In this document: one piece after another, positions 1 to 64,000 of the stretch
Numbering within the stretch: position 1 is the stretch's first letter
Layout of the letters: each line of letters begins with the position of its first letter
The notes under the pieces: model-generated
What the model saw: only the letters and a program-made list of their open reading frames with translations
Told to the model about the DNA's origin: nothing
Database searches by the model: none
Made by a program: the position numbers and the translations under genes
Virus record (IMG/VR): IMGVR_UViG_3300034524_000181
Coordinates: 1 to 64,000 of that record
Origin: a virus
Direction: 5' to 3' (one strand)
DNA: 64,000 bases

Positions 1-2523
1 TCAAATCAGGTCTATAAATCTTGTTTCTGTTGTACCGTCCTCGTATTCAATAACCACTTCAACGCCCACCTGGCCGTTTTCGCCCTTTTCAAGGTTTTCG
101 GAAGCAATCTGCGCTGAAAATGTATAACTTTTACGTGTTGCTGGGTATACCGTCTGTGACAGACTCTTTGTCATACCAGGTACACCAACAGCCTTGAAGG
201 AAGCAGTTCCCGAAACACCATTCTCAGTATCCACTTCAAAGCCGGAATTGACCCAGTAGGCAAAACCATCATCCGCTCTGGAATTGCGCAGATGGTTGAA
301 TGGTACCATATCTTTAATGTCCTGACGGTTTACCAACTCTGCTGAGGACAGCGCATCCGCTGCCTTGTCCCACTGTGCTGAAGAATCGCCAAGTTCCCGC
401 AGTTTAGTTGAAAGCTCAATCACTGTTTTCCATGGTTCCTGCAAGTTATACTGCCTTCTCACAACACGAGTCTTTACCAAAAGGCCTAGTTCTTTATCGT
501 CCACTGTAACAATATCACCCAGTTTCCATGCTTCGTGCTCATAACCGGTTAGCGCAGATAAATCCATTGCAGACAGTACATAAGAAACGCGAGGCTTCGA
601 ATATTCTGCAAGCCGCATTTTTGCATATTCCAGCATCTGATACGGATTTGTAAACGACGAACAATCAAGCGTCGACACCCTCACTTCACTGGAAAAAGTG
701 TAATCTTCCACGTATTCCTTACCTCCATTAATTGAAGCGAAGGTCAATCCGTCCTTTCCATAAGCATAGAGCTTTGTCACTAATTCACGTGTATCGACTA
801 CCCGCTGAATACTTTTCAAATTCTTTCTATATGAAAAAAGCGCTCCGCTATCAGTACCACTAAAAGTCAAAAGGTGTACCTGGCGGTTGGCGCTGTCAAA
901 CACCAGATCGCCGCCATAAATATTCTGTACGGTGCGAAGGATGGATAAGGCATTTTTTTCTGTACACTGCCATGTCCGTTTCGTAGTGACAGTAACATTT
1001 CCTACTGTCCAGCCTGTACCCAAAAGTGCATATTGCATCGGAACATCTGCAGTATCTGCATTGAATTCTCTAGGTTCTTTTTCCGCACTGAAAGACAGAT
1101 CGTAAAATACCGCTTCAGCATATACTTGCGTAATAACACGCCCATCTTCGCTTTTATTGTCCGTTAAGGTTCGGATCCGGTAAATGTCATTTACGATTTG
1201 CACTTGTTTTTCATTTTCCAGTGTGCTTCTTTTTGGATCATGGAACGGAAGCTTGAATTCCAGCGTATCCGCACCGTTCACCTCACCAGTGACAATGATA
1301 TCAAAGGCATTTTCAAGAACAGCTTCCCATGCTCCGTTTTTGTCCAAAATCACAGGACGGGCAAAGCCTAATTTCTCATAGGGCGCTTTCGGTATATCAT
1401 GAAGCTGTATTTCCAGAAGTTTTGGCGTCTTCAACGGATCGCTGCTGGTAAGGGTAACACGGAACCTTATATATTGCCGATTTGGCGATTGAAGTTCACC
1501 GCTGGTTCCCACAGCCTGCCATGCAGACCATTCTTCAAGATCATCGCTTGTGCTGGTCTCTACTAGAGACACTGAAGTAACACCTGCAGTATATTCGCTT
1601 GTCACAGCTACACGACCGCTGCCCGATAATGCACATGGAACCGCCCTTGTATAAAGTACGCCACTTGCAGGATACTCGCCATCTGTTGCTTTAAGGGTGA
1701 CTGCGCCAGGCTCTGCCAAAGCATCTACATCCGAAGCCGCATCCCCACCGTTTGCATGTAAAGACGACTTAAAATATAACAGCAAATCATCAGCTGTAAG
1801 CTGTGAGTCCGTTTCCAGAAACCAGTCGTCGAAGCCTCCGGCATAGTAGTAGGTATTTGCATGCATCCCCATAATAATGTCTGCTATACATTCCCGATTC
1901 AGCTCTCCCGAAAAGGAACGCACAGGCGACACCCAGGTTGCCCCGTCGCTGCGATCGCATATGATGTTCTGTACCTTTTTGTTGCTTACTTCAATGATGG
2001 AGGCGATAAAGTACCAGCCGCCGTTTTTTAAGGTAATGGTAGCTGTTTCACTCTGGTCGTAGATTAGTGTGCCGGAGGAGTTATACAACATCAGCCTAAG
2101 TCTTCCTTGATAAAGTGAAACATAAAGAATTGGCTGACCAGGTCCTTGGCGGGTATTGAATATGGGTATATATGTCTGGCCGACCGAATAGGTGGTAGGA
2201 TTAATCCAACCGCCTACAACAATCTTTTCGCCCAGATTGCTAAAGAAACTCCCATCATTTTCTGCTATAAGATGGGTCTTTTCAGAAGTCGGATTAACAA
2301 TATTTTGCCTAAAGTATCTTCCGAATCTTCCAGCAATAAGGTTTGCTGATGTACCTGACCAGCCGGAGATGGTAAAATGTCTGCCATGTCCCGATGAATC
2401 CATAAGCTGAAGATTTTCGTCTGGTGTTTTTTCATTAAATCGCCATAAAGCAGACATCCTTGATGTTACAGGAAACTCACCGGTAAAATCCTCTTGGCTC
2501 GTTAGAATTGATTTTATCGCCAT
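1..2523 (-). CDS. Phage tail-tip protein with LamG-like N-terminus and tail-endopeptidase-like core
   Basis: This 840-residue protein should sit at the tail tip and take part in host contact or cell-wall penetration. Residues about 1-230 look like a LamG or concanavalin-type fold (SGHGRHFTISGW, FDDWFLETDSQL). The middle, from about residue 385, resembles the N-terminal region of phage minor structural and prophage endopeptidase tail proteins (EFKLPFHDPKR, VNDIYRIRTL). The end looks like a carbohydrate-binding beta domain (SRKSYTFSAQI). It follows the Dit gene by four bases, the usual place for a Tal-type protein. The TGA stop occupies bases 1-3, so the gene is complete. A same-length homologue lies at 47154-49676. 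The enzymatic role is inferred, not seen. Confidence 0.85.
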   Translation of the reverse strand: MAIKSILTSQEDFTGEFPVTSRMSALWRFNEKTPDENLQLMDSSGHGRHFTISGWSGTSANLIAGRFGRYFRQNIVNPTSEKTHLIAENDGSFFSNLGEKIVVGGWINPTTYSVGQTYIPIFNTRQGPGQPILYVSLYQGRLRLMLYNSSGTLIYDQSETATITLKNGGWYFIASIIEVSNKKVQNIICDRSDGATWVSPVRSFSGELNRECIADIIMGMHANTYYYAGGFDDWFLETDSQLTADDLLLYFKSSLHANGGDAASDVDALAEPGAVTLKATDGEYPASGVLYTRAVPCALSGSGRVAVTSEYTAGVTSVSLVETSTSDDLEEWSAWQAVGTSGELQSPNRQYIRFRVTLTSSDPLKTPKLLEIQLHDIPKAPYEKLGFARPVILDKNGAWEAVLENAFDIIVTGEVNGADTLEFKLPFHDPKRSTLENEKQVQIVNDIYRIRTLTDNKSEDGRVITQVYAEAVFYDLSFSAEKEPREFNADTADVPMQYALLGTGWTVGNVTVTTKRTWQCTEKNALSILRTVQNIYGGDLVFDSANRQVHLLTFSGTDSGALFSYRKNLKSIQRVVDTRELVTKLYAYGKDGLTFASINGGKEYVEDYTFSSEVRVSTLDCSSFTNPYQMLEYAKMRLAEYSKPRVSYVLSAMDLSALTGYEHEAWKLGDIVTVDDKELGLLVKTRVVRRQYNLQEPWKTVIELSTKLRELGDSSAQWDKAADALSSAELVNRQDIKDMVPFNHLRNSRADDGFAYWVNSGFEVDTENGVSGTASFKAVGVPGMTKSLSQTVYPATRKSYTFSAQIASENLEKGENGQVGVEVVIEYEDGTTETRFIDLI

Positions 2524-2527
2524 GTTA

Positions 2528-3301
2528 TCACCTCCATCTGCTTTTTGCCTGTATTTTTAACTCAGTAAAGGTCGCGTTTTCTGCGGCAATCTCAATATGA
2601 TTAACACCTTTCCTGAGAATTGGAAAATTCAGATCCTGCAGGCTGGGAAGACCATTTCTCAAGGTTCGGCCTGTTTCATCAATAGCTTTAGCCGTTACCA
2701 TGCCAGAATCGATAACAAGTGTCTCACCTTCAGATAATGAGCCAACAATTCGCAATTCCTCTCCGTTCGTAATAAGCGAAATATAGCTTGATGAGGACGT
2801 TGATATCAAACCCTTCAAGAGATAAACCGGATTGGAATCCGCATTTCCTTTAACCCTCTCCAATTCATGCAGACCTGTTTCAGAAAGAACAAATATCTCA
2901 TCTTCCAACGCATAAGCATATGGGTCGGGACAAACAAACCGAAGTTCAAAGCTGCCCGCTGTCCGCAATATCCGCTCACAGTCAACCGCTTCTGATAAGC
3001 GAGCCATGAAATATCGGTCGGGCAAATCATCTAGAACAAGTTGTTTAAGACCGTTTTCCGGATTTAACCATTCAGCAACATTATCAAGAACCGATACAAG
3101 CTCAGTAAAACTGCGCTGGGGAAGCACACTACAGCTAATTATTATGTTTCGTTCTGATATGTCGCAGCCAAAATCTGCAATACCTGCTTTGCCCGGCACA
3201 GTTTCAAATGAATTGCGCAGGGCAGGGGAGACCTGCCATTTGGTAAGTCTTGCTCGTATTTTCATACTTTGCGACGATATTCCATTGTAGATAAATCCCA
3301 T
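2528..3301 (-). CDS. Distal tail protein (Dit-like, siphovirus tail component)
   Basis: The 257-residue product resembles siphovirus distal tail proteins, which form the hub joining the tail tube to the tip. The N-terminus MGFIYNGISSQSMKIRARL and the pattern VPGKAGIADFGCD are typical of the family. A segment near residue 125 (ELRFVCPDPYAYALEDE) marks the end of the ring-forming N-terminal domain, and a small beta domain follows. It lies between the tape measure and tail-tip genes, as expected for Dit. The homologue at 49681-50454 has the same length and is collinear throughout. Confidence 0.9.
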   Translation of the reverse strand: MGFIYNGISSQSMKIRARLTKWQVSPALRNSFETVPGKAGIADFGCDISERNIIISCSVLPQRSFTELVSVLDNVAEWLNPENGLKQLVLDDLPDRYFMARLSEAVDCERILRTAGSFELRFVCPDPYAYALEDEIFVLSETGLHELERVKGNADSNPVYLLKGLISTSSSSYISLITNGEELRIVGSLSEGETLVIDSGMVTAKAIDETGRTLRNGLPSLQDLNFPILRKGVNHIEIAAENATFTELKIQAKSRWR

Positions 3302-3314
3302 ATGCTTCCCTCCA

Positions 3315-5501
3315 TTACGCTGTTATAAAACGTCCCTGCGCCCTTGAACCTGTCTGCATCAGGTTATATAACTCCTGTGAAATCCTACGTATGTCTTCTT
3401 CACCACGAACAATCATCTGCTGCACCACAACAAGCGGCCCGGAAGCTAAACCGCTAAATCCACCTCTTCCACTTACATTAATATCAGGAGATATATTAAA
3501 ATCTGTCGGCACTGCATTTTGCATATCGTCTGCCACTCTGGCCATAGCCTTGTCAAATCCCTCACCAATACCCAGTGCCATATTGCCGCCAATACCTTCA
3601 AAAACAGTGGACGGAGATCTGATTCCAAGAAAATTCTTTACTCCATCAACAATACCGGAAAAGAAACCGGAAACCTTATCCTTAATCCAGCTACCAAGGC
3701 TTTTAATACCTTCCCAGATGCCTTTTACAATGTTCTTACCAATCTCAACCACTGAAACAACCGCCTTGCCCAAGCCTTCTATAATAGCCGCAACAATCTG
3801 AGGTAAAGACTTTACTAGTTCTGGAATGGCTTTCACAAGCCCGGCAGCAAGCTGTACGATAAGCATAATTCCTAATTCTATGATCTTCGGCATATTGTTC
3901 GTCACAAAGTCAATGATTGCTGTAATTATCCTCGGCAGTGCTTCAATGAGTTCTGGCAATGCGTTTAAAAGTCCCTGCGCCAGTCCCTGAATCAATGTAA
4001 AAGCAGCTTCAAGGATTTTGTCCATGTTATCCAGCAGTCCTTGCACAATGGTGATTACTGCTTGAACCGATGCTGGAATTAGCTCCGGTAATGCTTCTCC
4101 AAGCCCCATTACCAACGCTGTGATTAGCTGCACAGCTGCATCAATGAGTAAAGGCAGGTTATCAATGAGTGCTCCTACAATAGTCATGACCGCATCTACT
4201 GCTGCTGGAATCAGCTCCGGCAGCAGGCTCAAGAGAGTTTGAAGCACCTGAGAGAACAATTCAGTTACAGTTTGCAACAGCATGGGAAGCAGATCTTTGA
4301 CTGCTGAGATAATAGAACCAGTTGCCTCCGGCAGGGCTGCCACGATATTCTCCAAAACCGGTACAATATTTTTAACTACAGCCTGAAAGGCATCCACAAG
4401 ATTTTGGGTTAGGTTCGTCATATCAGCGTTCGCATTGCCAAGTCCTGCTATAAACGAACTTAGAGAGGCTTGTAAAAGACCAATGGAACCGCTGATGGTC
4501 TGGGTAGACTCTCTTGCGAAGTTGCCAGCATACTGTTCGGTTTTTTCAAAAAACATCTGCATGGCGATCTCGGCCTTTTCGGCATTGGTTGCGCTATTCC
4601 AGGCAAAATCCAGCCCTTTTGCAAGAGCATAAGCTTCGATGGTAGTGGCGTTCATGGCGACACCCAGATTATCCATCATGGTGAAGTTACCCTTGGCTGC
4701 GCCAGCGATGGATTCCATAGCAGTCTGCATGTCAATACCCATAACCGAAGCCATATCTGCCGCTCGCTGCATGGCCTTCTCGGTAAGTTCCAGACTTTTT
4801 TGCTGATCGACACCAGCACCCTGAAACAGTGCGCCCATTTTGTTGGCGGTGGCAAGGTACTCGGATTGGGACAAGCCCAGATTCTTGTAGGCTTCTTCTC
4901 CCGTTTTTTGGATACGTGCAGCATATTCTCCAAACACAGCTTCAGAACCACCAAGGTTCTGCTCAAGCTCACCAAACTGCTCCACGACCTCTTTTCCCAG
5001 CTTGATGGCAGCCGCGCCCGCTGCGGCTGCTGCAGCACCCATAGCCGCGCCAACACCTTTAAGAACGCTGCCCAGCTTCTCAAATTTCGAGCCGGATTTT
5101 TCGGCATTGTCTCCACTTTCCTTCAATTCGTCCCCAAGCTCGTCTGCACTTTCAGCAGACTGTTCGAGCTCGCGCTCCATTTTGTTCAGTTCGGCTTTTG
5201 CATTATTAAGCTGTATTTGCCACGACTGAGTACGTCTGTCGGTTTCTCCGAAAGATGAGGCGGCATTGGCAAGCGCTTTCTCCAAAGTAGCTATTTTTTC
5301 TTTCTGCAATTCGATCTCTTTGTTAAGCACCTTGTTTCTTGCAGTAACAGCTTCAACTGATTTATCTTGCTTATCAAACTGAGATGCGACCAGGTTCATT
5401 TCGCTACCCAGTACCTTAAAACTTTGGTTGATCTCGCGAATGGCGTTTTTAAATTCCTTTTCGCCTTCAATCCCGATCTTCAAGCCAAAATTGTCTGCCA
5501 C
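3315..5501 (-). CDS. Tail tape measure protein
   Basis: This 728-residue protein should set tail length and pass through the tube during DNA ejection. Residues about 30-145 are a charged, coiled-coil-rich region. An Ala/Gly-rich hydrophobic stretch follows near residues 150-175. Residues about 370-610 hold repeated hydrophobic units of roughly 37-40 residues with LPELI-type motifs. The C-terminus holds a GIRSPSTVFEGIG motif common in tape measures. The start is a GTG (codons for V/M-A-D-N-F-G) behind AAAGGAGG. The B homologue is 852 residues with a different middle, so the N- and C-termini are shared while the core has been exchanged or expanded. Confidence 0.93.
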   Translation of the reverse strand: MADNFGLKIGIEGEKEFKNAIREINQSFKVLGSEMNLVASQFDKQDKSVEAVTARNKVLNKEIELQKEKIATLEKALANAASSFGETDRRTQSWQIQLNNAKAELNKMERELEQSAESADELGDELKESGDNAEKSGSKFEKLGSVLKGVGAAMGAAAAAAGAAAIKLGKEVVEQFGELEQNLGGSEAVFGEYAARIQKTGEEAYKNLGLSQSEYLATANKMGALFQGAGVDQQKSLELTEKAMQRAADMASVMGIDMQTAMESIAGAAKGNFTMMDNLGVAMNATTIEAYALAKGLDFAWNSATNAEKAEIAMQMFFEKTEQYAGNFARESTQTISGSIGLLQASLSSFIAGLGNANADMTNLTQNLVDAFQAVVKNIVPVLENIVAALPEATGSIISAVKDLLPMLLQTVTELFSQVLQTLLSLLPELIPAAVDAVMTIVGALIDNLPLLIDAAVQLITALVMGLGEALPELIPASVQAVITIVQGLLDNMDKILEAAFTLIQGLAQGLLNALPELIEALPRIITAIIDFVTNNMPKIIELGIMLIVQLAAGLVKAIPELVKSLPQIVAAIIEGLGKAVVSVVEIGKNIVKGIWEGIKSLGSWIKDKVSGFFSGIVDGVKNFLGIRSPSTVFEGIGGNMALGIGEGFDKAMARVADDMQNAVPTDFNISPDINVSGRGGFSGLASGPLVVVQQMIVRGEEDIRRISQELYNLMQTGSRAQGRFITA

Positions 5502-5528
5502 ATAACCGCCTCCTTTCCTGCAAAATTT

Positions 5529-5732
5529 TTAAATTCCATAAGGTATCACATCATCAATGGTCAGCATGCGCTTCGGTTTGGACAGTCCTAAAAACTGTCT
5601 ATGGCACTCCCATAAATCAAGCAGGTACCCAATAGGCATTAGCCATACTTCATCCTCTGAACGGTTGAGCTGGACAGTGCCGTAATATAAAAGCCGAGTG
5701 AACAATTCCTCATCGCTCACTCGGCCGGTGTG
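5529..5732 (-). CDS. Frameshift extension of the tail assembly chaperone (gpT-like part)
   Basis: This frame encodes 67 residues that continue the chaperone at 5717-6100 after a -1 ribosomal frameshift. It ends with SKPKRMLTIDDVIPYGI. A GTG codon could start a 63-residue product on its own, but there is no good ribosome binding site in front of it. The prophage B counterpart has exactly the same length from the slip site and no standard start codon in the matching position. In long-tailed phages the G and GT products coat the tape measure before tube assembly. The location directly upstream of the tape measure gene fits that role. Confidence 0.8.
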   Translation of the reverse strand, partial: HTGRVSDEELFTRLLYYGTVQLNRSEDEVWLMPIGYLLDLWECHRQFLGLSKPKRMLTIDDVIPYGI

Positions 5733-6100
5733 TTTTTTAAGTCATCCTCACTTTCAACGTTTCTTTTGGTACCCTTGAACATTGCTTCCATGATAGCGTC
5801 TTTATATGCTGCCAGTTCCAAGGGAGATGTGAGAAGTTCCACTGTCTCTTCAGTCAGGAGTTCACGCTTATCCTGATTTTTGAGGTTGTGTATCAAAATG
5901 CTCTGGTTAGCCAGCAGTGTAATCAGCCATACCACTTCGTCAAGAGCCATCTCGAAGTTCTCGGTTTTCATCAGTTTCGTGCCGAGGTTTTCAAGACCGC
6001 CGTACCTTTTTGCAATCTCCTTTGTCGCTTTAGTGGTTAGAATAAGCTGATATTCTTCATCGCCGATTTTGATAATTGCGCTTCTGTCATTATCCTGCAT
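5717..6100 (-). CDS. Tail assembly chaperone (gpG-like)
   Basis: This 127-residue protein has the size and position of the short tail assembly chaperone. It lies between the major tail protein and the tape measure. It is mainly alpha-helical and charged, with the conserved segment NFEMALDEVVWLITLLANQS near residue 60. Its last codons contain a slippery run, and a shifted frame extends it by 67 residues. The homologue at 53241-53624 has the same length. It overlaps the neighbouring start by one base, which implies translational coupling. Confidence 0.85.
   Translation of the reverse strand: MQDNDRSAIIKIGDEEYQLILTTKATKEIAKRYGGLENLGTKLMKTENFEMALDEVVWLITLLANQSILIHNLKNQDKRELLTEETVELLTSPLELAAYKDAIMEAMFKGTKRNVESEDDLKNTPAE
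5732..5738 (-). other. -1 frameshift slippery heptamer A_AAA_AAC
   Basis: On the minus strand the zero-frame codons are TTA AAA AAC, which match the X_XXY_YYZ slippery pattern. The shifted frame runs open for 68 codons into the downstream gpT-like sequence. Prophage B has the same heptamer at 53256-53262, although the flanking codons differ (TCA AAA AAC). Confidence 0.8.
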
Positions 6101-6699
6101 TATTCGCTGCCTCCTCCCACAGCAAATACCGGCTCATAAACTTCCGTATACCAGCCGGTAATAGTTTCAGGCGATACACCGGGATCGTCTTCGCTGACCT
6201 CCGCCTTCCAAGGGTGCTTTCCCTGGCCATCTGGTTTGTTACGTCTCATGACTGTCCCTTCAATGGTGGGTGTCGAAAAGGTAATGCTATCACCTTTCGT
6301 TTGGAGATTTGTAGCCGGGATTCCGAATTTAACCCTGTAAAGCCAAAAATACCTGTACTTGCCGTTAGCTTTCTTGGCTCTAAAGCCGATTGCTACAGGC
6401 GCGCCTCCATCCTCACTGGCAGAAATCAGCACCTTATTGTCATCAAGGGTGGCTCCCGTCAAAACCTCAGCAGCGTCTACTCCGATATCTGCAACACCAA
6501 GAGTCAGGGTGCCGCTTTGAAATTCCTTGACCACTTCTGCCGCCCCGTCATCGGCATAAAGTGTCGCCTCTGCCAGCTCCACAGAAAGCTCTGCCGTAAT
6601 AGCCTTAGCCAGCGGAACAGGCGTGTCGTATGTCTCTTCTCCGTTTTCATTCTCAGTTATTTTGGCATAATATAACCTGTCCAGTCCGATTGTGGCCAT
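6100..6699 (-). CDS. Major tail tube protein
   Basis: This 199-residue protein fits the phi13-type major tail protein family, which polymerises into the tail tube. Recognisable segments are MATIGLDRLYYAKI at the start, AKAITAELSVELAEATLYAD and an RAKKANGKYRYFWLYRVKFG block. I chose the ATG at 6697-6699 because the AAAGGAGG is ten bases upstream; an ATG three codons earlier would sit almost on top of it. The gene overlaps the next one by one base. The homologue at 53637-54239 is very similar. Confidence 0.9.
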   Translation of the reverse strand: MATIGLDRLYYAKITENENGEETYDTPVPLAKAITAELSVELAEATLYADDGAAEVVKEFQSGTLTLGVADIGVDAAEVLTGATLDDNKVLISASEDGGAPVAIGFRAKKANGKYRYFWLYRVKFGIPATNLQTKGDSITFSTPTIEGTVMRRNKPDGQGKHPWKAEVSEDDPGVSPETITGWYTEVYEPVFAVGGGSE

Positions 6700-6704
6700 G
6701 TTTT

Positions 6705-7049
6705 TCATTCCTCCTTTACTTCATACTCTTTTGCCACATCAATGGCATAGTGGTGATAGCCGGTATCGTCCTCATGGCCTATATACCGCCTGTCGGTAAT
6801 GGTAAAGCCTGCTTGGAGCAATGTGTTCACTATTTCGTTTTTACGGGCAGTGTAGTTTCCCTTTATAAATAAAGACAACCTTACCTCCTGGGTTTCTACC
6901 TGAGGCCGGTTGTCTGCAAAAACTTCAAATGTATCTGTCATCGGAGTAATGACAAGGTACTCATCTGGCGGTACACCGCTAAATACCCCGGTTTCAATGG
7001 GGATACCCAAACCATCTAATAACGAGTTTAATTCTGACAATATGCTCAT
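6705..7049 (-). CDS. Tail terminator-like / minor head-tail protein
   Basis: The 114-residue product sits between the gp10-type protein and the major tail protein, the usual slot for the tail terminator that caps the tail tube. Conserved pieces are GVFSGVPPDEYLVITPM and RRYIGHEDDTGYHHYAIDV. Position and size support the role; the family was recognised mainly by context. It overlaps its upstream neighbour by four bases (ATGA type). The homologue lies at 54243-54596. Confidence 0.75.
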   Translation of the reverse strand: MSILSELNSLLDGLGIPIETGVFSGVPPDEYLVITPMTDTFEVFADNRPQVETQEVRLSLFIKGNYTARKNEIVNTLLQAGFTITDRRYIGHEDDTGYHHYAIDVAKEYEVKEE

Positions 7050-7477
7050 ATACGACCCAGCTCCTGTTCCAGTCTTGACTTCATTACTTCGATGCAGGAC
7101 TTCCTTGTAGCTGATTTTGCCGGTTTCAAAAAGGGCCTTGGAGGCTGCCCGGACTTGCCATACTCAATAATATTAGCAATCTTCGCATTGCTTACCCCAT
7201 CCTTCCTTGGTTCAGTAAAGCCGATTTTTATGTTGTGGTTTCCATCCCTGTCCTGTTTGGCAGGAGAGAGTCCCAAAGCATTTACCAATTCACCGGTTGC
7301 TCTGGACGGATATTTAGTGCCGCTCCCGATAACTGACTGAAGATTGGACTTCACTTTTGAAAGAACCACTTCCCCGCCTGCTTCCAGCACCTTAGGTATG
7401 ATTTCGTCTGTTCTTTCTCCAAGTCTGGATAACTTGAGCAAGAACTCTTCCGGCATTTTAACTTCCACCTTAGCCAC
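7046..7477 (-). CDS. HK97 gp10-like head-tail joining protein
   Basis: The 143-residue protein resembles the HK97 gp10 family of putative head-tail or tail-completion proteins. It is Lys-rich at the N-terminus (KMPEEFLLKLSRLGERTDEI) and has the family block ANIIEYGKSGQPPRPFLKPA near the C-terminus. A good ribosome binding site precedes the ATG. It is followed by an overlapping tail terminator-like gene. Its homologue in prophage B (54593-55024) has the same length if a GTG start is accepted. Confidence 0.88.
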   Translation of the reverse strand: MAKVEVKMPEEFLLKLSRLGERTDEIIPKVLEAGGEVVLSKVKSNLQSVIGSGTKYPSRATGELVNALGLSPAKQDRDGNHNIKIGFTEPRKDGVSNAKIANIIEYGKSGQPPRPFLKPAKSATRKSCIEVMKSRLEQELGRI

Positions 7478-7493
7478 GTTGCAGCCCCTCCTT

Positions 7494-7829
7494 TTATGCT
7501 TTGCTTGATTTCACCTTTTCCGCAAGCACCTCAATATACATTCCACGTCCTTTTACGTCCTCAACACTGATAATGTTGTACCTGCCATCGCTGCAAACGA
7601 GTACAAGATCTGTGGTAATTTCAAGGTTAGGTATCTTACGGAAGCGGAACAAGGCAGACGCCTGCGAAAACGCCGCCCTGTTTGCCCATTTTTCACTGCC
7701 ATGCCTATCTTCCTTGTATGCCCTTACCGAAGCAAGAATAACATCACCTTTTTCAGCAAAACCCTCACTGTCCTTAACCGGCTTGGTTGAGATAATATCC
7801 ACAAAAGTTCTCATTTTCCCAAAGCCCAT
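7494..7829 (-). CDS. Phage head closure / head-tail adaptor protein
   Basis: This 111-residue protein fits the SPP1 gp16 and HK97-type head-tail adaptor family, which closes the connector after DNA packaging. Segments such as MRTFVDIISTKPVKDSEGFA and DGRYNIISVEDVKGRGMYIE are typical. I chose the internal ATG at 7827-7829 because GGAAGGTG lies just upstream and the B homologue starts at the same residue. Its 5' end lies three bases before the stop of the preceding connector gene. Confidence 0.85.
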   Translation of the reverse strand: MGFGKMRTFVDIISTKPVKDSEGFAEKGDVILASVRAYKEDRHGSEKWANRAAFSQASALFRFRKIPNLEITTDLVLVCSDGRYNIISVEDVKGRGMYIEVLAEKVKSSKA

Positions 7830-7831
7830 AT

Positions 7832-8140
7832 TTACACCTTCCAATCCCGGTCGAGCCGCAACAAAAGGTTAACTGTATTCCATACCTGCTGTCCAGCCTG
7901 CACACTATCCCCAAAAAAGCCAGCCGTCGAGCCATCCCTGCTTTCATAAAAATGGCTCGACAGCATAATGACAGCCTGCTCAGTAGTAGGCAGCATGGGG
8001 TTTTCGGCATAATATCCTTCCGGCTTTTTCTGGTAACTTTCCGCATAGGCCACTGCGGCTTTGATATACTCTTGTAAAAGTGCGTCATCTTCGCTGTGCT
8101 GCAATATGAGGTTTGCTTTAACCTTCTCCAAAAGTTCCAT
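7832..8140 (-). CDS. Head-tail connector protein (gp6-like DNA packaging protein)
   Basis: The 102-residue product resembles HK97 gp6-like head-tail connector proteins. It is all-helical with the motifs EKVKANLILQHSEDDALLQE, AVIMLSSHFYESRDGS and a terminal VWNTVNLLLRLDRDWKV. It should form the ring below the portal. It lies directly after the capsid gene. In prophage B a head-fiber-like gene is inserted between capsid and connector, while here the two are 22 bases apart. Confidence 0.88.
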   Translation of the reverse strand: MELLEKVKANLILQHSEDDALLQEYIKAAVAYAESYQKKPEGYYAENPMLPTTEQAVIMLSSHFYESRDGSTAGFFGDSVQAGQQVWNTVNLLLRLDRDWKV

Positions 8141-8161
8141 GCCGCAGCACCTCCGTTTTCA

Positions 8162-9364
8162 TTAAGCTGATTTCTGCTGCAGTATCTTGACTGCTTCAGA
8201 CAGTACCAGCTTGCCATCTACACGCTGGGTTGCCATGAATCCAACTTGTCCGGTCGCAGCATACAACTCATTAAGCCGCTTAAAAACCCTGCCCTGACGG
8301 TCTGCCACCCAGTAATAAGAAAAATCGCCGAATACAATCGTTTTTGCTCCGGCGGCAATGGCTGGCATAAATGCAGAAGTTTTAACTGGACGATTGAGGA
8401 TAGTATCCGGTGTTCCAGCAGTTACAGAAGGCTGCCAGAGATACTGACCGTTGTTGTCTTTGAGCTTCCTTATAGCTTTAATTGTCGAATCATTTATAAT
8501 GAATACAGCGTTCCTGCGGTACGGAGACTTTAGGCTGTAGAACAAGTCCATGATCTCGTCAAGGGTAATGGCTGTTGCACTCGCCGCAGTTACTCCTATC
8601 TCGCCACCGCCGTTATCTGCCAAGATACCGGTTGGCTTGCCAGATCCGTCACCGATAAAAAATGCTTCCTCCTCTTTTGCTCCGATTCGGCGGGCGAATT
8701 CTTTGGCTATATACTGCTCAAGGTTGAATACACTATCGTTTAACAATTCCTCTGACACCTTGATCATAGTAGCCAGCTTATATGCGCCGATGGATACCTG
8801 TGCAAAGGAGTCATCGCTTTCGGGAATCTGGCCTTCCTCATCCACCCAGGATGCAGTACCCTTGCTTGCCACCACAGGAATTTTCTTGTCACCGCTGGAC
8901 GCGGTAATAACATTGGCAATCTGCCTAAAGATATTCTCCTCCTCCAGTGCTTCCACAAGAGTACGCTCAAAGTCGTCGGGAACAAGATATCCACCTTCGG
9001 TGTCCTCTCCAATCTGCAGCGCGTTGTGTACGTCATATTTGCGCCTGCCGCGCATCATGTTCCAGAAAGACTGCCTATACTCATCGCTGGCACGTCCGGT
9101 TTTTTCATTGTTGCCAGATATGGAAGTGGGTTTGTCTGTAATAGGAATATTCAACGGTTTTGACAGTTCCAAATCTATGGCAGCCTGACGCTCAAGACGC
9201 TCTATTTCTTTGCCCAGCGCAATAACGTCGGCTTCCATTTTTTCATAAGTCGCGGTATCCTCCGGTGAAAGCAGTCCGTCGTTCCCGCGTTTGCTGTCGA
9301 GGAAAGCTTTAGCAGCTTCCCATACTTTAGCGCGTTTTTCACGCAGTTCCAGTATTTTGCTCAT
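8162..9364 (-). CDS. HK97-fold major capsid protein
   Basis: This 400-residue protein is a phage major capsid protein of the HK97 family. The first roughly 100 residues are a charged helical delta or scaffold domain (SKILELREKRAKVWEAAKAF), expected to be removed by the neighbouring protease. The shell domain contains EGGYLVPDDFERTLVEALEE, SIGAYKLATMIKVSEELLND and the terminal MATQRVDGKLVLSEAVKIL. The ATG at 9362-9364 follows AAGGAGG by seven bases. The intact tryptophan codon in TASWVDEEG is the site that is a TAG stop in prophage B. Confidence 0.95.
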   Translation of the reverse strand: MSKILELREKRAKVWEAAKAFLDSKRGNDGLLSPEDTATYEKMEADVIALGKEIERLERQAAIDLELSKPLNIPITDKPTSISGNNEKTGRASDEYRQSFWNMMRGRRKYDVHNALQIGEDTEGGYLVPDDFERTLVEALEEENIFRQIANVITASSGDKKIPVVASKGTASWVDEEGQIPESDDSFAQVSIGAYKLATMIKVSEELLNDSVFNLEQYIAKEFARRIGAKEEEAFFIGDGSGKPTGILADNGGGEIGVTAASATAITLDEIMDLFYSLKSPYRRNAVFIINDSTIKAIRKLKDNNGQYLWQPSVTAGTPDTILNRPVKTSAFMPAIAAGAKTIVFGDFSYYWVADRQGRVFKRLNELYAATGQVGFMATQRVDGKLVLSEAVKILQQKSA

Positions 9365-9377
9365 AATCAAATCCTCC

Positions 9378-10103
9378 TTAAGGTTTTAATAAAAAAAGCC
9401 GCTTTTCAAGCGACTCAATTGGTGTTCCTTTTGGTTTTTCTTTTGGTTTAAGCTTTTGCAGGATGGAATTTGTTACTGCCTGCCTACTGAAGATCATTCC
9501 TCCTGATACTTCAAATTCGGATGGGAATGATTCATCCTCCATAAACAAGATTCCATCGGCAAAGCCAAGTTCCACCGCTTTTCTTGCGTTAAACCAGCTT
9601 TCTGCATCCATTAGGTGCGATATTTTTGCCCTGGAAAGTCCGGTTTTCAGCTCATAAGCGTTGATGATGGATTCCTTTATTTCTTCCAGCATTGCGATAG
9701 CTTTCTCCATTTCTTCTGTATCACCGATGGCTATTGTCATAGGGTTGTGAATCATCATCATGCTGACTGGTGACATAAAGACGTCACCTCCGGCCATAGC
9801 TATGACCGAAGCGGCGCTGGCTGCAATACCGTCAATCTTTACCGTCACTTTGCCTTTGTAATCCATAAGCATGTTGTAAATTTGATTAGCTGCAAATATA
9901 TCTCCGCCAGGGCTGTTGATCCAGATCGTTATATCACCCTCTCCGGACAACAGCTCTGATTTGAACTGTTTGGGAGTTACTTCGTCTCCCAGCCAGCTTT
10001 CTTCAGCTATTGGGCCGTCAATATATAATGTCCGGCTGCCATCATCGTTTTGTATCCAGTTCCAGAAGCGGCGAACCGGTTTTGGTTTTTGTGATTTGTT
10101 CAA
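9378..10103 (-). CDS. Head maturation protease, ClpP-like
   Basis: The product is a ClpP-type prohead protease that should cleave the capsid delta domain. The serine-protease fold is visible from INSPGGDIFAANQIYNM (oxyanion region), IDGIAASAASVIAMAGG with the catalytic Ser, and MIHNPMTIAIGD with the catalytic His. The start is uncertain. A TTG codon at 10101-10103 is nine bases from GGAGG and gives 241 residues; in-frame ATGs further upstream would give up to 260. Either way the gene overlaps the end of the portal gene in another frame. Confidence 0.9.
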   Translation of the reverse strand: MNKSQKPKPVRRFWNWIQNDDGSRTLYIDGPIAEESWLGDEVTPKQFKSELLSGEGDITIWINSPGGDIFAANQIYNMLMDYKGKVTVKIDGIAASAASVIAMAGGDVFMSPVSMMMIHNPMTIAIGDTEEMEKAIAMLEEIKESIINAYELKTGLSRAKISHLMDAESWFNARKAVELGFADGILFMEDESFPSEFEVSGGMIFSRQAVTNSILQKLKPKEKPKGTPIESLEKRLFLLKP

Positions 10104-11364
10104 CTTTTGATCCCTCCGTTTCAGCATTGTTTTTGCCTGCAAATGCACCTGCATCGGCAAGCCTGGTCATGTTACCGTTAACAAGATACAGATCTCCGCC
10201 CAACTCCGCCGGAATCCGGTTCATGTCCTCAAGCTCACGGATATCGTTAGCAGACATCCAGCCGTTCTGGCGAGCTACAGCATAACCATTCATGCGGCTT
10301 GCATAATCACCGCGCAGAAGGCCATCTACATTGAATTTGACAAAGTATGCCCGCTTCTCTGATGGTAAAAGCAGCGCTTTTTGGAGAGCCTGTTCCCAAC
10401 GCACCACCCACGGGTCAAGCGTGTATTTAACAAATTCCAGAGATTGCTGTTCGATGTTTGAAAAGCTTGACTTTTCAAGATCTCCAACCATATGGGGAGG
10501 TACTCGGAATATCCGAGCAATTTCATTTATCTGAAACTTTCTTGTCTCTAAAAACTGTGCCTGTTCGGGTGGAATGCCGATTGGTTGAAACTTCATTCCC
10601 TCTTCCAGAACTGCAATGCGATGAGCATTGGCACTTCCTTGATAAACAGCGTTCCAGCTTTCCCGCACCTTTGCCGGATCCTTTAATACGCCGGGATGTT
10701 CCAGAACGCCACCCGGATTTGCTCCGTTGGCAAAAAAGGATGCACCACACTCCTCACAGGCAATAGCCATGCCTATGGCGTTCTTGGCCATAGCAATAGG
10801 GGAGTATCCAATCAGCCCGTCAAAACCGAGTCCCGGGATGTGAAGAACCTCCTCACTTCGTAGGTATATAAGGCCTGCTTTTGGATTAACCCTGCTCTCA
10901 TCGCTGTCGCGCCGATAAGTGTAAAACAGTTCTCCGTTTGGAGCCCTGTCTACCGTCATTTTGTTTGGCAAAAGTGGATAAAGCGCCAGCACTCGTCCGG
11001 AACCGTCCCTAATAATTTGAGCGTAAGCATTTCCCCATAAAAGAAGATGACTCATCAGTGTTTCTCGGAACACGAATGAAGTCATCTCAGGGTTTGGTTC
11101 GTCATGGAGTAAATAATAGAGCGGGTGGGTCAACGCTTTTTCTTTGCCACCGTCTTCTTTATAGCGGTACACATGAAGCGGAAGCCCTGCGATGGCTTCT
11201 GCAAGTATCCTTACACAGGCATACACTGCAGTTGTCTGCATAGCAGTCCGCTCATTTACAGTCTTTCCGCTGGATGTGCCGCCGAAGAAAAAGCTATATG
11301 CATTACCGAACAGGCTGTTTTTCGGCTTGTCCCTTGCTTTGAACAAACGGGAAAATACACTCAT
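10042..11364 (-). CDS. Portal protein (HK97 family)
   Basis: This 440-residue protein is a phage portal protein that forms the dodecameric DNA gate at one capsid vertex. Typical segments are MQTTAVYACVRILAEAIAGL, LLWGNAYAQIIRDGSGRV, EVLHIPGLGFDGLIGYSPIA and ARIFRVPPHMVGDLEKSSF. The start overlaps the stop of the large terminase by four bases, which suggests coupled translation. The C-terminal 20 or so residues overlap the protease gene. The homologue at 57806-59062 lacks the longer C-terminal tail. Confidence 0.95.
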   Translation of the reverse strand: MSVFSRLFKARDKPKNSLFGNAYSFFFGGTSSGKTVNERTAMQTTAVYACVRILAEAIAGLPLHVYRYKEDGGKEKALTHPLYYLLHDEPNPEMTSFVFRETLMSHLLLWGNAYAQIIRDGSGRVLALYPLLPNKMTVDRAPNGELFYTYRRDSDESRVNPKAGLIYLRSEEVLHIPGLGFDGLIGYSPIAMAKNAIGMAIACEECGASFFANGANPGGVLEHPGVLKDPAKVRESWNAVYQGSANAHRIAVLEEGMKFQPIGIPPEQAQFLETRKFQINEIARIFRVPPHMVGDLEKSSFSNIEQQSLEFVKYTLDPWVVRWEQALQKALLLPSEKRAYFVKFNVDGLLRGDYASRMNGYAVARQNGWMSANDIRELEDMNRIPAELGGDLYLVNGNMTRLADAGAFAGKNNAETEGSKVEQITKTKTGSPLLELDTKR

Positions 11365-12965
11365 ATGATCAACAGCCCCCTTTCATCATAAATTGATCCA
11401 TTGCGCTCATCCCCGTCATGCCTTAACGCGCGGTCAAGCGCCATAATTAACGCTACCGCACCATCTATTCTCTCGGTGGACTTTTCTTTATCAGGCTTTA
11501 TGTTTCCGGCGGGATCAGTTTTGACATAGATATTGTCCATCATCCACCGCAGTACTGGATTACCACCATGGGCGATGCGTTCTTCCAATGTCAGCTTCAT
11601 CAACTCTTTTGTAGGCGGCGACATATCCTTGAAACCCTGACCGAATGGAACAACCGTAAACCCCAAAGCCTCAAGGTTTTGCGTCATCTGAATTGCGCCC
11701 CAGCGGTCAAAGGCTATTTCCTTAATGTTATATTTCATTCCGAGTTCCTCAATAAAGGTTTCGATAAAGCCATAATGCACGACGTTACCCTCAGTGGTAT
11801 ATAAAAAGCCTTGCCTTTCCCAGACATCATAAGGCACATGATCTCTCCGCACACGCTGATCAATATTCTCCTCCGGTATCCAGAAAAAAGGTAGAATCTG
11901 ATATTTATCAGATTCATCAAGCGGTGGAAACACCAGCACAAAGGCGGTAATATCGGTAGTAGATGACAGGTCAAGTCCTCCGTAACAGGTTCTGCCGCGC
12001 AATTTTTCTGCATCAACAGGAAACGCACACTTATCCCATTTATCCATTGGCATCCAGCGCACCGATTGTTTCACCCACTGATTTAAGCGGAGCTGACGGA
12101 ATAAATTTTCCTCTGCAGGATTTTGCTTGGCATTTTCACAAGCCACCCTCAGTTTTTCGATGTCAACTGTAATGCCTAGTGACGGATTAACCTTTCTCCA
12201 TACCTTTTCACTTGTCCAGTCGTCGGTATCGGATGCGCTGTAGATAACAGGGTAGAAAGTCGGATCTATCTTACGTCCCTGCAGAATATCCTCTGCCTTT
12301 TGATGCACTTCCCAGCAGATGGAATTGCGGTCGGTGCCAGCAGTCGTAATCAGGAAGAACAACGGCTGCTTCCTTGCATCGCCAGATCCGTGAAGCATTA
12401 CATCATAAAGATCCCGGTTTGGCTGGGCATGAAGTTCGTCAAATACCACACCATGGACGTTTAGCCCATGTTTCGTATATGCCTCCGCTGAAAGCACCTG
12501 ATAAAAACTGCCTAACGGTTTATATACCAGCCGCTTCTGCGACAGCATTGGTTTAATTCGAGACTTTAATGCCGGACACTGTTCCACCATATCTACCGCA
12601 ACGTCGAAAACAATGGATGCCTGCTGACGGTCAGATGCACACCCGTAAACCTCGCCACCATGCTCGAAATCACCGCATGTCAGGTATAAAGCGATTGCCG
12701 CTGCAAGCTCGCTCTTACCCTGCTTTTTTGGGATTTCTATATAGGCAGTGTTAAACTGCCGGTATCCGTTAGGTTTCAAGATTCCGAATATATCCCGGAC
12801 AATTTGTTCCTGCCAGTCAATGAGTTCAAAAGGCATCCCATACCATTCGCCCTTGGTATGCTTCAAGCAGTTTATAAAAGTAACAGCGGCATCCGCCGCT
12901 TCCTTGTCATATCGAGAATCTTCCGCCATAAACTTTGTTGGTTTATACCGTTTTAACTTCCGCAG
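11361..12965 (-). CDS. Terminase large subunit
   Basis: This is the ATPase-nuclease motor that packages DNA into the prohead. Visible motifs include IPKKQGKSELAAAIALYL (Walker A-like), VHGVVFDELHAQ (Walker B), FLITTAGT (coupling motif) and the nuclease-domain aspartates in YGGLDLSSTTDITAFVLVF and EIAFDRWGAIQM. The first ATG at 12927-12929 would give 522 residues, but homology to prophage B continues 12 codons upstream (RKLK-YKPT-F). The extended start would be a CTG eight bases behind AAAGGAGG, giving 534 residues. The exact start is therefore unsettled. Confidence 0.93.
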   Translation of the reverse strand: MRKLKRYKPTKFMAEDSRYDKEAADAAVTFINCLKHTKGEWYGMPFELIDWQEQIVRDIFGILKPNGYRQFNTAYIEIPKKQGKSELAAAIALYLTCGDFEHGGEVYGCASDRQQASIVFDVAVDMVEQCPALKSRIKPMLSQKRLVYKPLGSFYQVLSAEAYTKHGLNVHGVVFDELHAQPNRDLYDVMLHGSGDARKQPLFFLITTAGTDRNSICWEVHQKAEDILQGRKIDPTFYPVIYSASDTDDWTSEKVWRKVNPSLGITVDIEKLRVACENAKQNPAEENLFRQLRLNQWVKQSVRWMPMDKWDKCAFPVDAEKLRGRTCYGGLDLSSTTDITAFVLVFPPLDESDKYQILPFFWIPEENIDQRVRRDHVPYDVWERQGFLYTTEGNVVHYGFIETFIEELGMKYNIKEIAFDRWGAIQMTQNLEALGFTVVPFGQGFKDMSPPTKELMKLTLEERIAHGGNPVLRWMMDNIYVKTDPAGNIKPDKEKSTERIDGAVALIMALDRALRHDGDERNGSIYDERGLLII

Positions 12966-12996
12966 CTTTGCCGCCTCCTTTCCTAAAATTGAGCAA

Positions 12997-13026
12997 GAAA
13001 AAAGGAACCTCAGGGATGAAGTTCCT
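12997..13026 (-). terminator. Hairpin with U-run just upstream of terL
   Basis: The minus strand reads AGGAAC, a loop of about 12 bases, then GTTCCTTTTTT. This has the form of a weak intrinsic terminator between the DUF5049-like gene and the large terminase. A matching hairpin occurs at the same place in prophage B (60704-60730). Confidence 0.65.
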
Positions 13027-13067
13027 CTCGTTAGTGGATTTCTATGAAGCCTGTTACGTTATTACTG

Positions 13068-13262
13068 TTATCGTTTGCCTGTCAGGATAAACTCGGCATA
13101 TTCTTTTTTGTGTTCATTTAGAAAGACCACCAATTCATAAAAACCCTTTTTGTATGCCTCCTCCTGCACTCTTGGCAAGTCAAACATATTGCAGACACCG
13201 CTGTCCCGTATGACAATTATCTGCCGGTAAATCTTATCAGTTATCAGATTTTCGTTACCCAT
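13068..13262 (-). CDS. DUF5049-like small phage protein
   Basis: This 64-residue protein belongs to a small conserved phage family that I recognise as DUF5049. The core is IRDSGVCNMFDLPRVQ, with an ending EYAEFILTGKR. It is predicted to be helical, with no signal peptide. It lies between the GGCT gene (three bases upstream) and a hairpin before terL, and prophage B has the homologue at 60759-60944 in the same place. The function is unknown. Confidence 0.75.
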   Translation of the reverse strand: MGNENLITDKIYRQIIVIRDSGVCNMFDLPRVQEEAYKKGFYELVVFLNEHKKEYAEFILTGKR

Positions 13263-13265
13263 GTC

Positions 13266-13733
13266 CTACACCTCAGACTTCTCTGCCGCTGAAACTGAAT
13301 CGCGTACCGCTTTATTGAGAACTGAAATATCAAAACCCGCGTCTATATATCCGTGCCGAATCACCTCGTAATAGTAACGACCCGGTGCTCCCAAAGGTCT
13401 ACCTTCATTCATGATATACACCATTGCGGGTACCCACTGCCCTTTGAAACGTACCTTAACCGTTTCTTTCCGGTATAGATGCGGATAACCTTCATATCTG
13501 TCCAGCGCCTCCTCATCATTAGGCATGATTCTCCAAAGCAGTACCGGTACACTTTCACCTTTTTGTTTTTCTATTGTCGCTACTGCGCCGCCATTCCCTC
13601 CTCTGAATAACAGCCGGTATCCTGTGAGTTTTGCACTCCCCAGCACTTTTGCCGTTGGGCAGCGGTATGCCATCTGCCTTAAGTTCAGATTGCTTCCGTA
13701 TGCTAAATATATGGTTCCTTTTTCTTTGCTCAT
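13266..13733 (-). CDS. Gamma-glutamylcyclotransferase-like (AIG2/GGCT) protein
   Basis: This 155-residue protein has the GGCT-like fold. The signature YLAYGSNLN near residue 9 is the glycine-rich substrate loop, and EALDRYEGYPHLYRKE near residue 73 carries the conserved catalytic glutamate. Family members cyclise gamma-glutamyl amines or remove gamma-glutamyl groups. It is encoded directly downstream of an amidoligase in both prophages. Such pairing has been interpreted elsewhere as making and breaking amide bonds. The substrate in these phages is not known. Confidence 0.88.
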   Translation of the reverse strand: MSKEKGTIYLAYGSNLNLRQMAYRCPTAKVLGSAKLTGYRLLFRGGNGGAVATIEKQKGESVPVLLWRIMPNDEEALDRYEGYPHLYRKETVKVRFKGQWVPAMVYIMNEGRPLGAPGRYYYEVIRHGYIDAGFDISVLNKAVRDSVSAAEKSEV

Positions 13734-13793
13734 CGTATCATCCTCCTTGTATTTACCAAGGCAGAGGCGGAGTCCACCCCTGCGCTTGTCTAT

Positions 13794-14693
13794 CTATGCT
13801 GCCCGAAACCGCCATGCTGCGTTACCATCAAGGTGTTTGCAAAGATGCTCCCGGCAGTTTTTGAACTCATCACCAATAAGTCCTATGCGGTTGAGATATG
13901 TCCGCATGGCAAACTTCTCATTTTCAACCTGTGGTTTCTTGCTGGAAGCGCATTTTTGCGTTAACGCCTGATGGTTTAACGCAAGGGCAAGCACTATGTA
14001 GCTTCTAATTTTTCCCGCATGAAGTTCGCTGTTAAAGCCTCGAAGCTCAATTGTCCCATTGCCGTTAAAAAAGCTGTGCAGGTTCAAAAAGTGGTATCTG
14101 CTATTATGGTAATGGGTGCTTCGGCTTTCGCTGTAACCTTCGTACCAGATGCTCTCAATCGCCGCCATGGTTTTGGGCTTACGCCGATTCATCTTCTCAA
14201 CCAGTGCCGCATCCATCTTTTTACAAAACCGCATCCTGTCCGGCTCAATCTGCAATGCTTTATAGAAAAGGTCATTCTTGCTGGCGATAATGTTGATAAA
14301 ATTACGGATGCTTCGCGGTGTGTGGTCTGCACCGTCTATATGGATATGAATTCCACAGCTTGTGTTTGCAAAACCTCCAGCCTTGCGAAGCCTCCTTATC
14401 AATTCCTGCAGGGTTTCAATGTCTTCGCGGTATGTCAGTATCGGGCTTACCAACTCGACGCTATATTCCCGGCCAGCCGCCACAATCCTGCCGTTTTCCT
14501 TTTTCTGAGTCCGGATGCTCCCGTCGCTCATGAATTTCCATATCCGTCCATCCGGTGCTATAACCTTTTGGGTATCGTAATAATCTCCGATGGATTCAAT
14601 CCTTCCTCCAAGAAAAGCTGCTGCAGTTTTTGCCGCCTGTTTTCTTGTAATCCCCGTCAATTCTACCTCGATTCCAAATCTCGTTGTAAGCAT
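13794..14693 (-). CDS. Amidoligase enzyme with extra C-terminal domain
   Basis: This 299-residue protein matches the putative amidoligase family (glutamine-synthetase-like ATP-dependent ligases). Visible motifs are FGIEVELTGI (metal-binding Glu pair), GREYSVELVSPIL, TSCGIHIHIDG, RYHFLNLHSFF and GTIELRGFNSELHAGK. Residues about 250-299 (ENEKFAMRTYLNRIGLIG and following) form a separate block also found at the C-terminus of the protein encoded at 15277-15969. I chose the ATG at 14691-14693 because GAGGAG precedes it and the B homologue is then the same length. It is probably cytosolic and forms ATP-driven amide bonds; the substrate is unknown. Confidence 0.88.
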   Translation of the reverse strand: MLTTRFGIEVELTGITRKQAAKTAAAFLGGRIESIGDYYDTQKVIAPDGRIWKFMSDGSIRTQKKENGRIVAAGREYSVELVSPILTYREDIETLQELIRRLRKAGGFANTSCGIHIHIDGADHTPRSIRNFINIIASKNDLFYKALQIEPDRMRFCKKMDAALVEKMNRRKPKTMAAIESIWYEGYSESRSTHYHNSRYHFLNLHSFFNGNGTIELRGFNSELHAGKIRSYIVLALALNHQALTQKCASSKKPQVENEKFAMRTYLNRIGLIGDEFKNCREHLCKHLDGNAAWRFRAA

Positions 14694-14738
14694 TGCGCTT
14701 TCTCCTCGCTTTCTCTGTGTTTTTTGCCCTTTGGCAGT

Positions 14739-14779
14739 GTACATTAGGCCATTGAAAACACAGGATAGCAAGGCAATTC
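14739..14779 (-). promoter_or_regulatory. Conserved bipartite intergenic element, copy A1
   Basis: The minus strand reads CTTGCTAT, then 20 bases, then ATGTAC. The same layout occurs upstream of the virulence-related gene in A (16045-16080) and in front of both genes in B (62368-62403 and 63504-63541). The halves could be a -35/-10 pair with a long spacer (TTGCTA, 19 bases, TAATGT). It lies 46 bases upstream of the amidoligase start. Confidence 0.55.
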
Positions 14780-14834
14780 TGCATGAGTTTCCGCTGGATT
14801 TTGGAAGATTTTTCGCATCTTAATTTGTGTACAT

Positions 14835-15284
14835 TTACAGCTTTCTGATCATATCTACACCATAAGCTGCACCCAGAGAAGAACCGCTGTCCCAGTTGAT
14901 GTGAATGGTTCCGATATCATCTACAAAAGAGACTGTACCTTGGTCTCCTGGTTTCAGCTTAGAGTACGGATCATCCATGCAGATAAGCTCAACGCGTTCT
15001 CTACCATCCGGCATTACCAACACTCCATCAGACTGTCCCCGCTGCTTAACCAGCAAGCAAAGCCACACTCCATCCTCATTAACGTGACAAAACCCTTTGT
15101 TTTCCTCAATAAATGTGCGGTCAACGCATAGGTCGGCAACGAAGTTGTCATAGTCAATCTTTGAAAGCTCGATGGTTTTTACAACTGCAAATCGTTTCCT
15201 CGTCTCATACCGATGCGGCACTTTTAGATCCTCAATCCTAAACGGATGCTTGACAAAGAAGGCGGTGCTATGAAAATCATTCAT
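14835..15284 (-). CDS. Two-domain phage protein with DUF4314-like C-terminus
   Basis: The 149-residue protein has two parts. Residues about 1-95 (FHSTAFFVKHPFRIEDLKVP, SKIDYDNFVADLCVDRTFIE) are a conserved phage domain that I cannot name with certainty. Residues about 95-149 (ICMDDPYSKLKPGDQGTV, HINWDSGSSLG) match DUF4314, a small SH3- or KOW-like beta barrel. I chose the ATG at 15282-15284 because it overlaps the upstream stop by eight bases (ATGAATGA), suggesting coupling. In prophage B only the DUF4314 half is present (62462-62689). Confidence 0.72.
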   Translation of the reverse strand: MNDFHSTAFFVKHPFRIEDLKVPHRYETRKRFAVVKTIELSKIDYDNFVADLCVDRTFIEENKGFCHVNEDGVWLCLLVKQRGQSDGVLVMPDGRERVELICMDDPYSKLKPGDQGTVSFVDDIGTIHINWDSGSSLGAAYGVDMIRKL

Positions 15285-15969
15285 TTTCGTCCACCGCCTT
15301 TGCTCTGCCTTTCCGGTACGCCCCGTTGCCGGACAGCCTTGAAAGCAGCACCTTGCGTTCAGTTTTGAAGTTATCACCTATAAATCCCAACCTAAGCAGG
15401 AAACAGCGAAAAGCATATTTTTCATTATCTGCTGGTTTTTCGTTGCGCAGCACTCGCTTCTGTGCTTTTGCCTGTTCTGCCATTTGCTTTGCCAGCGTTA
15501 TATATGTCTGCACCTCATCGGCATTTAGGGTCGCGTTCCAGAAAGGGAAGGAAATCTCATCATTTTCAGTTAATACTTCAAGTTCCCGTTCAATCGACAT
15601 CGCTTTCTTTATCAATGTCTCTTTGCTGGCCAGCATATTATTAAGGTTTTCAAGGCTTGTCTCGCTAAAGCCCTCCAAAAAAAGAGTAATTGTCATGGTT
15701 CCCTCTGCTGATAAGCCCGCCATATTCAGCGCGTCAATAACAGAACGGATGCTTTTGATTTCATTAAGACTGATTTTCGGTGAGTGAACCACACTGTCCC
15801 TGTCAACCGTCCAGCTGCCAGCGGATTTCTCGTCGTTAACCTCATACATAAACCCCGGTGCTCCGGCATAGCGCACCTGGCCTTCAAGGGCTTCAGCTAT
15901 GACTGAGGCAATGGCTTTTCTCTCCTGACCGACAACCTTCTGTGAAAAGCGAAAGCTGTTATTGTTCAT
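15277..15969 (-). CDS. Virulence-related-protein family member
   Basis: This 230-residue protein belongs to a phage and island family often labelled virulence-related protein, with no proven function. The N-terminal 50 residues carry the family pattern QERKAIASVIAEAL and YAGAPGFMYEV. The middle is a helical region with EGFSETSLENLNNMLASKET. Residues about 178-225 (DNEKYAFRCFLLRLGFIG, then SRLSGNGAYRKGRA) match the C-terminal domain of the nearby amidoligase. The ATG at 15967-15969 has GGGAGGTG upstream. The homologue in B is 262 residues. Confidence 0.72.
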   Translation of the reverse strand: MNNNSFRFSQKVVGQERKAIASVIAEALEGQVRYAGAPGFMYEVNDEKSAGSWTVDRDSVVHSPKISLNEIKSIRSVIDALNMAGLSAEGTMTITLFLEGFSETSLENLNNMLASKETLIKKAMSIERELEVLTENDEISFPFWNATLNADEVQTYITLAKQMAEQAKAQKRVLRNEKPADNEKYAFRCFLLRLGFIGDNFKTERKVLLSRLSGNGAYRKGRAKAVDENE

Positions 15970-16015
15970 GCCATACACCTCCCCTCAAATAAGCTAAAAC
16001 ATTTCTGATTCCCAT

Positions 16016-16044
16016 AAAAAATCCCACCTTTCCTTTTTGGTGGG
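16016..16044 (-). terminator. Strong hairpin and U-run directly after element A2
   Basis: The minus strand reads CCCACC, a ten-base A/G-rich loop, GGTGGG, then ATTTTTT. This is a good intrinsic terminator form. It begins right at the end of the bipartite element at 16045-16080, so any transcript from that element would meet it at once. Confidence 0.7.
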
Positions 16045-16080
16045 GTACATTAACGCTCTGTTTTGAGGGGAAAGCAAGGA
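16045..16080 (-). promoter_or_regulatory. Conserved bipartite intergenic element, copy A2
   Basis: The minus strand reads CTTGCTTT, 20 bases, then ATGTAC, with the same spacing as copy A1. It lies between the first ParB-methyltransferase gene and the virulence-related gene and is followed by a terminator-like hairpin. Confidence 0.55.
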
Positions 16081-16085
16081 CATTT

Positions 16086-17339
16086 TTAAGCAATCTGTGT
16101 TTCCGCGTAAGGTATTTTTTCGCTACCTGACACCAAGAATACTGAATCTGCTCCAAATTGTGAAACATAGCGCTTTACAATCACATCGCAGTATTTCGGG
16201 TCAAGCTCCATCATAAAACAAACCCGCCCGGTCTGCTGCGCCGCAATCATTGTCGTACCAGAACCACCGAACAGGTCAAGGGCTAAATCTCCAGTATGGG
16301 AACTGTTGAGCATTGCCTTTGCTACAAGCGAAACCGGCTTCATGGTGGGGTGCTCCTCCGATACTTTAGGACGGGGGATCTCCCAAACATCTGACTGTTT
16401 ACGGTCTTTAAGCGGGCAAAGACGTGTCCCTTCAAGCCAGCCATACCAGATCGGCTCGTACTGGGTATGATAGTCCTTTCTGGATAGTACCAGGCTGTCC
16501 TTTTTCCATATAATTGTGCTCGACCAGTGATACCCTACCTCACGCATGACGTTCATCAAACTGCCCCATTCCTGAGCACTCATTACCACATAGGTCATGC
16601 ATCCGGCTTCAGAAACCTCTTTCATGCAATTAAAAGCGCGCAATAAAAAAGCGCCGAATTCTTCGGTGCTCATCTTGTCATTTAGAATTTGCCTTGGCTT
16701 CCAGCTCGGATGCTTGGTATCTGAACCATAATCCACGTTCCAAGGCGGGTCAGTGAAAACAAACCTCGCCTTTTGGCCATCCATCAGCTTTTGCACATCT
16801 GAAAGCAGGGTGCTATCACCGCACATCAGCCGGTGGCCGCCAAGCGTCCATATATCGCCCCTTTTGGTAACTGGAGTTTTAATCTCTGCTGCTGCCTTTT
16901 CTGCATCGAAATTATCCTCTTTGACATTTGTGGTTGTTTTATCGCGGAACAACTCATCGATTTCCGCGGCATCAAACCCGGTAAGGGAAATGTCAAAGCC
17001 ATCTTCATTCAAGTCCATAAGCAAATCAGTCAAAAGCGGAATATCAAACTCGCCGCTGATTTTATTCAGAGCGACATTGAGCGCCTTTTCCCGTTGTTCA
17101 TCCAAATCAACTACAACACAGTCGATCTCCTTATACCCCAAAGCTGTTAGTACTTTATACCGCTGATGTCCGCCGACAATATTCCCGGTTCGTTTGTTCC
17201 ATATGACCGGCTCTACATATCCAAACTCTTCAATAGACCGACGTAATTTTTCATATTCAGGGTCGCCCGGCTTTAAATCCTTCCGCGGATTATATTTCGA
17301 AGGTTTTAATTTTTCTGCTGGTATTTTCAGTATATCCAT
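16086..17339 (-). CDS. ParB-like / DNA methyltransferase fusion with DPPW motif
   Basis: This 417-residue fusion has a ParB/sulfiredoxin-type N-terminal domain (about 1-130; PSKYNPRKDLKPG, GNIVGGHQRYKVL) and a beta-class amino-methyltransferase domain (about 160-417). The catalytic motif is TDPPWNV, typical of N6-adenine enzymes, and the SAM-binding motif ALDLFGGSGTT comes later, as in beta-class order. It probably methylates phage DNA and so protects it from host restriction. It lies right after a paralogue (17345-18643) that shares the N-terminal domain but has a different catalytic motif. Confidence 0.9.
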   Translation of the reverse strand: MDILKIPAEKLKPSKYNPRKDLKPGDPEYEKLRRSIEEFGYVEPVIWNKRTGNIVGGHQRYKVLTALGYKEIDCVVVDLDEQREKALNVALNKISGEFDIPLLTDLLMDLNEDGFDISLTGFDAAEIDELFRDKTTTNVKEDNFDAEKAAAEIKTPVTKRGDIWTLGGHRLMCGDSTLLSDVQKLMDGQKARFVFTDPPWNVDYGSDTKHPSWKPRQILNDKMSTEEFGAFLLRAFNCMKEVSEAGCMTYVVMSAQEWGSLMNVMREVGYHWSSTIIWKKDSLVLSRKDYHTQYEPIWYGWLEGTRLCPLKDRKQSDVWEIPRPKVSEEHPTMKPVSLVAKAMLNSSHTGDLALDLFGGSGTTMIAAQQTGRVCFMMELDPKYCDVIVKRYVSQFGADSVFLVSGSEKIPYAETQIA

Positions 17340-17344
17340 AAATC

Positions 17345-18643
17345 TTAACCCTCCAGTTTGATGGCTTTTTCACCGGTGAATTCCTCCCAGCGCTTAACAG
17401 CTAAATCACAGTAAATAGGTGATAACTCCATCGCATAGCATTTACGCTCGGTCTGTTCAGCCGCAATTATAGTGGTTCCGCTACCGGAGAACGGTTCAAG
17501 CACAATACCGCCCTTATCGCTGTGCATTTTGATGCACCGCCATGGAAGCTCCACAGGGAACATTGCCGGATGCTCCTTGTTTGCCCTGACAGTCGTCATT
17601 TCCCATATGCCAGCATAGCCCCATTTCTTGCGTTCTTCCTTTGTAAGCCGTTTCACAAATTTATAACTGTGTCCCGCAAAGGCCGAAAGCCATACATATT
17701 CCTGATCGTTATATTCCTCAGTCTCGCCTTTATTACTGAAGGCTGAAATATACTCATACTGCTGTACCGGCTTATTTGAAACAAGGTGATAGGGGCCTAC
17801 GCCGAAGTTTTGCCCCTGCTTCTTCCAAATACGGATCCAGATAGGTCGATAGCCATTGTCCAAAAACATATTCACGCTGTACACGCTGGTTGGTTCAATA
17901 AACTGGGAGCCGGTTGCATATAAATCACCTAAATTCCAGCAGACAATATCTGCATACCTGCACAAATTTCTAATCACTGGGCGTACTGTTTCAAACCATG
18001 GCTCAATCCCAGCTTTTTCATATTCTTTACCTACCCCATATGGAGGGGAAGTCACTGCCATCTGTGCGTGACACCCTTCCATCAACTTCTCAAAATCCTC
18101 ATCCTTAGTAGAGTCGCCGCACATCAAACGATGATTCCCAAGAAGCCAGATATCGCCCCGCTTCGTTACCGGCTCGCGCTGCATGATTTCCTCATGCGCT
18201 TTATCTATGTCAAAGCTGTCTTGTACCGCCTCTTTGGAATACCATCGGTTAAGCAGTTCGTCTATTTCAGAAGCGTCAAACCCTGTAAGCGAAACATCAA
18301 ATGCACCTGCGTCCAACTCAGCCATTAGCTCGGCCAGTTTATTCTCGTCCCACTCTCCCTGAATCTTATTGAGGGCAAGATTAAGCGCTTTTTCTCTCTG
18401 CGGGTCAAGATCTACAACGACGCAGTCTATCTCAGTCTGTCCCAAGTCCAGCAAAACCTTTAAGCGTTGATGCCCGCCTACCACATTACCTGTCTTTTGG
18501 TTCCAGATAACAGGCTCCACATAGCCAAATTCCTCTATTGACCGTTTCAGCTTTTCATATTCCTTATCGCCGGGTTTTAAATCCTTGCGCGGGTTGTATT
18601 CTGCAGGATTAAGTTTGTCAACAGATATTTTTTGTATGTTCAT
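17345..18643 (-). CDS. ParB-like / DNA methyltransferase fusion with SPPY motif
   Basis: This 432-residue protein has a ParB-like domain (PAEYNPRKDLKPG, GNVVGGHQRLKVL) followed by a beta-class methyltransferase domain. The catalytic motif reads TSPPYGVG, a form seen often in N4-cytosine enzymes, and the SAM motif is LEPFSGSGTT. The start ATG has CAGGAG upstream. It is five bases from its paralogue and overlaps the small gene upstream by 26 bases. The two paralogues probably act on different bases or sites; that is inferred from the motifs only. Confidence 0.9.
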   Translation of the reverse strand: MNIQKISVDKLNPAEYNPRKDLKPGDKEYEKLKRSIEEFGYVEPVIWNQKTGNVVGGHQRLKVLLDLGQTEIDCVVVDLDPQREKALNLALNKIQGEWDENKLAELMAELDAGAFDVSLTGFDASEIDELLNRWYSKEAVQDSFDIDKAHEEIMQREPVTKRGDIWLLGNHRLMCGDSTKDEDFEKLMEGCHAQMAVTSPPYGVGKEYEKAGIEPWFETVRPVIRNLCRYADIVCWNLGDLYATGSQFIEPTSVYSVNMFLDNGYRPIWIRIWKKQGQNFGVGPYHLVSNKPVQQYEYISAFSNKGETEEYNDQEYVWLSAFAGHSYKFVKRLTKEERKKWGYAGIWEMTTVRANKEHPAMFPVELPWRCIKMHSDKGGIVLEPFSGSGTTIIAAEQTERKCYAMELSPIYCDLAVKRWEEFTGEKAIKLEG

Positions 18644-18800
18644 GTTGCATTCTCCTGTTCAATATTTTCTCAAGACCCTTTTTAGCACCCTCACAATCTC
18701 CGTTTAATACTTGTCCCCGCAGGGTCTTAAACTGCTGCTTCGTTAAATGGTCTTTATATTTTCTAAGTTCTCTAAGAAAGATTGAATTTGTTTTATGCAT
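18618..18800 (-). CDS. Small phage protein of unknown function
   Basis: This 60-residue, Lys/Arg-rich helical protein (LRELRKYKDHLTKQQFKTLR, LNGDCEGAKKGLEKIL) is a type often seen beside small terminase genes in Firmicute phages. Its ATG overlaps the stop of the small terminase and its end overlaps the second ParB-methyltransferase. Both overlaps argue that it is translated. No function can be assigned. Confidence 0.65.
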   Translation of the reverse strand: MHKTNSIFLRELRKYKDHLTKQQFKTLRGQVLNGDCEGAKKGLEKILNRRMQHEHTKNIC

Positions 18801-19351
18801 CAGCCACCCCTCCTGGCTGTCAGGAGTTTTTCCATCACATCATCGTGGGGAGTTGCCCCTTTGTATTCGGTAGCACAGTTTTCCCGCACAACTTGGTAAA
18901 TCTGATACCACAGGTTATTGGCCTGTTTCATGAAGCTTTGACTCATGGCCACATAAGGCGACGGGATGGCATTGCCAGTCGTCGGATGCTTGGCAAGAAA
19001 GCCAAATTCGGTGATACATTCCTCGCACTGGATCCACCGCGCCACGCTCTGGGCATATTGCTCTATAAGCTGCGCAGGAATAAGATGAACACATCTGCGT
19101 TCCTTAAGCCACTGCCATGTTTTTTCGTATATTTCCACCGCCAATGTTGTTTTGCCGTTCTTCTGCTTTGCGGCAAGATAATCCCTTGGTGGCGGCATGC
19201 TCTGGCCTTCCAGTTCCGCAGCATCCGTAAACTCCATTACCATGAGCTTTCGTCTGCCAGGGTTTCCTTCCAAAATCTTATCCGCCAGCGGCTTTTTCTT
19301 CTGTCCTGCGCCAATGCGCGCCCCGCCGCGGTTGGTACCGTCTTTTGCCAT
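18800..19351 (-). CDS. Terminase small subunit (P27-like)
   Basis: The 183-residue protein should bind the packaging start site and load the large terminase. It opens with the basic segment MAKDGTNRGGARIGAGQKKK, followed by LADKILEGNPGRRKL, typical of P27-type small terminases. A helical core (LAVEIYEKTWQWLKERRCVH) follows. I chose the ATG at 19349-19351 because GAGGTG is six bases upstream. HNH nuclease, small terminase and large terminase keep the order seen in cos-type phages, although accessory genes separate the two terminase genes here. Confidence 0.85.
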   Translation of the reverse strand: MAKDGTNRGGARIGAGQKKKPLADKILEGNPGRRKLMVMEFTDAAELEGQSMPPPRDYLAAKQKNGKTTLAVEIYEKTWQWLKERRCVHLIPAQLIEQYAQSVARWIQCEECITEFGFLAKHPTTGNAIPSPYVAMSQSFMKQANNLWYQIYQVVRENCATEYKGATPHDDVMEKLLTARRGG

Positions 19352-19382
19352 ACACATCACCTCGATTCCTGTAAAAATAAAT

Positions 19383-19472
19383 GGGGGATATACCCCGTTT
19401 GAAACTGCGATTTTTCGCGCGTGACCCCCCGCCCGTTGCACGAAACATATCCACTAGAGATTTTGACCCCCC
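19383..19472. other. Candidate cos / packaging start region
   Basis: The gap between HNH and small terminase genes holds two direct copies of GACCCCCC (19423-19430 and 19465-19472) and the near-palindrome GGGGATATACCCC. In cos phages with this gene order the cut site commonly lies next to the HNH gene. The cut point cannot be read from the sequence. Confidence 0.45.
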
Positions 19473-19831
19473 TACCGTCTTGCCCACCGCTCTCCTTCGC
19501 GGGCAGTGATCGAAGAGTGACATCTTTTACACAGGCTCATAAGGTTGCTGTCTGCATTGGTTCCGCCTTTAGACAAAGGGATGATATGGTGCACCTCTTC
19601 GGCCGGAGTGAGACTTCCGTACTTTTGACACTCCTCACAAAGCGGATGCTCTGAGATATATCTGTCTCTGATGCGTCTCCATCTCCGGTCATAGCGTTTT
19701 CTTGTTTGGGGATCTCGTTCATATTTGTTGTAATAAGCATCAACTTGCTTTTGATGCTTATCGCAGTACCTTCCGTCCGTCAGCTCAGGACAGCCGGGAA
19801 AGGAGCAAGGCCTTTTTGGCTTTCTTGGCAT
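19472..19831 (-). CDS. HNH endonuclease
   Basis: This 119-residue protein has an HNH nuclease domain. The zinc-binding CEEC and CKRC pairs flank the catalytic EVHHIIPLSKGGTNADSNLM segment. A basic N-terminus with a CSFPGC and CDKH cluster precedes it. HNH proteins coded next to terminases help the large terminase cut DNA at cos sites. I chose the ATG at 19829-19831, behind AAAGGAGG, because a longer frame upstream has no ribosome binding site and crosses a terminator. Confidence 0.9.
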   Translation of the reverse strand: MPRKPKRPCSFPGCPELTDGRYCDKHQKQVDAYYNKYERDPQTRKRYDRRWRRIRDRYISEHPLCEECQKYGSLTPAEEVHHIIPLSKGGTNADSNLMSLCKRCHSSITAREGERWARR

Positions 19832-19854
19832 CTTGGCCACCTCCTTTACGGGTA

Positions 19855-19893
19855 TAAAAAAAGCCCTCACGGCTTCATCCCATGAAGGCTTAT
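19855..19893 (-). terminator. Hairpin with U-run in the leader of the late operon
   Basis: The minus strand reads AAGCCTTCAT, then GGGATGAAG, then GAGGGCTTTTTTT. Either CTTCAT/ATGAAG or the outer AAGCC/GGGCTT can pair before the U-run. It lies about 15-50 bases downstream of the predicted start from promoter 19914-19958 and ahead of the HNH ribosome binding site. Confidence 0.65.
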
Positions 19894-19913
19894 CCATAAC
19901 TTTTCACAATACC

Positions 19914-19958
19914 ATTATATTCGGATTTTTATTGAATTTCATCTCATAAAAATCTCAT
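19914..19958 (-). promoter_or_regulatory. Activator-type promoter, copy 1 (late operon)
   Basis: On the minus strand two direct ATGAGAT repeats, four bases apart, are followed by exactly 20 bases after the next G and then TATAAT. No -35 consensus is present at the usual place. A matching copy with the same spacing sits exactly 360 bp away at 20274-20318. Confidence 0.7.
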
Positions 19959-19966
19959 CTGGAATA

Positions 19967-20197
19967 CTAAACAGCACATTTACTTTTCGCCCATGGCATT
20001 CTGCCGTTATAATACTTATCCGAAATATACCGCTGCATATCGGATGGTAAAGCCGCCAGCAAACGGTAAACCTTTTTCCTGTCTTCCTCTAAATCTTGGG
20101 CGCTTTTATAGAATGAACATTTCTCTTGTTGACACTTGCGTACAGTCAGTATATTGCAGCTATTCTTTCCGTTACTGCCAAAGCATTTATCGACCAT
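19967..20197 (-). CDS. Small Cys-containing phage protein
   Basis: This 76-residue protein has five cysteines (VDKCFGSNGKNSCNIL, RKCQQEKCSFYK, and one near the end), which could bind a metal. The C-terminal half is helical, with MQRYISDKYYNGRMPW. I recognise it as a conserved hypothetical of Firmicute phages but know no function. It has its own promoter cassette upstream (20274-20318) and an AGGAGTGAGG ribosome binding site. The matching cassette after it drives the packaging operon, so this gene may be a late regulator; that is a guess from position. Confidence 0.7.
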   Translation of the reverse strand: MVDKCFGSNGKNSCNILTVRKCQQEKCSFYKSAQDLEEDRKKVYRLLAALPSDMQRYISDKYYNGRMPWAKSKCAV

Positions 20198-20222
20198 TTT
20201 TCCTCACTCCTGTTTTATGGCA

Positions 20223-20243
20223 TAAAAAAGCCCCGAAGGGCTT
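20223..20243 (-). terminator. Intrinsic terminator with UUCG loop
   Basis: The minus strand reads AAGCCC, TTCG, GGGCTT, TTTT. This is a textbook compact terminator. It lies after the regulator gene and about 24 bases downstream of the predicted start from promoter 20274-20318. Confidence 0.85.
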
Positions 20244-20273
20244 ATGAATTTTTATATCATTTTCCACGATATC

Positions 20274-20318
20274 ATTATATATGGGATACCTGTGTTTTAC
20301 ATCTCATAAAAATCTCAT
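20274..20318 (-). promoter_or_regulatory. Activator-type promoter, copy 2
   Basis: It has the same design as copy 1: ATGAGAT, four T, ATGAGAT, G, 20 bases, TATAAT. Similarity continues past the -10 (TATAATGATATCGTGGAAAA against TATAATGGTATTGTGAAAA). It begins two bases after the stop codon of the ArpU-like gene. Confidence 0.7.
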
Positions 20319-20320
20319 TT

Positions 20321-20776
20321 CTACTTCCCGTATAAAAGCAGTGCCAGATGATTAAGCGCCTTGTCCTTCCTGCGGTACACCTGTGCTCTTTCAAGAAACA
20401 GCTTCTCTCCGATGTTTGCTACAGCTTCTGTCTTGCTCACATCATTAACGAAAAATTCTGTCAGTATAAACTGTTCTTCCTCCGACAGGGCTTCCCAAGC
20501 AGGCTTGAACCACTCCATATATTCTAATGCCCGCCTGTAACGTTCTTTCAACACATCAATCTCGTCAAGGCAAGCAGCAAGGCGTTCTTCACCGCTTTTG
20601 GGATTGTGTTTGCCCGGAACTCCGGTAATCTTTGCACTATGAGGGCTTGTCATACGGGTTTCAACTTCATATATATCCTCATCACTGTGCTCGATAATGT
20701 ACTGCATGCTGCTGTAATCTTTCAAAGCTTCAACAGCAGCCGCTTTTTTATCTAAATACTGCCATGCAATCAGCAT
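20321..20776 (-). CDS. ArpU/DUF1492-like late transcription regulator
   Basis: This 151-residue protein resembles phage late regulators of the ArpU and DUF1492 type, related to sigma region 4 folds. The C-terminal part (SEEEQFILTEFFVNDVSKTE, then EKLFLERAQVYRRKDKALNH) looks like a helix-turn-helix that binds promoter DNA. The ATG at 20774-20776 is preceded by GGAGGTGCGAT. It stands last in the early gene run, and two matching activator-type promoters follow at once. It is the natural candidate for their activator; the pairing is inferred. Confidence 0.75.
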   Translation of the reverse strand: MLIAWQYLDKKAAAVEALKDYSSMQYIIEHSDEDIYEVETRMTSPHSAKITGVPGKHNPKSGEERLAACLDEIDVLKERYRRALEYMEWFKPAWEALSEEEQFILTEFFVNDVSKTEAVANIGEKLFLERAQVYRRKDKALNHLALLLYGK

Positions 20777-20867
20777 ATCGCACCTCCAAAAAATCAAGAT
20801 AAAAAACCTTGATCTTTGAAGCAGTGTGCTTTTTTGCATTGCTTTGCAGTGCTTGTTTCCTTGTTCG

Positions 20868-21170
20868 TTATTGCTTCGTTCCTTGCAGAAGGTCATACTT
20901 TTCCAGAATAACCTTCACCTCATCTACCGAATTGACAATCGCTGCCACCCCTCCGGCATTGAGGATTTTTTTGATGGTTGCTTCCTGCAGTTTTGTTGTC
21001 TTTCCCGATGGGGTTTTTACTTCAAAAGCTATAAACCGCCCATTTACACAGGCAATAATGTCCGGTATTCCTGCTGTCCCGTACATACCGCCATGTTCCT
21101 TCCAACAGAAACACCCTGGTACTGTCTTTAAGTACCGCAGGATTTTAGTCACAATACTCTTTTCAGACAT
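20868..21170 (-). CDS. VRR-NUC domain nuclease
   Basis: The 100-residue protein is a minimal VRR-NUC (PD-(D/E)XK-type) nuclease. The catalytic signature is GIPDIIACVNGRFIAFEVKT, with Asp and the E-x-K pair. Such proteins in phages may process replication or recombination intermediates. A GGAGG lies upstream of the ATG. It is encoded between the candidate origin and the late regulator. Confidence 0.88.
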   Translation of the reverse strand: MSEKSIVTKILRYLKTVPGCFCWKEHGGMYGTAGIPDIIACVNGRFIAFEVKTPSGKTTKLQEATIKKILNAGGVAAIVNSVDEVKVILEKYDLLQGTKQ

Positions 21171-21191
21171 AACCGCTCATCCTCCAAAAAT

Positions 21192-21462
21192 GTTACCTTT
21201 TCTCCTCTTGTTACCCTGGTATTTCTAAAAAGGTAACTTCTCAAACCCGCTTTACAAGCGCATTTTAGGATTTTGTTACCTTGTTACCTCTTTTTTGGGG
21301 TAGGTATAGACACAAATATTTATATTTTTTTATTTTTTATTTTTTCAAAAAATAATTTCATCTCTCGCACGTATATATAAAGTTGAGGTAACAAAGGTAA
21401 CATCAGTAACAAGTGGCTATTCACCAGCGTTTCGGGCGTTACCTTTTTGTTACCTTGTTACC
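21192..21462. repeat. GTTACC iteron cluster around an AT-rich tract; candidate replication origin
   Basis: Ten copies of GTTACC or its complement GGTAAC occur at 21192, 21210, 21232, 21275, 21283, 21387, 21396, 21438, 21449 and 21457, plus an AGTAAC at 21405. They flank a stretch of almost pure A/T at about 21306-21360. No gene occupies these 300 bases. The cluster adjoins the 3' end of the primase-helicase gene. Iterons beside an AT-rich unwinding tract are the usual layout of a protein-initiated origin. Confidence 0.65.
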
Positions 21463-21472
21463 TTTTTCAATA

Positions 21473-24028
21473 CTAAAGAGGCTCAATATCTGTGATTTCA
21501 AAGCCGCTCACATCGCATCGCTCTTTCAGTATCGAGAAATCAAGAGCCCACGCTTTTTTTGTTTCATTCCCGAAACGCATCGTTTTATTGCTCTCTATAA
21601 AAAAGTCACTTTGCCTCAATTGCTTCAGAAACTGGTTATACGGAAGACATTCACCTGTGATTGCATAATCGCGTCTGTACTTGGTATAGCGGTCATATAC
21701 ATCGCAGAAACGAATCCCGATAACCTTGCCGCCTTTATCAAAAGTGTAATCCTGATTTGGAGCCAGTTTCATCCGGGCCATGATTTCCAGCGTCTGTTCT
21801 ACAATGGTCTTGTTATTGCTGCCGCCATCCAGTAAGTACTCCTGCACACCGTTTTGAAGATATCGAATACACGCCCCTTTGTTAATGGGAAACACTTCAG
21901 ACCATGTAACATTAAGGAATTCACACAGTTTGTTTACTAGGCTCAATCCGGCATAGCAACAGGCGAGATTATTGACGATACGGGATGGAAACTCATCAGA
22001 TATCTCTGACTTTGCTTCCTCATACCATTTCTCCGCATCCACGGGCGATACTCTGAGCGCTATATCCAGCAGGCTCCGACCGAAGCTTCCAAGCAGATCC
22101 GCTTTTGCACACAATTTATAAAATGCTTGCCTATGGCTAGCTGGTTTTAAGTCCTTCTTGCTGAAAAGCAATTCTATGCTCCGTTCCCTGATAGCCGCTT
22201 CGTCCGGGGATTCCTCACCAGCCACAATGATGGGTGCCAACAGTTCATAAGTAACAGCACTTTGATCCGCCCGGCCGCGGACACCTTCATGCCCGTCATA
22301 TGCATCACGAAGATGGTTGTATAAGGCATTAAGCCTTAATTTGTCTATCTTTGAAGGTTTGAATTCATCCATCAGCTGTGGTATCAGATTCGATGATGCA
22401 GAATCCTTCATCAATGTAAATGCAGTAACCTGTGTAGCCGCGCGGATTTTACTGCATGAAAATACCGGCAGAATAACCCGCTCCAATGTATTACTCTTTC
22501 CGCTACCCTGTTCTCCGACAAGCAATAAATGCGGAAATTTAATGCCCGATTTTTTAAGATGCGGTTTAATAAAGCATCCGGCCACCCAGGCCATCACTGA
22601 CACCGTTTTTATGGGTTCGTTATAGCTGAGGATCCACTCTCCAAGCATAACAAGCTGTTCCTTTGTCAATGGCTCAAAGGTAAGGATATCGGTTGTTATG
22701 CTTTTATACTTATCAAGCTGCACGATATCTTCAACAATGCTGCCTCCGGCTTCAATGGCACCATCCGTTGAAACATAGACCATCCGTCCGCCATGCTCAT
22801 AAATTCCAAGAGCCTTGACCCCTGTCTTCCGTACCCACTCCATTTCGGATATATAACCTTTAAGCAGTTCTAAATCCCCTTCAGAGCCAAAATAGCCTAA
22901 GGATATTGTCCGGCGGTTCAAGATATTTTTAAATTTTTGGATGTTATTGAAGTCGGTAGTCATAAATGTCTGGCGGTATATTTCATCACGGATTGTAATA
23001 AGATCAGCAGTCATCTGCGTTTCATCTTCCGATACAATCATCTCCACCGGTTGAATGATAAAATTTGTTATAGGATACACACTTTCGCCTCTGGTGCGGT
23101 AATACCTGCCCTCATGTTCAAAGATAACTGACTCGCTTTCGCGGCTGTATACGTTCTCTGTAACTTCAATGGCCTTATCCAGTGTCTCCTGCCCATATGT
23201 TGCTCCACTTGCATGATGTACCGTATCCCACTTTTCCCGGAATAACCCGGAATTTCTAAACAGCCTGTCCATCTGCTCTTTGTTTTTGCCTGACCAAAAA
23301 GCCAGCATACAGCAAAGAGCAAGGTCGGCTTCGGACTGGCTCGGATACCCTGCTTCCTGCCATTTTCCTTCCCATAGCAGATCAAATTCCTTATGGTTTT
23401 CGGCTGTACGGGCTTTCTCCAGAATTTCTTCATCTGTAAGCGGCTCTAGCTTAACCACCTTACTGTCTTTCTTGCTTTTTCCTCTCCGTTTTTTACTTTT
23501 GATATAATTCTCATGTATCCAGGCCAGTGCTCCGTTATCTTCGGCAATGCTATCAGGAGTCCCGGGCAACGGGTCGCCGGTCATTGTGAAGTACCTGCTG
23601 TGAGCATACATTTCAACGCCGGTTTTTGTGTTTTTATTGCCTTTGGCAGGCATCTCCCCTTTATAGAAGATATGAAGCCCGGTTCCTGAAGGACTGATTT
23701 CCGTATAGGACGGAAACCGCTCAAGGATATCCTTGGCGGTATCGCTTAATTCCCCAGTATTTTTGTCGCGGCAGTGATCGATGTCAACTCCTACTAAGCC
23801 TCCGCCTTTTGCGAATACAAAACCCAATCCGGTATAGAGATATTGTTCTTTAGCCGCAATCGCATCGTCAAGGGTCGACCAATCGTTTGGATTAGTGCTT
23901 GAGGCTTTTCTGCCGGTTAAGGGATTGTAAGGGATTTTACTGTCTTTTCCGTCCTTCGTGTTGGGTTCCAGACGCCAGCAGATCCATTGCTTCCGGTTTG
24001 CCAATTCTTTAGGGAATGAGATGCTCAT
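21473..24028 (-). CDS. Primase-helicase (prim-pol domain plus P-loop ATPase)
   Basis: This 851-residue replication protein has an N-terminal archaeo-eukaryotic primase-like region (VGVDIDHCRDKNTGELSD, ISPSGTGLHIFYKGE). Next comes a helical domain with EADLALCCMLAFWSGKNKEQ, as in NrS-1-like primases. From about residue 460 there is a helicase ATPase with Walker A LLVGEQGSGKSNTLERV and a Walker B-like IIVAGEESPDE region. It should lay primers and unwind DNA for phage replication. It overlaps the next gene by four bases and borders the iteron cluster that may be its target. Confidence 0.88.
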   Translation of the reverse strand: MSISFPKELANRKQWICWRLEPNTKDGKDSKIPYNPLTGRKASSTNPNDWSTLDDAIAAKEQYLYTGLGFVFAKGGGLVGVDIDHCRDKNTGELSDTAKDILERFPSYTEISPSGTGLHIFYKGEMPAKGNKNTKTGVEMYAHSRYFTMTGDPLPGTPDSIAEDNGALAWIHENYIKSKKRRGKSKKDSKVVKLEPLTDEEILEKARTAENHKEFDLLWEGKWQEAGYPSQSEADLALCCMLAFWSGKNKEQMDRLFRNSGLFREKWDTVHHASGATYGQETLDKAIEVTENVYSRESESVIFEHEGRYYRTRGESVYPITNFIIQPVEMIVSEDETQMTADLITIRDEIYRQTFMTTDFNNIQKFKNILNRRTISLGYFGSEGDLELLKGYISEMEWVRKTGVKALGIYEHGGRMVYVSTDGAIEAGGSIVEDIVQLDKYKSITTDILTFEPLTKEQLVMLGEWILSYNEPIKTVSVMAWVAGCFIKPHLKKSGIKFPHLLLVGEQGSGKSNTLERVILPVFSCSKIRAATQVTAFTLMKDSASSNLIPQLMDEFKPSKIDKLRLNALYNHLRDAYDGHEGVRGRADQSAVTYELLAPIIVAGEESPDEAAIRERSIELLFSKKDLKPASHRQAFYKLCAKADLLGSFGRSLLDIALRVSPVDAEKWYEEAKSEISDEFPSRIVNNLACCYAGLSLVNKLCEFLNVTWSEVFPINKGACIRYLQNGVQEYLLDGGSNNKTIVEQTLEIMARMKLAPNQDYTFDKGGKVIGIRFCDVYDRYTKYRRDYAITGECLPYNQFLKQLRQSDFFIESNKTMRFGNETKKAWALDFSILKERCDVSGFEITDIEPL

Positions 24029-24450
24029 TTACACCGCACCTCCTCGCATCGTTCATTAAAATACCGGATCGGAATGCTGCGCTGCTTTGCCTTTTCAATC
24101 TCAATGGACATCCCTTTAGTAATTTTTCTGCCAAATACCCACACTTCTGAGCACTTTGACATCAGTACCATGCCAAAGTACAAGCCCAGATTTCGCATTT
24201 GTTCATCATCGTCGTCCATAAACTGCGGAAACAAGAGGTGCGGAGCAATAGGTATGCAATTCCTGCTCACTGCAAAGCGGCAATACCCCTGAGCCTTACG
24301 GATATTGCGTTCAGTGTCCCCGGCATATGGGCTGCAGATAAATACCATCGGTCTGTAAGGCGCTTTCCTGGCCTCTCGCTCAATCCTAAGCAGTGCTTCA
24401 TAAGGTGTGGGGTCGTAATATCCTTCCGCGTTAAACTTGCTGATACTCAT
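24025..24450 (-). CDS. Rossmann-like protein of the DUF4406/deoxyribosyltransferase type
   Basis: This 141-residue protein has a nucleoside-deoxyribosyltransferase-like fold: VFICSPYAGDTERNIRKAQG at the start, SRNCIPIAPHLLFPQF in the middle and SEVWVFGRKITKGMSIEIEK near the end. Relatives in phages are annotated DUF4406 or DUF7768; a role in nucleotide metabolism is possible but not shown. It overlaps the primase gene (ATGA) and sits in the replication operon. Confidence 0.72.
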   Translation of the reverse strand: MSISKFNAEGYYDPTPYEALLRIEREARKAPYRPMVFICSPYAGDTERNIRKAQGYCRFAVSRNCIPIAPHLLFPQFMDDDDEQMRNLGLYFGMVLMSKCSEVWVFGRKITKGMSIEIEKAKQRSIPIRYFNERCEEVRCK

Positions 24451-24465
24451 GGTATTACCCCCTGC

Positions 24466-25287
24466 CTATGCGCTTTTTTGTTCACGTTCGATTACAGGCA
24501 ATATACCTTTCTTGTTTTTAAGAAGGTCATAGATAAACAGCCTTCCTTTTTGTGTCCAATATGTGTGCATTACGCTTCTTTCTGCATCAATAGCATGGGT
24601 CTTGGATTGCGTGTATCCTTGATCGGCGTACTCCTGATATAAAAGCCAGCAGTTTCCCATTTTGTACTGTACCCCAAGTTCATGAAGCAGCTTATTGAAA
24701 GCGCGGCCAGACATTCCGTAATCCTTGGCAATCTTGCTGATCGGAACAAGGCTTTTATTTTGCAATATGAGATCATAATAGCTCGCCTTGGGCTTTAGCT
24801 CGCTGATAATCTGTTTATTCTTTGCATTTTCTATTTCTAAAGATTTCCGTCTGTCGCGTTCTGCCTTTAGTTCAGAGAAAATCCTGATACCATACTCCGG
24901 ATTAGAAATCATCTCTTCGATAACTTTATCTGTAGCATAAACTCCATATTTTCTGATCGTGGGCAGCACTTCATCAAAGACCCATCTTTCAAAGCGTTCA
25001 GCAGCAGAAAGTTTACTACGTATAATGAGACGATATAGATTTCCCTCGGTAATATAAGTCCGTTCAACATGCTGTTCAGTCGAGATACCATATTGATTTG
25101 TAGTTAAGGTGACCCCGTCGTGTTTCACGACCCCGTCTGGTTTGCAATGGCGTTGTATCGCATCACGAGGGTTACTATATCCTAGCATCCTTGCACAATC
25201 CGTTGCAGGAAAGTATTCCTTTCCATCAATAACGAGTACTTTAAGTTCTCCAAATTCTGTATTCTTAAAAACCTGTAAATTAGTCAT
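24466..25287 (-). CDS. Phage antirepressor (BRO-N plus KilAC domains)
   Basis: The 273-residue protein has an N-terminal BRO domain (about 1-115; GELKVLVIDGKEYFPATDCA, RWVFDEVLPTIRKYGVYATD) and a C-terminal KilAC or ANT domain (about 165-265; SYYDLILQNKSLVPISKIAK, YWTQKGRLFIYDLLKN). Antirepressors of this build switch prophages to lytic growth or modulate replication. It lies five bases after the DNA polymerase gene in the transcript order. No repressor gene is present in this truncated prophage. Confidence 0.92.
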   Translation of the reverse strand: MTNLQVFKNTEFGELKVLVIDGKEYFPATDCARMLGYSNPRDAIQRHCKPDGVVKHDGVTLTTNQYGISTEQHVERTYITEGNLYRLIIRSKLSAAERFERWVFDEVLPTIRKYGVYATDKVIEEMISNPEYGIRIFSELKAERDRRKSLEIENAKNKQIISELKPKASYYDLILQNKSLVPISKIAKDYGMSGRAFNKLLHELGVQYKMGNCWLLYQEYADQGYTQSKTHAIDAERSVMHTYWTQKGRLFIYDLLKNKKGILPVIEREQKSA

Positions 25288-25291
25288 AATA

Positions 25292-27214
25292 TCAATCCTC
25301 CATTTCTTTCATTTCTCCAAAATTTCTTCCTACCGAAGCCTCTGCCACGATAGGTACATCAAATTCAGGGAAGGGTTGTGTTTCCATACACTCTTTTATA
25401 AAAACAACTGCTTCGTCCACCTTGTCTTCCGGTAATTCAAAAACCAGCTCGTCATGTATCTGCAGCATAGGTTTCAGCCAAAGCCTTTCGGGAAGTCCAC
25501 TGATGATGCGCCCACAGGCAAGCTTTAGAATATCTGCCGCTGTACCTTGAATAGGTGTATTTAATGCGCACCGCTCGGCAAACGACTTCTTGCCCCAATC
25601 TGATGACCGAATTCCCAGCAAGTATCTTCGCCTGCCCAGCCATGTTTCTGTATAGCAGCTTACAGCAGCCCGCTTTTTTACCTCATCCTGCCATTTGGCA
25701 AGACCGGGGTATCCGGATTTCAAGTTTTGAATGATGGTCTCACATTCGGACAAAGTTGGGTTCAGCCCAGCTTTAAATTTAAGTGTTCTCTGTAAGCCAG
25801 TAGGAAACAGGCCATAGAACACACCGAAATTGCAGTTCTTTGCAATGGTCCTACGCTCTTTATAATGTGGAGCATTTTTGTCTGCTGCCTCCTCAAAAGG
25901 AATGCGGTAAATAACAGAAGTGGTCTGAGCATGGATATCACCGCCAGTACGATAGGTTTCCAGCATACGTTTGTCCCTGCAATAAAATGCTCCGACGCGC
26001 AGTTCTATCTGTGAAAAGTCAAGGGATAAAAGAACCTTTCCGGCTGGCGAAATGATAAATTTCCGTACGCCTATTGGGTCATTATCTTTCTGCGGGCAAT
26101 TCTGCATATTCGGGTTTCTTGACGCAAATCTGCCTGTCTCTGTCCCCAGTGGCATAAGGTCCGGATGAATCCTGCCGGTATCCTCATCAATAAATCGAAG
26201 ATACCCGTCTATATAGGTGGATTTGAGTTTGCCCCATTTGCGGTACTCTTGCACCAGATCAAATAAGCGAGCAAGTTCAGGCCTGTTGGATTCACACCAT
26301 TCTTTTAATAGGATCATGGTTTCATCATCGGCAGCTTCCTGATGTTTTGCGGTCGTTTTCATTACCGGAAGACCGAGATCCACAAAAAGATATTTTTTAA
26401 ATGCTGAAGTTGAAGCATTTGCCCCAATCTCTACATTGCCGATAATTCCGGCAATCTCTTTTCTGATACTGACAATCTTTTCTGCGGCTTCCGCTTGTTT
26501 CTTCAGCATGGCTGACTTATCCACCAATATGCCGTTATACTTCATTATCCCGACATATACTGATGTAGGCGATTCTACCTCTTCCACAATAGTTCTGTGT
26601 TTGGGTAAAAATCTATCAAACCACTGATTGAAAACATGATACAAGCGAAGAGTGTAGTCGCTGTCAGCACAAGCGTAGCGGACAGTCTTCTCATCCTGAG
26701 GGTTCAATTTATCGAAAAACCGACCTTCAGTAACCGTTGAGAATTCTGTCATTTCTGCTTTGCAGAGTGCAGGCGCAAGCGTTTTAAGTCCGCTGTCAGC
26801 AAGATTTCTGAACTCCCACTTGCTTTTTAATGTAAGTTGTGATGCTGCAATCGTGTCATAGCAAGGCTTTTGAAGGACGATACCTCTTGCGTAAAGGAAC
26901 ATAGACTCAAAAGCCAGATTATGAGCAACTTTTATTACATCTTTTGATTCGAATAGTAATTTCAGATAATCCCATATTGCCGCCTGGTTCTCTGCATTTC
27001 GCCCGCTACGATGTTTAAGTGGAACATATATAGCAGTCCCTTCTGATACTGAAAAACTGATCCCTGTAATATCTGCTTTATGAGCATCCAGAGCTGCACT
27101 TTTATCGTTCCTCCATTTATCGTGGGGTGACGTTTCAAAGTCGAAAGCAAATAGGACAGTGTTTTTCAGATACTCTTTTATTTCAGACAGCATATAAACA
27201 CATTTGTATCCCAT
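25292..27214 (-). CDS. Family A DNA polymerase
   Basis: The 640-residue phage polymerase has a 3'-5' exonuclease domain (LFAFDFETSPHDKW, VAHNLAFESM, YACADSDYTL) and a family A palm and fingers. Motif A is LLSLDFSQIELRVGAFY, motif B is NCNFGVFYGLFPTGLQR, and motif C is LQIHDELVFELP. It lacks a 5'-3' exonuclease domain, as is usual for phage enzymes of this length. The ATG follows AAAGGAG. A perfect 13-bp hairpin sits just upstream of this ribosome binding site. Confidence 0.95.
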   Translation of the reverse strand: MGYKCVYMLSEIKEYLKNTVLFAFDFETSPHDKWRNDKSAALDAHKADITGISFSVSEGTAIYVPLKHRSGRNAENQAAIWDYLKLLFESKDVIKVAHNLAFESMFLYARGIVLQKPCYDTIAASQLTLKSKWEFRNLADSGLKTLAPALCKAEMTEFSTVTEGRFFDKLNPQDEKTVRYACADSDYTLRLYHVFNQWFDRFLPKHRTIVEEVESPTSVYVGIMKYNGILVDKSAMLKKQAEAAEKIVSIRKEIAGIIGNVEIGANASTSAFKKYLFVDLGLPVMKTTAKHQEAADDETMILLKEWCESNRPELARLFDLVQEYRKWGKLKSTYIDGYLRFIDEDTGRIHPDLMPLGTETGRFASRNPNMQNCPQKDNDPIGVRKFIISPAGKVLLSLDFSQIELRVGAFYCRDKRMLETYRTGGDIHAQTTSVIYRIPFEEAADKNAPHYKERRTIAKNCNFGVFYGLFPTGLQRTLKFKAGLNPTLSECETIIQNLKSGYPGLAKWQDEVKKRAAVSCYTETWLGRRRYLLGIRSSDWGKKSFAERCALNTPIQGTAADILKLACGRIISGLPERLWLKPMLQIHDELVFELPEDKVDEAVVFIKECMETQPFPEFDVPIVAEASVGRNFGEMKEMED

Positions 27215-27229
27215 GCGGTTCTCCTTTCC

Positions 27230-27265
27230 GCCCTATCGGAGATGGAAGTTACTCTCCGATAGGGC
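27230..27265 (-). promoter_or_regulatory. Perfect 13-bp hairpin before the polymerase ribosome binding site
   Basis: The arms GCCCTATCGGAGA and TCTCCGATAGGGC pair without mismatch around a ten-base loop. On the minus strand the stem ends three bases before AAAGGAG of the polymerase gene. There is no U-run, so it is not an intrinsic terminator. It may be an RNA processing or translational control site. Confidence 0.55.
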
Positions 27266-27271
27266 CTTTGA

Positions 27272-27758
27272 TCACTTAAGCGGCTCAGTAATTTCACCTG
27301 ATTCAGGGTCTACGGTTATTACGTCTTCACTGACAGGTTCAGTATCATGGCCTACGCGGGTACTGAATGCTTTGACCTGTTCGGAAAGCTTGGCTATCAG
27401 TGCATATTCGTCAGCGGTCAGATCCCGATCTACTGCAAACTGAGCTTGGGAATAGGTGATACCGCTTGAATTGGTCGCCTTTTTCAAAGAAAAGCGAGTA
27501 ACAACGCTGTTTGATTTTTTGCCTTTAGAAAGCAGCCTTTTGATGTAACGAGAGAACTCTTTCAACGATCCTGTGGGCAAAGAGAGTATCAACGGGAAAA
27601 TCTCCCCTTCACGCAGTACATATATCCTGCGGCGGTTCTTGCAAGCTTTGCTGCCGTTTTCCCCCGAACCAAACTGATTATATGGACATTTGGCACAGCT
27701 TCCTCCGGGGTCTCCTTCGCCGGTTATACCATCAAAGCTTCCGCAATCCGGTGGGTTA
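27272..27758 (-). pseudogene. Phage gene of unknown function, 5' end deleted (zinc-finger-like)
   Basis: About 160 C-terminal codons remain. The visible part starts near [11 protein letters not shown], continues [20 protein letters not shown] with KACKNRRR (four cysteines, a likely zinc site), then [20 protein letters not shown], and ends GEITEPLK. I recognise the family as a conserved replication-region phage protein without a firm function; single-strand DNA binding is a possibility only. The reading frame has no start: homology stops at about 27,755 where ilvB sequence begins. Confidence 0.75.
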
Positions 27759-28744
27759 CTGCCTCCGGTATGCCTGTAGCAACTACCTTAATGGGCTTAG
27801 GCGGTTTTCCTTCAACCCACCCCTTGTATACAGGATTGGTTGGAATGCATGGTACAAAAACTTCAAACCTTGCGGTTTCCAATTGTGACTTATTTATTGC
27901 TGTCGGCGCAAGGTTTAGTGATAGGGTAATAAGCGATGTAAAAAGATTTGCACCCAATGCAAAGATCATGCATATTGACATTGACCCGGCCGAAATAGGA
28001 AAAAATATTACTGTCCAGTATCCGATGGTTGGGAATATTAAAAAAATACTGCACAAACTAAATCAGATGATTGATGAAAACTAAAGAAAAGAATGGATTG
28101 AACAAATTCAACTTTGGAAAGAGCAGTATCCGCTCTCCTATGATAAAAATTCATCATTAAAACCCCAGTTTATCATAGAAAAAATATATGAGCTTACAGA
28201 AGGAAAGTCCCTTATTACAACGGAAGTAGGTCAAAACCAATTGTGGGCTGCCCAATATTATAAATACACCGGACCCAGGACCTTTATATCCTCAGGCGGG
28301 CTAGGAACCATGGGTTATGGCCTCGGAGCATGCATTGGAGCACAAATTGGCAGACCGGATAAAAAGGTATTTAATATTGCAGGGGACGGAAGTTTCCGCA
28401 TGAACTGTAATGAACTTGCTACAGCTGTTGAATACAAATTACCTATTGTAGTGGTAATATTAAATAATCACGTACTTGGAATGGTAAGGCAGTGGCAGGA
28501 TCTCTTTTACGGCAGCCGTTTTTCATGCACTACCATCGATAGGGGAACCGATTTTGTAAAGCTTGCGGAAGCCTATGGCGCGAAAGGAATACATGTTACC
28601 AGCAATTATGAAGTGGAGGATGCAATAAAAGAAGCACTGGCGTCATCTGGTCCGGTAGTAATAAATTGCGAAATAGACAGGGATGAAAAGGTATTTCCAA
28701 TTGTACCACCCGGTGCACCCATTGTGGAAAGCATTGTTGAATAA
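27755..28744 (+). pseudogene. ilvB: Acetolactate synthase large subunit, truncated and interrupted
   Basis: The plus strand encodes the C-terminal half of acetolactate synthase, the first shared enzyme of valine, leucine and isoleucine synthesis. Homology begins at about [15 protein letters not shown]. The central domain ends [13 protein letters not shown]. The thiamine-diphosphate domain is clear (TTEVGQNQLWAAQYY, NIAGDGSFRMNCNELATAVE) and the end is FPIVPPGAPIVESIVE. The N-terminal half is gone at the prophage junction, and an in-frame TAA at 28082-28084 breaks the rest. No function is expected. Confidence 0.93.
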
Positions 28745-28770
28745 AATAATAGTCAAATTAAATAAACCAT

Positions 28771-28806
28771 AAGGGGCAGACACAGTTGTCCGTCCCTTAT
28801 TTTTTA
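28771..28806 (+). terminator. Intrinsic terminator after ilvB remnant
   Basis: AAGGGGCAGACA, a CAGT loop and TGTCCGTCCCTT form a stem with a small internal mismatch, followed by ATTTTTT. It lies 27 bases after the ilvB stop on the same strand. Confidence 0.85.
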
Positions 28807-28965
28807 TGCATTTTAACGAGGTAGGTAGGACATAGCCATATATTTTTTTTGGCGCACAAAAGAATTCAAAAGGTTGCAATCTCTTATAAATAAAAGTATA
28901 ATATCATTAGGTAATTAAATAAATTTTTAAAATAAAAAAACACAAGATTTAAGTAAAGGATGGTG

Positions 28966-29124
28966 ATGTTAATGGATACGGATCCTTATCCGAACCAAAG
29001 CAGTATGTATAGAAGTTTTTGCAAACAATATACATACGAGATGTATAAAAAAATTCAAAAGGGTTTGGCAGAGGAAGAGTATTTTTTGACATTGCCAGAA
29101 ATAATTTACTTTAATACCGTATAG
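28966..29124 (+). CDS. Small hypothetical protein
   Basis: This 52-codon frame sits in the roughly 500-base space between ilvB and the CorA-type gene, behind AAAGGA and GGTG sequences. It encodes a Tyr-rich peptide (SSMYRSFCKQYTYEMYKKIQ) ending IIYFNTV. I do not recognise it. The space otherwise holds the terminator at 28771-28806 and AT-rich DNA in which I see nothing else. It could be a fragment of a longer lost gene. Confidence 0.35.
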   Translation: MLMDTDPYPNQSSMYRSFCKQYTYEMYKKIQKGLAEEEYFLTLPEIIYFNTV

Positions 29125-29250
29125 TGGTGGGTTAGGTTGTCAAAAAGCTACTCTTTCTCGTCATGCACAAGTTAAATGCACTTTAAATGATGTAGTCAAT
29201 AGATCCACGAACTGCAATTTAAAACAGACTAAGAGAATGGGGGTAGCAGA

Positions 29251-30183
29251 ATGCTATGTGTATACAAGACGATAGATGGAAAGATTCAAGAAATGGACAG
29301 GATTGAAGAGGGTTGCTGGATTAATCTAGTATCTCCGACTGAAAGTGAGATTGATAGCGTAGTGCAAGCACTTAATGTAGATCCCGGCTTTTTGAGAGCT
29401 GCGTTGGATGATGAAGAGGCATCGCGAATTGAATCGGAGGATAACCAAACACTTATTATTATCGATATTCCATTAGCGCAACAAGATGAGGATACAATTT
29501 ACTTTTCCACCATACCCTTAGGTATAGTTATTACTGATAAAAATATAGTTACCATATGTTTGAAGGAAAATTCCATAATTAATGAATTTTCAAATGGTAT
29601 TGTAAAGTCCGTTTATACGAATATGAAGACGAGATTTGTCCTGCAGATATTCTTTAGAGTTGCAACCCGGTTTTTACAGTATCTTAAGCAAATAGATAGA
29701 ATAAGTAACGAAGTGGAGAATCAGCTTCATAAATCTATGAAGAATAAGGAGCTAATCCAACTGCTTGGACTAGAAAAAAGCTTGGTTTACTTCTCCACAT
29801 CCTTAAAAGCTAATGAAATTACAATGGAAAAGATTCTAAGAGGTAGAACTATTAAGCTTTACGAAGAAGATCAGGACTTGTTGGAAGATGTAATTATTGA
29901 GAACAAGCAGGCTATCGAGATGTCTAATATATATAGCAGTATATTAAGCGGTATAATGGATGCCTATGCATCTATAATCTCAAATAATTTAAATATAGTA
30001 ATGAAGTTTTTAACATCCGTAACGATTGTACTGTCTTTGCCAACGATGGTAGCGAGTTTTTATGGTATGAATGTTGAGCTGCCGTTTCAGCATTCGCCCC
30101 ATGCCTTTTTGTTTACCATATCGTTGTCCCTTGTATTGGTATGTACAGCTACATTCATTTTGGTAAAAAGAAAAATGTTTTGA
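29251..30183 (+). CDS. CorA-family divalent cation transporter
   Basis: The 310-residue membrane protein belongs to the CorA family, which moves magnesium or related divalent ions as a pentamer. The large N-terminal domain is cytoplasmic. The two C-terminal membrane helices (IVMKFLTSVTIVLSLPTMVA and FLFTISLSLVLVCTATFILV) flank the signature YGMN loop, seen here as SFYGMNVELP. A GGGGG-type ribosome binding site precedes the ATG. No M-box riboswitch was recognised upstream. The ion it carries cannot be told from sequence alone. Confidence 0.92.
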   Translation: MLCVYKTIDGKIQEMDRIEEGCWINLVSPTESEIDSVVQALNVDPGFLRAALDDEEASRIESEDNQTLIIIDIPLAQQDEDTIYFSTIPLGIVITDKNIVTICLKENSIINEFSNGIVKSVYTNMKTRFVLQIFFRVATRFLQYLKQIDRISNEVENQLHKSMKNKELIQLLGLEKSLVYFSTSLKANEITMEKILRGRTIKLYEEDQDLLEDVIIENKQAIEMSNIYSSILSGIMDAYASIISNNLNIVMKFLTSVTIVLSLPTMVASFYGMNVELPFQHSPHAFLFTISLSLVLVCTATFILVKRKMF

Positions 30184-30189
30184 AAATAA

Positions 30190-30218
30190 TTGACTTTTTA
30201 GGAGATTTGACGTATACT
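30190..30218 (+). promoter_or_regulatory. Sigma-70/A type promoter for a short transcript
   Basis: TTGACT at 30190-30195 and TATACT at 30213-30218 are separated by 17 bases. It begins seven bases after the CorA stop codon. No gene starts downstream before the terminator at 30312-30343. Confidence 0.65.
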
Positions 30219-30224
30219 ATTGAT

Positions 30225-30343
30225 TAAGTTAGTTTAAGATGAGTTGAGTAATTGTATAAGCTGAGATGAGTTTAGATGAGATGAGCCTATAACCGAGTTT
30301 TTTGAAATAACAGCGGTAGGGTTTTTCGTCCTACCGCTTTTTG
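30225..30343 (+). ncRNA. Candidate small RNA of about 119 nt
   Basis: A good promoter and a strong terminator bracket a stretch with no sizeable reading frame. The body is rich in GATGAG and TGAG repeats (about 30236-30285). A tiny frame coding MSLDEMSL followed by TAA is present, so a leader peptide is an alternative to a small RNA. The terminator hairpin forms the 3' end. Confidence 0.5.
30312..30343 (+). terminator. Strong intrinsic terminator
   Basis: AGCGGTAGG and CCTACCGCT form a perfect nine-base stem around GTTTTTCGT, followed by TTTTT. It closes the candidate small RNA and may also end read-through from the CorA gene. Confidence 0.88.
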
Positions 30344-30519
30344 TATTTTGGCTCTTTGTCAATAGTTGGGGTGGGATTTTTTGCAATCCCGCTCCATTAC
30401 TATTTTTAGCCCTAATTTTGTGTTATGAATGAGATGGATAGAGATATACGTGTTTTAGGGTGCACTTAATAAACCTAGCTAAAATGTAGGCTTTTTACAG
30501 GTATTCACTTTTAAGATGT

Positions 30520-31695
30520 TTACCTAGTACAGTGAAGAATCCTATTGCGAAATCTATAAAAGTTTTTAAGTCCAAAAGATATTCGCTTTAACACCTTGAT
30601 CTTATTGTTGAAACCTTCAGTTGGGCCGTTAGTATAACCATATTTAAAAGCATTTTTAATTTCTTTATGCCATCTTCTATATGTATCTGCACACTTCTCA
30701 AACTCTGGTATTCCAGAGCTTTCTGCATTTTGAATCCACTTAGCTAATTCCATACATTGGTAGGAATATTTATCGCTTTGGCAGATTTCATAAAACCATT
30801 CTTTAAGTTTATGGGCAATACGTAAGTCATCATTATATAAAAGCATTAAATCAACAGCTTCTTTATTCTCATCCTTAAGTTTGTGATAGCGGGTTAAAAT
30901 CAGTTTTCTACTCCGTTTATAGTATTTTCTAAGAGTAGTAGTCATAGATTTCTGTATGCGTTTTCTCACATTTTCAATAGCCCAAGTTACATGCCTAATA
31001 AAGTGGTATTTATCAATAATAATTATGGCTTTAGGGAAAAATACTTTAGCTAAATCAACGTAAGGTTGCCACATATCACATACAAAGAATTTAACCTTAT
31101 TTCTTTCCTCACGAGAAAATCGCTTGAAATAACTCACAAGATCACTTTGACATCTATCAGGAATAATATCTAAAACTTTGTTCTTTTCGCCATCAACAAG
31201 AATACATTGATACTTTCCAGTCTCTGCATTACCCTTAAATTCATCAATACAGAGAACCTTAGGTAGTGTAGGAATACCATAATTAATATGATTAAAAATA
31301 CGAATAACAGTAGAAACAGAAACATTAGCAGATTTAGCCACAGAAGTTAGACTAGTTAGCTTAGTAAGCTCTTGGCAAACAAAAAATGCTAATCGATTAG
31401 TCATGCGTTGATAACGAGGCAGAAAGTTATATGACTCATAAAACCTCTTTCCACAAGAGCAAACATACCTTCTTTTGCGAAGTACAAGGTAGGTATGCTT
31501 AAACTGTAAAGGTAAATCCTTAATTGTTTGTTCTCTATAATCATGAATTCTAGAGGTTTTAGAGCCACAAGCAGGACAAGTATGTTTTCGTGGCTCTGTT
31601 GTAATATAGATCTTAACAAAAGAATCACCATGTGATATTTTAGTTACTTTAATCCCTTTTAAATTTAATAATTGTGTGATAAAATTAGATTGCAC
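30520..31695 (-). CDS. ISL3-family transposase
   Basis: The 391-residue transposase has an N-terminal zinc-finger-like region (HTCPACGSKTSRIHDYREQ, then CSCGKRF), a helix-turn-helix (ATNRLAFFV-like region near residue 105) and a DDE catalytic domain. Likely catalytic residues are in VLCIDEFKG, FFVCDMWQPYVDL and GPTEGFNNKIKVLKR. The length is close to full size for the family and the frame is intact, so it may be active. The start is GTG behind AAGGAGG; this start region is itself a copy of the element's terminal repeat. Confidence 0.92.
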   Translation of the reverse strand: MQSNFITQLLNLKGIKVTKISHGDSFVKIYITTEPRKHTCPACGSKTSRIHDYREQTIKDLPLQFKHTYLVLRKRRYVCSCGKRFYESYNFLPRYQRMTNRLAFFVCQELTKLTSLTSVAKSANVSVSTVIRIFNHINYGIPTLPKVLCIDEFKGNAETGKYQCILVDGEKNKVLDIIPDRCQSDLVSYFKRFSREERNKVKFFVCDMWQPYVDLAKVFFPKAIIIIDKYHFIRHVTWAIENVRKRIQKSMTTTLRKYYKRSRKLILTRYHKLKDENKEAVDLMLLYNDDLRIAHKLKEWFYEICQSDKYSYQCMELAKWIQNAESSGIPEFEKCADTYRRWHKEIKNAFKYGYTNGPTEGFNNKIKVLKRISFGLKNFYRFRNRILHCTR

Positions 31696-31712
31696 TTGTG
31701 AATAAACCTCCT
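31691..31712. repeat. Internal copy of the IS terminal repeat at the transposase start
   Basis: The plus strand reads TGCACTTGTGAATAAACC here, close to the right-end repeat TGCACTCGTGAAATAAACC read inward. It covers the transposase GTG start and part of the ribosome binding site. Confidence 0.65.
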
Positions 31713-31769
31713 TTTTATGTTTGTTTGAGCAATTAACATTTTAGCAGGTTTATTTCACGAGTGCATTTT

Positions 31770-32074
31770 ATTTTTAGGGAAAAATAAATGTTGGAGTACA
31801 TTTTTTTATACACCCCAACATTTATTATAGATCCTTTTTACATTCGCCTAAAGTTAATGGGTATGAGCAACTACAGATATTTATTGAGCCGAAAGGTACC
31901 CACCTTGTCAAAAATGATAGTTGGAAAGAAGATTTTTTATTGCAACTTGAGTCAAATGCGATTCCTATAGTTAAATTTGCAGACGACAATAATTACAGGA
32001 TTTGGGGATTCCATTTCTTTAACAGGGATTTAAGACGTAAAGAGTTTGATGAAGATATGAACCGACTTTTATAA
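31770..32074 (+). pseudogene. C-terminal remnant of a type III restriction enzyme (Res-like)
   Basis: An open frame without its own start encodes about 100 residues, including LQIFIEPKGTHLVKNDSWKE and RIWGFHFFNRDLRRKEF, ending at TAA 32072-32074. The IEPKG segment and what follows resemble the end of type III restriction-modification Res subunits (helicase-nuclease). The helicase part is missing and the insertion sequence lies directly upstream. No matching Mod gene is in the window. Confidence 0.6.
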
Positions 32075-32137
32075 TATATCGCATTGATATAAGTTATTGA
32101 TAAGTTTTTATTTGATTTACATCCATCCTGTATCCTC

Positions 32138-32160
32138 AACCCCCTATAAAAAAGGGGGTT
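32138..32160. terminator. GC-rich hairpin after the Res remnant
   Basis: AACCCCC and GGGGGTT pair around TATAAAAAA. A U-run is missing on the plus strand and only a weak one exists on the other, so termination is likely but not certain. Confidence 0.45.
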
Positions 32161-32193
32161 ATCTAATCTGGTAACTCAACTATTAATTTTCAG

Positions 32194-32454
32194 GGTGGTT
32201 GATATGTTCCCGTAAACAATAAAATAAGGGTTTCCTGACATTGCCACATCCGGCAAAGTGGCATGGAAAAAAGCTAAATGTCTGGAAACCCTTTATTTAC
32301 AAGCTTTTCAGTTCTTTATTTCTCCACCCTTGACATCAATGTCACGCACTCCACATGGCTCGAGAGGATAGAACGAATGTCATTTGAGTATGTCCGTTCT
32401 CGGAAACATATCCACTGCATTTTTGGCACTATCGGTAGACGGGAACATGTCAAC
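32194..32454 (-). pseudogene. Scrambled 3' end of an RlmD/RumA-like rRNA methyltransferase gene
   Basis: The minus strand carries LVDMFPSTD (32431-32454), then VDMFPRTD (32392-32415), a 34-base insert, then HVECVTLMSRVEK and TAA (32316-32357). These are the conserved last residues of 23S rRNA uracil-5 methyltransferases. A further copy of the VDMFP-coding core lies inverted on the plus strand at 32194-32213. The rest of the gene is absent. The 3' end of this gene is a known integration site for mobile elements, so this looks like a scar of past insertions. Confidence 0.65.
32223..32297. repeat. Long nested inverted repeat
   Basis: AATAAGGGTTTCCTGACATT pairs with the segment ending GGAAACCCTTTATT, and GCCAC/GTGGC forms an inner hairpin. 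It follows the RlmD-like stop codon and could be that gene's old terminator or a structured recombination site. Confidence 0.55.
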
Positions 32455-32494
32455 CAGCTATAGTCTGCTAGTTAGATAGAATTTCAATAATTTT

Positions 32495-33079
32495 TTACAA
32501 ATCAAACAAATCATAAACAGGTGGTTCGAGTCTATCCCAGTAGTCTCCTTCAGCTTCAAACAAAGTTGCTATTCCAAACTCTATTGCACCGAATTCATTA
32601 CGTTTGTATTCTTCCCAATTATCCCATGCTTCAGGGTTTACAACAATATTTTCACTAATCATGGGTAACAAATTATTGATATATATTTTCTTCTTTTCTT
32701 CTGGCAAACTCAAGAGTTGCTGTTTATACTTTGCAAATAAAGCATCATTTTCCTTGAGCCAAGATATAATGCAATATGTTTTCTCGCCTTCTGGAAACAC
32801 CATAACAAAAATATGCTTTGCTGAAACATTAGGATTTAGCAAGTTTTGTATTTTGTTCCCTTCCAAATCATGTGTCATAGCTTCAAAACCAGTACCCGCA
32901 AATCTAACTGGTTGATCAAACTCCCACACAACACTAGAAAGCACATCATAGTTACCAGTCAATAAAGCAGTATCAAAGATTTTTTTAACATTCTGAAAAT
33001 CATCAATTGCCATATGCATTCCACGATATGGATTATCTTCATCTGGTATATCTGCTAATGACGGTTTTATTTTAAACAT
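32495..33079 (-). CDS. Hypothetical protein, 194 residues
   Basis: I do not recognise this protein. It is acidic, with no membrane helix or signal peptide. Segments include DEDNPYRGMHMAIDDFQN near the start, KHIFVMVFPEGEKTYCIISW in the middle, and DYWDRLEPPVYDLFDL at the end. A GAAAGG stands a few bases before the ATG. It lies downstream of the P-type ATPase gene, separated by a hairpin at 33124-33161, and borders the RlmD-like scar. Confidence 0.65.
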   Translation of the reverse strand: MFKIKPSLADIPDEDNPYRGMHMAIDDFQNVKKIFDTALLTGNYDVLSSVVWEFDQPVRFAGTGFEAMTHDLEGNKIQNLLNPNVSAKHIFVMVFPEGEKTYCIISWLKENDALFAKYKQQLLSLPEEKKKIYINNLLPMISENIVVNPEAWDNWEEYKRNEFGAIEFGIATLFEAEGDYWDRLEPPVYDLFDL

Positions 33080-33123
33080 GTACCTTTCTATGTTAACAAC
33101 TTCTTGCTTTGAAATGAGTCATA

Positions 33124-33161
33124 AAGCAACTTCACTTTCTTTATTGAGAGCGAAGTTGCTT
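33124..33161 (-). terminator. Hairpin after the P-type ATPase gene
   Basis: AAGCAACTTC and GAAGTTGCTT pair perfectly around an 18-base loop. The U-run is better on the plus strand (TTTTGTTT), but the position suits termination of the ATPase transcript on the minus strand. Confidence 0.6.
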
Positions 33162-33203
33162 TTGTTTAATTTAGGTTTTTGAGGAAAACCAAACTAAAAT
33201 ATA

Positions 33204-35741
33204 CTAACTGTTTTTATTTAAGTTCATATTGTTGAAAATTTTTACAATTTCATACCAAAGAACTGATACAGCTGCAATACCTACGGCTATAAAGAACTGT
33301 GATAATGATAATGGTGCAAGATTTAGAATTCTGTTAAGAGGAGTGTAAAGCATTAACAAAAGACCTGCAACAGTACCAATAATAACAGCCCACATAACTT
33401 TATCTTTAATTAGATATTTCATCGTCTTAAATGCATTATCATAATTTGAACTGTTTACTTGAACTAAAAATAAATTTGCAATCATTATAATACTAAGTCC
33501 CATTGTTCTCGCCAATTGTGGATTTTCAGGTTGTTGTTTAATAAGCATATAATATGTTCCAAAAGAAGCTATGAATATAGCCAGCCCCTGTAGAATACTT
33601 TTTGTCAATACTCCAGCTGTAAGAATTTTTTCATTAGGATCCCTTGGTTTTCGATCCATTATGTTACTTTCAGCAGGCTGACGTTCTAAAACAATAGAAC
33701 AAGTTGGGTCAATAATAAGCTCTAAAAGCACAACATGCACAGGAAGCAATAAAAGACTTGCAGGACTAATATTTAAAAGAGGTGCAAACAGTGATGCAAA
33801 TGCAATAGGAATATGAATAGTAAATACATAACCTATAGCTTTTTTGATGTTATCATAAATTCTTCTTCCATCTTCAATTGTATGAACAATTGTTGAAAAG
33901 TTATCATCCATCAAAATTAAATCAGCAGCTTCTCTTGCAACCTCAGAGCCACGCTTGCCCATTGCAATTCCTATATCTGCATATTTAAGAGCTGGAGCAT
34001 CATTCACACCATCACCTGTCATGGCAACAACTTCACCATTTTCCTTAAATGCTTTAACTATGCGCATTTTATGTTCCGGCAAAACTCTTGAAAATATATT
34101 TGCATCATGGACACGTTCCATAAGTTCAGAATCTGTCATATTGTTCAGTTCATCACCAGTAATAATATTATCGCTGTTTTTCATTCCAATTTGTTTTGCA
34201 ATGGAACTTGCCGTGATTCCATTATCACCAGTAATCATTACTACACGAACCCCTGCTTTATTACACATCTTGATATCTTCTTTCACAGATTCTCTTGGAG
34301 GATCAGCAAGACCAATTAAACCTAAAAATGTTAACTTGCAATCAGTAATATTATCAGGAATGTCAGATTCACTCTTTGGATTCATTGTACCAACAGCTAT
34401 TACTCTTAAACCTTCCCTTGACATTTCATTTATTTTATTTTCAATTTGCTTTCTTTGTTCGTCTGATAATTTGCATATAGTCAATATACTTTCAGGCGAA
34501 CCTTTTGCTGCAATAACAATTTCTCCATCATGTCGCCAAACATGCCCCATCATTTTAAGTTCATTTGTAAATGCATATTCGGATATCAGTTCACCACCAA
34601 ATAAATGGTCTTTTGAAATTCCAATGCTTTCACAATGTAAAAGCATTGCCTTCTCCATTGGGTCATATGCATCTGTTTCACAGCCAAGCCCCATAATTTC
34701 ACATAAGTTATAATTATCATCATCAATTGCCCAAGTATCCTGAACAGCCATTTTGTTCATTGTAATCGTACCTGTTTTATCTACACAAAGAACTGATACA
34801 GCACCTAATGTTTCAACAGAAGAAAGCTTGTGAACAAGAGACTGTTTTTTAGCAAGACGCCATGCACCCATAGATAAGAACACTGTCAATATAACAGGAA
34901 ATTCTTCAGGTATCATAGCCATTGCTAAAGTTATTCCTGATAAAATACTTTCAATAATTCTATCTGTAAATTTATGATCCGGAATATTGAAATAAATTAT
35001 TACTGTAACAAGAATAAATAAAATACCTGCTATTATTGCACATGTCTTAACAATGCTGTTTGTTTGCTTTTCTAAAGGCGTTGGACTGTCTGGAGCAGAT
35101 GCTACATTAATACCTATTTTACCATACTCTGTATTAGAGCCTATTTTATCTACAAGAATTGTAGCACTTCCTTGCGTAACGAGAGTACCTGCATAGCAGT
35201 AATCCTTGCGCCAATAATCTGTATTATTTTTATCGGCATTATCAACAGTCACTTTCCAAACACCTACAGATTCACCTGTAAGAGATGATTCGTCAACACA
35301 AAGATCACTTGCCTTGATAACCTCACCATCAGCAGGAATTTTAACGCCTTCGTTGATTATCATTAAATCAGTTGGGACTAAGTCTTCACTTAAAATTGTC
35401 TGCTCTTTTCCATCTCGAATAACTATTACATGTGGAGCTGATAAATCTTTAAGTGCATTTAATGTTTTGTCTGTCTTCCATTCCTGAATTATTTCTATAC
35501 TGATGATACCAATTACAAAGATTAGCATAATCACACCATCTCGTGGTTCACCTAATATAAAATAGATGATTGATGCAACAATTAACAATAAAAACATCGG
35601 CTCTAAAACAATGTGAATAACCTTGCTAATAAAACTTTGTTTTTTTACAGTTGCCAGTTCGTTTTTACCAAACTGTTCCTGCAACTTTTTGGCTTGCTCA
35701 CTTGTCAAGCCTTCTAAATTTTGATTTTTTTGTTCTGTCAT
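33204..35741 (-). CDS. P-type cation-transporting ATPase, likely transition-metal exporter
   Basis: The 845-residue enzyme is a P2-type ATPase. It shows the actuator motif LTGES, the phosphorylated aspartate in CVDKTGTITMNK (about residue 321), MITGDN and the hinge motif GDGVNDAPALKYADIGIAMG. About ten membrane helices are visible, with PEEFPV in the transport-site helix. No heavy-metal N-terminal domain is present. By sequence alone it would be called a calcium-type pump, but the NiCo riboswitch in its leader points to Co, Ni or Fe export. It follows its own promoter and is the only gene in that unit. Confidence 0.93.
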   Translation of the reverse strand: MTEQKNQNLEGLTSEQAKKLQEQFGKNELATVKKQSFISKVIHIVLEPMFLLLIVASIIYFILGEPRDGVIMLIFVIGIISIEIIQEWKTDKTLNALKDLSAPHVIVIRDGKEQTILSEDLVPTDLMIINEGVKIPADGEVIKASDLCVDESSLTGESVGVWKVTVDNADKNNTDYWRKDYCYAGTLVTQGSATILVDKIGSNTEYGKIGINVASAPDSPTPLEKQTNSIVKTCAIIAGILFILVTVIIYFNIPDHKFTDRIIESILSGITLAMAMIPEEFPVILTVFLSMGAWRLAKKQSLVHKLSSVETLGAVSVLCVDKTGTITMNKMAVQDTWAIDDDNYNLCEIMGLGCETDAYDPMEKAMLLHCESIGISKDHLFGGELISEYAFTNELKMMGHVWRHDGEIVIAAKGSPESILTICKLSDEQRKQIENKINEMSREGLRVIAVGTMNPKSESDIPDNITDCKLTFLGLIGLADPPRESVKEDIKMCNKAGVRVVMITGDNGITASSIAKQIGMKNSDNIITGDELNNMTDSELMERVHDANIFSRVLPEHKMRIVKAFKENGEVVAMTGDGVNDAPALKYADIGIAMGKRGSEVAREAADLILMDDNFSTIVHTIEDGRRIYDNIKKAIGYVFTIHIPIAFASLFAPLLNISPASLLLLPVHVVLLELIIDPTCSIVLERQPAESNIMDRKPRDPNEKILTAGVLTKSILQGLAIFIASFGTYYMLIKQQPENPQLARTMGLSIIMIANLFLVQVNSSNYDNAFKTMKYLIKDKVMWAVIIGTVAGLLLMLYTPLNRILNLAPLSLSQFFIAVGIAAVSVLWYEIVKIFNNMNLNKNS

Positions 35742-35830
35742 AATAAGTTACCTCCAGTTTTTGCTTTTTAAGCATTATTAAGATAGCTCTATGGCATTGC
35801 AAATTCTAATTATATGTTTCAAATAAGTAT

Positions 35831-35874
35831 AAAAAAACACACCTATGAAACATTTTACTGTCCCACAGATGTGA
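35831..35874 (-). terminator. Riboswitch-controlled terminator
   Basis: The minus strand has CACATCT near the aptamer end pairing with AGGTGTG, followed by seven T. The 5' arm overlaps the 3' part of the NiCo aptamer, so aptamer folding and termination exclude each other. Confidence 0.8.
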
Positions 35875-35940
35875 AATAATTCAATCTGCTGCTGTTTCCA
35901 GCCCGGCCCCACGAACAATATTGTTCATCGCCTGCTCAGT
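35857..35940 (-). promoter_or_regulatory. NiCo (czcD) riboswitch aptamer
   Basis: The minus strand reads ACTGAGCAGGCGATGA at its 5' end, GGGGCCGGGCTGGAAACAGC in the middle and CATCTGTGGGACAGT at its 3' end. These blocks match the conserved core of the NiCo riboswitch class. It binds cobalt or nickel, and iron(II) has also been proposed. Binding should prevent formation of the adjoining terminator and so turn on the ATPase gene. Confidence 0.9.
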
Positions 35941-35980
35941 TTGTACCGTAGATTTATATGCAGTGCAAAGAGATTTTTAT

Positions 35981-36009
35981 ATTATAATATATGAAAATTA
36001 TTTTGTCAA
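35981..36009 (-). promoter_or_regulatory. Consensus vegetative promoter of the riboswitch-ATPase unit
   Basis: TTGACA and TATAAT are present on the minus strand with a 17-base AT-rich spacer, a perfect consensus. The predicted start is about 35 bases before the aptamer. The rest of the 375-base gap before the SEC-C gene shows nothing else clear. Confidence 0.9.
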
Positions 36010-36116
36010 GTGCAATTCAATTTCCATTTTATATTATCCAATAATCAGGTGCTGATTATATATGTTGCAATTACAGTATTTGTTTACATTTTTTATATTA
36101 AAGTCATATTGTTGCC

Positions 36117-36587
36117 TTATTTAAGAATTATCTTTTTATGATATTCAATGGCAAAACATCTATATGTATAAAGGAAAATATGCTGTATGCTTTTGTCAAA
36201 CATTCCATCCTCGATAGGTTGAAATACCGTCTTATCGTGATATCCACAAAATCCTGTAAAAACAGTTGCTTCTTTTCTACCGTACACAGTCATTGGCGCA
36301 AATGGATTGTCCGATTTTGGACAAGGCATATACACTATACCATTAGAAGATAAACGCTTGATTATTTTATTGTTTTGGATTGAATGTGCCCCGATTATTT
36401 TTTCAGAGCATTCGTCTGATTTAGGATGTAGACATCTTTTAATTCTCGATTCTTTTCGCACTTTTTTATAGGTTTCTAGAAGATTAAGTGGATTAGAATA
36501 GTAAACATCATCAGCTTTTCCAAGACAACATTTTTTATATTTTTTGCCGCTACCACATGGACAAGGATCATTTCTTCCTATTCTCAT
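36117..36587 (-). CDS. SEC-C motif protein, probably C-terminally truncated
   Basis: The 156-residue protein starts with a SEC-C zinc motif, [20 protein letters not shown], found in SecA and many unrelated proteins. The rest ([52 protein letters not shown]) matches a family of larger island-borne SEC-C proteins. Those relatives are usually longer, so this copy seems to stop early. The function is unknown. It is the last of four minus-strand genes between the ATPase and the recombinases. Confidence 0.75.
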
Positions 36588-36695
36588 TATTTTTCACCTT
36601 CATTCGCAAATAGTACTAAACAAACCGTCGTGTCTTTCAACAGATTCTGAACTCCAGTTATCCTAGTGTCTATAATAACATCTGTACTCAAAAAT

Positions 36696-37514
36696 CTATA
36701 TTTCCTCACAACTGGTTATTTGCTCAGGCGGAATATCTATTTCGTCTTTTATATATAAGAACACTTCAGAAATCAAATTATTATTAGCTCGATCAATCGC
36801 ACGGCTTACCATCCACCGTTTTATATGTACAATTTCCTCATCTGTCAGTTCTTCTTGAGTATCATTTAAGTCAAAATTGAACCGATGGATTTGATCTATC
36901 GTTGCGTAAAAATTCACTTTATAGCCTTTACTACGTTTAGCCCATTCTTCCTCCATCTTTTTCAAATCCGGAAAAGCAGCGGAAAGTTTCATCAAAAATT
37001 CTGGTCTTTCATGAATATTTGTTCCATAGGAAAAAATATCATCATTCATCATAAATCCATTAACGCAATAGTCGTAATAAACTCGATGTGCAATCGGCTT
37101 GAGATATTTCTCCGGAGACATTGAATAATCATTATTCCTATACCAATCATAATCCACATTGTACTCTTTACCTTTATAGAACAATAAACGTCTTTCCACA
37201 TCAAAAAATACGCCATTGGATTTTAGCATTCTGCTTAATAGAGTATCCCCAGATAAAACCTTTTGGAGATTCTTTAAGCCTTGACTATGAATTTCTCCGC
37301 ATTCATCTAAAGACCCTATAACATGAAATCCCCATATTCTAATAGTATCCATATTGATGTTATTTACCTTTGCTGCATTGCGATCCCAAAATTTTTCAAA
37401 CTCATTATTACTATTGATAATAAGCTCTTCAATATATTCTTCTCCAGACATATTAAAGAAAGTAAGTAAAAAATCATACGCTCTATCAGGTGTTCTCAAG
37501 TCAAAATCATACAT
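36696..37514 (-). CDS. Hypothetical protein, 272 residues
   Basis: I do not recognise this protein. It is soluble and rich in aromatic and charged residues. Notable segments are RTPDRAYDFLLTFFNMSGEE at the start, GVFFDVERRLLFYKGKEYNV in the middle, and LTDEEIVHIKRWMVSRAIDR near the end. It lies 21 bases after the membrane-anchored gene at 37536-38036 and may be co-transcribed with it. Its place next to a recombinase module makes an accessory or defence role possible, but nothing in the sequence proves one. Confidence 0.7.
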   Translation of the reverse strand: MYDFDLRTPDRAYDFLLTFFNMSGEEYIEELIINSNNEFEKFWDRNAAKVNNINMDTIRIWGFHVIGSLDECGEIHSQGLKNLQKVLSGDTLLSRMLKSNGVFFDVERRLLFYKGKEYNVDYDWYRNNDYSMSPEKYLKPIAHRVYYDYCVNGFMMNDDIFSYGTNIHERPEFLMKLSAAFPDLKKMEEEWAKRSKGYKVNFYATIDQIHRFNFDLNDTQEELTDEEIVHIKRWMVSRAIDRANNNLISEVFLYIKDEIDIPPEQITSCEEI

Positions 37515-37535
37515 TTAACTACCTACCTTCTATAA

Positions 37536-38036
37536 TCATAGCTTTGGTTTTGGCAACTTAATATTAGTGTTACCACCAAGAATGCTTGCGCCTATACCAA
37601 CAACTGTAAAGACTGCCAATGTGCCTAACGAAATCATTCTCCAGTTAAATCCTTTGTTTTCTGTATCCTTACTTTCGGCCATTTTTGCAATTTCCATCAT
37701 TTTTTCGATGTAATATTTTTTCTCCTCGAAAGGCAAGTCACCCTTCGCCAAACAAGTCTTTAAGGCATCAATGACTTCATTGTATATGTCATAGCACTGC
37801 TTGCTACTCGCTGAATTTCCATCCAGTGTTTTTTCCATGACACTTCTATAATCTTTCAGCACTTCCAAAGCCATTTTTGCAAACTCTGGGAATTGCTCTA
37901 ACGCTTTCTTTGCAACTTCTGGCTCCATATTCTGCAGCATGGATGCAAAAGTCATAATTTTATCTTTTGTAATATACCGAAAATCCGGAATATTCAATTG
38001 TTGTAAAACTTCTCGTTCTGTTAATTGATTACTCAT
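37536..38036 (-). CDS. Hypothetical protein with C-terminal membrane helix
   Basis: The 166-residue protein is helical and charged for about 130 residues (EPEVAKKALEQFPEFAKMAL, LPFEEKKYYIEKMMEIAKMA) and then has one membrane segment, ISLGTLAVFTVVGIGASILG, before a short Lys/Pro tail. It should be anchored with the bulk in the cytoplasm. I do not recognise the family. It pairs closely with the next gene (37514), so the two may act together. Confidence 0.7.
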   Translation of the reverse strand: MSNQLTEREVLQQLNIPDFRYITKDKIMTFASMLQNMEPEVAKKALEQFPEFAKMALEVLKDYRSVMEKTLDGNSASSKQCYDIYNEVIDALKTCLAKGDLPFEEKKYYIEKMMEIAKMAESKDTENKGFNWRMISLGTLAVFTVVGIGASILGGNTNIKLPKPKL

Positions 38037-38077
38037 TATGTAATCCCCCTATCTTATTAAAGCATAAATTTGCTCCC

Positions 38078-38590
38078 TTAATCACAAAAACTCGATTTGT
38101 ATTTCATTAGCGTATCTTCAACCTCATGCCAGATAGTTACCGTTTCACCGTCATCCTCAAATACTTTACCGTGACTTTTAGGTCCATCCAACTTCATCTG
38201 TGAGTAATTATTCTTAAAAGTTGGCACGTACAGTTCCGGGTTGTTTTCTTCACTGCATAAGCGTTCCATCATATCTATGGTAGCACGACCTGTGGCGGCA
38301 ACCGCCTTAAAATAAGCACGGATGATCTTGTGGTTATATTGATTCGACTTTATAGCCCATACTGGGATTCGTTGATTTGCTTTTCCGTAAAAATCCCTGT
38401 TTGTATCTTCATTCTGTCTTGCTATTGTTTTTGGGTTATAGGCTTGTGATGCTTTTTCAAAGGTTTTTGCAATATACCAACGCATACAGCTTTCCACTGC
38501 AACATCTTGTATTTCATTTGTTAAATTCAATGCGATGCAGAATTTCTCATACACATCTGCATCCACTGTAAAGGTCACGCTCTTATTCAC
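38078..38590 (-). CDS. Putative ribbon-helix-helix regulator with island-type C-terminal domain
   Basis: The 170-residue protein begins with SVTFTVDADVYEKFCIALNL, which looks like the beta-strand and helix of a ribbon-helix-helix DNA-binding domain. The C-terminal half (RIPVWAIKSNQYNHKIIRAY, PKSHGKVFEDDGETVTIWHE) is a domain I know from clostridial prophage and island proteins of unknown function. A palindromic operator-like sequence overlaps the -10 of its promoter, which suggests self-regulation. It lies downstream of the recombinase terminator. Confidence 0.65.
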   Translation of the reverse strand: MNKSVTFTVDADVYEKFCIALNLTNEIQDVAVESCMRWYIAKTFEKASQAYNPKTIARQNEDTNRDFYGKANQRIPVWAIKSNQYNHKIIRAYFKAVAATGRATIDMMERLCSEENNPELYVPTFKNNYSQMKLDGPKSHGKVFEDDGETVTIWHEVEDTLMKYKSSFCD

Positions 38591-38616
38591 CGTCTACACC
38601 TCCACTATTTACTCTA

Positions 38617-38663
38617 TTACAAATTATACCACTAATTTGTAAATACTAATAAACTAATTTGTA
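38617..38663 (-). promoter_or_regulatory. Operator-like repeats over a promoter
   Basis: TTACAAATTA and TAATTTGTAA form a perfect ten-base inverted repeat (38617-38626 and 38633-38642), and a third half-site CTAATTTGTA lies at 38654-38663. TATAAT at 38623-38628 on the minus strand is inside the palindrome. Confidence 0.6.
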
Positions 38664-38673
38664 TTGACTCATT

Positions 38674-38703
38674 AAAAAACACCCTGCATTTCAGCAAGGT
38701 GTT
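38674..38703 (-). terminator. Terminator of the recombinase operon
   Basis: The minus strand reads AACACCTTGC, TGAAAT, GCAGGGTGTT, then TTTT. It lies 23 bases after the last recombinase stop codon. Confidence 0.8.
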
Positions 38704-38725
38704 AGATTCTAATAACTATTTCTAT

Positions 38726-40297
38726 TCAATTTTCAATGTCTATACTAATGCCTGACTTAAATTCCACTTCAACCCTGCCATCGTGAATCGTAACTTTTTC
38801 AATAAGCCTCCTTACTAACTGTTCATCATATTCCTCTAACTCGCAGGATTGCTCATTAAAGAAATCAGTCATTTCAGCTATTCGTTGCCTTTTCCCTTCT
38901 CGCTCTGCATTCTCTACAAGTGCATTTTGCTTTAACTCCCGAAGTCGATAAATTTCATCAGCCACATCTTCATAGTCATTCTTGGATTTTGCTTGTATAA
39001 GGAGCTGTTGTTGTAACTCTTCCAATTTTCTATCAATATCATCGGTGGCATTATCATTTTTTTCATTAAGTACGGTAGCTATGTTTTTCTGCAAGGTTGA
39101 GAGGAAAGGCTCTTTGTTAGCCAAAAGTTCGTTAATAGCCCTGACCACTGCTGTCTGTAATGTCTCCTCGTTTATGGTAGGGGCCGTACATTCAGATCCT
39201 TTTTCCTCTAAACGGCTGACGCATCTCCAAACAATAGACTTGTAACCTCGGTTATTCCAGTGTACTCGTCGGTAAATATCACCGCATTGCCCGCAGTAAA
39301 CAATACTCGATAAGGCATATTTACTACTATAGACTCGCTTTTTACCGCCCTTACCGCCTCGGAGATTCGCTCTTCGAACCATCTCTTCTTGAACCTGCAT
39401 AAAAAGGTCACGGGGAATGATAGGTTCATGGCTGTTTTCCACATAATACTGGGGAACAATACCATTATTCTTGACACGCTTTTTGGAAAGGAAGTCAACC
39501 GTATAGGTCTTTTGCAAGAGTGCATCCCCGATGTATTTTTCATTCTGCAGTATCTTTTTCAGTGTTTCAGGTCTCCATTTTGCTTTGCCTGCCGCTGTTA
39601 GAACACCGTCTGCTTCCAGTCCTCTTGCTATTTGTAAAAGGCTCGCACCCTCAAGGTACTCCCTGTAAATCCGTTTAACAACCTCAGCACCCTCTGGGTC
39701 AATCACCAATTGCTTATTTTCATCTTTGGTGTATCCAAGGAAACGCTTGTGGTTGACCTGAACTTCACCTTGCTGATAGCGATACTGAATACCCAGCTTA
39801 ACGTTTTGGCTTAAGGACTGGCTTTCCTGTTGGGCAAGGGATGCCATAATGGTCAGCAGGACTTCACCCTTAGAATCCATGGTGTTTATATTCTCTTTTT
39901 CAAAGAACACAGCGATGTTTTTATCCTTTAACTGACGGATGTATTTAAGGCAGTCCAACGTGTTTCTGGCAAATCGGCTTATGGATTTTGTGATGATCAT
40001 GTCAATATTGCCTGCCATGCACTCTTCAATCATGCGGTTGAATTCATCACGCTTTTTGGTATTTGTACCTGTGATACCGTCATCCGCAAAAATCCCTGCC
40101 AATTCCCATTCCTTGTTCTTCTTAATATAATTTGTATAATGCTCAATCTGAATGTCATAGCTCGAAGCCTGCTCCTCACTATCCGTTGAAACACGGCAGT
40201 AAGCAGCCACTCGAATTTTGGGTTTGCTTTCACTATTTTTATTATTTCCGACTCGTTTAATTGCTGGAATCACTGTTACATTCCTACTTACCGCCAC
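38726..40297 (-). CDS. Large serine recombinase 1
   Basis: The 523-residue protein is a serine site-specific recombinase. The catalytic resolvase domain (about 28-170) has the nucleophile in [13 protein letters not shown] (Ser37), plus [14 protein letters not shown] recombinase domain ([20 protein letters not shown]) and a zinc ribbon ([14 protein letters not shown]) follow, then a coiled coil. The start is GTG. It is the last of a three-gene recombinase set and probably helps to integrate or excise prophage B. Confidence 0.92.
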
Positions 40298-40300
40298 TGG

Positions 40301-40714
40301 TTACACCTCACTTTCTATCAAACTGTAAGCATATTCTGCCTGCTTGTATGGGTCTTCATATTTTTGCACCAGAGACTTTGCTTTGAACTTTACAGGATAA
40401 TCCGTTTTTGGTTCATCTTTAGGCTCCCATATCCTTCCTAGCTTTTCTGCTCGTTTTCGTCTTTCTACTCTGGCTTTTTCAAAGGTCTCCTCATCAATAA
40501 TTGGAGGGTAGAATTCATCGCCAAGGTAGTGCTTATTCTGCAACATCTTACTTACTGTGGCATGGTAGCAGTCTATCCCAGCTTTTTTAGCAGCACCCTT
40601 CAAAGAAAGTCCTGCCAAGTATCCTGAAAATAATTCTTTTACCCGCTCCGATGCTATTTCATCCACAACAGCCTTACCGTTTTCAATTCTATATCCATAG
40701 GGTATGTGACCCAT
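40301..40714 (-). CDS. Recombinase-domain protein without catalytic domain
   Basis: The 137-residue protein contains only the middle DNA-binding recombinase domain (MGHIPYGYRIENGKAVVDEI, SKMLQNKHYLGDEFYPPII) and a charged tail. The serine-containing resolvase domain and the zinc ribbon are absent. It is not an obvious decay product: its ATG starts directly after the stop of recombinase 2 and it ends four bases before recombinase 1. It may act as a partner subunit or directionality factor. Confidence 0.8.
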   Translation of the reverse strand: MGHIPYGYRIENGKAVVDEIASERVKELFSGYLAGLSLKGAAKKAGIDCYHATVSKMLQNKHYLGDEFYPPIIDEETFEKARVERRKRAEKLGRIWEPKDEPKTDYPVKFKAKSLVQKYEDPYKQAEYAYSLIESEV

Positions 40715-42280
40715 CTAATTCACCAACCTTTCCTTCAATGTGATTCCGCATTTTAATTCAAATCCAACTATCTCTCGTGAATAAACAATAATCTTCTCTG
40801 CGTAATTTTCAAACAGCTCATCCTCATAGGTTTTGAGCATTTTGGACTTAGTGGTAAACTTAAGCAGACGGTCAACCTCGTCTACTTTTGCAAAATTGCC
40901 ATTGATGGAACGAGTAAGTTGATCCTTTTCAGCAAGAAGTCTTTCTCTTTCTGCTTCCAGTGAAATCTTTTCTTTATTAAACAGAGCAGGTTCCAGATAT
41001 CCTTTGGCCAGTAAACCTGTCAGCATCTGGCTCTGCTCCATGTTGTTTTCAATCTTAGTTTCCAACTCTTCAATTCTGAGAAAACTCGCTGCACTATTCT
41101 GGTTACGTAACCCATCCAAAAGTGGTTTTAATATGAACTTCTGACCGAAAATGAGTTTATTCATCATCGTAACAAATGCCGTCTTTATATCATCATCTCG
41201 AATGAACTGCATAGAACATTCCGTTATCTGGCTTATATGCTTGCTACAGCACCAAGCAATGTATTTTCTTGTTCCAGACGAATGAATCCGTCTTTTAAAG
41301 GTACTGCCACATTCCGAGCAGATAATTTTGCTGGAGAAAGAATATCGGTTTTGATATTTGTTATTGCGCTTTTCGATGCCTTTTTCCTTTGCTCTCTGAG
41401 TGAGAATGGCATCCACAGCTTCAAAATCTTCATGGCTGATAATTGCCTCATGGTGGTTTTCTACTAGATACATATTTTTCTCACCATAATTGGTGTGCCT
41501 GTTAAAATGGCGGTCAGTATAGGTCTTTTGCAAAATAACATCGCCAGTATATTTTTCATTGGTCAGAATCCCTCGAATGGTAGTAGCCGTCCAACGACCA
41601 CCTCTTTTTGATGGAATACCCTTTTGATTAAGATCATCTGCAATTTTCTGTGTACCTTTTCCCGATAATACCTCTGCAAAAATATACTTCACAACTTCAG
41701 CCTGCTTAGGGTTTATCACCATTTGACCATCAATGTTGTCATAACCATATGGTGGATATGAAATCTTAAAAGTTCCGTTCTGAAATCGTCTTTGAATTGC
41801 CCACTTAGTATTTTCCGAAATGGAAATGGACTCACTTTCTGCAAGCCCACTTAATATAGAAAGCATCAACTCACTTTCCATTGATTGGGTATTGATATTC
41901 TCTTTCTCAAAATAGATGTAAATACCCAGGTCCAACAGTTTACGAACCATCTCCAAACAATCCGTAGTGTTTCTCGCAAACCTACTAATGGACTTTGTAA
42001 TAATTAAGTCAATCTTCTTATTTTCACAATCTGACAGCATTCTGAGAAGTTCCGTTCGGTTTTCTTTTTTGGTGCCACTAATTCCCTCATCATAATACAA
42101 GCCAACATACTCCCATTCTGGGTTTGCCTTTATGTAAGTCTCATAATGGGATTTTTGTGCTTCTAGGCTCACTAACTGTTCATCACTGTCCGTAGAAACA
42201 CGACAGTATGCGGCCACTCGTAGTTTAGGTTTGATAATCGATGCAACCTTATTTCCTTCTATTTTCGTTATCTTTTTCAT
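40715..42280 (-). CDS. Large serine recombinase 2
   Basis: The 521-residue serine recombinase has the catalytic Ser in [13 protein letters not shown] (Ser29), [13 protein letters not shown], a recombinase domain (YPPYGYDNIDGQMVINPKQA), a zinc ribbon (KIICSECGSTFKRRIHSSG) and a long coiled coil. I chose the ATG at 42278-42280 because AAGGAGGTGAG is just upstream. It is encoded first of the three recombinase-type genes and is clearly different in sequence from recombinase 1. Confidence 0.93.
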   Translation of the reverse strand: MKKITKIEGNKVASIIKPKLRVAAYCRVSTDSDEQLVSLEAQKSHYETYIKANPEWEYVGLYYDEGISGTKKENRTELLRMLSDCENKKIDLIITKSISRFARNTTDCLEMVRKLLDLGIYIYFEKENINTQSMESELMLSILSGLAESESISISENTKWAIQRRFQNGTFKISYPPYGYDNIDGQMVINPKQAEVVKYIFAEVLSGKGTQKIADDLNQKGIPSKRGGRWTATTIRGILTNEKYTGDVILQKTYTDRHFNRHTNYGEKNMYLVENHHEAIISHEDFEAVDAILTQRAKEKGIEKRNNKYQNRYSFSSKIICSECGSTFKRRIHSSGTRKYIAWCCSKHISQITECSMQFIRDDDIKTAFVTMMNKLIFGQKFILKPLLDGLRNQNSAASFLRIEELETKIENNMEQSQMLTGLLAKGYLEPALFNKEKISLEAERERLLAEKDQLTRSINGNFAKVDEVDRLLKFTTKSKMLKTYEDELFENYAEKIIVYSREIVGFELKCGITLKERLVN

Positions 42281-42332
42281 CGCCTCACCTCCTTCTTGGT
42301 AGGTCACATATTACCTCTGAACGCCCAGTATA

Positions 42333-42563
42333 TCAAGGAATATCGGGCATTATCTGTGCTAACATAGGTGAGAAAGTTTCGCGGTTTAATAGCATAATTT
42401 TGTTGAACTCTTCCTTTGAAATAAGACCCTTATCAAGCATTTGATGTAATAGCTTTTCCGCCCTATAATAATCAAATTCTCTTTGAAGAGCCTCGGCACT
42501 TAGATATTTCCTTTTTGGATTTAATAGTAGATCCTGTTTATCTGTAATTTTAGTAATCTGCAT
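42333..42563 (-). CDS. SHOCT-like small protein beside recombinases
   Basis: The 76-residue protein has a short helical SHOCT-like segment (EKLLHQMLDKGLISKEEFNK) after a basic N-terminus. Small proteins of this type often precede clostridial serine-recombinase sets, and a role as recombination accessory factor is plausible but unproven. I chose the ATG at 42561-42563, which has GGAGGT five bases upstream. Confidence 0.7.
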   Translation of the reverse strand: MQITKITDKQDLLLNPKRKYLSAEALQREFDYYRAEKLLHQMLDKGLISKEEFNKIMLLNRETFSPMLAQIMPDIP

Positions 42564-42634
42564 ATAGGTAACCTCCATTTCTACAGGTAGACCCCTGCAC
42601 CTATATGCAAAAAAATTCGGTGATTCGAACCCCT

Positions 42635-42676
42635 AAAAAAGCAAAAGACCCGAAGAGCTGTTACACTCCTCGGGTC
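42635..42676 (-). terminator. Terminator after the lysis genes
   Basis: The minus strand reads GACCCGAGGAG, TGTAACAG, CTCTTCGGGTC, then TTTTGCTTTTTT. It lies just after the amidase stop and separates lysis from recombinase genes. Confidence 0.85.
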
Positions 42677-42694
42677 ATTAAAATTAGCTGTTCG

Positions 42695-43396
42695 TTAACC
42701 ATACTTAATAAAGGCATCGGTAAAGCCAGCTTTCTTAGCTTTGGCAAGTTGCGCTTCCGCATTGGCTTTTACAGAATAGGCACCGATTTGAACACGATAA
42801 TATTTCTTTCTCTCCTGTTCTGCAGGCTTCTCTCCTTCACTTAATAGCTTTTTCACATCCGCTCTGAAGGTATCCATGCTTTTTCCATGCTTTGGAAACC
42901 AGTTTCTCGGATCTCCATGATTACTTGCGATTCCTTTTTGATATCCTTCATAGTGGCCAATAACATCTTTTTCGGTCAAGTTATAGAGCTTGCAAAGATA
43001 CACACACAGTTCTACCGCTTCCTTATAAACTGCATTAAAATACGAGGCATCGGTCAAACCGTCCTCGCAGATTTCAAAACCAATATGAGTATCATTTGCC
43101 TTTCCACCTGTATGCCATCCACGATGGTCCCATGGCAGAGTTTGATAAGTGGCAATTGAACCATTCTTAAGCTTTCCAATGAAAGCATGGACGCAAACCT
43201 GTCTTCCGTCAGGTCTATCCTGATTCCAGTGATTATTGTACTGATTTACACCTAATAGACCATCATCCGGTCCAACGTATCTACGAAGATAAGGATTGTT
43301 GGCACCGGTGCTATGAACCATGATACCTTTCGGTGTAATCTTTTTTCCTGCCTTATAACATGCATTTTCAGTCAGAATAAGTTTTCTTAGATTCAT
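42695..43396 (-). CDS. N-acetylmuramoyl-L-alanine amidase endolysin with SPOR domain
   Basis: The 233-residue endolysin has an amidase_2 domain (about 1-175) with zinc ligands in IMVHSTGANN and NHGDPRNWFPKHG and the catalytic region HIGFEICED. A short SPOR-type peptidoglycan-binding domain ends the protein (YYRVQIGAYSVKANAEAQLA). It cuts the bond between glycan and peptide in the host wall at the end of the lytic cycle. It overlaps the holin gene by four bases. Confidence 0.93.
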   Translation of the reverse strand: MNLRKLILTENACYKAGKKITPKGIMVHSTGANNPYLRRYVGPDDGLLGVNQYNNHWNQDRPDGRQVCVHAFIGKLKNGSIATYQTLPWDHRGWHTGGKANDTHIGFEICEDGLTDASYFNAVYKEAVELCVYLCKLYNLTEKDVIGHYEGYQKGIASNHGDPRNWFPKHGKSMDTFRADVKKLLSEGEKPAEQERKKYYRVQIGAYSVKANAEAQLAKAKKAGFTDAFIKYG

Positions 43397-43803
43397 TGTT
43401 CCTTACCTCCTTTATTATGCAACTGAACAAGAATATCTTTTAATTTTTCTGGTATTGGTAGTCCTAATCGACCAGCATTTTCTAGCATAGATACACCTTC
43501 ATTGGAGCAATAGAAAAAGATGATAGCAGTCCGAAGCACGCTCCCATCTCCAATCAGATTTGTATCAATCAAATGTCCAACTCCAACTAGAATAAAAATA
43601 AGTACTTTTTTGAATATGCCCTTAAACCCTATTTCACTTGATAGTTTCTTTTCAACAATGGCACACATGACACCGGTGATATAATCAGCCACCATTAATG
43701 CCACTAATGCATATAAAAATCCATCAAAACCTCCTAAAAACCATCCTAAAAGTCCACCAAGTACAGTAAACGCAGTTTGTATCCAACTCCAAATTTCCTT
43801 CAT
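43393..43803 (-). CDS. Phage holin (toxin secretion/lysis type)
   Basis: The 136-residue membrane protein resembles the holin family with TcdE-like members. Hydrophobic segments are visible at about 10-45 (AFTVLGGLLGWFLGGFDGFL), 70-90 (GIFKKVLIFILVGVGHLID) and 95-110. YITGVMCAIVEKKLSSEIGF is a family signature. I chose the ATG at 43801-43803, since an earlier ATG overlaps the AAGGAGG itself. It should make the pores that release the amidase. Confidence 0.9.
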   Translation of the reverse strand: MKEIWSWIQTAFTVLGGLLGWFLGGFDGFLYALVALMVADYITGVMCAIVEKKLSSEIGFKGIFKKVLIFILVGVGHLIDTNLIGDGSVLRTAIIFFYCSNEGVSMLENAGRLGLPIPEKLKDILVQLHNKGGKEQ

Positions 43804-43833
43804 TATTTTTACCTCCTTCATGATTGGTGCATA

Positions 43834-43869
43834 TATAAAAAGAGTGTCTGCATTATCGCAAACACTCTT
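43834..43869 (-). terminator. Terminator between tail operon and holin
   Basis: The minus strand reads AAGAGTGT, a loop with a TGC/GCA inner pair, ACACTCTT, then TTT. It may limit how much lysis-gene transcript follows the tail genes. Confidence 0.75.
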
Positions 43870-43884
43870 GGTTCAGTGTGTTAA

Positions 43885-46356
43885 TTATATTTGTTTAGGT
43901 AAGGCTTCCCATAACCTCATATCCTCCTGTCCCAGAGACCATATCGCAATCCCCCTAAGCTTCCATCGATACGCTGCCTCATTTGCCCAATAGACTAGGC
44001 TATCCACGTCTTGGTAGTAAAGAATTGAGAAGCCATCAGCATCCCCGAGAAATAGGCGTGAAATCCATACATTAATGTCCTTAGGCACAATCTTTACTGA
44101 ATAGTCATTTCCACAGACCAATGATAAAAGCTCTGAGTGAAAAAAATCATAATCCATGGAAATATCCTGACTTCTTGTTGAAGCTTCCTCCACATCACTG
44201 TTAACTGTAAAAACCTGAAACTCACTATCCCATGTAACACCAGTTCTTTCTAGTCTCCCATACTCCGTTCTAGTTCCATCTGGGAAGATTACATCAAATC
44301 TTTCATAAGGTTCATAAGTCCAGGCATCTCCTAATCTTATTAATTCACATAGAATACGTCCATCCGATTGAATTCCGGCATAACCACCTGAATAACCATC
44401 AAGCGACGCTGTGAATCGCAAAATACTACTTGCTCCAGAATAAACCCTTACAGAATTACTACGTATCCTCATTTCAATGGTGTACATTCTTGGATTTGAG
44501 CGAAGATCTGATGATGGAGTTTTAGAAATTTCGGTTGCATAGCTTCCGATTAGAGTAGAACCATTATATAGTTCAATACGCTGTGAATTAATATTTAAAC
44601 AGCAAAAGAGTTCTCCACAAAAAATGCCAGCTCGACCACTTCCATCTGAAGGAAAAGCTAATCTCGCTCTTAAATGAACATCTGAGAAACCATTATATTT
44701 CCACGCCAACCTCCCATGTCCATCAAGCTGTGAATAAGGGCGAGTAGCTGGATCATTCTTGTTCTGCCACACCTCCCACTCTCCGCTTAATGTTGTCCAA
44801 TAGCTGGATGGAAGCGGATTTTCATCTCGAAAGTCCTCATACCAAATTAGTGCTGAATCAGGCTTTCTACGAAGTACTTCCGTTGTCAATTTAAATCCCC
44901 GATCGGGCTGAACCATTAAACCGTTCACATCTTTAAACTGGCGAGGGGATAACATGAAGTCAGCCTCTCCAGCAGAAGGCTCTTCACTAAAGCTTGAACA
45001 TACCCGAAATCCATAGAACTGTACTCCTGTTACTGAGGGACTAACTGTGACAGTATGAGTTCCAGCTGAAAGATATACACTCGAAGCCAAAGAGCTCCAG
45101 CAAGTTGTTCTCCAATATGGCCACCATAACCTACTCTCACTAAATACCTTATTTATTCCGTCAAGCGAAACATGGATAGTATTCTTGTCCCAAAAAGGAA
45201 AAGAAAAGCGAATAGCTACATCATAAAAACCAGCAGATTCTATTTCAAATTCGTAGGTGGCTTCACCTTCATCTCCAAGTGTAATAAATTGAGATGAAAC
45301 TGATACATTACCAAAATAATTATCAGGTGTTCCACCACTACGGTCTATAAAGATTGTGCCAAATTCAGTTTTTTGTTGCTTACTATAGGCGGTCAAATAT
45401 CTGCGACGACTATAGGATTCCTCAAGTAATGGGTATGTTCTTGAAACAGCATCCCAGCCTTCCATGTAGTCATACACATGTGGTAACGCCCAAGGAACCT
45501 TATCATAATCATCCCAATACGCAATGATTGGAATCATTGGTTGAGGTGGCCCGTCATCAGTAAAGTTATATCCTCCTGTCATCCAAAGCTTTGCTGCATA
45601 ATAAGTGTTTGAAATCCCACGATATGTTATTCCAAGGTTCTCTGGTGTATCATGTATCCTCCAGTTCCAGCCATAGGCGGGCAATCCCAAAAATATTTTT
45701 TCAGGATTCATAACCCGAACAGCATAATCATAAATACCTTCCAACCAATCCCTCGGAGAAACCGGTCCCGGAGCAGAACCAGCCCATGCCATGCCATAAC
45801 TCATAATCGCTGCCGTATCACAGTACGGATTTAAGTCTTCATAGACACACCAATTTTCGCCACCAACCGAGCCTTGTACTCCCGTCATTCCTGGTAAACA
45901 AATATTAACGAGTTTAGAAGAATCATAGGCTTTGACAGTATTATATATGTCACGAAATAGGGCATTGGCAGCATCCTTGTTCTCGTAGCCACCTCCACGT
46001 TCCAAGTCTATATCAACCCCTGCACACCATGGATACTTTTCCATAATGCGAATGATCTCAGTAAGAAATTTATCCTTCGCACCACTGGTATTATTTCTAA
46101 GGGCAGTAAAAATAGAAGCTGTACCATGATTCATAATAGTCAGTAGCCATTTGATATGAGGCCAACGGTTAATATAGGTAAGCATACTGGATATGCTTGT
46201 TCCTGTTTCTGTTATTGTCCCGGTGATATCCACTTCAAAAGTAAAAATACCCACCGTATCAATTCGATCACCATAGTCTCGTAATGCTTGATACATGCGG
46301 GTATTCCCCATGAAACTCCAGACCATACAACGCTTACCTTTTAAATAGTCAATCAA
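43885..46356 (-). CDS. GH18-like glycosidase tail protein with large internal insertion
   Basis: The 823-residue protein begins with a GH18 (chitinase-type) barrel, residues about 8-320. The catalytic pattern D-x-D-x-E is at D115, D117 and E119 in CAGVDIDLE. Residues about 330-700 hold beta-rich binding modules (WYEDFRDENPLPSSYWTTL, DGHGRLAWKYNGFSDVHLRA). The final 45 residues return to the barrel (YWANEAAYRWKLRGIAIWSL, GQED). GH18-like phage proteins may cut N-acetylglucosamine-containing cell-surface glycans. It is encoded after the tail-tip genes. Confidence 0.85.
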   Translation of the reverse strand: MIDYLKGKRCMVWSFMGNTRMYQALRDYGDRIDTVGIFTFEVDITGTITETGTSISSMLTYINRWPHIKWLLTIMNHGTASIFTALRNNTSGAKDKFLTEIIRIMEKYPWCAGVDIDLERGGGYENKDAANALFRDIYNTVKAYDSSKLVNICLPGMTGVQGSVGGENWCVYEDLNPYCDTAAIMSYGMAWAGSAPGPVSPRDWLEGIYDYAVRVMNPEKIFLGLPAYGWNWRIHDTPENLGITYRGISNTYYAAKLWMTGGYNFTDDGPPQPMIPIIAYWDDYDKVPWALPHVYDYMEGWDAVSRTYPLLEESYSRRRYLTAYSKQQKTEFGTIFIDRSGGTPDNYFGNVSVSSQFITLGDEGEATYEFEIESAGFYDVAIRFSFPFWDKNTIHVSLDGINKVFSESRLWWPYWRTTCWSSLASSVYLSAGTHTVTVSPSVTGVQFYGFRVCSSFSEEPSAGEADFMLSPRQFKDVNGLMVQPDRGFKLTTEVLRRKPDSALIWYEDFRDENPLPSSYWTTLSGEWEVWQNKNDPATRPYSQLDGHGRLAWKYNGFSDVHLRARLAFPSDGSGRAGIFCGELFCCLNINSQRIELYNGSTLIGSYATEISKTPSSDLRSNPRMYTIEMRIRSNSVRVYSGASSILRFTASLDGYSGGYAGIQSDGRILCELIRLGDAWTYEPYERFDVIFPDGTRTEYGRLERTGVTWDSEFQVFTVNSDVEEASTRSQDISMDYDFFHSELLSLVCGNDYSVKIVPKDINVWISRLFLGDADGFSILYYQDVDSLVYWANEAAYRWKLRGIAIWSLGQEDMRLWEALPKQI

Positions 46357-46934
46357 AGGCGCTCACTTCCTTCCTGCATTTCTTGAAACTCAAATAATAC
46401 CCGGGCTGATTTTCTGTCTTCTAGCTTTATCACATGTTTGCTATCACCGGATGCTGTATATTGAAAAAAACCTTCCTTATCAGTTGGGTTTCCGTTCTTT
46501 AAACACTGCCTAGTTGATGCTAGTAGCGAAAAGGTATCACCTGGACTAACTGCCTCATTAAATATCACCTTGTGCACCCCTGCTCCTTGAGACAATTGGA
46601 TACTGCCTGCAGCCATATTTTGGTTTGGATAAATATGACAGTCAAGGCCAGCGGAAGTTGAACCCAGATTGAAGAGAATAATCGTCTCTCCGCTTCGAAC
46701 TACTCCATTATAAAAGCGAACAGGAACAATTGTCTCATTCTCTCGATATTTTTGCAGCATGCTCTCTGTGTTAGTTGTATAACCAGTAAGGTGATTTCCT
46801 TCCTGTGCTTGAATATCAGTAAAATATACCGTACCTGTACAATCTTCAAGAAGTAAATTCACTGTTACGCTTACTACTCGTTTATCCTCTTTACAATGAA
46901 TCGTCTCGGTAAATCTGGTAAATGCAACTGACAT
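46353..46934 (-). CDS. Tail appendage protein
   Basis: The 193-residue protein is beta-rich and has no recognised enzyme motif. It shares LLLEDCTGTVYFTDIQAQEG near residue 27 with the small protein encoded just upstream (46944-47138). The remainder (VPVRFYNGVVRSGETIILFN, NQNMAAGSIQLSQGAGVHKV) resembles structural tail or baseplate domains. It overlaps the glycosidase gene by four bases. A structural role at the tail tip is inferred from location. Confidence 0.7.
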   Translation of the reverse strand: MSVAFTRFTETIHCKEDKRVVSVTVNLLLEDCTGTVYFTDIQAQEGNHLTGYTTNTESMLQKYRENETIVPVRFYNGVVRSGETIILFNLGSTSAGLDCHIYPNQNMAAGSIQLSQGAGVHKVIFNEAVSPGDTFSLLASTRQCLKNGNPTDKEGFFQYTASGDSKHVIKLEDRKSARVLFEFQEMQEGSERL

Positions 46935-46943
46935 TTACACCAC

Positions 46944-47138
46944 CTACCCATCCAGCGTCCATTGTATTTCTGACACATGACCAACCCAGCCCGTAGCAAC
47001 AGAGCCACCTTGCAAAAGCATATCCGTAAAGAATACCTCACCAGTACAATCAGTAATGAAAAGACGGATGGTAAGCGACTTTATCTTGCCAAAACCTCTC
47101 GGTGTAATAGCATGAGCTGTCTGTGAAAAATAAGCCAT
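46944..47138 (-). CDS. Small tail-associated protein
   Basis: The 64-residue protein has the segment IRLFITDCTGEVFFTDMLLQ, close to the repeat in the neighbouring 193-residue protein. The two probably arose by partial duplication. It sits between the tail-tip gene and the appendage gene in the same operon. No other feature is visible. Confidence 0.65.
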   Translation of the reverse strand: MAYFSQTAHAITPRGFGKIKSLTIRLFITDCTGEVFFTDMLLQGGSVATGWVGHVSEIQWTLDG

Positions 47139-47153
47139 ATCGCTACCTCCTTC

Positions 47154-49676
47154 CTAATAGAGATCAATAAACCTAGTTTCTGTCGAACCGTCCTCATATT
47201 CAATGACAACTTCAATTCCAACTTTTCCGTTTGGCCCTTTCTGTAGATTTTCCGATGCAATCTGCGCTGAAAATGTGTAACTCTTTCTACTAGCAGGATA
47301 CACAGTCTGTGATAGACTTTTTGTCATTCCTAAAACTCCCTCAGCTTTAAAAGAAGCTGATCCTGATACCCCATTATTAGGGTCCACTGTAAAACCTGAA
47401 CTTAACCAATAGGTTAACCCGTCATCAGCTCGTGAATTTCTTAGATGATTAAAAGGAACTAAGTCTTTTACTTCCTGACGGTCAAGAACATCAGCTGAAG
47501 ATAAAATATCAGCAGCTTTATCCCAAACAGCAGATGAATCCCCCAGTTCTCTTAACGTTGTTGATAGCTCCAGCACTGTTTTCCATGGTTCTTGGAGATT
47601 ATATTGTCTGCGTACCACACGAGTTTTGACAGATAAATTCAAATCTCTATCATCCACAGTTACTATATCACCTAGTTTCCATGCCTCATGCTCATATCCT
47701 GTCAACACTGATAAGTCCATTGCAGAGAGAACATATGAGATTCGTGGCTTCGCATACTGAGCTAAGCGCATATTAGCGAACTCAAGCAGCTGATAAGGGT
47801 TGCTGATTGATGAAGCATCCAGCGTTCCTACTCTAACTTCTGATGAATAGCTATAATCCTCAACATACTCTTTATTACCATTGATAGAAGCAAATGTTAT
47901 ACCATCTTTTCCATAAGCATAAAGGCGAGTGATTAGACTTCTAGTATCCACTACGCGCTGTATACTTTTCATGTTCTTTCTATAGCAAAATAATGCCCCA
48001 CTATCAGTACCTCCAAATGTCAAGAGATGTACCAAACGATTGGCACTATCGAAAATCAAGTCGCCTCCATGAATATTCTGTATTGTTCGTAGGATAGCTA
48101 ATGCATTCTTTTCTGTTGATTGCCATGTACGTTTAGTATTTACAGTTACGTTTCCTAATGACCAGCCAGTATTAAGTAAGGCATAGCGCATAGGGACTTC
48201 TGGTGTCTCTGCAACAAATTCCATGGGTTCTTTTTCAGCACTAAAAGAAAGATCATAAAATGCTGCTTCCGCATATACTTGAGTTACAACTCTTCCATCG
48301 GAGCTTTTCTCATCTGTTATAGTTCGAATACGATAAACATCATTAACAATCTGCACCTGTTTTTCATTGTCTAATGTCTCTCGCTTGGAATCATGAAATG
48401 GCAGTTTAAACTCCAGAATATCAGCGCCATTTACTTCACTTGTTACTACAATATCAAAGGCATTTTCTAACACTGCTTCCCAAGCCCCGTTAGTATCCAA
48501 CACAACTGGTCTTGCAAATCCAAGTCTCTCATAAGGAGGTTTTGGTATATCATGTAGTTGTATTTCAAGAAGTTTAGGAGTTCTACTGGTGTCTTGAGTA
48601 GATAATGTAATTCGATAACGAATATATTCTCTGTTTGGAGATTGTAATTCCCCACTTGTTCCAATAGCCTGCCATTCAGTCCAACTAGACAAATCATCTG
48701 ATGTAGAAGTTTCAACTAAGCTTATCGATGTTATACCTGCAATGTATTCACTTGTAACTGATACTCTACCCGTTCCAGAAAGCCCACAGGCAGCTGCTAT
48801 CGAATAAAACTGGCCACTTTGTGCATAGACTCCGCTTGTTGCTTTTAGTATGACAGAACCAGGGTCCACAAGAGCATCAACATCAGCAGTGCTGTCTCCA
48901 CCGTTTGCCAAAATTGAAGATTTAAAATAGAAAATAAGATCCTCCATGGTAAGCGAAGAATCTTTTTCATAGAACCAGTCATCAAATCCTCCTGCGTAAT
49001 AATAGGTATTTGCATGCATCCCCATCACAATGTCCGCAACACAGGATTGATTTAAGTCTCCCGTGAATGTTCGAACTGGAGATTGCCAGACAGCCCCATC
49101 ACTTCGATCGCAAAGTAAGTTCTGTACCCTTTTGCTGTTTACCTCAATGATTGATGCAATAAAGTACCACCCGTTATTCTTTAGGGGAATAGTAGGTGTT
49201 TCTGTCTGGTCATATATCAGGGAGCCGGAAGAATTATACAGCATTAATCGCAACCTTCCCTGAAATAAAGAAACATAAAAAATTGGTTGGCCAGGGCCTT
49301 GTCTAGTATTGAAAATCGGGATATACGTCTGCCCCACAGAATAAGTAGTTGGGTTTATCCATCCACCAACAACAATCTTTTCACCTAAATCACTAAAAAA
49401 GCTACCATCATTGGTAGCCACTAAATGCGTCTTTTCACTTGTTGGATTAATGATATTCTGCCTAAAATATCTTCCTAATCTACCAGATGATAAGTTGGCT
49501 GATGTGCCTGACCATCCGGATACAAAGAAGTTTCTGTTATGACCAGAATCATCTGCAAGCATGTTATTGCTATCTGGTGTAGCTTCATTAAATCGCCAAA
49601 GAGCAACTGTCTTCTCGCTTACAGGAAACTCACCTGTAAAATCTGTCTGTGATGTTAAGATTGATTTAATTGCCAC
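47154..49676 (-). CDS. Phage tail-tip protein with LamG-like N-terminus
   Basis: This is the prophage B counterpart of the tail-tip protein at 1-2523, with the same length of 840 residues and the same domain order. The N-terminal LamG-like part (VGGWINPTTYSVGQTYIPIF) and endopeptidase-like core (EFKLPFHDSKRETLDNEKQV) are very similar, with scattered changes. The stop is TAG, showing that this genome uses TAG as a normal stop. It follows the Dit gene and should contact the host surface. Confidence 0.85.
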   Translation of the reverse strand: MAIKSILTSQTDFTGEFPVSEKTVALWRFNEATPDSNNMLADDSGHNRNFFVSGWSGTSANLSSGRLGRYFRQNIINPTSEKTHLVATNDGSFFSDLGEKIVVGGWINPTTYSVGQTYIPIFNTRQGPGQPIFYVSLFQGRLRLMLYNSSGSLIYDQTETPTIPLKNNGWYFIASIIEVNSKRVQNLLCDRSDGAVWQSPVRTFTGDLNQSCVADIVMGMHANTYYYAGGFDDWFYEKDSSLTMEDLIFYFKSSILANGGDSTADVDALVDPGSVILKATSGVYAQSGQFYSIAAACGLSGTGRVSVTSEYIAGITSISLVETSTSDDLSSWTEWQAIGTSGELQSPNREYIRYRITLSTQDTSRTPKLLEIQLHDIPKPPYERLGFARPVVLDTNGAWEAVLENAFDIVVTSEVNGADILEFKLPFHDSKRETLDNEKQVQIVNDVYRIRTITDEKSSDGRVVTQVYAEAAFYDLSFSAEKEPMEFVAETPEVPMRYALLNTGWSLGNVTVNTKRTWQSTEKNALAILRTIQNIHGGDLIFDSANRLVHLLTFGGTDSGALFCYRKNMKSIQRVVDTRSLITRLYAYGKDGITFASINGNKEYVEDYSYSSEVRVGTLDASSISNPYQLLEFANMRLAQYAKPRISYVLSAMDLSVLTGYEHEAWKLGDIVTVDDRDLNLSVKTRVVRRQYNLQEPWKTVLELSTTLRELGDSSAVWDKAADILSSADVLDRQEVKDLVPFNHLRNSRADDGLTYWLSSGFTVDPNNGVSGSASFKAEGVLGMTKSLSQTVYPASRKSYTFSAQIASENLQKGPNGKVGIEVVIEYEDGSTETRFIDLY

Positions 49677-49680
49677 AAGC

Positions 49681-50454
49681 TCACCTCCATCTGCTTTTAG
49701 CCATAATCTTCAGCTCCGAAAAAGTTGCTCCCGCCACTGAAACTGTTATTTCATTTTCACCTTTGTGCAGTATAGGAAAGTTAAGCTCATCCAAGCCTGC
49801 AAGCCCATTTCTAAGTGTATTTCCGTTTGCATCGGTAATTTTTGCAGTTACTAATCCACTATCAATGACAAGCACTTCATCTGCTGCCAAAGCCCCAAAT
49901 ACTCGTAGTTCTTCGCCATTTGTCGTAATAGAAATGTAGGTGGATGATGAGCTGCTGATTATCCCCTTAAGTTGATAAACCGGTTCTGAATCCGCATTCC
50001 CAGTTAACCTTTTAATTTCATGAGCACCAACACTGGAAATCGTAAATTGTTCATCTATCAGTGCATAGGCGTGTGGATCTGGACAAATAAATTTTAATTC
50101 AAAGGCTCCAGCAGTTCTAAGTAATCTCTCACAATCTACTTGTTCAGTAAGCCGAGCATAAAAGTATCGATCGGGAATATCCTCTAATACAAGCTGCTTG
50201 AGACCATTCATTGGATTAAGCCATTCTGCAATAGAGTCTAAAACGCTCACTAAATCTGCAAAACTCTTTTGAGGATATACATTACAGCTGATTGTTATGA
50301 TCCGCTCTGAACTATCACAACCAAAATCTGCAACTCCCGCCTTTCCTGGAACAACCTCATACGAATTTCGTAGAGCGGGCGATGCCTGCCACCTTGTAAG
50401 TTTTGCTTTTATCTTCATATTTTTTGAATTGATACCATTATAAACGAAGCCCAT
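49681..50454 (-). CDS. Distal tail protein (Dit-like)
   Basis: The 257-residue homologue of the protein at 2528-3301 starts MGFVYNGINSKNMKIKAKL and carries VPGKAGVADFGCDSSERI. The ring domain ends near FELKFICPDPHAYALIDEQF. It should join tail tube and tip. The C-terminal domain differs more between the two prophages than the N-terminal one. Confidence 0.9.
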   Translation of the reverse strand: MGFVYNGINSKNMKIKAKLTRWQASPALRNSYEVVPGKAGVADFGCDSSERIITISCNVYPQKSFADLVSVLDSIAEWLNPMNGLKQLVLEDIPDRYFYARLTEQVDCERLLRTAGAFELKFICPDPHAYALIDEQFTISSVGAHEIKRLTGNADSEPVYQLKGIISSSSSTYISITTNGEELRVFGALAADEVLVIDSGLVTAKITDANGNTLRNGLAGLDELNFPILHKGENEITVSVAGATFSELKIMAKSRWR

Positions 50455-50467
50455 ACATCGCCCTCCT

Positions 50468-53026
50468 TTATGCAGTTATAAATCTTCCTTGAGCTCGTGA
50501 TCCTGTTTGCATTAAATTATATAGCTCCTGTGAAATCTTCCGAATGTCGTCCTCACTTCGAACAATCATCTGCTGTATCGTAATTAATGAACCTTCAAAA
50601 GTTCCATAGCTGCTACTAATGCCAGCTCCATTCATATTCAGATTGGAGTTGATGTCAAAATCAGTAGGGATAGCATTTTGCATATCCTTACTAACACTAT
50701 TCATTGCTTTTTCAAAACCAACACCAATACCCTCTCCAAGGTTTTCGCCTATACCAGCAAATAATGTAGATGGTGAATGAATGCCAAAGAAATTTTTTAT
50801 TTTATCGACAACACCACCAAAAAAGCCTGAAATTTTATCCCAAAGCCAGGCTCCAGCATCTGAGATACCCTGCCATAATCCTTTGATCAAATTGGTTCCA
50901 ACCTGAGCCATTTGCCAAATTGAGCCTGTAAACCCTTTAACCAGTGCTGTAATAATTTGAGGTACAGCTTTTACAACCTCTACAATAATCGTTGGAAGGT
51001 TCTTAATCAGTGAAACTAACAGCATGATTCCCGCCTGAATAATCTGAGGTATGCTGCCAATAATAGCATTCACAAGAGAGGACACAATCTTTGGTATAGC
51101 AGTAATAACAGTCGAAATGATCTGTGGAAGATTTTGAACCAGTGCTACTAACAATTGCACTCCGGCATCAATAAACTGCGGAATTGAGCCCAAAATCGCT
51201 GTTATTAGCCCGTCGACAATTTGCGGAATTGCTTCTACAATTACTGTGATGATTTCTGGTAAAGCTGAAATTAAAGATGTTAGAAGTTGAATACCCGCTT
51301 CGATTATTTGAGGTATTGCACCAATAATAAAATCTACTATCCCAGTAATAATGACCGGCAATGCTGCAATCAACACTGGAAGAGCATCCAAAATACCCTG
51401 AGTTAGTCCAAGTACAAGCTGAAGTGCCGCCTCTAGGATCATTGGTAGGTTATCCAAAAGTGCCTGCACAATTTGTATCACTGCTGATACCGCAGCCGGA
51501 ATTAACTGTGGCAGTGCTTCTGCAATTCCACTGACAATAGTTCCGATCATTTGTACTCCTGCCGTAACAAGTGCTGGTAAAGTTTCAATGATTCCATTGA
51601 CTAATGTCATCAGTAGTATGACAGCCGCCTCTGTTATCTTCGGTAATGCAGAGGTAAGTCCTTGAACTAGAGAAATAATTATTTGAGAAGCAATATCCAC
51701 TACAATTGGCAACTGCTCAGAAATAAATTGAACTGCTTCTTCTAAGATTCCACCAAAAGCATCAATTAAGCCTTGAACACCATCTTTCTCAAAGGCTTGA
51801 GATAATTCATCAATCCAACCATTAACCATCGGAAGAACAGTTCCAGAAAGCATGGTTGTTAACCCTTCAGCAAGCTGCCCCTTTAACGAAGCAACTCCAT
51901 CCTCAAGAGTTGCCATTTGCCCAGAAAAAGTTTTGGATTGTGCTTCCATTGAACCATAGAAACGCCCACCTTCTGATGTTGCTGATGCAAATGCCTCCGC
52001 AACCATGTCTGCTGAAATTGCCCCTTTTGACATTTCCTCCTTGAGTTCACCGATGGATTTTCCGGTCTTACGTGAAATTTCCTCTAATGGGTTAAAGCCT
52101 GCATTAATCATTTGCATTAGGTCTTGCCCTGTTAACTTACCGGTTGAGGACATCTGTGCAAATGCTAAAGTTAAACTTTTGAATTTTTCGGCATCCCCCT
52201 GAGATATATCACCCAACTGTTTCATTCTTATTTGAGCTTCTTCTGCAGACATTCCAAAGCTCATAAGAGTTTGGGCTGATTGAGCAAGATCTTGCATTCC
52301 AAATGGAGTAGCCGCTGCTTCCTTTTTCAGATCATTCACTAACTTTTGTGCTTTTGCCTCATCGCCCAGCATGGTAGTAAACGATGCAGTATAACTTTCC
52401 ATTTGAGCGTTGTATTCAACGCCATCCTTCATCGCACCCACAAATGCTTTTCCTATTCCCGCAATAGCCGAGCCTAATGCTTTTACTCCACCGATTATGG
52501 CATCTGATAGCAGATTTGCTTTAAGTACATCTCCCAAAACAGAGGTTTTCTTAGTGGCATCATCCATTTCATTGCCAACATCATCAACATTATCAGCAAG
52601 TTCATCGGCTGCATCAGCAGCATCTTCCATGTTGTCAGCACTTTCATCTGTAGCATCGGAATGATCACGCAAACTCTTATTGTTATTTTCAAGTTCTCGT
52701 TCCATGCCATTGAGCTCAGCCAAAGCTTTATTTAATTGAATCTGCCAATTTTGAGTTCTACGATCATTTTCTCCGAAAGAAGTGGAGGCATTATCTAGTG
52801 CAGATCGTAGTGTCTCTATCTTTTCTTTTTGTGCATCGATCGTTTTTTCTAATATTTCATTACGCGCTGTTAAGGCTTGGATGGACTTATCATTTTTATC
52901 AAACTGGGAGCTGATTAGAGCCATCTCACTACCTAAGACTTTAAATGCCTGGTTAATATCACGAAGTGCATTTTTAAATTCCTTTTCGCCTTCCACTCCG
53001 ATTTTTAAACCGAAATTATCTGCCAA
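50468..53026 (-). CDS. Tail tape measure protein
   Basis: The 852-residue tape measure shares its first roughly 100 residues and last roughly 100 residues with that of prophage A. The middle differs: residues about 190-400 (AFVGAMKDGVEYNAQMESYT, SFGMSAEEAQIRMKQLGDIS) form a tape-measure core domain of another type. More hydrophobic repeats of LPQII and IPQII type follow at about 460-760. The start is a TTG behind AGGAGG, equal in position to the GTG start in A. An upstream in-frame ATG has no ribosome binding site. Confidence 0.92.
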   Translation of the reverse strand: MADNFGLKIGVEGEKEFKNALRDINQAFKVLGSEMALISSQFDKNDKSIQALTARNEILEKTIDAQKEKIETLRSALDNASTSFGENDRRTQNWQIQLNKALAELNGMERELENNNKSLRDHSDATDESADNMEDAADAADELADNVDDVGNEMDDATKKTSVLGDVLKANLLSDAIIGGVKALGSAIAGIGKAFVGAMKDGVEYNAQMESYTASFTTMLGDEAKAQKLVNDLKKEAAATPFGMQDLAQSAQTLMSFGMSAEEAQIRMKQLGDISQGDAEKFKSLTLAFAQMSSTGKLTGQDLMQMINAGFNPLEEISRKTGKSIGELKEEMSKGAISADMVAEAFASATSEGGRFYGSMEAQSKTFSGQMATLEDGVASLKGQLAEGLTTMLSGTVLPMVNGWIDELSQAFEKDGVQGLIDAFGGILEEAVQFISEQLPIVVDIASQIIISLVQGLTSALPKITEAAVILLMTLVNGIIETLPALVTAGVQMIGTIVSGIAEALPQLIPAAVSAVIQIVQALLDNLPMILEAALQLVLGLTQGILDALPVLIAALPVIITGIVDFIIGAIPQIIEAGIQLLTSLISALPEIITVIVEAIPQIVDGLITAILGSIPQFIDAGVQLLVALVQNLPQIISTVITAIPKIVSSLVNAIIGSIPQIIQAGIMLLVSLIKNLPTIIVEVVKAVPQIITALVKGFTGSIWQMAQVGTNLIKGLWQGISDAGAWLWDKISGFFGGVVDKIKNFFGIHSPSTLFAGIGENLGEGIGVGFEKAMNSVSKDMQNAIPTDFDINSNLNMNGAGISSSYGTFEGSLITIQQMIVRSEDDIRKISQELYNLMQTGSRAQGRFITA

Positions 53027-53052
53027 GATTACCTCCTCCTTTCGTTGAAAAA

Positions 53053-53256
53053 TCAAATCCCATAAGGAATAATGTCATCGATATAAAGTTCCCGCTTCGG
53101 TTTTGACATCCCAAGGAACTGCTTATGACACTCCCATAAATCCATAAGCAAGCCAATAGGTGTAAGCCATGTTTCCTCTTCAGTGCGATTTAAATGAACA
53201 GTTCCGTAATATAAAAGCCGGGTAAAGAGTTCATTCTCATTTACCCGGTTTGCACG
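53053..53256 (-). CDS. Frameshift extension of the tail assembly chaperone (gpT-like part)
   Basis: Read in the -1 frame from the slip site, this encodes 67 residues ending with SKPKRELYIDDIIPYGI. It matches the prophage A extension in length and sequence. No ATG, GTG or TTG occurs at the point where the A frame has its GTG, so independent translation is unlikely. It should be made only as a fusion with the chaperone at 53241-53624. Confidence 0.82.
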   Translation of the reverse strand, partial: RANRVNENELFTRLLYYGTVHLNRTEEETWLTPIGLLMDLWECHKQFLGMSKPKRELYIDDIIPYGI

Positions 53257-53624
53257 TTTTTTGAGTCATCTTCAGACTCAATATTCCTTTTTGTTCCCTT
53301 GAACATAGCTTCTGTTAGAGCACTCTTATATGTCGCTAGTTCCAAAGGAGAAGTAAGAAGCTCAACTTCTTCTTGAGTAAGAAGCGGCTTTTTGTTATCT
53401 GGATTTCGCAGGTTATGAATGAGCAGGCTCTGATTGGCCATTAAAGTTATCAGCCAGACTATTTCATCCAGTGCCATTTCGAAGTTCTCAGACTTCATCA
53501 ATTTTTCACCCAAATTTTCAAGGCCACCATATCTACCCGCAATTTCTTTCGTGGCTTTAGTAGTAAGAATAAGTTCATACTCCTGCCCGCCAATATTAAT
53601 CATTGCACTTCGTTCTTTATCCAT
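53241..53624 (-). CDS. Tail assembly chaperone (gpG-like)
   Basis: The 127-residue helical protein corresponds to the prophage A chaperone at 5717-6100 (NFEMALDEIVWLITLMANQS). It ends a few codons after a slippery heptamer, and the shifted frame adds 67 residues. It lies between major tail protein and tape measure genes. Confidence 0.86.
   Translation of the reverse strand: MDKERSAMINIGGQEYELILTTKATKEIAGRYGGLENLGEKLMKSENFEMALDEIVWLITLMANQSLLIHNLRNPDNKKPLLTQEEVELLTSPLELATYKSALTEAMFKGTKRNIESEDDSKNVQTG
53256..53262 (-). other. -1 frameshift slippery heptamer A_AAA_AAC
   Basis: The zero-frame codons are TCA AAA AAC on the minus strand, six codons before the chaperone stop. The heptamer is kept from prophage A although neighbouring codons have changed. 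Confidence 0.82.
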
Positions 53625-53636
53625 TTCAATTCCCCC

Positions 53637-54239
53637 TTACTCTCCAATTCCACTAGAAGCTGCGAATGTGGGCTCATACACTTCGTTGAACCAGCTATTA
53701 ATAACCGTTGAAGTTACCCCTTCATCACCCTCGTTAACTTCCGCCTTCCATGGATGCTTACCTTGACCATCTAGCTTATTTCTTCGAAGCACTGTTCCTT
53801 CGATAGTTGGGGTTGAAAAAGTGATACTATCGCCTTTTGTCGCTAAGTTTGTTGCAGGAATTCCAAACTTCACACGATACAGCCAAAAGTATCGGTATTT
53901 ACCGTTTGCTTTTTGTGCTCTGAAGCCAATCGCAACTGGAGCTCCACCATCCTCACTGGTTGAGATGAGCACATGATTGTCATCAATGGTAGCTCCTGTT
54001 AAATCTCCGGCAGCTGCTACACCTATATCATCAATACCGAGTGTAAGGGTACCGCTTTTAAATTCTTTTACAATCTCAGCAGCACCATCATCTGCATAAA
54101 GAGTTGCCTCAGCAAGCTCAACGGAAAGTTCTGCACTGATTGCTTTTGCCAGAGGTTTCGGTGTTTCATAGGTTTCATCACCGTTTATGTCTTCAGTGAT
54201 TTTTGCATAATAAAGCCTATCAAGACCTATCGTAGCCAT
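53637..54239 (-). CDS. Major tail tube protein
   Basis: The 200-residue homologue of the tube protein at 6100-6699 begins MATIGLDRLYYAKITED and contains ELAEATLYADDGAAEIVKEF and GKYRYFWLYRVKFGIP. It should form the tail tube. The most variable part compared with A is the C-terminal 30 residues. Confidence 0.9.
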   Translation of the reverse strand: MATIGLDRLYYAKITEDINGDETYETPKPLAKAISAELSVELAEATLYADDGAAEIVKEFKSGTLTLGIDDIGVAAAGDLTGATIDDNHVLISTSEDGGAPVAIGFRAQKANGKYRYFWLYRVKFGIPATNLATKGDSITFSTPTIEGTVLRRNKLDGQGKHPWKAEVNEGDEGVTSTVINSWFNEVYEPTFAASSGIGE

Positions 54240-54242
54240 TTC

Positions 54243-54596
54243 TTATTCCTCCATTTCCAATTGAAATTCATATGATTTAGCCACATCTATGGCATAATGG
54301 TGATAATCGGTATCATCCTCATGTCCAATGTACCGACGGTCCGTTATAGTAAAATCCGCACCCAAAAGAGTGCGGACAATAGTGTTTTTTATAGTTGTAT
54401 AATTTCCTTTTACAAATAAGGAAAGTCTAGCTTCCTGTACTTCATATCCTGGTGCATTATCAGCATGAACTTCGAATAAATCAATAAGTGGTGTAATTAC
54501 AATATAAATATCAGGAGGAACACCAGAAAACCGTCCTGTCTCTACTGGAATATTGCACATATCTGCAATGAATTTGAGTTCATTTAATATACTCAT
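54243..54596 (-). CDS. Tail terminator-like / minor head-tail protein
   Basis: The 117-residue homologue of the protein at 6705-7049 keeps FSGVPPDIYIVITPL and RRYIGHEDDTDYHHYAIDVA. It overlaps the gp10-like gene by four bases. Role is assigned from position between head-tail joining and tail tube genes. Confidence 0.75.
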   Translation of the reverse strand: MSILNELKFIADMCNIPVETGRFSGVPPDIYIVITPLIDLFEVHADNAPGYEVQEARLSLFVKGNYTTIKNTIVRTLLGADFTITDRRYIGHEDDTDYHHYAIDVAKSYEFQLEMEE

Positions 54597-55024
54597 AAGT
54601 TTTCTACCTCCTGCTCAAACCTTTTCTTCATAGCGTCAATACATGCTTTTCTTGACGCACTTCTTGCAGGCTTTAAAAATGGTTTTGGTGGCTGACCTGA
54701 TTTTCCATATTCAATAATATTGGCTATCTTGGCATTACTTTCGCCATTTCTTCGTGGCTCCTTGAAACCCACCTTCACGTTAAAATTTCCATTCCTATCT
54801 ACTTTTGCCGGAGACAGTCCCAGGGAATTGACAAGCTCACCAGTAGACCGACTTTTCTCTTTTGTTCCACTACCAACTACAGCTTTCAAATTTGACATTA
54901 CCTTTTCTAAAACAATTTCTCCGCCTGACTCAAGTACTTTTGGAATAATTTCATCCGTCTTTTCTCCCAGTCTTGATAGTTTTAGAAGGAACTCCTCAGG
55001 CATTTTAACTTGTACTTTAGCCAC
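54593..55024 (-). CDS. HK97 gp10-like head-tail joining protein
   Basis: The 143-residue protein matches the one at 7046-7477, with KMPEEFLLKLSRLGEKTDEI and ANIIEYGKSGQPPKPFLKPA. I chose the GTG at 55022-55024 (V/M-A-K-V-Q-V) because GGTGGGG lies just upstream and the length then equals that of A. Its start overlaps the end of the preceding adaptor gene by eight bases. Confidence 0.87.
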   Translation of the reverse strand: MAKVQVKMPEEFLLKLSRLGEKTDEIIPKVLESGGEIVLEKVMSNLKAVVGSGTKEKSRSTGELVNSLGLSPAKVDRNGNFNVKVGFKEPRRNGESNAKIANIIEYGKSGQPPKPFLKPARSASRKACIDAMKKRFEQEVENL

Positions 55025-55352
55025 TTGACCCCACCACCTTTTTTGCCAAAACTTCAATATATATGCCTCTGCCTTTTACATCTTCAACATTTGTAATCTC
55101 ATAACGACCATCACTACACACAATCACCGTATTGGTAGACACCTCAACATCAGGTATCTTACGAAAGCAAAACAGAGCAGTCGCTTCAGAAAATACTGCT
55201 CGATTGGCCCATTTTTTATTACCATGACGTTCTTCTTTATAAGCACGAACAGAAGCAAGGATGATATCCTTAGATTTACCGAAACCTTCACTGTCTCTCG
55301 TTGTTTCAACGGATATGATATCAATAAAGGTGTTCATCTTACCAAAACTCAT
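55017..55352 (-). CDS. Phage head closure / head-tail adaptor protein
   Basis: The 111-residue homologue of the adaptor at 7494-7829 starts MSFGKMNTFIDIISVETTRD and keeps DGRYEITNVEDVKGRGIYIE. It should close the connector. It begins three bases after the connector gene stop. Confidence 0.85.
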   Translation of the reverse strand: MSFGKMNTFIDIISVETTRDSEGFGKSKDIILASVRAYKEERHGNKKWANRAVFSEATALFCFRKIPDVEVSTNTVIVCSDGRYEITNVEDVKGRGIYIEVLAKKVVGSSG

Positions 55353-55355
55353 ACT

Positions 55356-55664
55356 CTACACCTTCCAATCTCGGTCAAGTCTAAGCAGTAAATTTACAGT
55401 GTTCCAAACTTGTTGGCTTGCCTGGACGTTATCAGCAAAAAAGCCGCCAGTACTGCCATCTCGACTTTCATAGAAGTGAGATGATAACATGATGACGGCT
55501 TGCTCTGTAGTTGGTGGCATTTCATTTTCAGAATAATGTCCTTCTGGTAGGTGCTGATAACTCTCGGCATAAGCGATAGCGGTGTTGATATACATTTGAA
55601 GAAGCTCATCATCGCGTTCATGCTCGAGAATTAAGTTAGCTTTTACTTTTTCAAATAGAGTCAT
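55356..55664 (-). CDS. Head-tail connector protein (gp6-like)
   Basis: The 102-residue homologue of the connector at 7832-8140 shows AVIMLSSHFYESRDGSTGGF and the terminal LLLRLDRDWKV. I chose the ATG at 55662-55664, with AAAGGATGG upstream, because it matches the A start. It follows a small head-fiber-like gene that A lacks. Confidence 0.87.
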   Translation of the reverse strand: MTLFEKVKANLILEHERDDELLQMYINTAIAYAESYQHLPEGHYSENEMPPTTEQAVIMLSSHFYESRDGSTGGFFADNVQASQQVWNTVNLLLRLDRDWKV

Positions 55665-55683
55665 AACCGTCACCATCCTTTTT

Positions 55684-55905
55684 TTAAGGCGTATCCGCAG
55701 TCATGATTCCTGCGGCTTTAAGCTTACTTAGTAAGGCATTAAAGTCTGTCACCAAAGCTTCTACAGTTTCCGCAGTACTTGCTGGTTGATTATCAAGAAC
55801 AGGGAGCCCAGTTACTTTGGCTCCCTCTTCAATTACAAGCTCTCCACCTATAACTGTCTTTTCCCCGCCTTGTTCGGTGTAGTTCTTTGCGTTATAGCTC
55901 ATCAT
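55684..55905 (-). CDS. Head fiber-like small protein
   Basis: The 73-residue protein (MSYNAKNYTEQGGEKTVIGG, ELVIEEGAKVTGLP, then LVTDFNALLSKLKAAGIMT) resembles small phage head fiber or decoration proteins. It lies between capsid and connector genes. Prophage A has only 22 bases at that place, so this is an optional gene gained by B or lost by A. The start could be either of the first two Met codons. Confidence 0.7.
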   Translation of the reverse strand: MMSYNAKNYTEQGGEKTVIGGELVIEEGAKVTGLPVLDNQPASTAETVEALVTDFNALLSKLKAAGIMTADTP

Positions 55906-55917
55906 TTACACCTCCCA

Positions 55918-57117
55918 TTAAGCCTTCTGCTGAAGAACTTTGATGGCTTCAGGTAAGATAAGCTTTCCATCTACACGCTGGCTCGCAAGGAAACCAACCT
56001 GCCCTGTGGTTGCAAAAAGCTCGTTTAAACGTTTGAAAGAACGTCCCTGTCTATCGGCAATCCAATAATATCCGAAATCACCGAAGGCAATAGTTTTAGC
56101 TCCAGCTTCAATAGTAGGAGCATAAGCTGAAGTATAAACCGGACGATTTAATAAAGTATCTGGAGTACCTGCTGTTAAAGAAGGCTGCCACAGATATTGA
56201 CCTTGACCGTCTTTCAGCTTACGGATTGCCTTTACTGTTGCATCATTCATCAGGAATACCGCGTTCTTTCTATATGGCGCTTTTAATGAGTAAACAAGAT
56301 CGATAATCTCATCTGCAGTAATAGCAGTTGCAGACCCTGCTGTCACTCCAAGCTGTGCTCCGCCTGTTGCGTTGAAAATACCAGTAGGTTTTCCATCTCC
56401 ATCTCCAACTAAAAAAGCTTCTTCTTCCTTAGCACCGATTCTACGGGCAAATTCAGTGGAGATATAATTCTCCAGATCAAATACACTGTCATTGAGAAGT
56501 TCATCAGAAACTTTAATCATTGTACCCAGCTTGTAAGCACCAATAGATGTCTGACCGAATACAGAATCACTCTCATCAAACTCCTCACCTTCGTCAAGCT
56601 AAGCAGCTGTGCCTTTGGTCACCACAACCGGGATTTTACGATCACCACTTGAAGTTTGAATAATCTTTGCAAGTTTACGGAATACATTCTCTTCCTCAAG
56701 AGTTTGAACCAAGGTGCTCTCAAATTCATCAGGAACAAGGTATCCTCCCTCAGAATCAGTGCCTACAGATAAGGCGTTTAACACATCATGACGAGGGTTT
56801 TTGCTACGCATTACGTTCCAGAATGCTTTCCTATATTCATCACTGGCTCTTCCGGTCTTTGTATCCATCCCTGGAACAGCTGGCTTTCCAGTAAGAGGCA
56901 TATTTACTGGCTTATTAAGCTCTGCTTCAAGAGCCTCTTGACGTTCCAATCTTGCTATTTCCTTACCGAGATTAATAATGTCTTCTTCCATTTTGTCATA
57001 GGTTGCTGCATCTTCTGCGGATACAAGCCCATCACTACCACGCTTTGAATCAAGAAATGCCTTTGCTGCTTCCCATGCTTTTGCGCGTTTTTCACGCAGT
57101 TCAAGAATTTTACTCAT
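55918..57117 (-). pseudogene. Major capsid protein gene with internal TAG stop
   Basis: Together the two open parts encode a 399-residue HK97-type capsid protein collinear with that at 8162-9364. The delta domain (SKILELREKRAKAWEAAKAF) and shell domain (EGGYLVPDEFESTLVQTLEE, LASQRVDGKLILPEAIKVLQ) are both intact. A TAG at 56599-56601 falls exactly where A has TGG for Trp in TASWVDEEG. Reading frame continues normally on both sides, so this is one point change and not a frameshift. Without suppression no full capsid subunit is made. Confidence 0.92.
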
Positions 57118-57128
57118 TTTTATTCCTC

Positions 57129-57809
57129 CTAATATTTCAATAAATTAAGCCGCTCATAAAGCGGCTCTACTGACTGTTTTACAACTGGTTTTTGAAGTTT
57201 ATTCATTAGTGAATTGGTCACTGCTCTTCTGCTGAATACAAAGCTGTCTTGTAGTGAACTCTCTCCTGGTTTGAACATAATGTCATCTGCAAAACCAAGC
57301 TCAACTGCCTTATTGGCGTTTAGCCAAGTTTCAGCATCCATCAGGTGCGACAACCTTGTTCTAGATAAGCCGGTTTTAAGCTCATATGCATTGATGATGC
57401 TCTCTTTCACTTCATCAAGCATTTGGATTGCTTTTTGCATCTCCTCACTATCGCCAATAGCTATGGTAAAGGGATTATGGATCATCATCAGTGAGGTAGG
57501 AGACATTAAGACTTCCGTCCCTGCCATAGCGATGACAGAAGCAGCTGATGCAGCAATACCGTCAATCTTTACAGTGACGTTTCCTTTATAATCCATTAGC
57601 ATGTTGTATATCTGAGATGCTGCAATACAATCACCACCAGGAGAGTTAATCCAAACTACTATGTCTCCTTCACCACTCATTAGCTCTTCTCTAAAAGCAG
57701 CTGGGGTAACATCATCCTCAAACCAACTCTCCTCGGCAATTGCACCGTTTAGATAGAGGGTTCGTGTCTGTGTATCTGTGTCGCGAACCCAATTCCAAAA
57801 TTTCTTCAT
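57129..57809 (-). CDS. Head maturation protease, ClpP-like
   Basis: The 226-residue protease shows INSPGGDCIAASQIYNM, KIDGIAASAASVIAMAGTE with the catalytic Ser, and MMIHNPFTIAIGDSEEMQ with the catalytic His. It starts MKKFWNWVRD and overlaps the portal stop by four bases. Compared with the A enzyme it lacks the extra basic N-terminal residues. Confidence 0.92.
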   Translation of the reverse strand: MKKFWNWVRDTDTQTRTLYLNGAIAEESWFEDDVTPAAFREELMSGEGDIVVWINSPGGDCIAASQIYNMLMDYKGNVTVKIDGIAASAASVIAMAGTEVLMSPTSLMMIHNPFTIAIGDSEEMQKAIQMLDEVKESIINAYELKTGLSRTRLSHLMDAETWLNANKAVELGFADDIMFKPGESSLQDSFVFSRRAVTNSLMNKLQKPVVKQSVEPLYERLNLLKY

Positions 57810-59062
57810 TCAGGTTTTCCCTCCAATCCTTCTTTATTTGCGAAAATACCCGCATCTTCAAGTTTGGTCATATTGCCATTGATTAGATATAAATCTCCTC
57901 CAAGCTCTGGTGGGATTCGATCAAGGTTCTCAAGCTCCCTAATATCATTGGCACTCATCCAGCCGTTCTGTCTCGCGGTTGCATACCCATTCATTCGAGA
58001 AACATAATCACCTCGAAGCAGTCCATCTACATTGAACTTGGCAAAATAAAGTTTCTTTTCATCTGGCCTTAAAAGTGCTCGGCTGATGGTCTGCTCCCAA
58101 CGAATCACCCAAGGATCTAATGTGTATTTCACAAACTCCAGTGACTGTTGCTCAATATTAGAAAAGCTCGATTTTTCCAAGTCTCCTACCATATGTGGAG
58201 GTACGCGGAAAATTCGAGCGATTTCATTAATCTGAAATTTTCTTGTTTCTAAGAACTGAGCTTGTTCTGGTGAGATACCAATAGGCTGATACTTCATTCC
58301 TTCTTCAAGCACCGCTACACGATGAGAGTTACTGCTTCCCTGATAGGCTGCATTCCAACTATCCCGTACTTTTTGAGGGTCTTTAATGGTACCTGGATGC
58401 TCAAGTACCCCTCCTGGAGCAGCTCCGTTAGCAAAGAATTTAGCTCCATATTCCTCACAAGCAATTGCCATACCTATAGCATTCTTAGCCATTGCAATCG
58501 GCGAATAGCCCACTAGTCCATCAAAGCCTAAGCCAGGTATATGAAATACATCACTTGGTCTAAGTGTGACTGTCATACCTTTCATCGTAGGTGCTTCATC
58601 AGAATACTTAGTATAAGTATAATAAAGAGCGCCACTGGAATCCCGATCCACCGACATTCGATTAGGCATTAACGGATATAGTGCTATGACTTCGCCTTTG
58701 CCATTTCGAATAATTTGTGCATAGGCATTACCCCATAATAAAAGATGAGTCATTAACGTTTCTCGGAAAACGAAAGAACTCATCTCTGGATTTGGCTCAT
58801 CATGTAATAAAAAATACAGTGGATGAGAAAGTGCTTTCTCCTTACCACCGCTATCAGTGTGTTTATATAAGTGAAGGGGAAGTCCTGCCACAGCTTCTGC
58901 TAGTATTCTTACGCAAGAATAGACCGCAGTCATTTGCATTGCTGTATGCTCGTTTACTGGTTTACCGCTTGTTGTACCACCAAAAAAGAAGCTGTAATTG
59001 CTCCCTATGGTTCGGTTCTGAGGTTTATCACGTGCTTTGAAAATATTCGAAAACAATCCCAT
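57806..59062 (-). CDS. Portal protein (HK97 family)
   Basis: The 418-residue portal matches the protein at 10042-11364 (MQMTAVYSCVRILAEAVAGL, LLWGNAYAQIIRNGKGEV, RIFRVPPHMVGDLEKSSFSN). I chose the ATG at 59060-59062 because it aligns with the start in A and has AAAGGAG upstream; two codons in front could extend it slightly. It is the docking ring for the terminase. Confidence 0.95.
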   Translation of the reverse strand: MGLFSNIFKARDKPQNRTIGSNYSFFFGGTTSGKPVNEHTAMQMTAVYSCVRILAEAVAGLPLHLYKHTDSGGKEKALSHPLYFLLHDEPNPEMSSFVFRETLMTHLLLWGNAYAQIIRNGKGEVIALYPLMPNRMSVDRDSSGALYYTYTKYSDEAPTMKGMTVTLRPSDVFHIPGLGFDGLVGYSPIAMAKNAIGMAIACEEYGAKFFANGAAPGGVLEHPGTIKDPQKVRDSWNAAYQGSSNSHRVAVLEEGMKYQPIGISPEQAQFLETRKFQINEIARIFRVPPHMVGDLEKSSFSNIEQQSLEFVKYTLDPWVIRWEQTISRALLRPDEKKLYFAKFNVDGLLRGDYVSRMNGYATARQNGWMSANDIRELENLDRIPPELGGDLYLINGNMTKLEDAGIFANKEGLEGKPE

Positions 59063-59080
59063 CTGCATCACTCTCCTTTG

Positions 59081-60688
59081 CTACAAAATAAGAAGCCCTC
59101 GACCGTCATAAACAGAATTTCCTGATCCACCTTTGCGGATTGCTCGGTCAAGAGCCATAATGGTAGCGACAGCTCCATCGATTCTTTCAGTTGATTTTTC
59201 TTTATCAGGCTTGATATTCCCAGCAGGATCAGTACGTATAAAGATATTATCCATCATCCATCGCAAAACCGGATGTCCACCATGGGCCAGTTTCTCCTCT
59301 AAGGTAAGCTTCATTAATTCCTTTGTAGGTGGACTCATATCTTTAAATCCCTGACCAAAAGGAACTACCGTAAATCCTAGGTTTTCTAGGTTCTGAGTCA
59401 TTTGCACAGCTCCCCAACGGTCAAAGGCTATTTCTCGGATGTTATATTTCATACCAAGTTCTTCAATAAAACTTTCAATGTAACCATAATGCACCACATT
59501 TCCTTCAGTGGTGTGTAAAAACCCCTGTTTCTCCCATACGTCATAAGGTACATGATCACGCTTTACCCTTTGATCCAGATTATCTTCCGGAATCCAGAAA
59601 TAGGGAAGGATGATATATTTATCTCCCTCATACTCAGGCGGGAAGATAAGAACAAATGCTGTAATGTCAGTGGTAGAAGATAAGTCCAAACCACCATAGC
59701 ATGCACGCCCTACAAGGCTTTCTGGGTTTATAGTAAATGCACATTTATCCCACTTTTCCATAGGCATCCAGCGTACCGACTGTTTAACCCATTGATTTAA
59801 ACGGAGTTGTCTAAACAGGTTCTCTTCTGCTGGATTTTGCTTTGCACTTTCACAAGCAATATGAATCTTTTCTATGTCAACGGTAATGCCCATTGAGGGG
59901 TTGGCTTTCGCCCACACCTTTGGATCGGTCCAGTCATCATTCTCATCAGCACCATAAATAACTGGATAAAATGTAGGGTCAACCTTTCGCCCTTCAAGGA
60001 TGTCTTTAGCCTTTTGATGCACCTCGTAACAAATGGAGTGTGTATCATTTCCGGCAGTCGTAATTAAGAAATACAGTGGCTGCTTTCTTGCATCACCAGA
60101 GCCATGAGTCATGACATCGTAAAGCTGTCTATTTGGCTGAGCATGAAGTTCGTCAAATACCACACCATGCACATTTAGTCCATGCTTGGTATATGCCTCT
60201 GCAGATAAAACTTGATAGAAACTACCTAGAGGTTTATAAACAAGTCGTTTTTGCGATAGTACCGGTTTAATTCTTGCTTTCAGAGCTGGACATTGTTCTA
60301 CCATATCCACTGCTACATCAAAAACAATGGAAGCTTGCTGTCTGTCAGATGCACATCCATATACTTCACCACCATGCTCAAAATCGCCACAAGTAAGCAG
60401 TAAGGCAACCGCTGCTGCAAGTTCAGATTTTCCTTGCTTTTTAGCGATTTCGATATATGCAGTATTAAATTGACGGTAGCCATTGGGCTTTAAAATTCCA
60501 AAAACATCGCGGATAATCTGTTCCTGCCAGTCTATCAATTCAAATGGCTGCCCATACCATTCTCCCTTGGTATGCTTTAAGCAATTAATAAAAGACACCG
60601 CATTATCTGCAGCGTCCTTATCATATACCGAACCATCCGCCTTAAAGATGGTCGGCTTATATTTTTTTAGTTTACGTATAGCCGCCAC
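59081..60688 (-). CDS. Terminase large subunit
   Basis: The 535-residue terminase has IAKKQGKSELAAAVALLL (Walker A-like), VHGVVFDELHAQ, FLITTAGND, YGGLDLSSTTDITAFVLIF and EIAFDRWGAVQM. The longest frame starts with GTG inside the AAGGAGGTG sequence, which is too close for normal use. An ATA eight bases after AGGAGG aligns with the candidate CTG start in A, so the true start is uncertain. A U-run hairpin (60704-60730) stands in front. Confidence 0.93.
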   Translation of the reverse strand: MAAIRKLKKYKPTIFKADGSVYDKDAADNAVSFINCLKHTKGEWYGQPFELIDWQEQIIRDVFGILKPNGYRQFNTAYIEIAKKQGKSELAAAVALLLTCGDFEHGGEVYGCASDRQQASIVFDVAVDMVEQCPALKARIKPVLSQKRLVYKPLGSFYQVLSAEAYTKHGLNVHGVVFDELHAQPNRQLYDVMTHGSGDARKQPLYFLITTAGNDTHSICYEVHQKAKDILEGRKVDPTFYPVIYGADENDDWTDPKVWAKANPSMGITVDIEKIHIACESAKQNPAEENLFRQLRLNQWVKQSVRWMPMEKWDKCAFTINPESLVGRACYGGLDLSSTTDITAFVLIFPPEYEGDKYIILPYFWIPEDNLDQRVKRDHVPYDVWEKQGFLHTTEGNVVHYGYIESFIEELGMKYNIREIAFDRWGAVQMTQNLENLGFTVVPFGQGFKDMSPPTKELMKLTLEEKLAHGGHPVLRWMMDNIFIRTDPAGNIKPDKEKSTERIDGAVATIMALDRAIRKGGSGNSVYDGRGLLIL

Positions 60689-60703
60689 CTCCTTATGGAT
60701 ACG

Positions 60704-60730
60704 AAAAAAGGAACCCCCTAAGAGTTCCTT
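60704..60730 (-). terminator. Hairpin with U-run just upstream of terL
   Basis: The minus strand reads AAGGAAC, TCTTAGGGGG, GTTCCTT, TTTT. It has the same place and stem sequence core as the hairpin at 12997-13026 in prophage A. Confidence 0.7.
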
Positions 60731-60758
60731 AATATTTTATATAGTTGATTAGGCTATT

Positions 60759-60944
60759 TTATTTTGTTTTGTCTTCCCCTGTCAGAATAAAATGGACATA
60801 TGCTTCTTTATCCTTTTCAAGGTAATCTACTAGCTTACTATAGCCTTCTCTTAAAGCAATGCTAGTCACAATCGGGATATCAAACATATTTGTTTCACCT
60901 GAATCTCGAATGGCAAGTATTTGTTTTTTTATGGTTTGGTACAT
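60759..60944 (-). CDS. DUF5049-like small phage protein
   Basis: The 61-residue protein (IRDSGETNMFDIPIVTSIAL, AYVHFILTGEDK) is the homologue of the one at 13068-13262. Its start overlaps the end of the GGCT gene by 16 bases. The function is unknown. Confidence 0.78.
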   Translation of the reverse strand: MYQTIKKQILAIRDSGETNMFDIPIVTSIALREGYSKLVDYLEKDKEAYVHFILTGEDKTK

Positions 60945-61390
60945 TCATTATCCTCCTCAAAAGAATCCGCTACCGCTTTACGCAGAATCTCCACATCAAA
61001 ACCTGCACTTTTATAGCCGTCTAGAATGGTGCTGTAATAATAACAGCTTGGCTGGCCTAATGGCCTTCCTTCATTCATGATGTAGACCATAGCCTGAACA
61101 GTTTTACCATTCAATCTCACTTTAATGGTTTCTTTACGATATAAAAATGGCCATCCTTCATAGCGGTCAAGAGCCGCTTCATCTGCCGGTGTGATATCCC
61201 AGACTAACACTGGAACACTTTCGCCTTTGAAAGGCTCTATGGTTGCCACTGCTCCCGCGTGTGATCCTCTAAAAAGCAGCCGATAACCTTTTATTATACT
61301 TGCCCCAACTACCTTGGCTGTGGGGCATCTGTTTGCCATTTGCTCCAGATTAAGATTAGAACCATAGGCAAGATATAGTTTGTTACTCAT
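60929..61390 (-). CDS. Gamma-glutamylcyclotransferase-like (AIG2/GGCT) protein
   Basis: The 153-residue protein carries the GGCT loop LAYGSNLNLEQMANRC and the catalytic-Glu segment ALDRYEGWPFLYRKETIK. It is encoded 37 bases after the amidoligase, as in prophage A. The two phages keep the pair although their base composition has drifted apart, which suggests that the pair is useful. Confidence 0.88.
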   Translation of the reverse strand: MSNKLYLAYGSNLNLEQMANRCPTAKVVGASIIKGYRLLFRGSHAGAVATIEPFKGESVPVLVWDITPADEAALDRYEGWPFLYRKETIKVRLNGKTVQAMVYIMNEGRPLGQPSCYYYSTILDGYKSAGFDVEILRKAVADSFEEDNECTKP

Positions 61391-61427
61391 TGCTTTCCTC
61401 CTTCCTAGTTTAGGGCCTTAGGGCAGC

Positions 61428-62327
61428 TCAAGCCGCCCGAAACCGCCAAGCTGCATAACCTGAAAGCGCTGCTGTTAAATGCTCTCTGCAGTTTTTGAAC
61501 TCTTCTCCTATAAAACCAATACGGTTTAGGTAGGTTCTCATGGCAAACTTTTCATTTTCTACTTGAGGCTTCTTCGCAGAGGCAAATTTTTGTGTTAAAG
61601 CTTGGTTGTTTAAAGCTAAGGCAAGAACAATATAGCTTCTTACCTTGCCTGCGTGCAGCTCGCTGTTAAAGCCTCTTAGCTCAACCGTATGATTCCCAGT
61701 AAAAAAGCTATGTAGATTAAGGAAATGGTATCTACTATTGTGATAATGTGTACCCCTGCTTTCGCTGTAGCCTTCATACCAAATGTCCTCAATCTGTCTC
61801 ATGGTTGTTGGCTTTTTGTGGTTCATCTTCTCAACTAAAATGCTATCCATCTTCTTGCAGTAGCGCATTCGCTCTGGCGCAATCTGTAGTGCTTTATAAA
61901 AAAGATCGTTTTTACTTGCAATAATATTTACAAAGTTTCGGATGCTTCTTGGTGTATGATTGGAGCCATCTAAATGAATGTGAATTCCACAAGAAGTGTT
62001 TGTAAAGGCTCCAGCCTTTCGAAGCTTTCTTACTAGCTCCTGCAAAGTTTCAATGTCCTCCCGGTAGGTTAGGATTGGGCTAACCAGCTCAACGCTATAA
62101 TCTCTACCTGCAGCTACTTTTCTTCTACCTTCTTTTCTTTGGCAGTTGATGCTCCCATCGTACATAAACTTCCACACGCGCCCATCTGGAGCTTTTACCT
62201 TCTTGGTGTCGTAGTAAGTCCCGCCTTCACTGTAATTGCCTTGCAAAAATTCTGCAGCGACCCTGGCTGCTTTTTCTCTTGTAATTCCTGTAAATTCAAT
62301 TTTGATTCCGAATTTTGCGCTTAACAT
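61428..62327 (-). CDS. Amidoligase enzyme with extra C-terminal domain
   Basis: The 299-residue protein is collinear with the amidoligase at 13794-14693. Motifs are FGIKIEFTGI, GRDYSVELVSPIL, TSCGIHIHLDGSN, RYHFLNLHSFF and TVELRGFNSELHAGK. The C-terminal domain (ENEKFAMRTYLNRIGFIG) is again shared with the virulence-related protein of the same phage (62689-63477). It should use ATP to form an amide bond with an unknown partner. Confidence 0.88.
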   Translation of the reverse strand: MLSAKFGIKIEFTGITREKAARVAAEFLQGNYSEGGTYYDTKKVKAPDGRVWKFMYDGSINCQRKEGRRKVAAGRDYSVELVSPILTYREDIETLQELVRKLRKAGAFTNTSCGIHIHLDGSNHTPRSIRNFVNIIASKNDLFYKALQIAPERMRYCKKMDSILVEKMNHKKPTTMRQIEDIWYEGYSESRGTHYHNSRYHFLNLHSFFTGNHTVELRGFNSELHAGKVRSYIVLALALNNQALTQKFASAKKPQVENEKFAMRTYLNRIGFIGEEFKNCREHLTAALSGYAAWRFRAA

Positions 62328-62367
62328 CGTACCTCACTCCTTTTAAAGTGTGTTTATCCTTTCGGCA

Positions 62368-62403
62368 TGTACATATATCACTCTAAAAGGCTTAAATAGC
62401 AAG
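62368..62403 (-). promoter_or_regulatory. Conserved bipartite intergenic element, copy B1
   Basis: The minus strand reads CTTGCTAT, 21 bases, then ATGTAC. The spacer holds GCCTTTTAGAGTGATAT, shared with copy B2. It lies upstream of the amidoligase gene, like copy A1. Confidence 0.55.
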
Positions 62404-62461
62404 ACAATTCTTCAATATAAATCTACATATTTACTGCCATATTGGGCTTAAAAGTGTATGT

Positions 62462-62689
62462 TTACTCTTCGATTTTCTTGTATAAATCCTCTCCAAATAC
62501 CACTCCTAGGGAACTGCCTGAATCCCAACTGACGTGGATGGTACCCATGTCATCAACACTAGTAACCGTACCTTTAGCCCCAGGCTGAAGCTTGGTATAA
62601 GGGTCATTCATTTTAAGTAGCATGACACGAGTTCCTGGAGTGTAATAACTTCTAAGTTGCTTTAGCATTTCTGGGTGAATGATATTCAT
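62462..62689 (-). CDS. DUF4314-like protein
   Basis: The 75-residue protein consists of a short helical lead and a DUF4314 beta-barrel-like domain (KMNDPYTKLQPGAKGTVTSV, HVSWDSGSSLG). It lacks the roughly 95-residue N-terminal domain found in the prophage A version at 14835-15284. It overlaps the virulence-related gene by one base. The function is unknown. Confidence 0.78.
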   Translation of the reverse strand: MNIIHPEMLKQLRSYYTPGTRVMLLKMNDPYTKLQPGAKGTVTSVDDMGTIHVSWDSGSSLGVVFGEDLYKKIEE

Positions 62690-63477
62690 TATTCACTCAC
62701 CTCCTCATGCTTAGCAGTTCCGCTTTTGAAAGCAGAGCTACCCAACAGTTTGGAGAGAAGAATCTTTCGTTCTGTTTTGTATTCTGGCCCGATAAAGCCA
62801 AGTCTTAGAAGGAAACAACGGAAAGCGTACTTTTCATTCTCCACTGATTTCTCGGTCGAGTTGACGCGGGTCTGCTTCTTTGCCATTTCACAAAGTGCTG
62901 TTACAAAGTGGGTATAAGCCTTAACCTCCTCTGCGGAGCACTCACTCTGGAACCAAGGGAAGGTTATAAATTCCTCATTTATGATAATGGGAATAGAATC
63001 AGTATCAAGTGCTTTCTTTATAAGGGTTTCTTTGCTTTCTACCAATCCTTTTAGGTTACCAAGTGCAGTTTCGCTAAAACCCTCCCTCGGCATTTGAATA
63101 ATCAAACTAATAGCTTCTTCGGTTTCATTTGATTCGCTGTATACGGGAGATTCTTCGTAATCATTATATGGGCTTACCCTTCCACCAAGAGCCGCTTCAT
63201 AGGGAATTTGAATATTTTCAGGAACAAGCTCTGCTTTTGGAAGTGGTGTGTCATATTCTTCCGTAGCTGCCTTGAAGTCATGAAAGCTTAATAGAGCATC
63301 AACCAGTTCAGAATTATCTGGTCCTCTGACTACTCCATTTTTGTCAATATTGTAGTCTGCCACCTCATATGCAAATGTAGGTGCTCCAAGATATCTTACA
63401 GGAGCATTCAGTTTTTGGCTGATTGCGTTGACTAACTCTTTTCTTTTTGCTCCTGTGACATTATAGTTTATCTGCAT
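62689..63477 (-). CDS. Virulence-related-protein family member
   Basis: The 262-residue protein has the family N-terminus (MQINYNVTGAKRKELVNAIS, LGAPTFAYEVAD), a variable acidic middle, then EGFSETALGNLKGLVESKET and the C-terminal domain ENEKYAFRCFLLRLGFIG shared with the amidoligase. It corresponds to the protein at 15277-15969 but has a longer middle. No enzyme motif is visible. Confidence 0.74.
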   Translation of the reverse strand: MQINYNVTGAKRKELVNAISQKLNAPVRYLGAPTFAYEVADYNIDKNGVVRGPDNSELVDALLSFHDFKAATEEYDTPLPKAELVPENIQIPYEAALGGRVSPYNDYEESPVYSESNETEEAISLIIQMPREGFSETALGNLKGLVESKETLIKKALDTDSIPIIINEEFITFPWFQSECSAEEVKAYTHFVTALCEMAKKQTRVNSTEKSVENEKYAFRCFLLRLGFIGPEYKTERKILLSKLLGSSAFKSGTAKHEEVSE

Positions 63478-63503
63478 TTTTATACCGCCTTTCTATTTTC
63501 GGT

Positions 63504-63541
63504 ACATACATATATCACTCTAAAGGCTGTTAATATCAAGT
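63504..63541 (-). promoter_or_regulatory. Conserved bipartite intergenic element, copy B2
   Basis: The minus strand reads CTTGATAT, 21 bases with GCCTTTAGAGTGATAT, then ATGTATGTACC. A TACCG/CGGTA hairpin follows just before the gene start, similar in place to the terminator-like hairpin behind copy A2. Confidence 0.5.
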
Positions 63542-63577
63542 CATTTAGGGCATCTTTCTGTAGAAAATACTGTTCCA

Positions 63578-64000
63578 TTAATCGGCGGTATTCCGTGCAG
63601 ATAACACAATGCCAGTCAGCACAAAACAGACGCATGGAAGTGCTACACCATTACCCCACATTTTGTACTCAGCTGAATCGGAATGGGGGTTGTTAAGCCA
63701 TTTTATAATTTGCTTTCTTGTTTTTGGCTTGCTGCTTTTACCTATGATTTTGCGATGGGTTTCCCAAACCTCCGTCCAGAATGAAATTTCATCTTCTGTA
63801 GGATTTTCCGTCCCAAGGTCATCACACCAATCATCAGGAAAGCCTTGTAATCTTGCACATTCCGTTGGTGTAAGCCTTCGAACAATATAGTCTGGTTCAA
63901 CCAATCCATTTTGGTATCCTGAATTAGTTCCATTGATTATCGTATTTGAAGTACCGTCCTGCCTGTAGTATTGACTTTCAGTTTTCATCTGAGGATAAAA
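63578..64000 (-). CDS. C5-cytosine DNA methyltransferase, C-terminal part
   Basis: At least 140 C-terminal residues are present and the frame stays open to the window edge. RRLTPTECARLQGFPDDW is the motif IX-side region of C5-cytosine methyltransferases, and YKMWGNGVALPCV is motif X. The catalytic PCQ region would lie to the right. It probably protects phage DNA from restriction. In prophage A the corresponding place holds a ParB-methyltransferase of a different class. Confidence 0.88.
   Translation of the reverse strand, partial: FYPQMKTESQYYRQDGTSNTIINGTNSGYQNGLVEPDYIVRRLTPTECARLQGFPDDWCDDLGTENPTEDEISFWTEVWETHRKIIGKSSKPKTRKQIIKWLNNPHSDSAEYKMWGNGVALPCVCFVLTGIVLSARNTAD

Follow-up and report, generated by a model that had tools for sequence, protein, structure and literature searches.

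Late promoters followed by terminator-like hairpins beside an ArpU-like regulator gene, with a possible role for the regulator in antitermination

Phage late genes are needed in quantity, and the late module of the provirus considered here raises the question of how they are expressed when each of two promoter-like cassettes ahead of them is soon followed by a hairpin with a U-run. The window is a stretch of 64,000 nucleotides, positions 1 to 64,000 of IMG/VR record IMGVR_UViG_3300034524_000181. On its minus strand the order is regulator, cassette A, Cys-rich ORF, cassette B, HNH endonuclease and terS.

Two cassettes and the regulator beside them

The features on which the first part of the argument draws are these:

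20321..20776, minus strand: ArpU-like late regulator, 151 aa, with two long helices and a predicted C-terminal sigma-region-4-like domain (profile scores, structure model)
20301..20318, minus strand: cassette A tandem boxes ATGAGAT-N4-ATGAGAT, 11-bp period, -51 to -34 (sequence; position and co-variation in relatives)
20274..20279, minus strand: cassette A -10 element TATAAT (conserved among relatives)
20266..20271, minus strand: cassette A second -10-like hexamer TATCGT, -4 to +2 (77-seed matrix; TA preset in the seed pattern)
20222..20243, minus strand: cassette A terminator-like hairpin AAGCCC-TTCG-GGGCTT and T-run, +25 to about +45 (hairpin/T-run scan)
19967..20197, minus strand: 76-aa Cys-rich ORF between the cassettes, phrog_27214, function unannotated (PHROG match)
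19941..19958, minus strand: cassette B tandem boxes ATGAGAT-N4-ATGAGAT, -51 to -34 (sequence)
19914..19919, minus strand: cassette B -10 element TATAAT (sequence)
19906..19911, minus strand: cassette B second -10-like hexamer TATTGT (77-seed matrix; TA preset in the seed pattern)
19856..19891, minus strand: cassette B terminator-like hairpin and T-run, +17 to about +52 (hairpin/T-run scan; covariation)
19472..19831, minus strand: HNH endonuclease, first packaging gene (PF01844 1.6e-14; phrog_144 1.3e-36)
18800..19351, minus strand: terminase small subunit, terS (PF05119 1.5e-8; phrog_83 5.7e-37)

The original prediction had described two ATGAGAT-TTTT-ATGAGAT sites 360 bp apart at the same distance from TATAAT, and this is exactly what is found. 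The sequence ATGAGATTTTTATGAGAT occurs on the minus strand in perfect copies at 20318-20301 and 19958-19941, offset by 360 bp, and in both cassettes 21 nt separate box 2 from TATAAT. When the window was shuffled and up to three mismatches were tolerated, ATGAGATTTTTATGAGAT gave 0.15 matches on average, and two matches appeared in 1 of 100 shuffles. Across the 87,059-base record, ATGAGATNNNNATGAGAT has only two matches, both of which are the box pairs of the cassettes. Judging from the 21-nt spacing to TATAAT, transcription would start at about 20267 (A) and about 19907 (B), and the starts proposed earlier at 20267 and 19907 follow from the -10 elements in the same way. The box pair of cassette A begins 2 bases past the TAG stop of the regulator, as had been noted, and each cassette is indeed followed by a hairpin with a U-run, then by a ribosome binding site and a gene (the 76-aa Cys-rich ORF after A, the HNH endonuclease after B). 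The hairpin proper is short in cassette A (20243-20228, +25 to +40, dG -7.9); in cassette B it lies at 19891-19861 (+17 to +47, dG -18.7) and is of a type kept across the regulator family. Other parts of the description need trimming. The cassettes had been called identical, which is true of the 18-bp core alone, since the 63-nt blocks are 73% identical and the hairpins differ. The absence of a -35 box likewise holds for cassette A; in cassette B a weak -35-like hexamer, ATGAAA, stands at a spacing of 17 nt. The Cys-rich ORF looks like a small gene inserted together with a cassette copy. Elsewhere in the window, in its host-like portion, a NiCo riboswitch (35856-35949, 77.7 bits) lies 5' of a large gene at 33204-35741 that appears P-type ATPase-like by eye.

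The regulator is here named ArpU-like and not ArpU because its score against TIGR01637 (27.3 bits, E 3.3e-6) lies below the curated cut-off of 43.1 bits; the likeness to ArpU that had been pointed out stands, and membership of the ArpU family proper does not. Its best PHROG is phrog_8834 (1.2e-21, unannotated function), with weaker matches to phrog_248 (2e-10) and phrog_36, both of which are assigned to transcription regulation. In the structure model (pLDDT 84.9), residues 87-151 align with region 4 of several sigma factors at Z of 7 to 8.6, mostly at 1.7 to 3 A across about 60 residues; the model thus assigns the C-terminal domain the fold of sigma region 4. Such a domain would fit a protein that contacts DNA near the -35 position. 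Among the sequence and fold matches of the regulator there is no Q, AlpA or other antiterminator, an absence that excludes nothing.

The promoter half of the cassettes is of a known kind, namely the late promoters of Ltr regulators (ArpU/RinA/Alt). As in the window, the Ltr systems (phi11 RinA, phi13 Ltr, TP901-1 Alt and the A118 ArpU/LlgA type) have the regulator 5' of a late promoter made of repeats and a -10 element; the window differs from them in having two boxes instead of four and the whole cassette twice. Ltr-controlled late promoters of Gram-positive phages are reportedly the subject of work by Quiles-Puchalt et al. (2013, NAR). According to the available text of PMC13123087, an Ltr late promoter has a small regulator directly 5' and direct repeats ahead of a TATAAT-type -10, it drives packaging and structural genes, and in phi13 it requires Ltr, its TATA box and its repeats. 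In the window, the regulator gene lies directly 5' of the late promoter and the packaging genes, and direct repeats lie 5' of the -10 element with a period of 11 bp like that of phi11, TP901-1 and A118 (the period is 18 in phi13).

Promoter and terminator in relatives of the regulator

Relatives of the regulator were drawn from viral contigs and species genomes, one set being the best 80 of 98 relatives. Five of the 154 regulator loci were left out as their regulator is truncated (L031, L032, L110, L147, L166), and the remaining 149 together with the window make 150 loci that were read. A search of related phages for the spaced repeat near ArpU-like genes had been suggested, and it was fruitful: a cassette lies at most 500 nt from the regulator stop in 130 of the 150 loci, a set that includes the best 80 of 98 relatives. 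The matrix behind this count was built from 77 distinct seeds that come from these very loci; 300 mononucleotide shuffles reach 0.5 at best, and the cassettes later used score 25 to 68. Besides the boxes and the -10, it contains TANNRT as a further hexamer (-4 to +2) and, past the start, positions rich in A. The TA of each hexamer carries no evidential weight, having been preset in the seed pattern. Fifteen of the 20 loci lacking a cassette in 500 nt have one further down, and all 22 distal cassettes of those 15 loci carry a terminator (-5 or lower). As for the other five, less than 190 nt of sequence is available in L075, L076 and L145, the cassette of L084 scores low and is visible by eye, and L131 has none. 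In distant relatives, an HNH-like start comes directly after the cassette, without the 76-aa Cys-rich ORF.

That the regulator binds the repeats had been part of the original prediction, and the comparison of loci supports the pairing of regulator and boxes. Among the 130 related loci, helix RAQVYRRKDKAL goes with the ATGAGAT pair in 14 of 14 loci and helix RSSAYKKKNR with GTCCAAAATCGCGGACG in 5 of 5. Helix types RSSAYN(K/R)KNRA are found with GAGTAATATCGTGGACG-like sites, where the largest class is based on 42 of 49 box strings, and helix RSWVYK with GTGGACAAATAGCGGACG-like sites. These counts are descriptive only, as the 130 loci share kinship and are not independent. The box sequence thus shifts with the helix, as would be expected were the recognition helix reading the boxes, and together with the presence of the cassette in most loci, the predicted sigma region 4 fold and the requirement for repeats in phi13, this argues for binding.

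The terminator half of the cassette (T1) was examined in 106 distinct cassettes from a set of relatives that includes the best 80 of 98. A hairpin with a U-tract lies within +1 to +102 in 96 of them, and in 76 of the 106 its dG is -15 or lower. Dinucleotide shuffles gave 75/530 for any such hairpin and 0/530 at dG -15 or lower; the corresponding figures are 88/447 and 10/447 for random positions, 203/957 and 14/957 for stretches past other ORF stops, and 252/915 and 114/915 around other ORF starts (HNH starts included). Eight of the ten cassettes without a terminator are the first of two tandem promoters, and the rest are L051, which has a broken T-run, and L158. The U-tract starts at a fixed place relative to the promoter (+48.3, sd 6.8, n=49 representatives), and its distance to the next gene is looser (sd 29.1, n=46). 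In the T1 stem, two-sided changes preserve 8 of 14 pairs (30 of 41 cluster representatives aligned). If the strongest hairpins are taken without conditioning on T, their mean stability is -19.6 versus -7.0. The T count after them is 3.31 versus 1.89, with at least five T in 13/54 versus 3/161, and it is less distinct because the unconditioned strongest hairpins run into A- and T-runs. All terminator calls depend on predicted energy and T content, and as the relatives are not independent the counts overstate the evidence. As far as predicted terminators can tell, one family of clostridial and bacillar phages strongly conserves the order of promoter and then terminator. T1 would probably terminate transcription in vivo.

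It is worth adding that the late promoter is repeated in tandem, at a distance of 67 to 112 bp, in L082, L091, L092, L095, L097, L140, L165 and L167, and that in L091, L092, L140 and L167 a terminator follows the second promoter and none follows the first. Two other roles for the leader can be set aside. Many cassettes have ATG or GTG at +1, which could open a leaderless leader peptide; others start with ATC or ATA instead, and translation across the hairpin therefore fails as a general explanation. A riboswitch or other known leader RNA is not indicated either, since no Rfam family scores above its gathering score at the cassettes; a PyrR match (E 0.34) reaches 26.9 bits versus a gathering score of 54.

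A second candidate terminator (T2) lies further down the late operon, ahead of the gene for the large terminase subunit:

12994..13029, minus strand: T2 hairpin (dG -15.5; 13029-13000) and tail, inside the late operon (hairpin scan; relatives)
11361..12929, minus strand: terminase large subunit gene, terL (listed ATG; relatives suggest a slightly upstream start)

T2 ends less than 20 nt ahead of the likely terL ribosome binding site, and Ltr boxes are absent nearby. This leaves no room for a promoter, so terL would be reached through T2, and if T2 terminates in vivo, as we infer, expression of terL and of the genes that follow would require read-through. The relatives of terL used for comparison were the best 80 of 598; of these, 74 distinct loci out of 76 could be scored ahead of terL and 70 distinct out of 72 on both flanks, the remainder having too short a flank. 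Within this set, a T2-type hairpin lies 5' of terL in 37 of 74 distinct relatives and inside terL in 7 of 76; where both flanks are available, a hairpin precedes terL in 36/70, occupies the terL-portal junction in 8/70 and comes further on in 7. Half of these relatives show no T2. Two-sided changes are seen in 4 of 9 pairs of the T2 stem (18 of the 37 T2 loci). All four contigs common to the regulator and terL sets have both T1 and T2 (L507, L513, L520 and L523, paired with L007, L022, L056 and L046), and the window does likewise. Minus-strand hairpins with T-rich tails and a dG of -12 or lower number 12 in all in 24 kb of the window (plus strand 6), and many of these are intragenic. One such hairpin (5726-5692, dG -24.6, T-rich tail) overlaps the stop of a small tail-region gene and may be a frameshift signal or a terminator. 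Between terS and terL, cargo genes at 13266-14771 appear by eye to be gamma-glutamylcyclotransferase-like and amidoligase-like.

Other late promoters of the Ltr kind

For the ArpU family proper, a Bacilli set was made up of 89 of the 109 listed TIGR01637 places above the cut-off and one below it, with near-identical and partial cases left out. A strict promoter rule that is blind to terminators, combining the matrix with 11-bp periodicity, was applied to 89 distinct Bacilli loci and called 18 promoters, with 0 in 90 shuffled and 0 in 90 opposite-strand sequences. A terminator lies in +1 to +140 after 16 of the 18 (random segments 139/450), and one with dG -10 or lower after 14 of the 18 versus 54/450 random segments (Fisher p 1e-9). 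The two called promoters without a terminator are those of L460 and L441, the latter apparently a false call. Several Bacilli ArpU loci show, by eye, four 11-bp repeats. Several of the uncalled loci have a recombinase gene after the regulator. A tyrosine-recombinase-like gene (by eye) lies 3' of the regulator in L416, L417, L419, L421, L425, L427, L429, L430 and L436; beyond that gene there is a repeat promoter in three of them, L416, L417 and L421.

The four phages phi11, phi13, TP901-1 and A118, whose regulators match different families, all have a hairpin and T-run between the late promoter and the first late gene. It lies at +62 to +85 in phi11, at +26 to +50 in phi13, at +446 to +466 in TP901-1, with others ahead of it, and at +207 to +226 in A118, where it is weak (-8.8). 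For a test across families, distinct close relatives were scored for a terminator of -8 or lower within +1 to +300; five loci (3 Alt, 2 A118 type) have no -10 by the pattern used. Relatives of RinA have such a terminator in 3/3 (control 1/9) and relatives of Alt in 43/56 scored (control 50/168), and the conserved TP901-1 hairpin itself is present in 44/59 Alt relatives. For the A118 type the figures are 9/18 (control 14/54), and 7/18 (control 7/54) at -10 or lower, which means that the terminator is not conserved there. Judged by these predictions, the promoter-terminator layout reaches beyond the family of the window's regulator and does not extend to all Ltr families. In TP901-1 (L168), two tRNA genes are predicted at 5135-5376, in the stretch that separates the late promoter from the terminator preceding terS, and the leaders of A118-type prophages contain stretches that look tRNA-like by eye.

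In the available text of PMC13123087, the phi13 reporter spans -200 to +50 and still needs a phage factor and the repeats. As placed here, that reporter ends at the hairpin without its U-run, so that initiation was tested and passage was not. The result means that Ltr activates initiation in phi13, and antitermination is unnecessary to explain it. The same available text has no mention of a downstream terminator ('terminat' gives 0 matches), though the present scan finds one in phi13. In the open-access literature, no description of a terminator downstream of Ltr late promoters was found. Nor was any link of ArpU or RinA to antitermination found among the articles listed there, some of which contain both words.

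How polymerase might pass the hairpins

The boxes, their spacing, the -10 elements, the hairpins, and the conservation and covariation of all these can be read directly from the sequences. The mechanism that we tentatively prefer, at somewhat short of an even chance, is that the regulator both starts late transcription and lets polymerase past the terminators, like Q or AlpA. Each cassette would be a late promoter of the Ltr kind, at which the ArpU-like regulator, encoded just 5', binds two 11-bp-spaced boxes centred at -42.5 and recruits RNA polymerase; such a promoter has a good -10 and hardly any -35, or none. The polymerase would soon meet an intrinsic terminator, mostly at about +16 to +55 in this family, and late expression would need passage of T1 and then of the second terminator before terL. 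What opens these would most likely be the regulator, which would join polymerase at the promoter and activate initiation as well, making two locks and one key. The activator half is known in phi13, and the terminator half has precedents in 21Q and AlpA. A single protein for both locks is the most economical reading. The earlier suggestion that late transcription also needs passage of a terminator gains from the conserved order, from T2 and from 13 loci discussed below; it loses from the A118-type relatives, which often have no clear terminator.

In lambdoid phages (Q, PR', tR'), the regulator gene adjoins the late promoter, and the terminator of lambda lies much further from the start than in the window cassettes. 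The direct-repeat site (of 21Q) and the terminator resemble the window cassettes, as may the -10-like repeat near the start, and, going by predicted terminators, the cassettes share with Q systems a terminator between the late promoter and the first late gene. For 21Q, the available text of PMC6606751 describes a direct-repeat site, a -10-like element near the start and a terminator after the late promoter. The differences are that the window regulator is a different protein, and that its boxes lie upstream of -34 (they span -51 to -34), whereas the Q site is a binding element between -35 and -10. In Q systems a -10-like element within the initially transcribed region causes a sigma-dependent pause; the second -10-like hexamer here, which is conserved in the family apart from its preset TA, lies at -4 to +2, outside the transcribed region. 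Unlike Q, the phi13 regulator at least is required for initiation too. AlpA of Pseudomonas aeruginosa has been shown to work by antitermination and not by activation; in the available text of PMC7969949 it acts from a DNA element embedded in the promoter and lets polymerase pass intrinsic terminators that begin at +54 and +26. Removal of the terminator alone raised reporter expression there, which suggests that the promoter is active on its own. AlpA differs from the window regulator in being a predicted winged-helix protein whose element sits between -35 and -10.

The main rival, a plain activator with an attenuator, is possible though rather doubtful. Here the regulator only raises initiation, the terminator is a leak guard against basal or stray transcripts, and activated transcription passes by incomplete termination. 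Ltr proteins are described as activators, and the phi13 reporter needs Ltr and the repeats although it seemingly lacks the U-run of the terminator (PMC13123087, available text), both as this reading would have it; it also accounts for a terminator pinned to the promoter and for A118-type phages that manage without one. It is harder to square with the great stability of many T1 stems, already given above, and with T2, which adds a barrier before terL and would be costly where expression is high, unless something helps polymerase to read through.

Another suggestion is that the hairpin insulates the early operon, stopping early transcripts that cross the regulator gene while late ones escape, the polymerase being barely off the promoter. 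The first scored -10 begins at most 49 nt from the regulator stop in 130/150 loci, so the hairpin is usually the first after the early operon, and in L460 a terminator lies 5' of the called promoter with none in +1 to +140. Against that counter-example stand 13 loci in which a strong terminator is already present 5' of the late promoter and the promoter-proximal one is kept all the same, namely ten loci with an inserted unit, which are close relatives and in part near-identical, and L426, L432 and L484 (the promoters of L426 and L432 were assigned by eye). As insulation also leaves T2 unexplained and the TP901-1 hairpin starts as far as +446, we consider this improbable. The inserted unit sits right after the regulator stop in L005, L008, L009, L025, L101, L104, L105, L106, L108 and L109 and opens with its own strong terminator, ahead of the late cassettes; in L008, the sole one scanned, its contents are a 144-aa gene and another gene that encodes SocA/Panacea and MqsA antitoxin domains.

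It is slightly more improbable still that the hairpin is a 5' stem-loop that stabilises late mRNA or shapes translation, with no role in termination. In this regulator family the hairpin sits close to the leader's 5' end, as would suit such a role. The role is hard to reconcile with the T-runs that accompany the stems in 96/106 cassettes, with hairpins that lie 62 to 446 nt into the leader in phi11, A118 and TP901-1, or with the lack of an Rfam match above gathering score. That the repeats and hairpins are a cos or terminase-binding site is very unlikely: cos sites are often near HNH and terS genes, and these do come next, but the spacing to the -10 is fixed, the box sequence tracks the regulator helix, the same layout occurs in phi11, a headful phage, and in the window it occurs twice 360 bp apart.

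Ltr proteins are described as late-gene activators, and with a terminator conserved after the promoter this description would omit a step. A terminator soon after the promoter shows strong conservation in one family and often occurs near ArpU, RinA and Alt genes, as far as such hairpins can be predicted. Should the regulator not be an antiterminator, the conserved attenuator would still need a reason, and reporters that end short of the terminator would capture only half of the control. The wider form of the preferred mechanism is possible and, on balance, somewhat doubtful: many 'activators' of the Ltr kind (ArpU-like, ArpU, RinA, Alt and the phi13 type) may be promoter-loaded, processive antiterminators that stay with polymerase past T1 and T2, the ArpU-like ones binding DNA by a sigma-region-4-like domain, and so constitute an independently arisen Gram-positive counterpart of Q. 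If the regulator does antiterminate, a class of phage regulators would change category, and late control in Gram-positive phages would parallel that by lambda Q.
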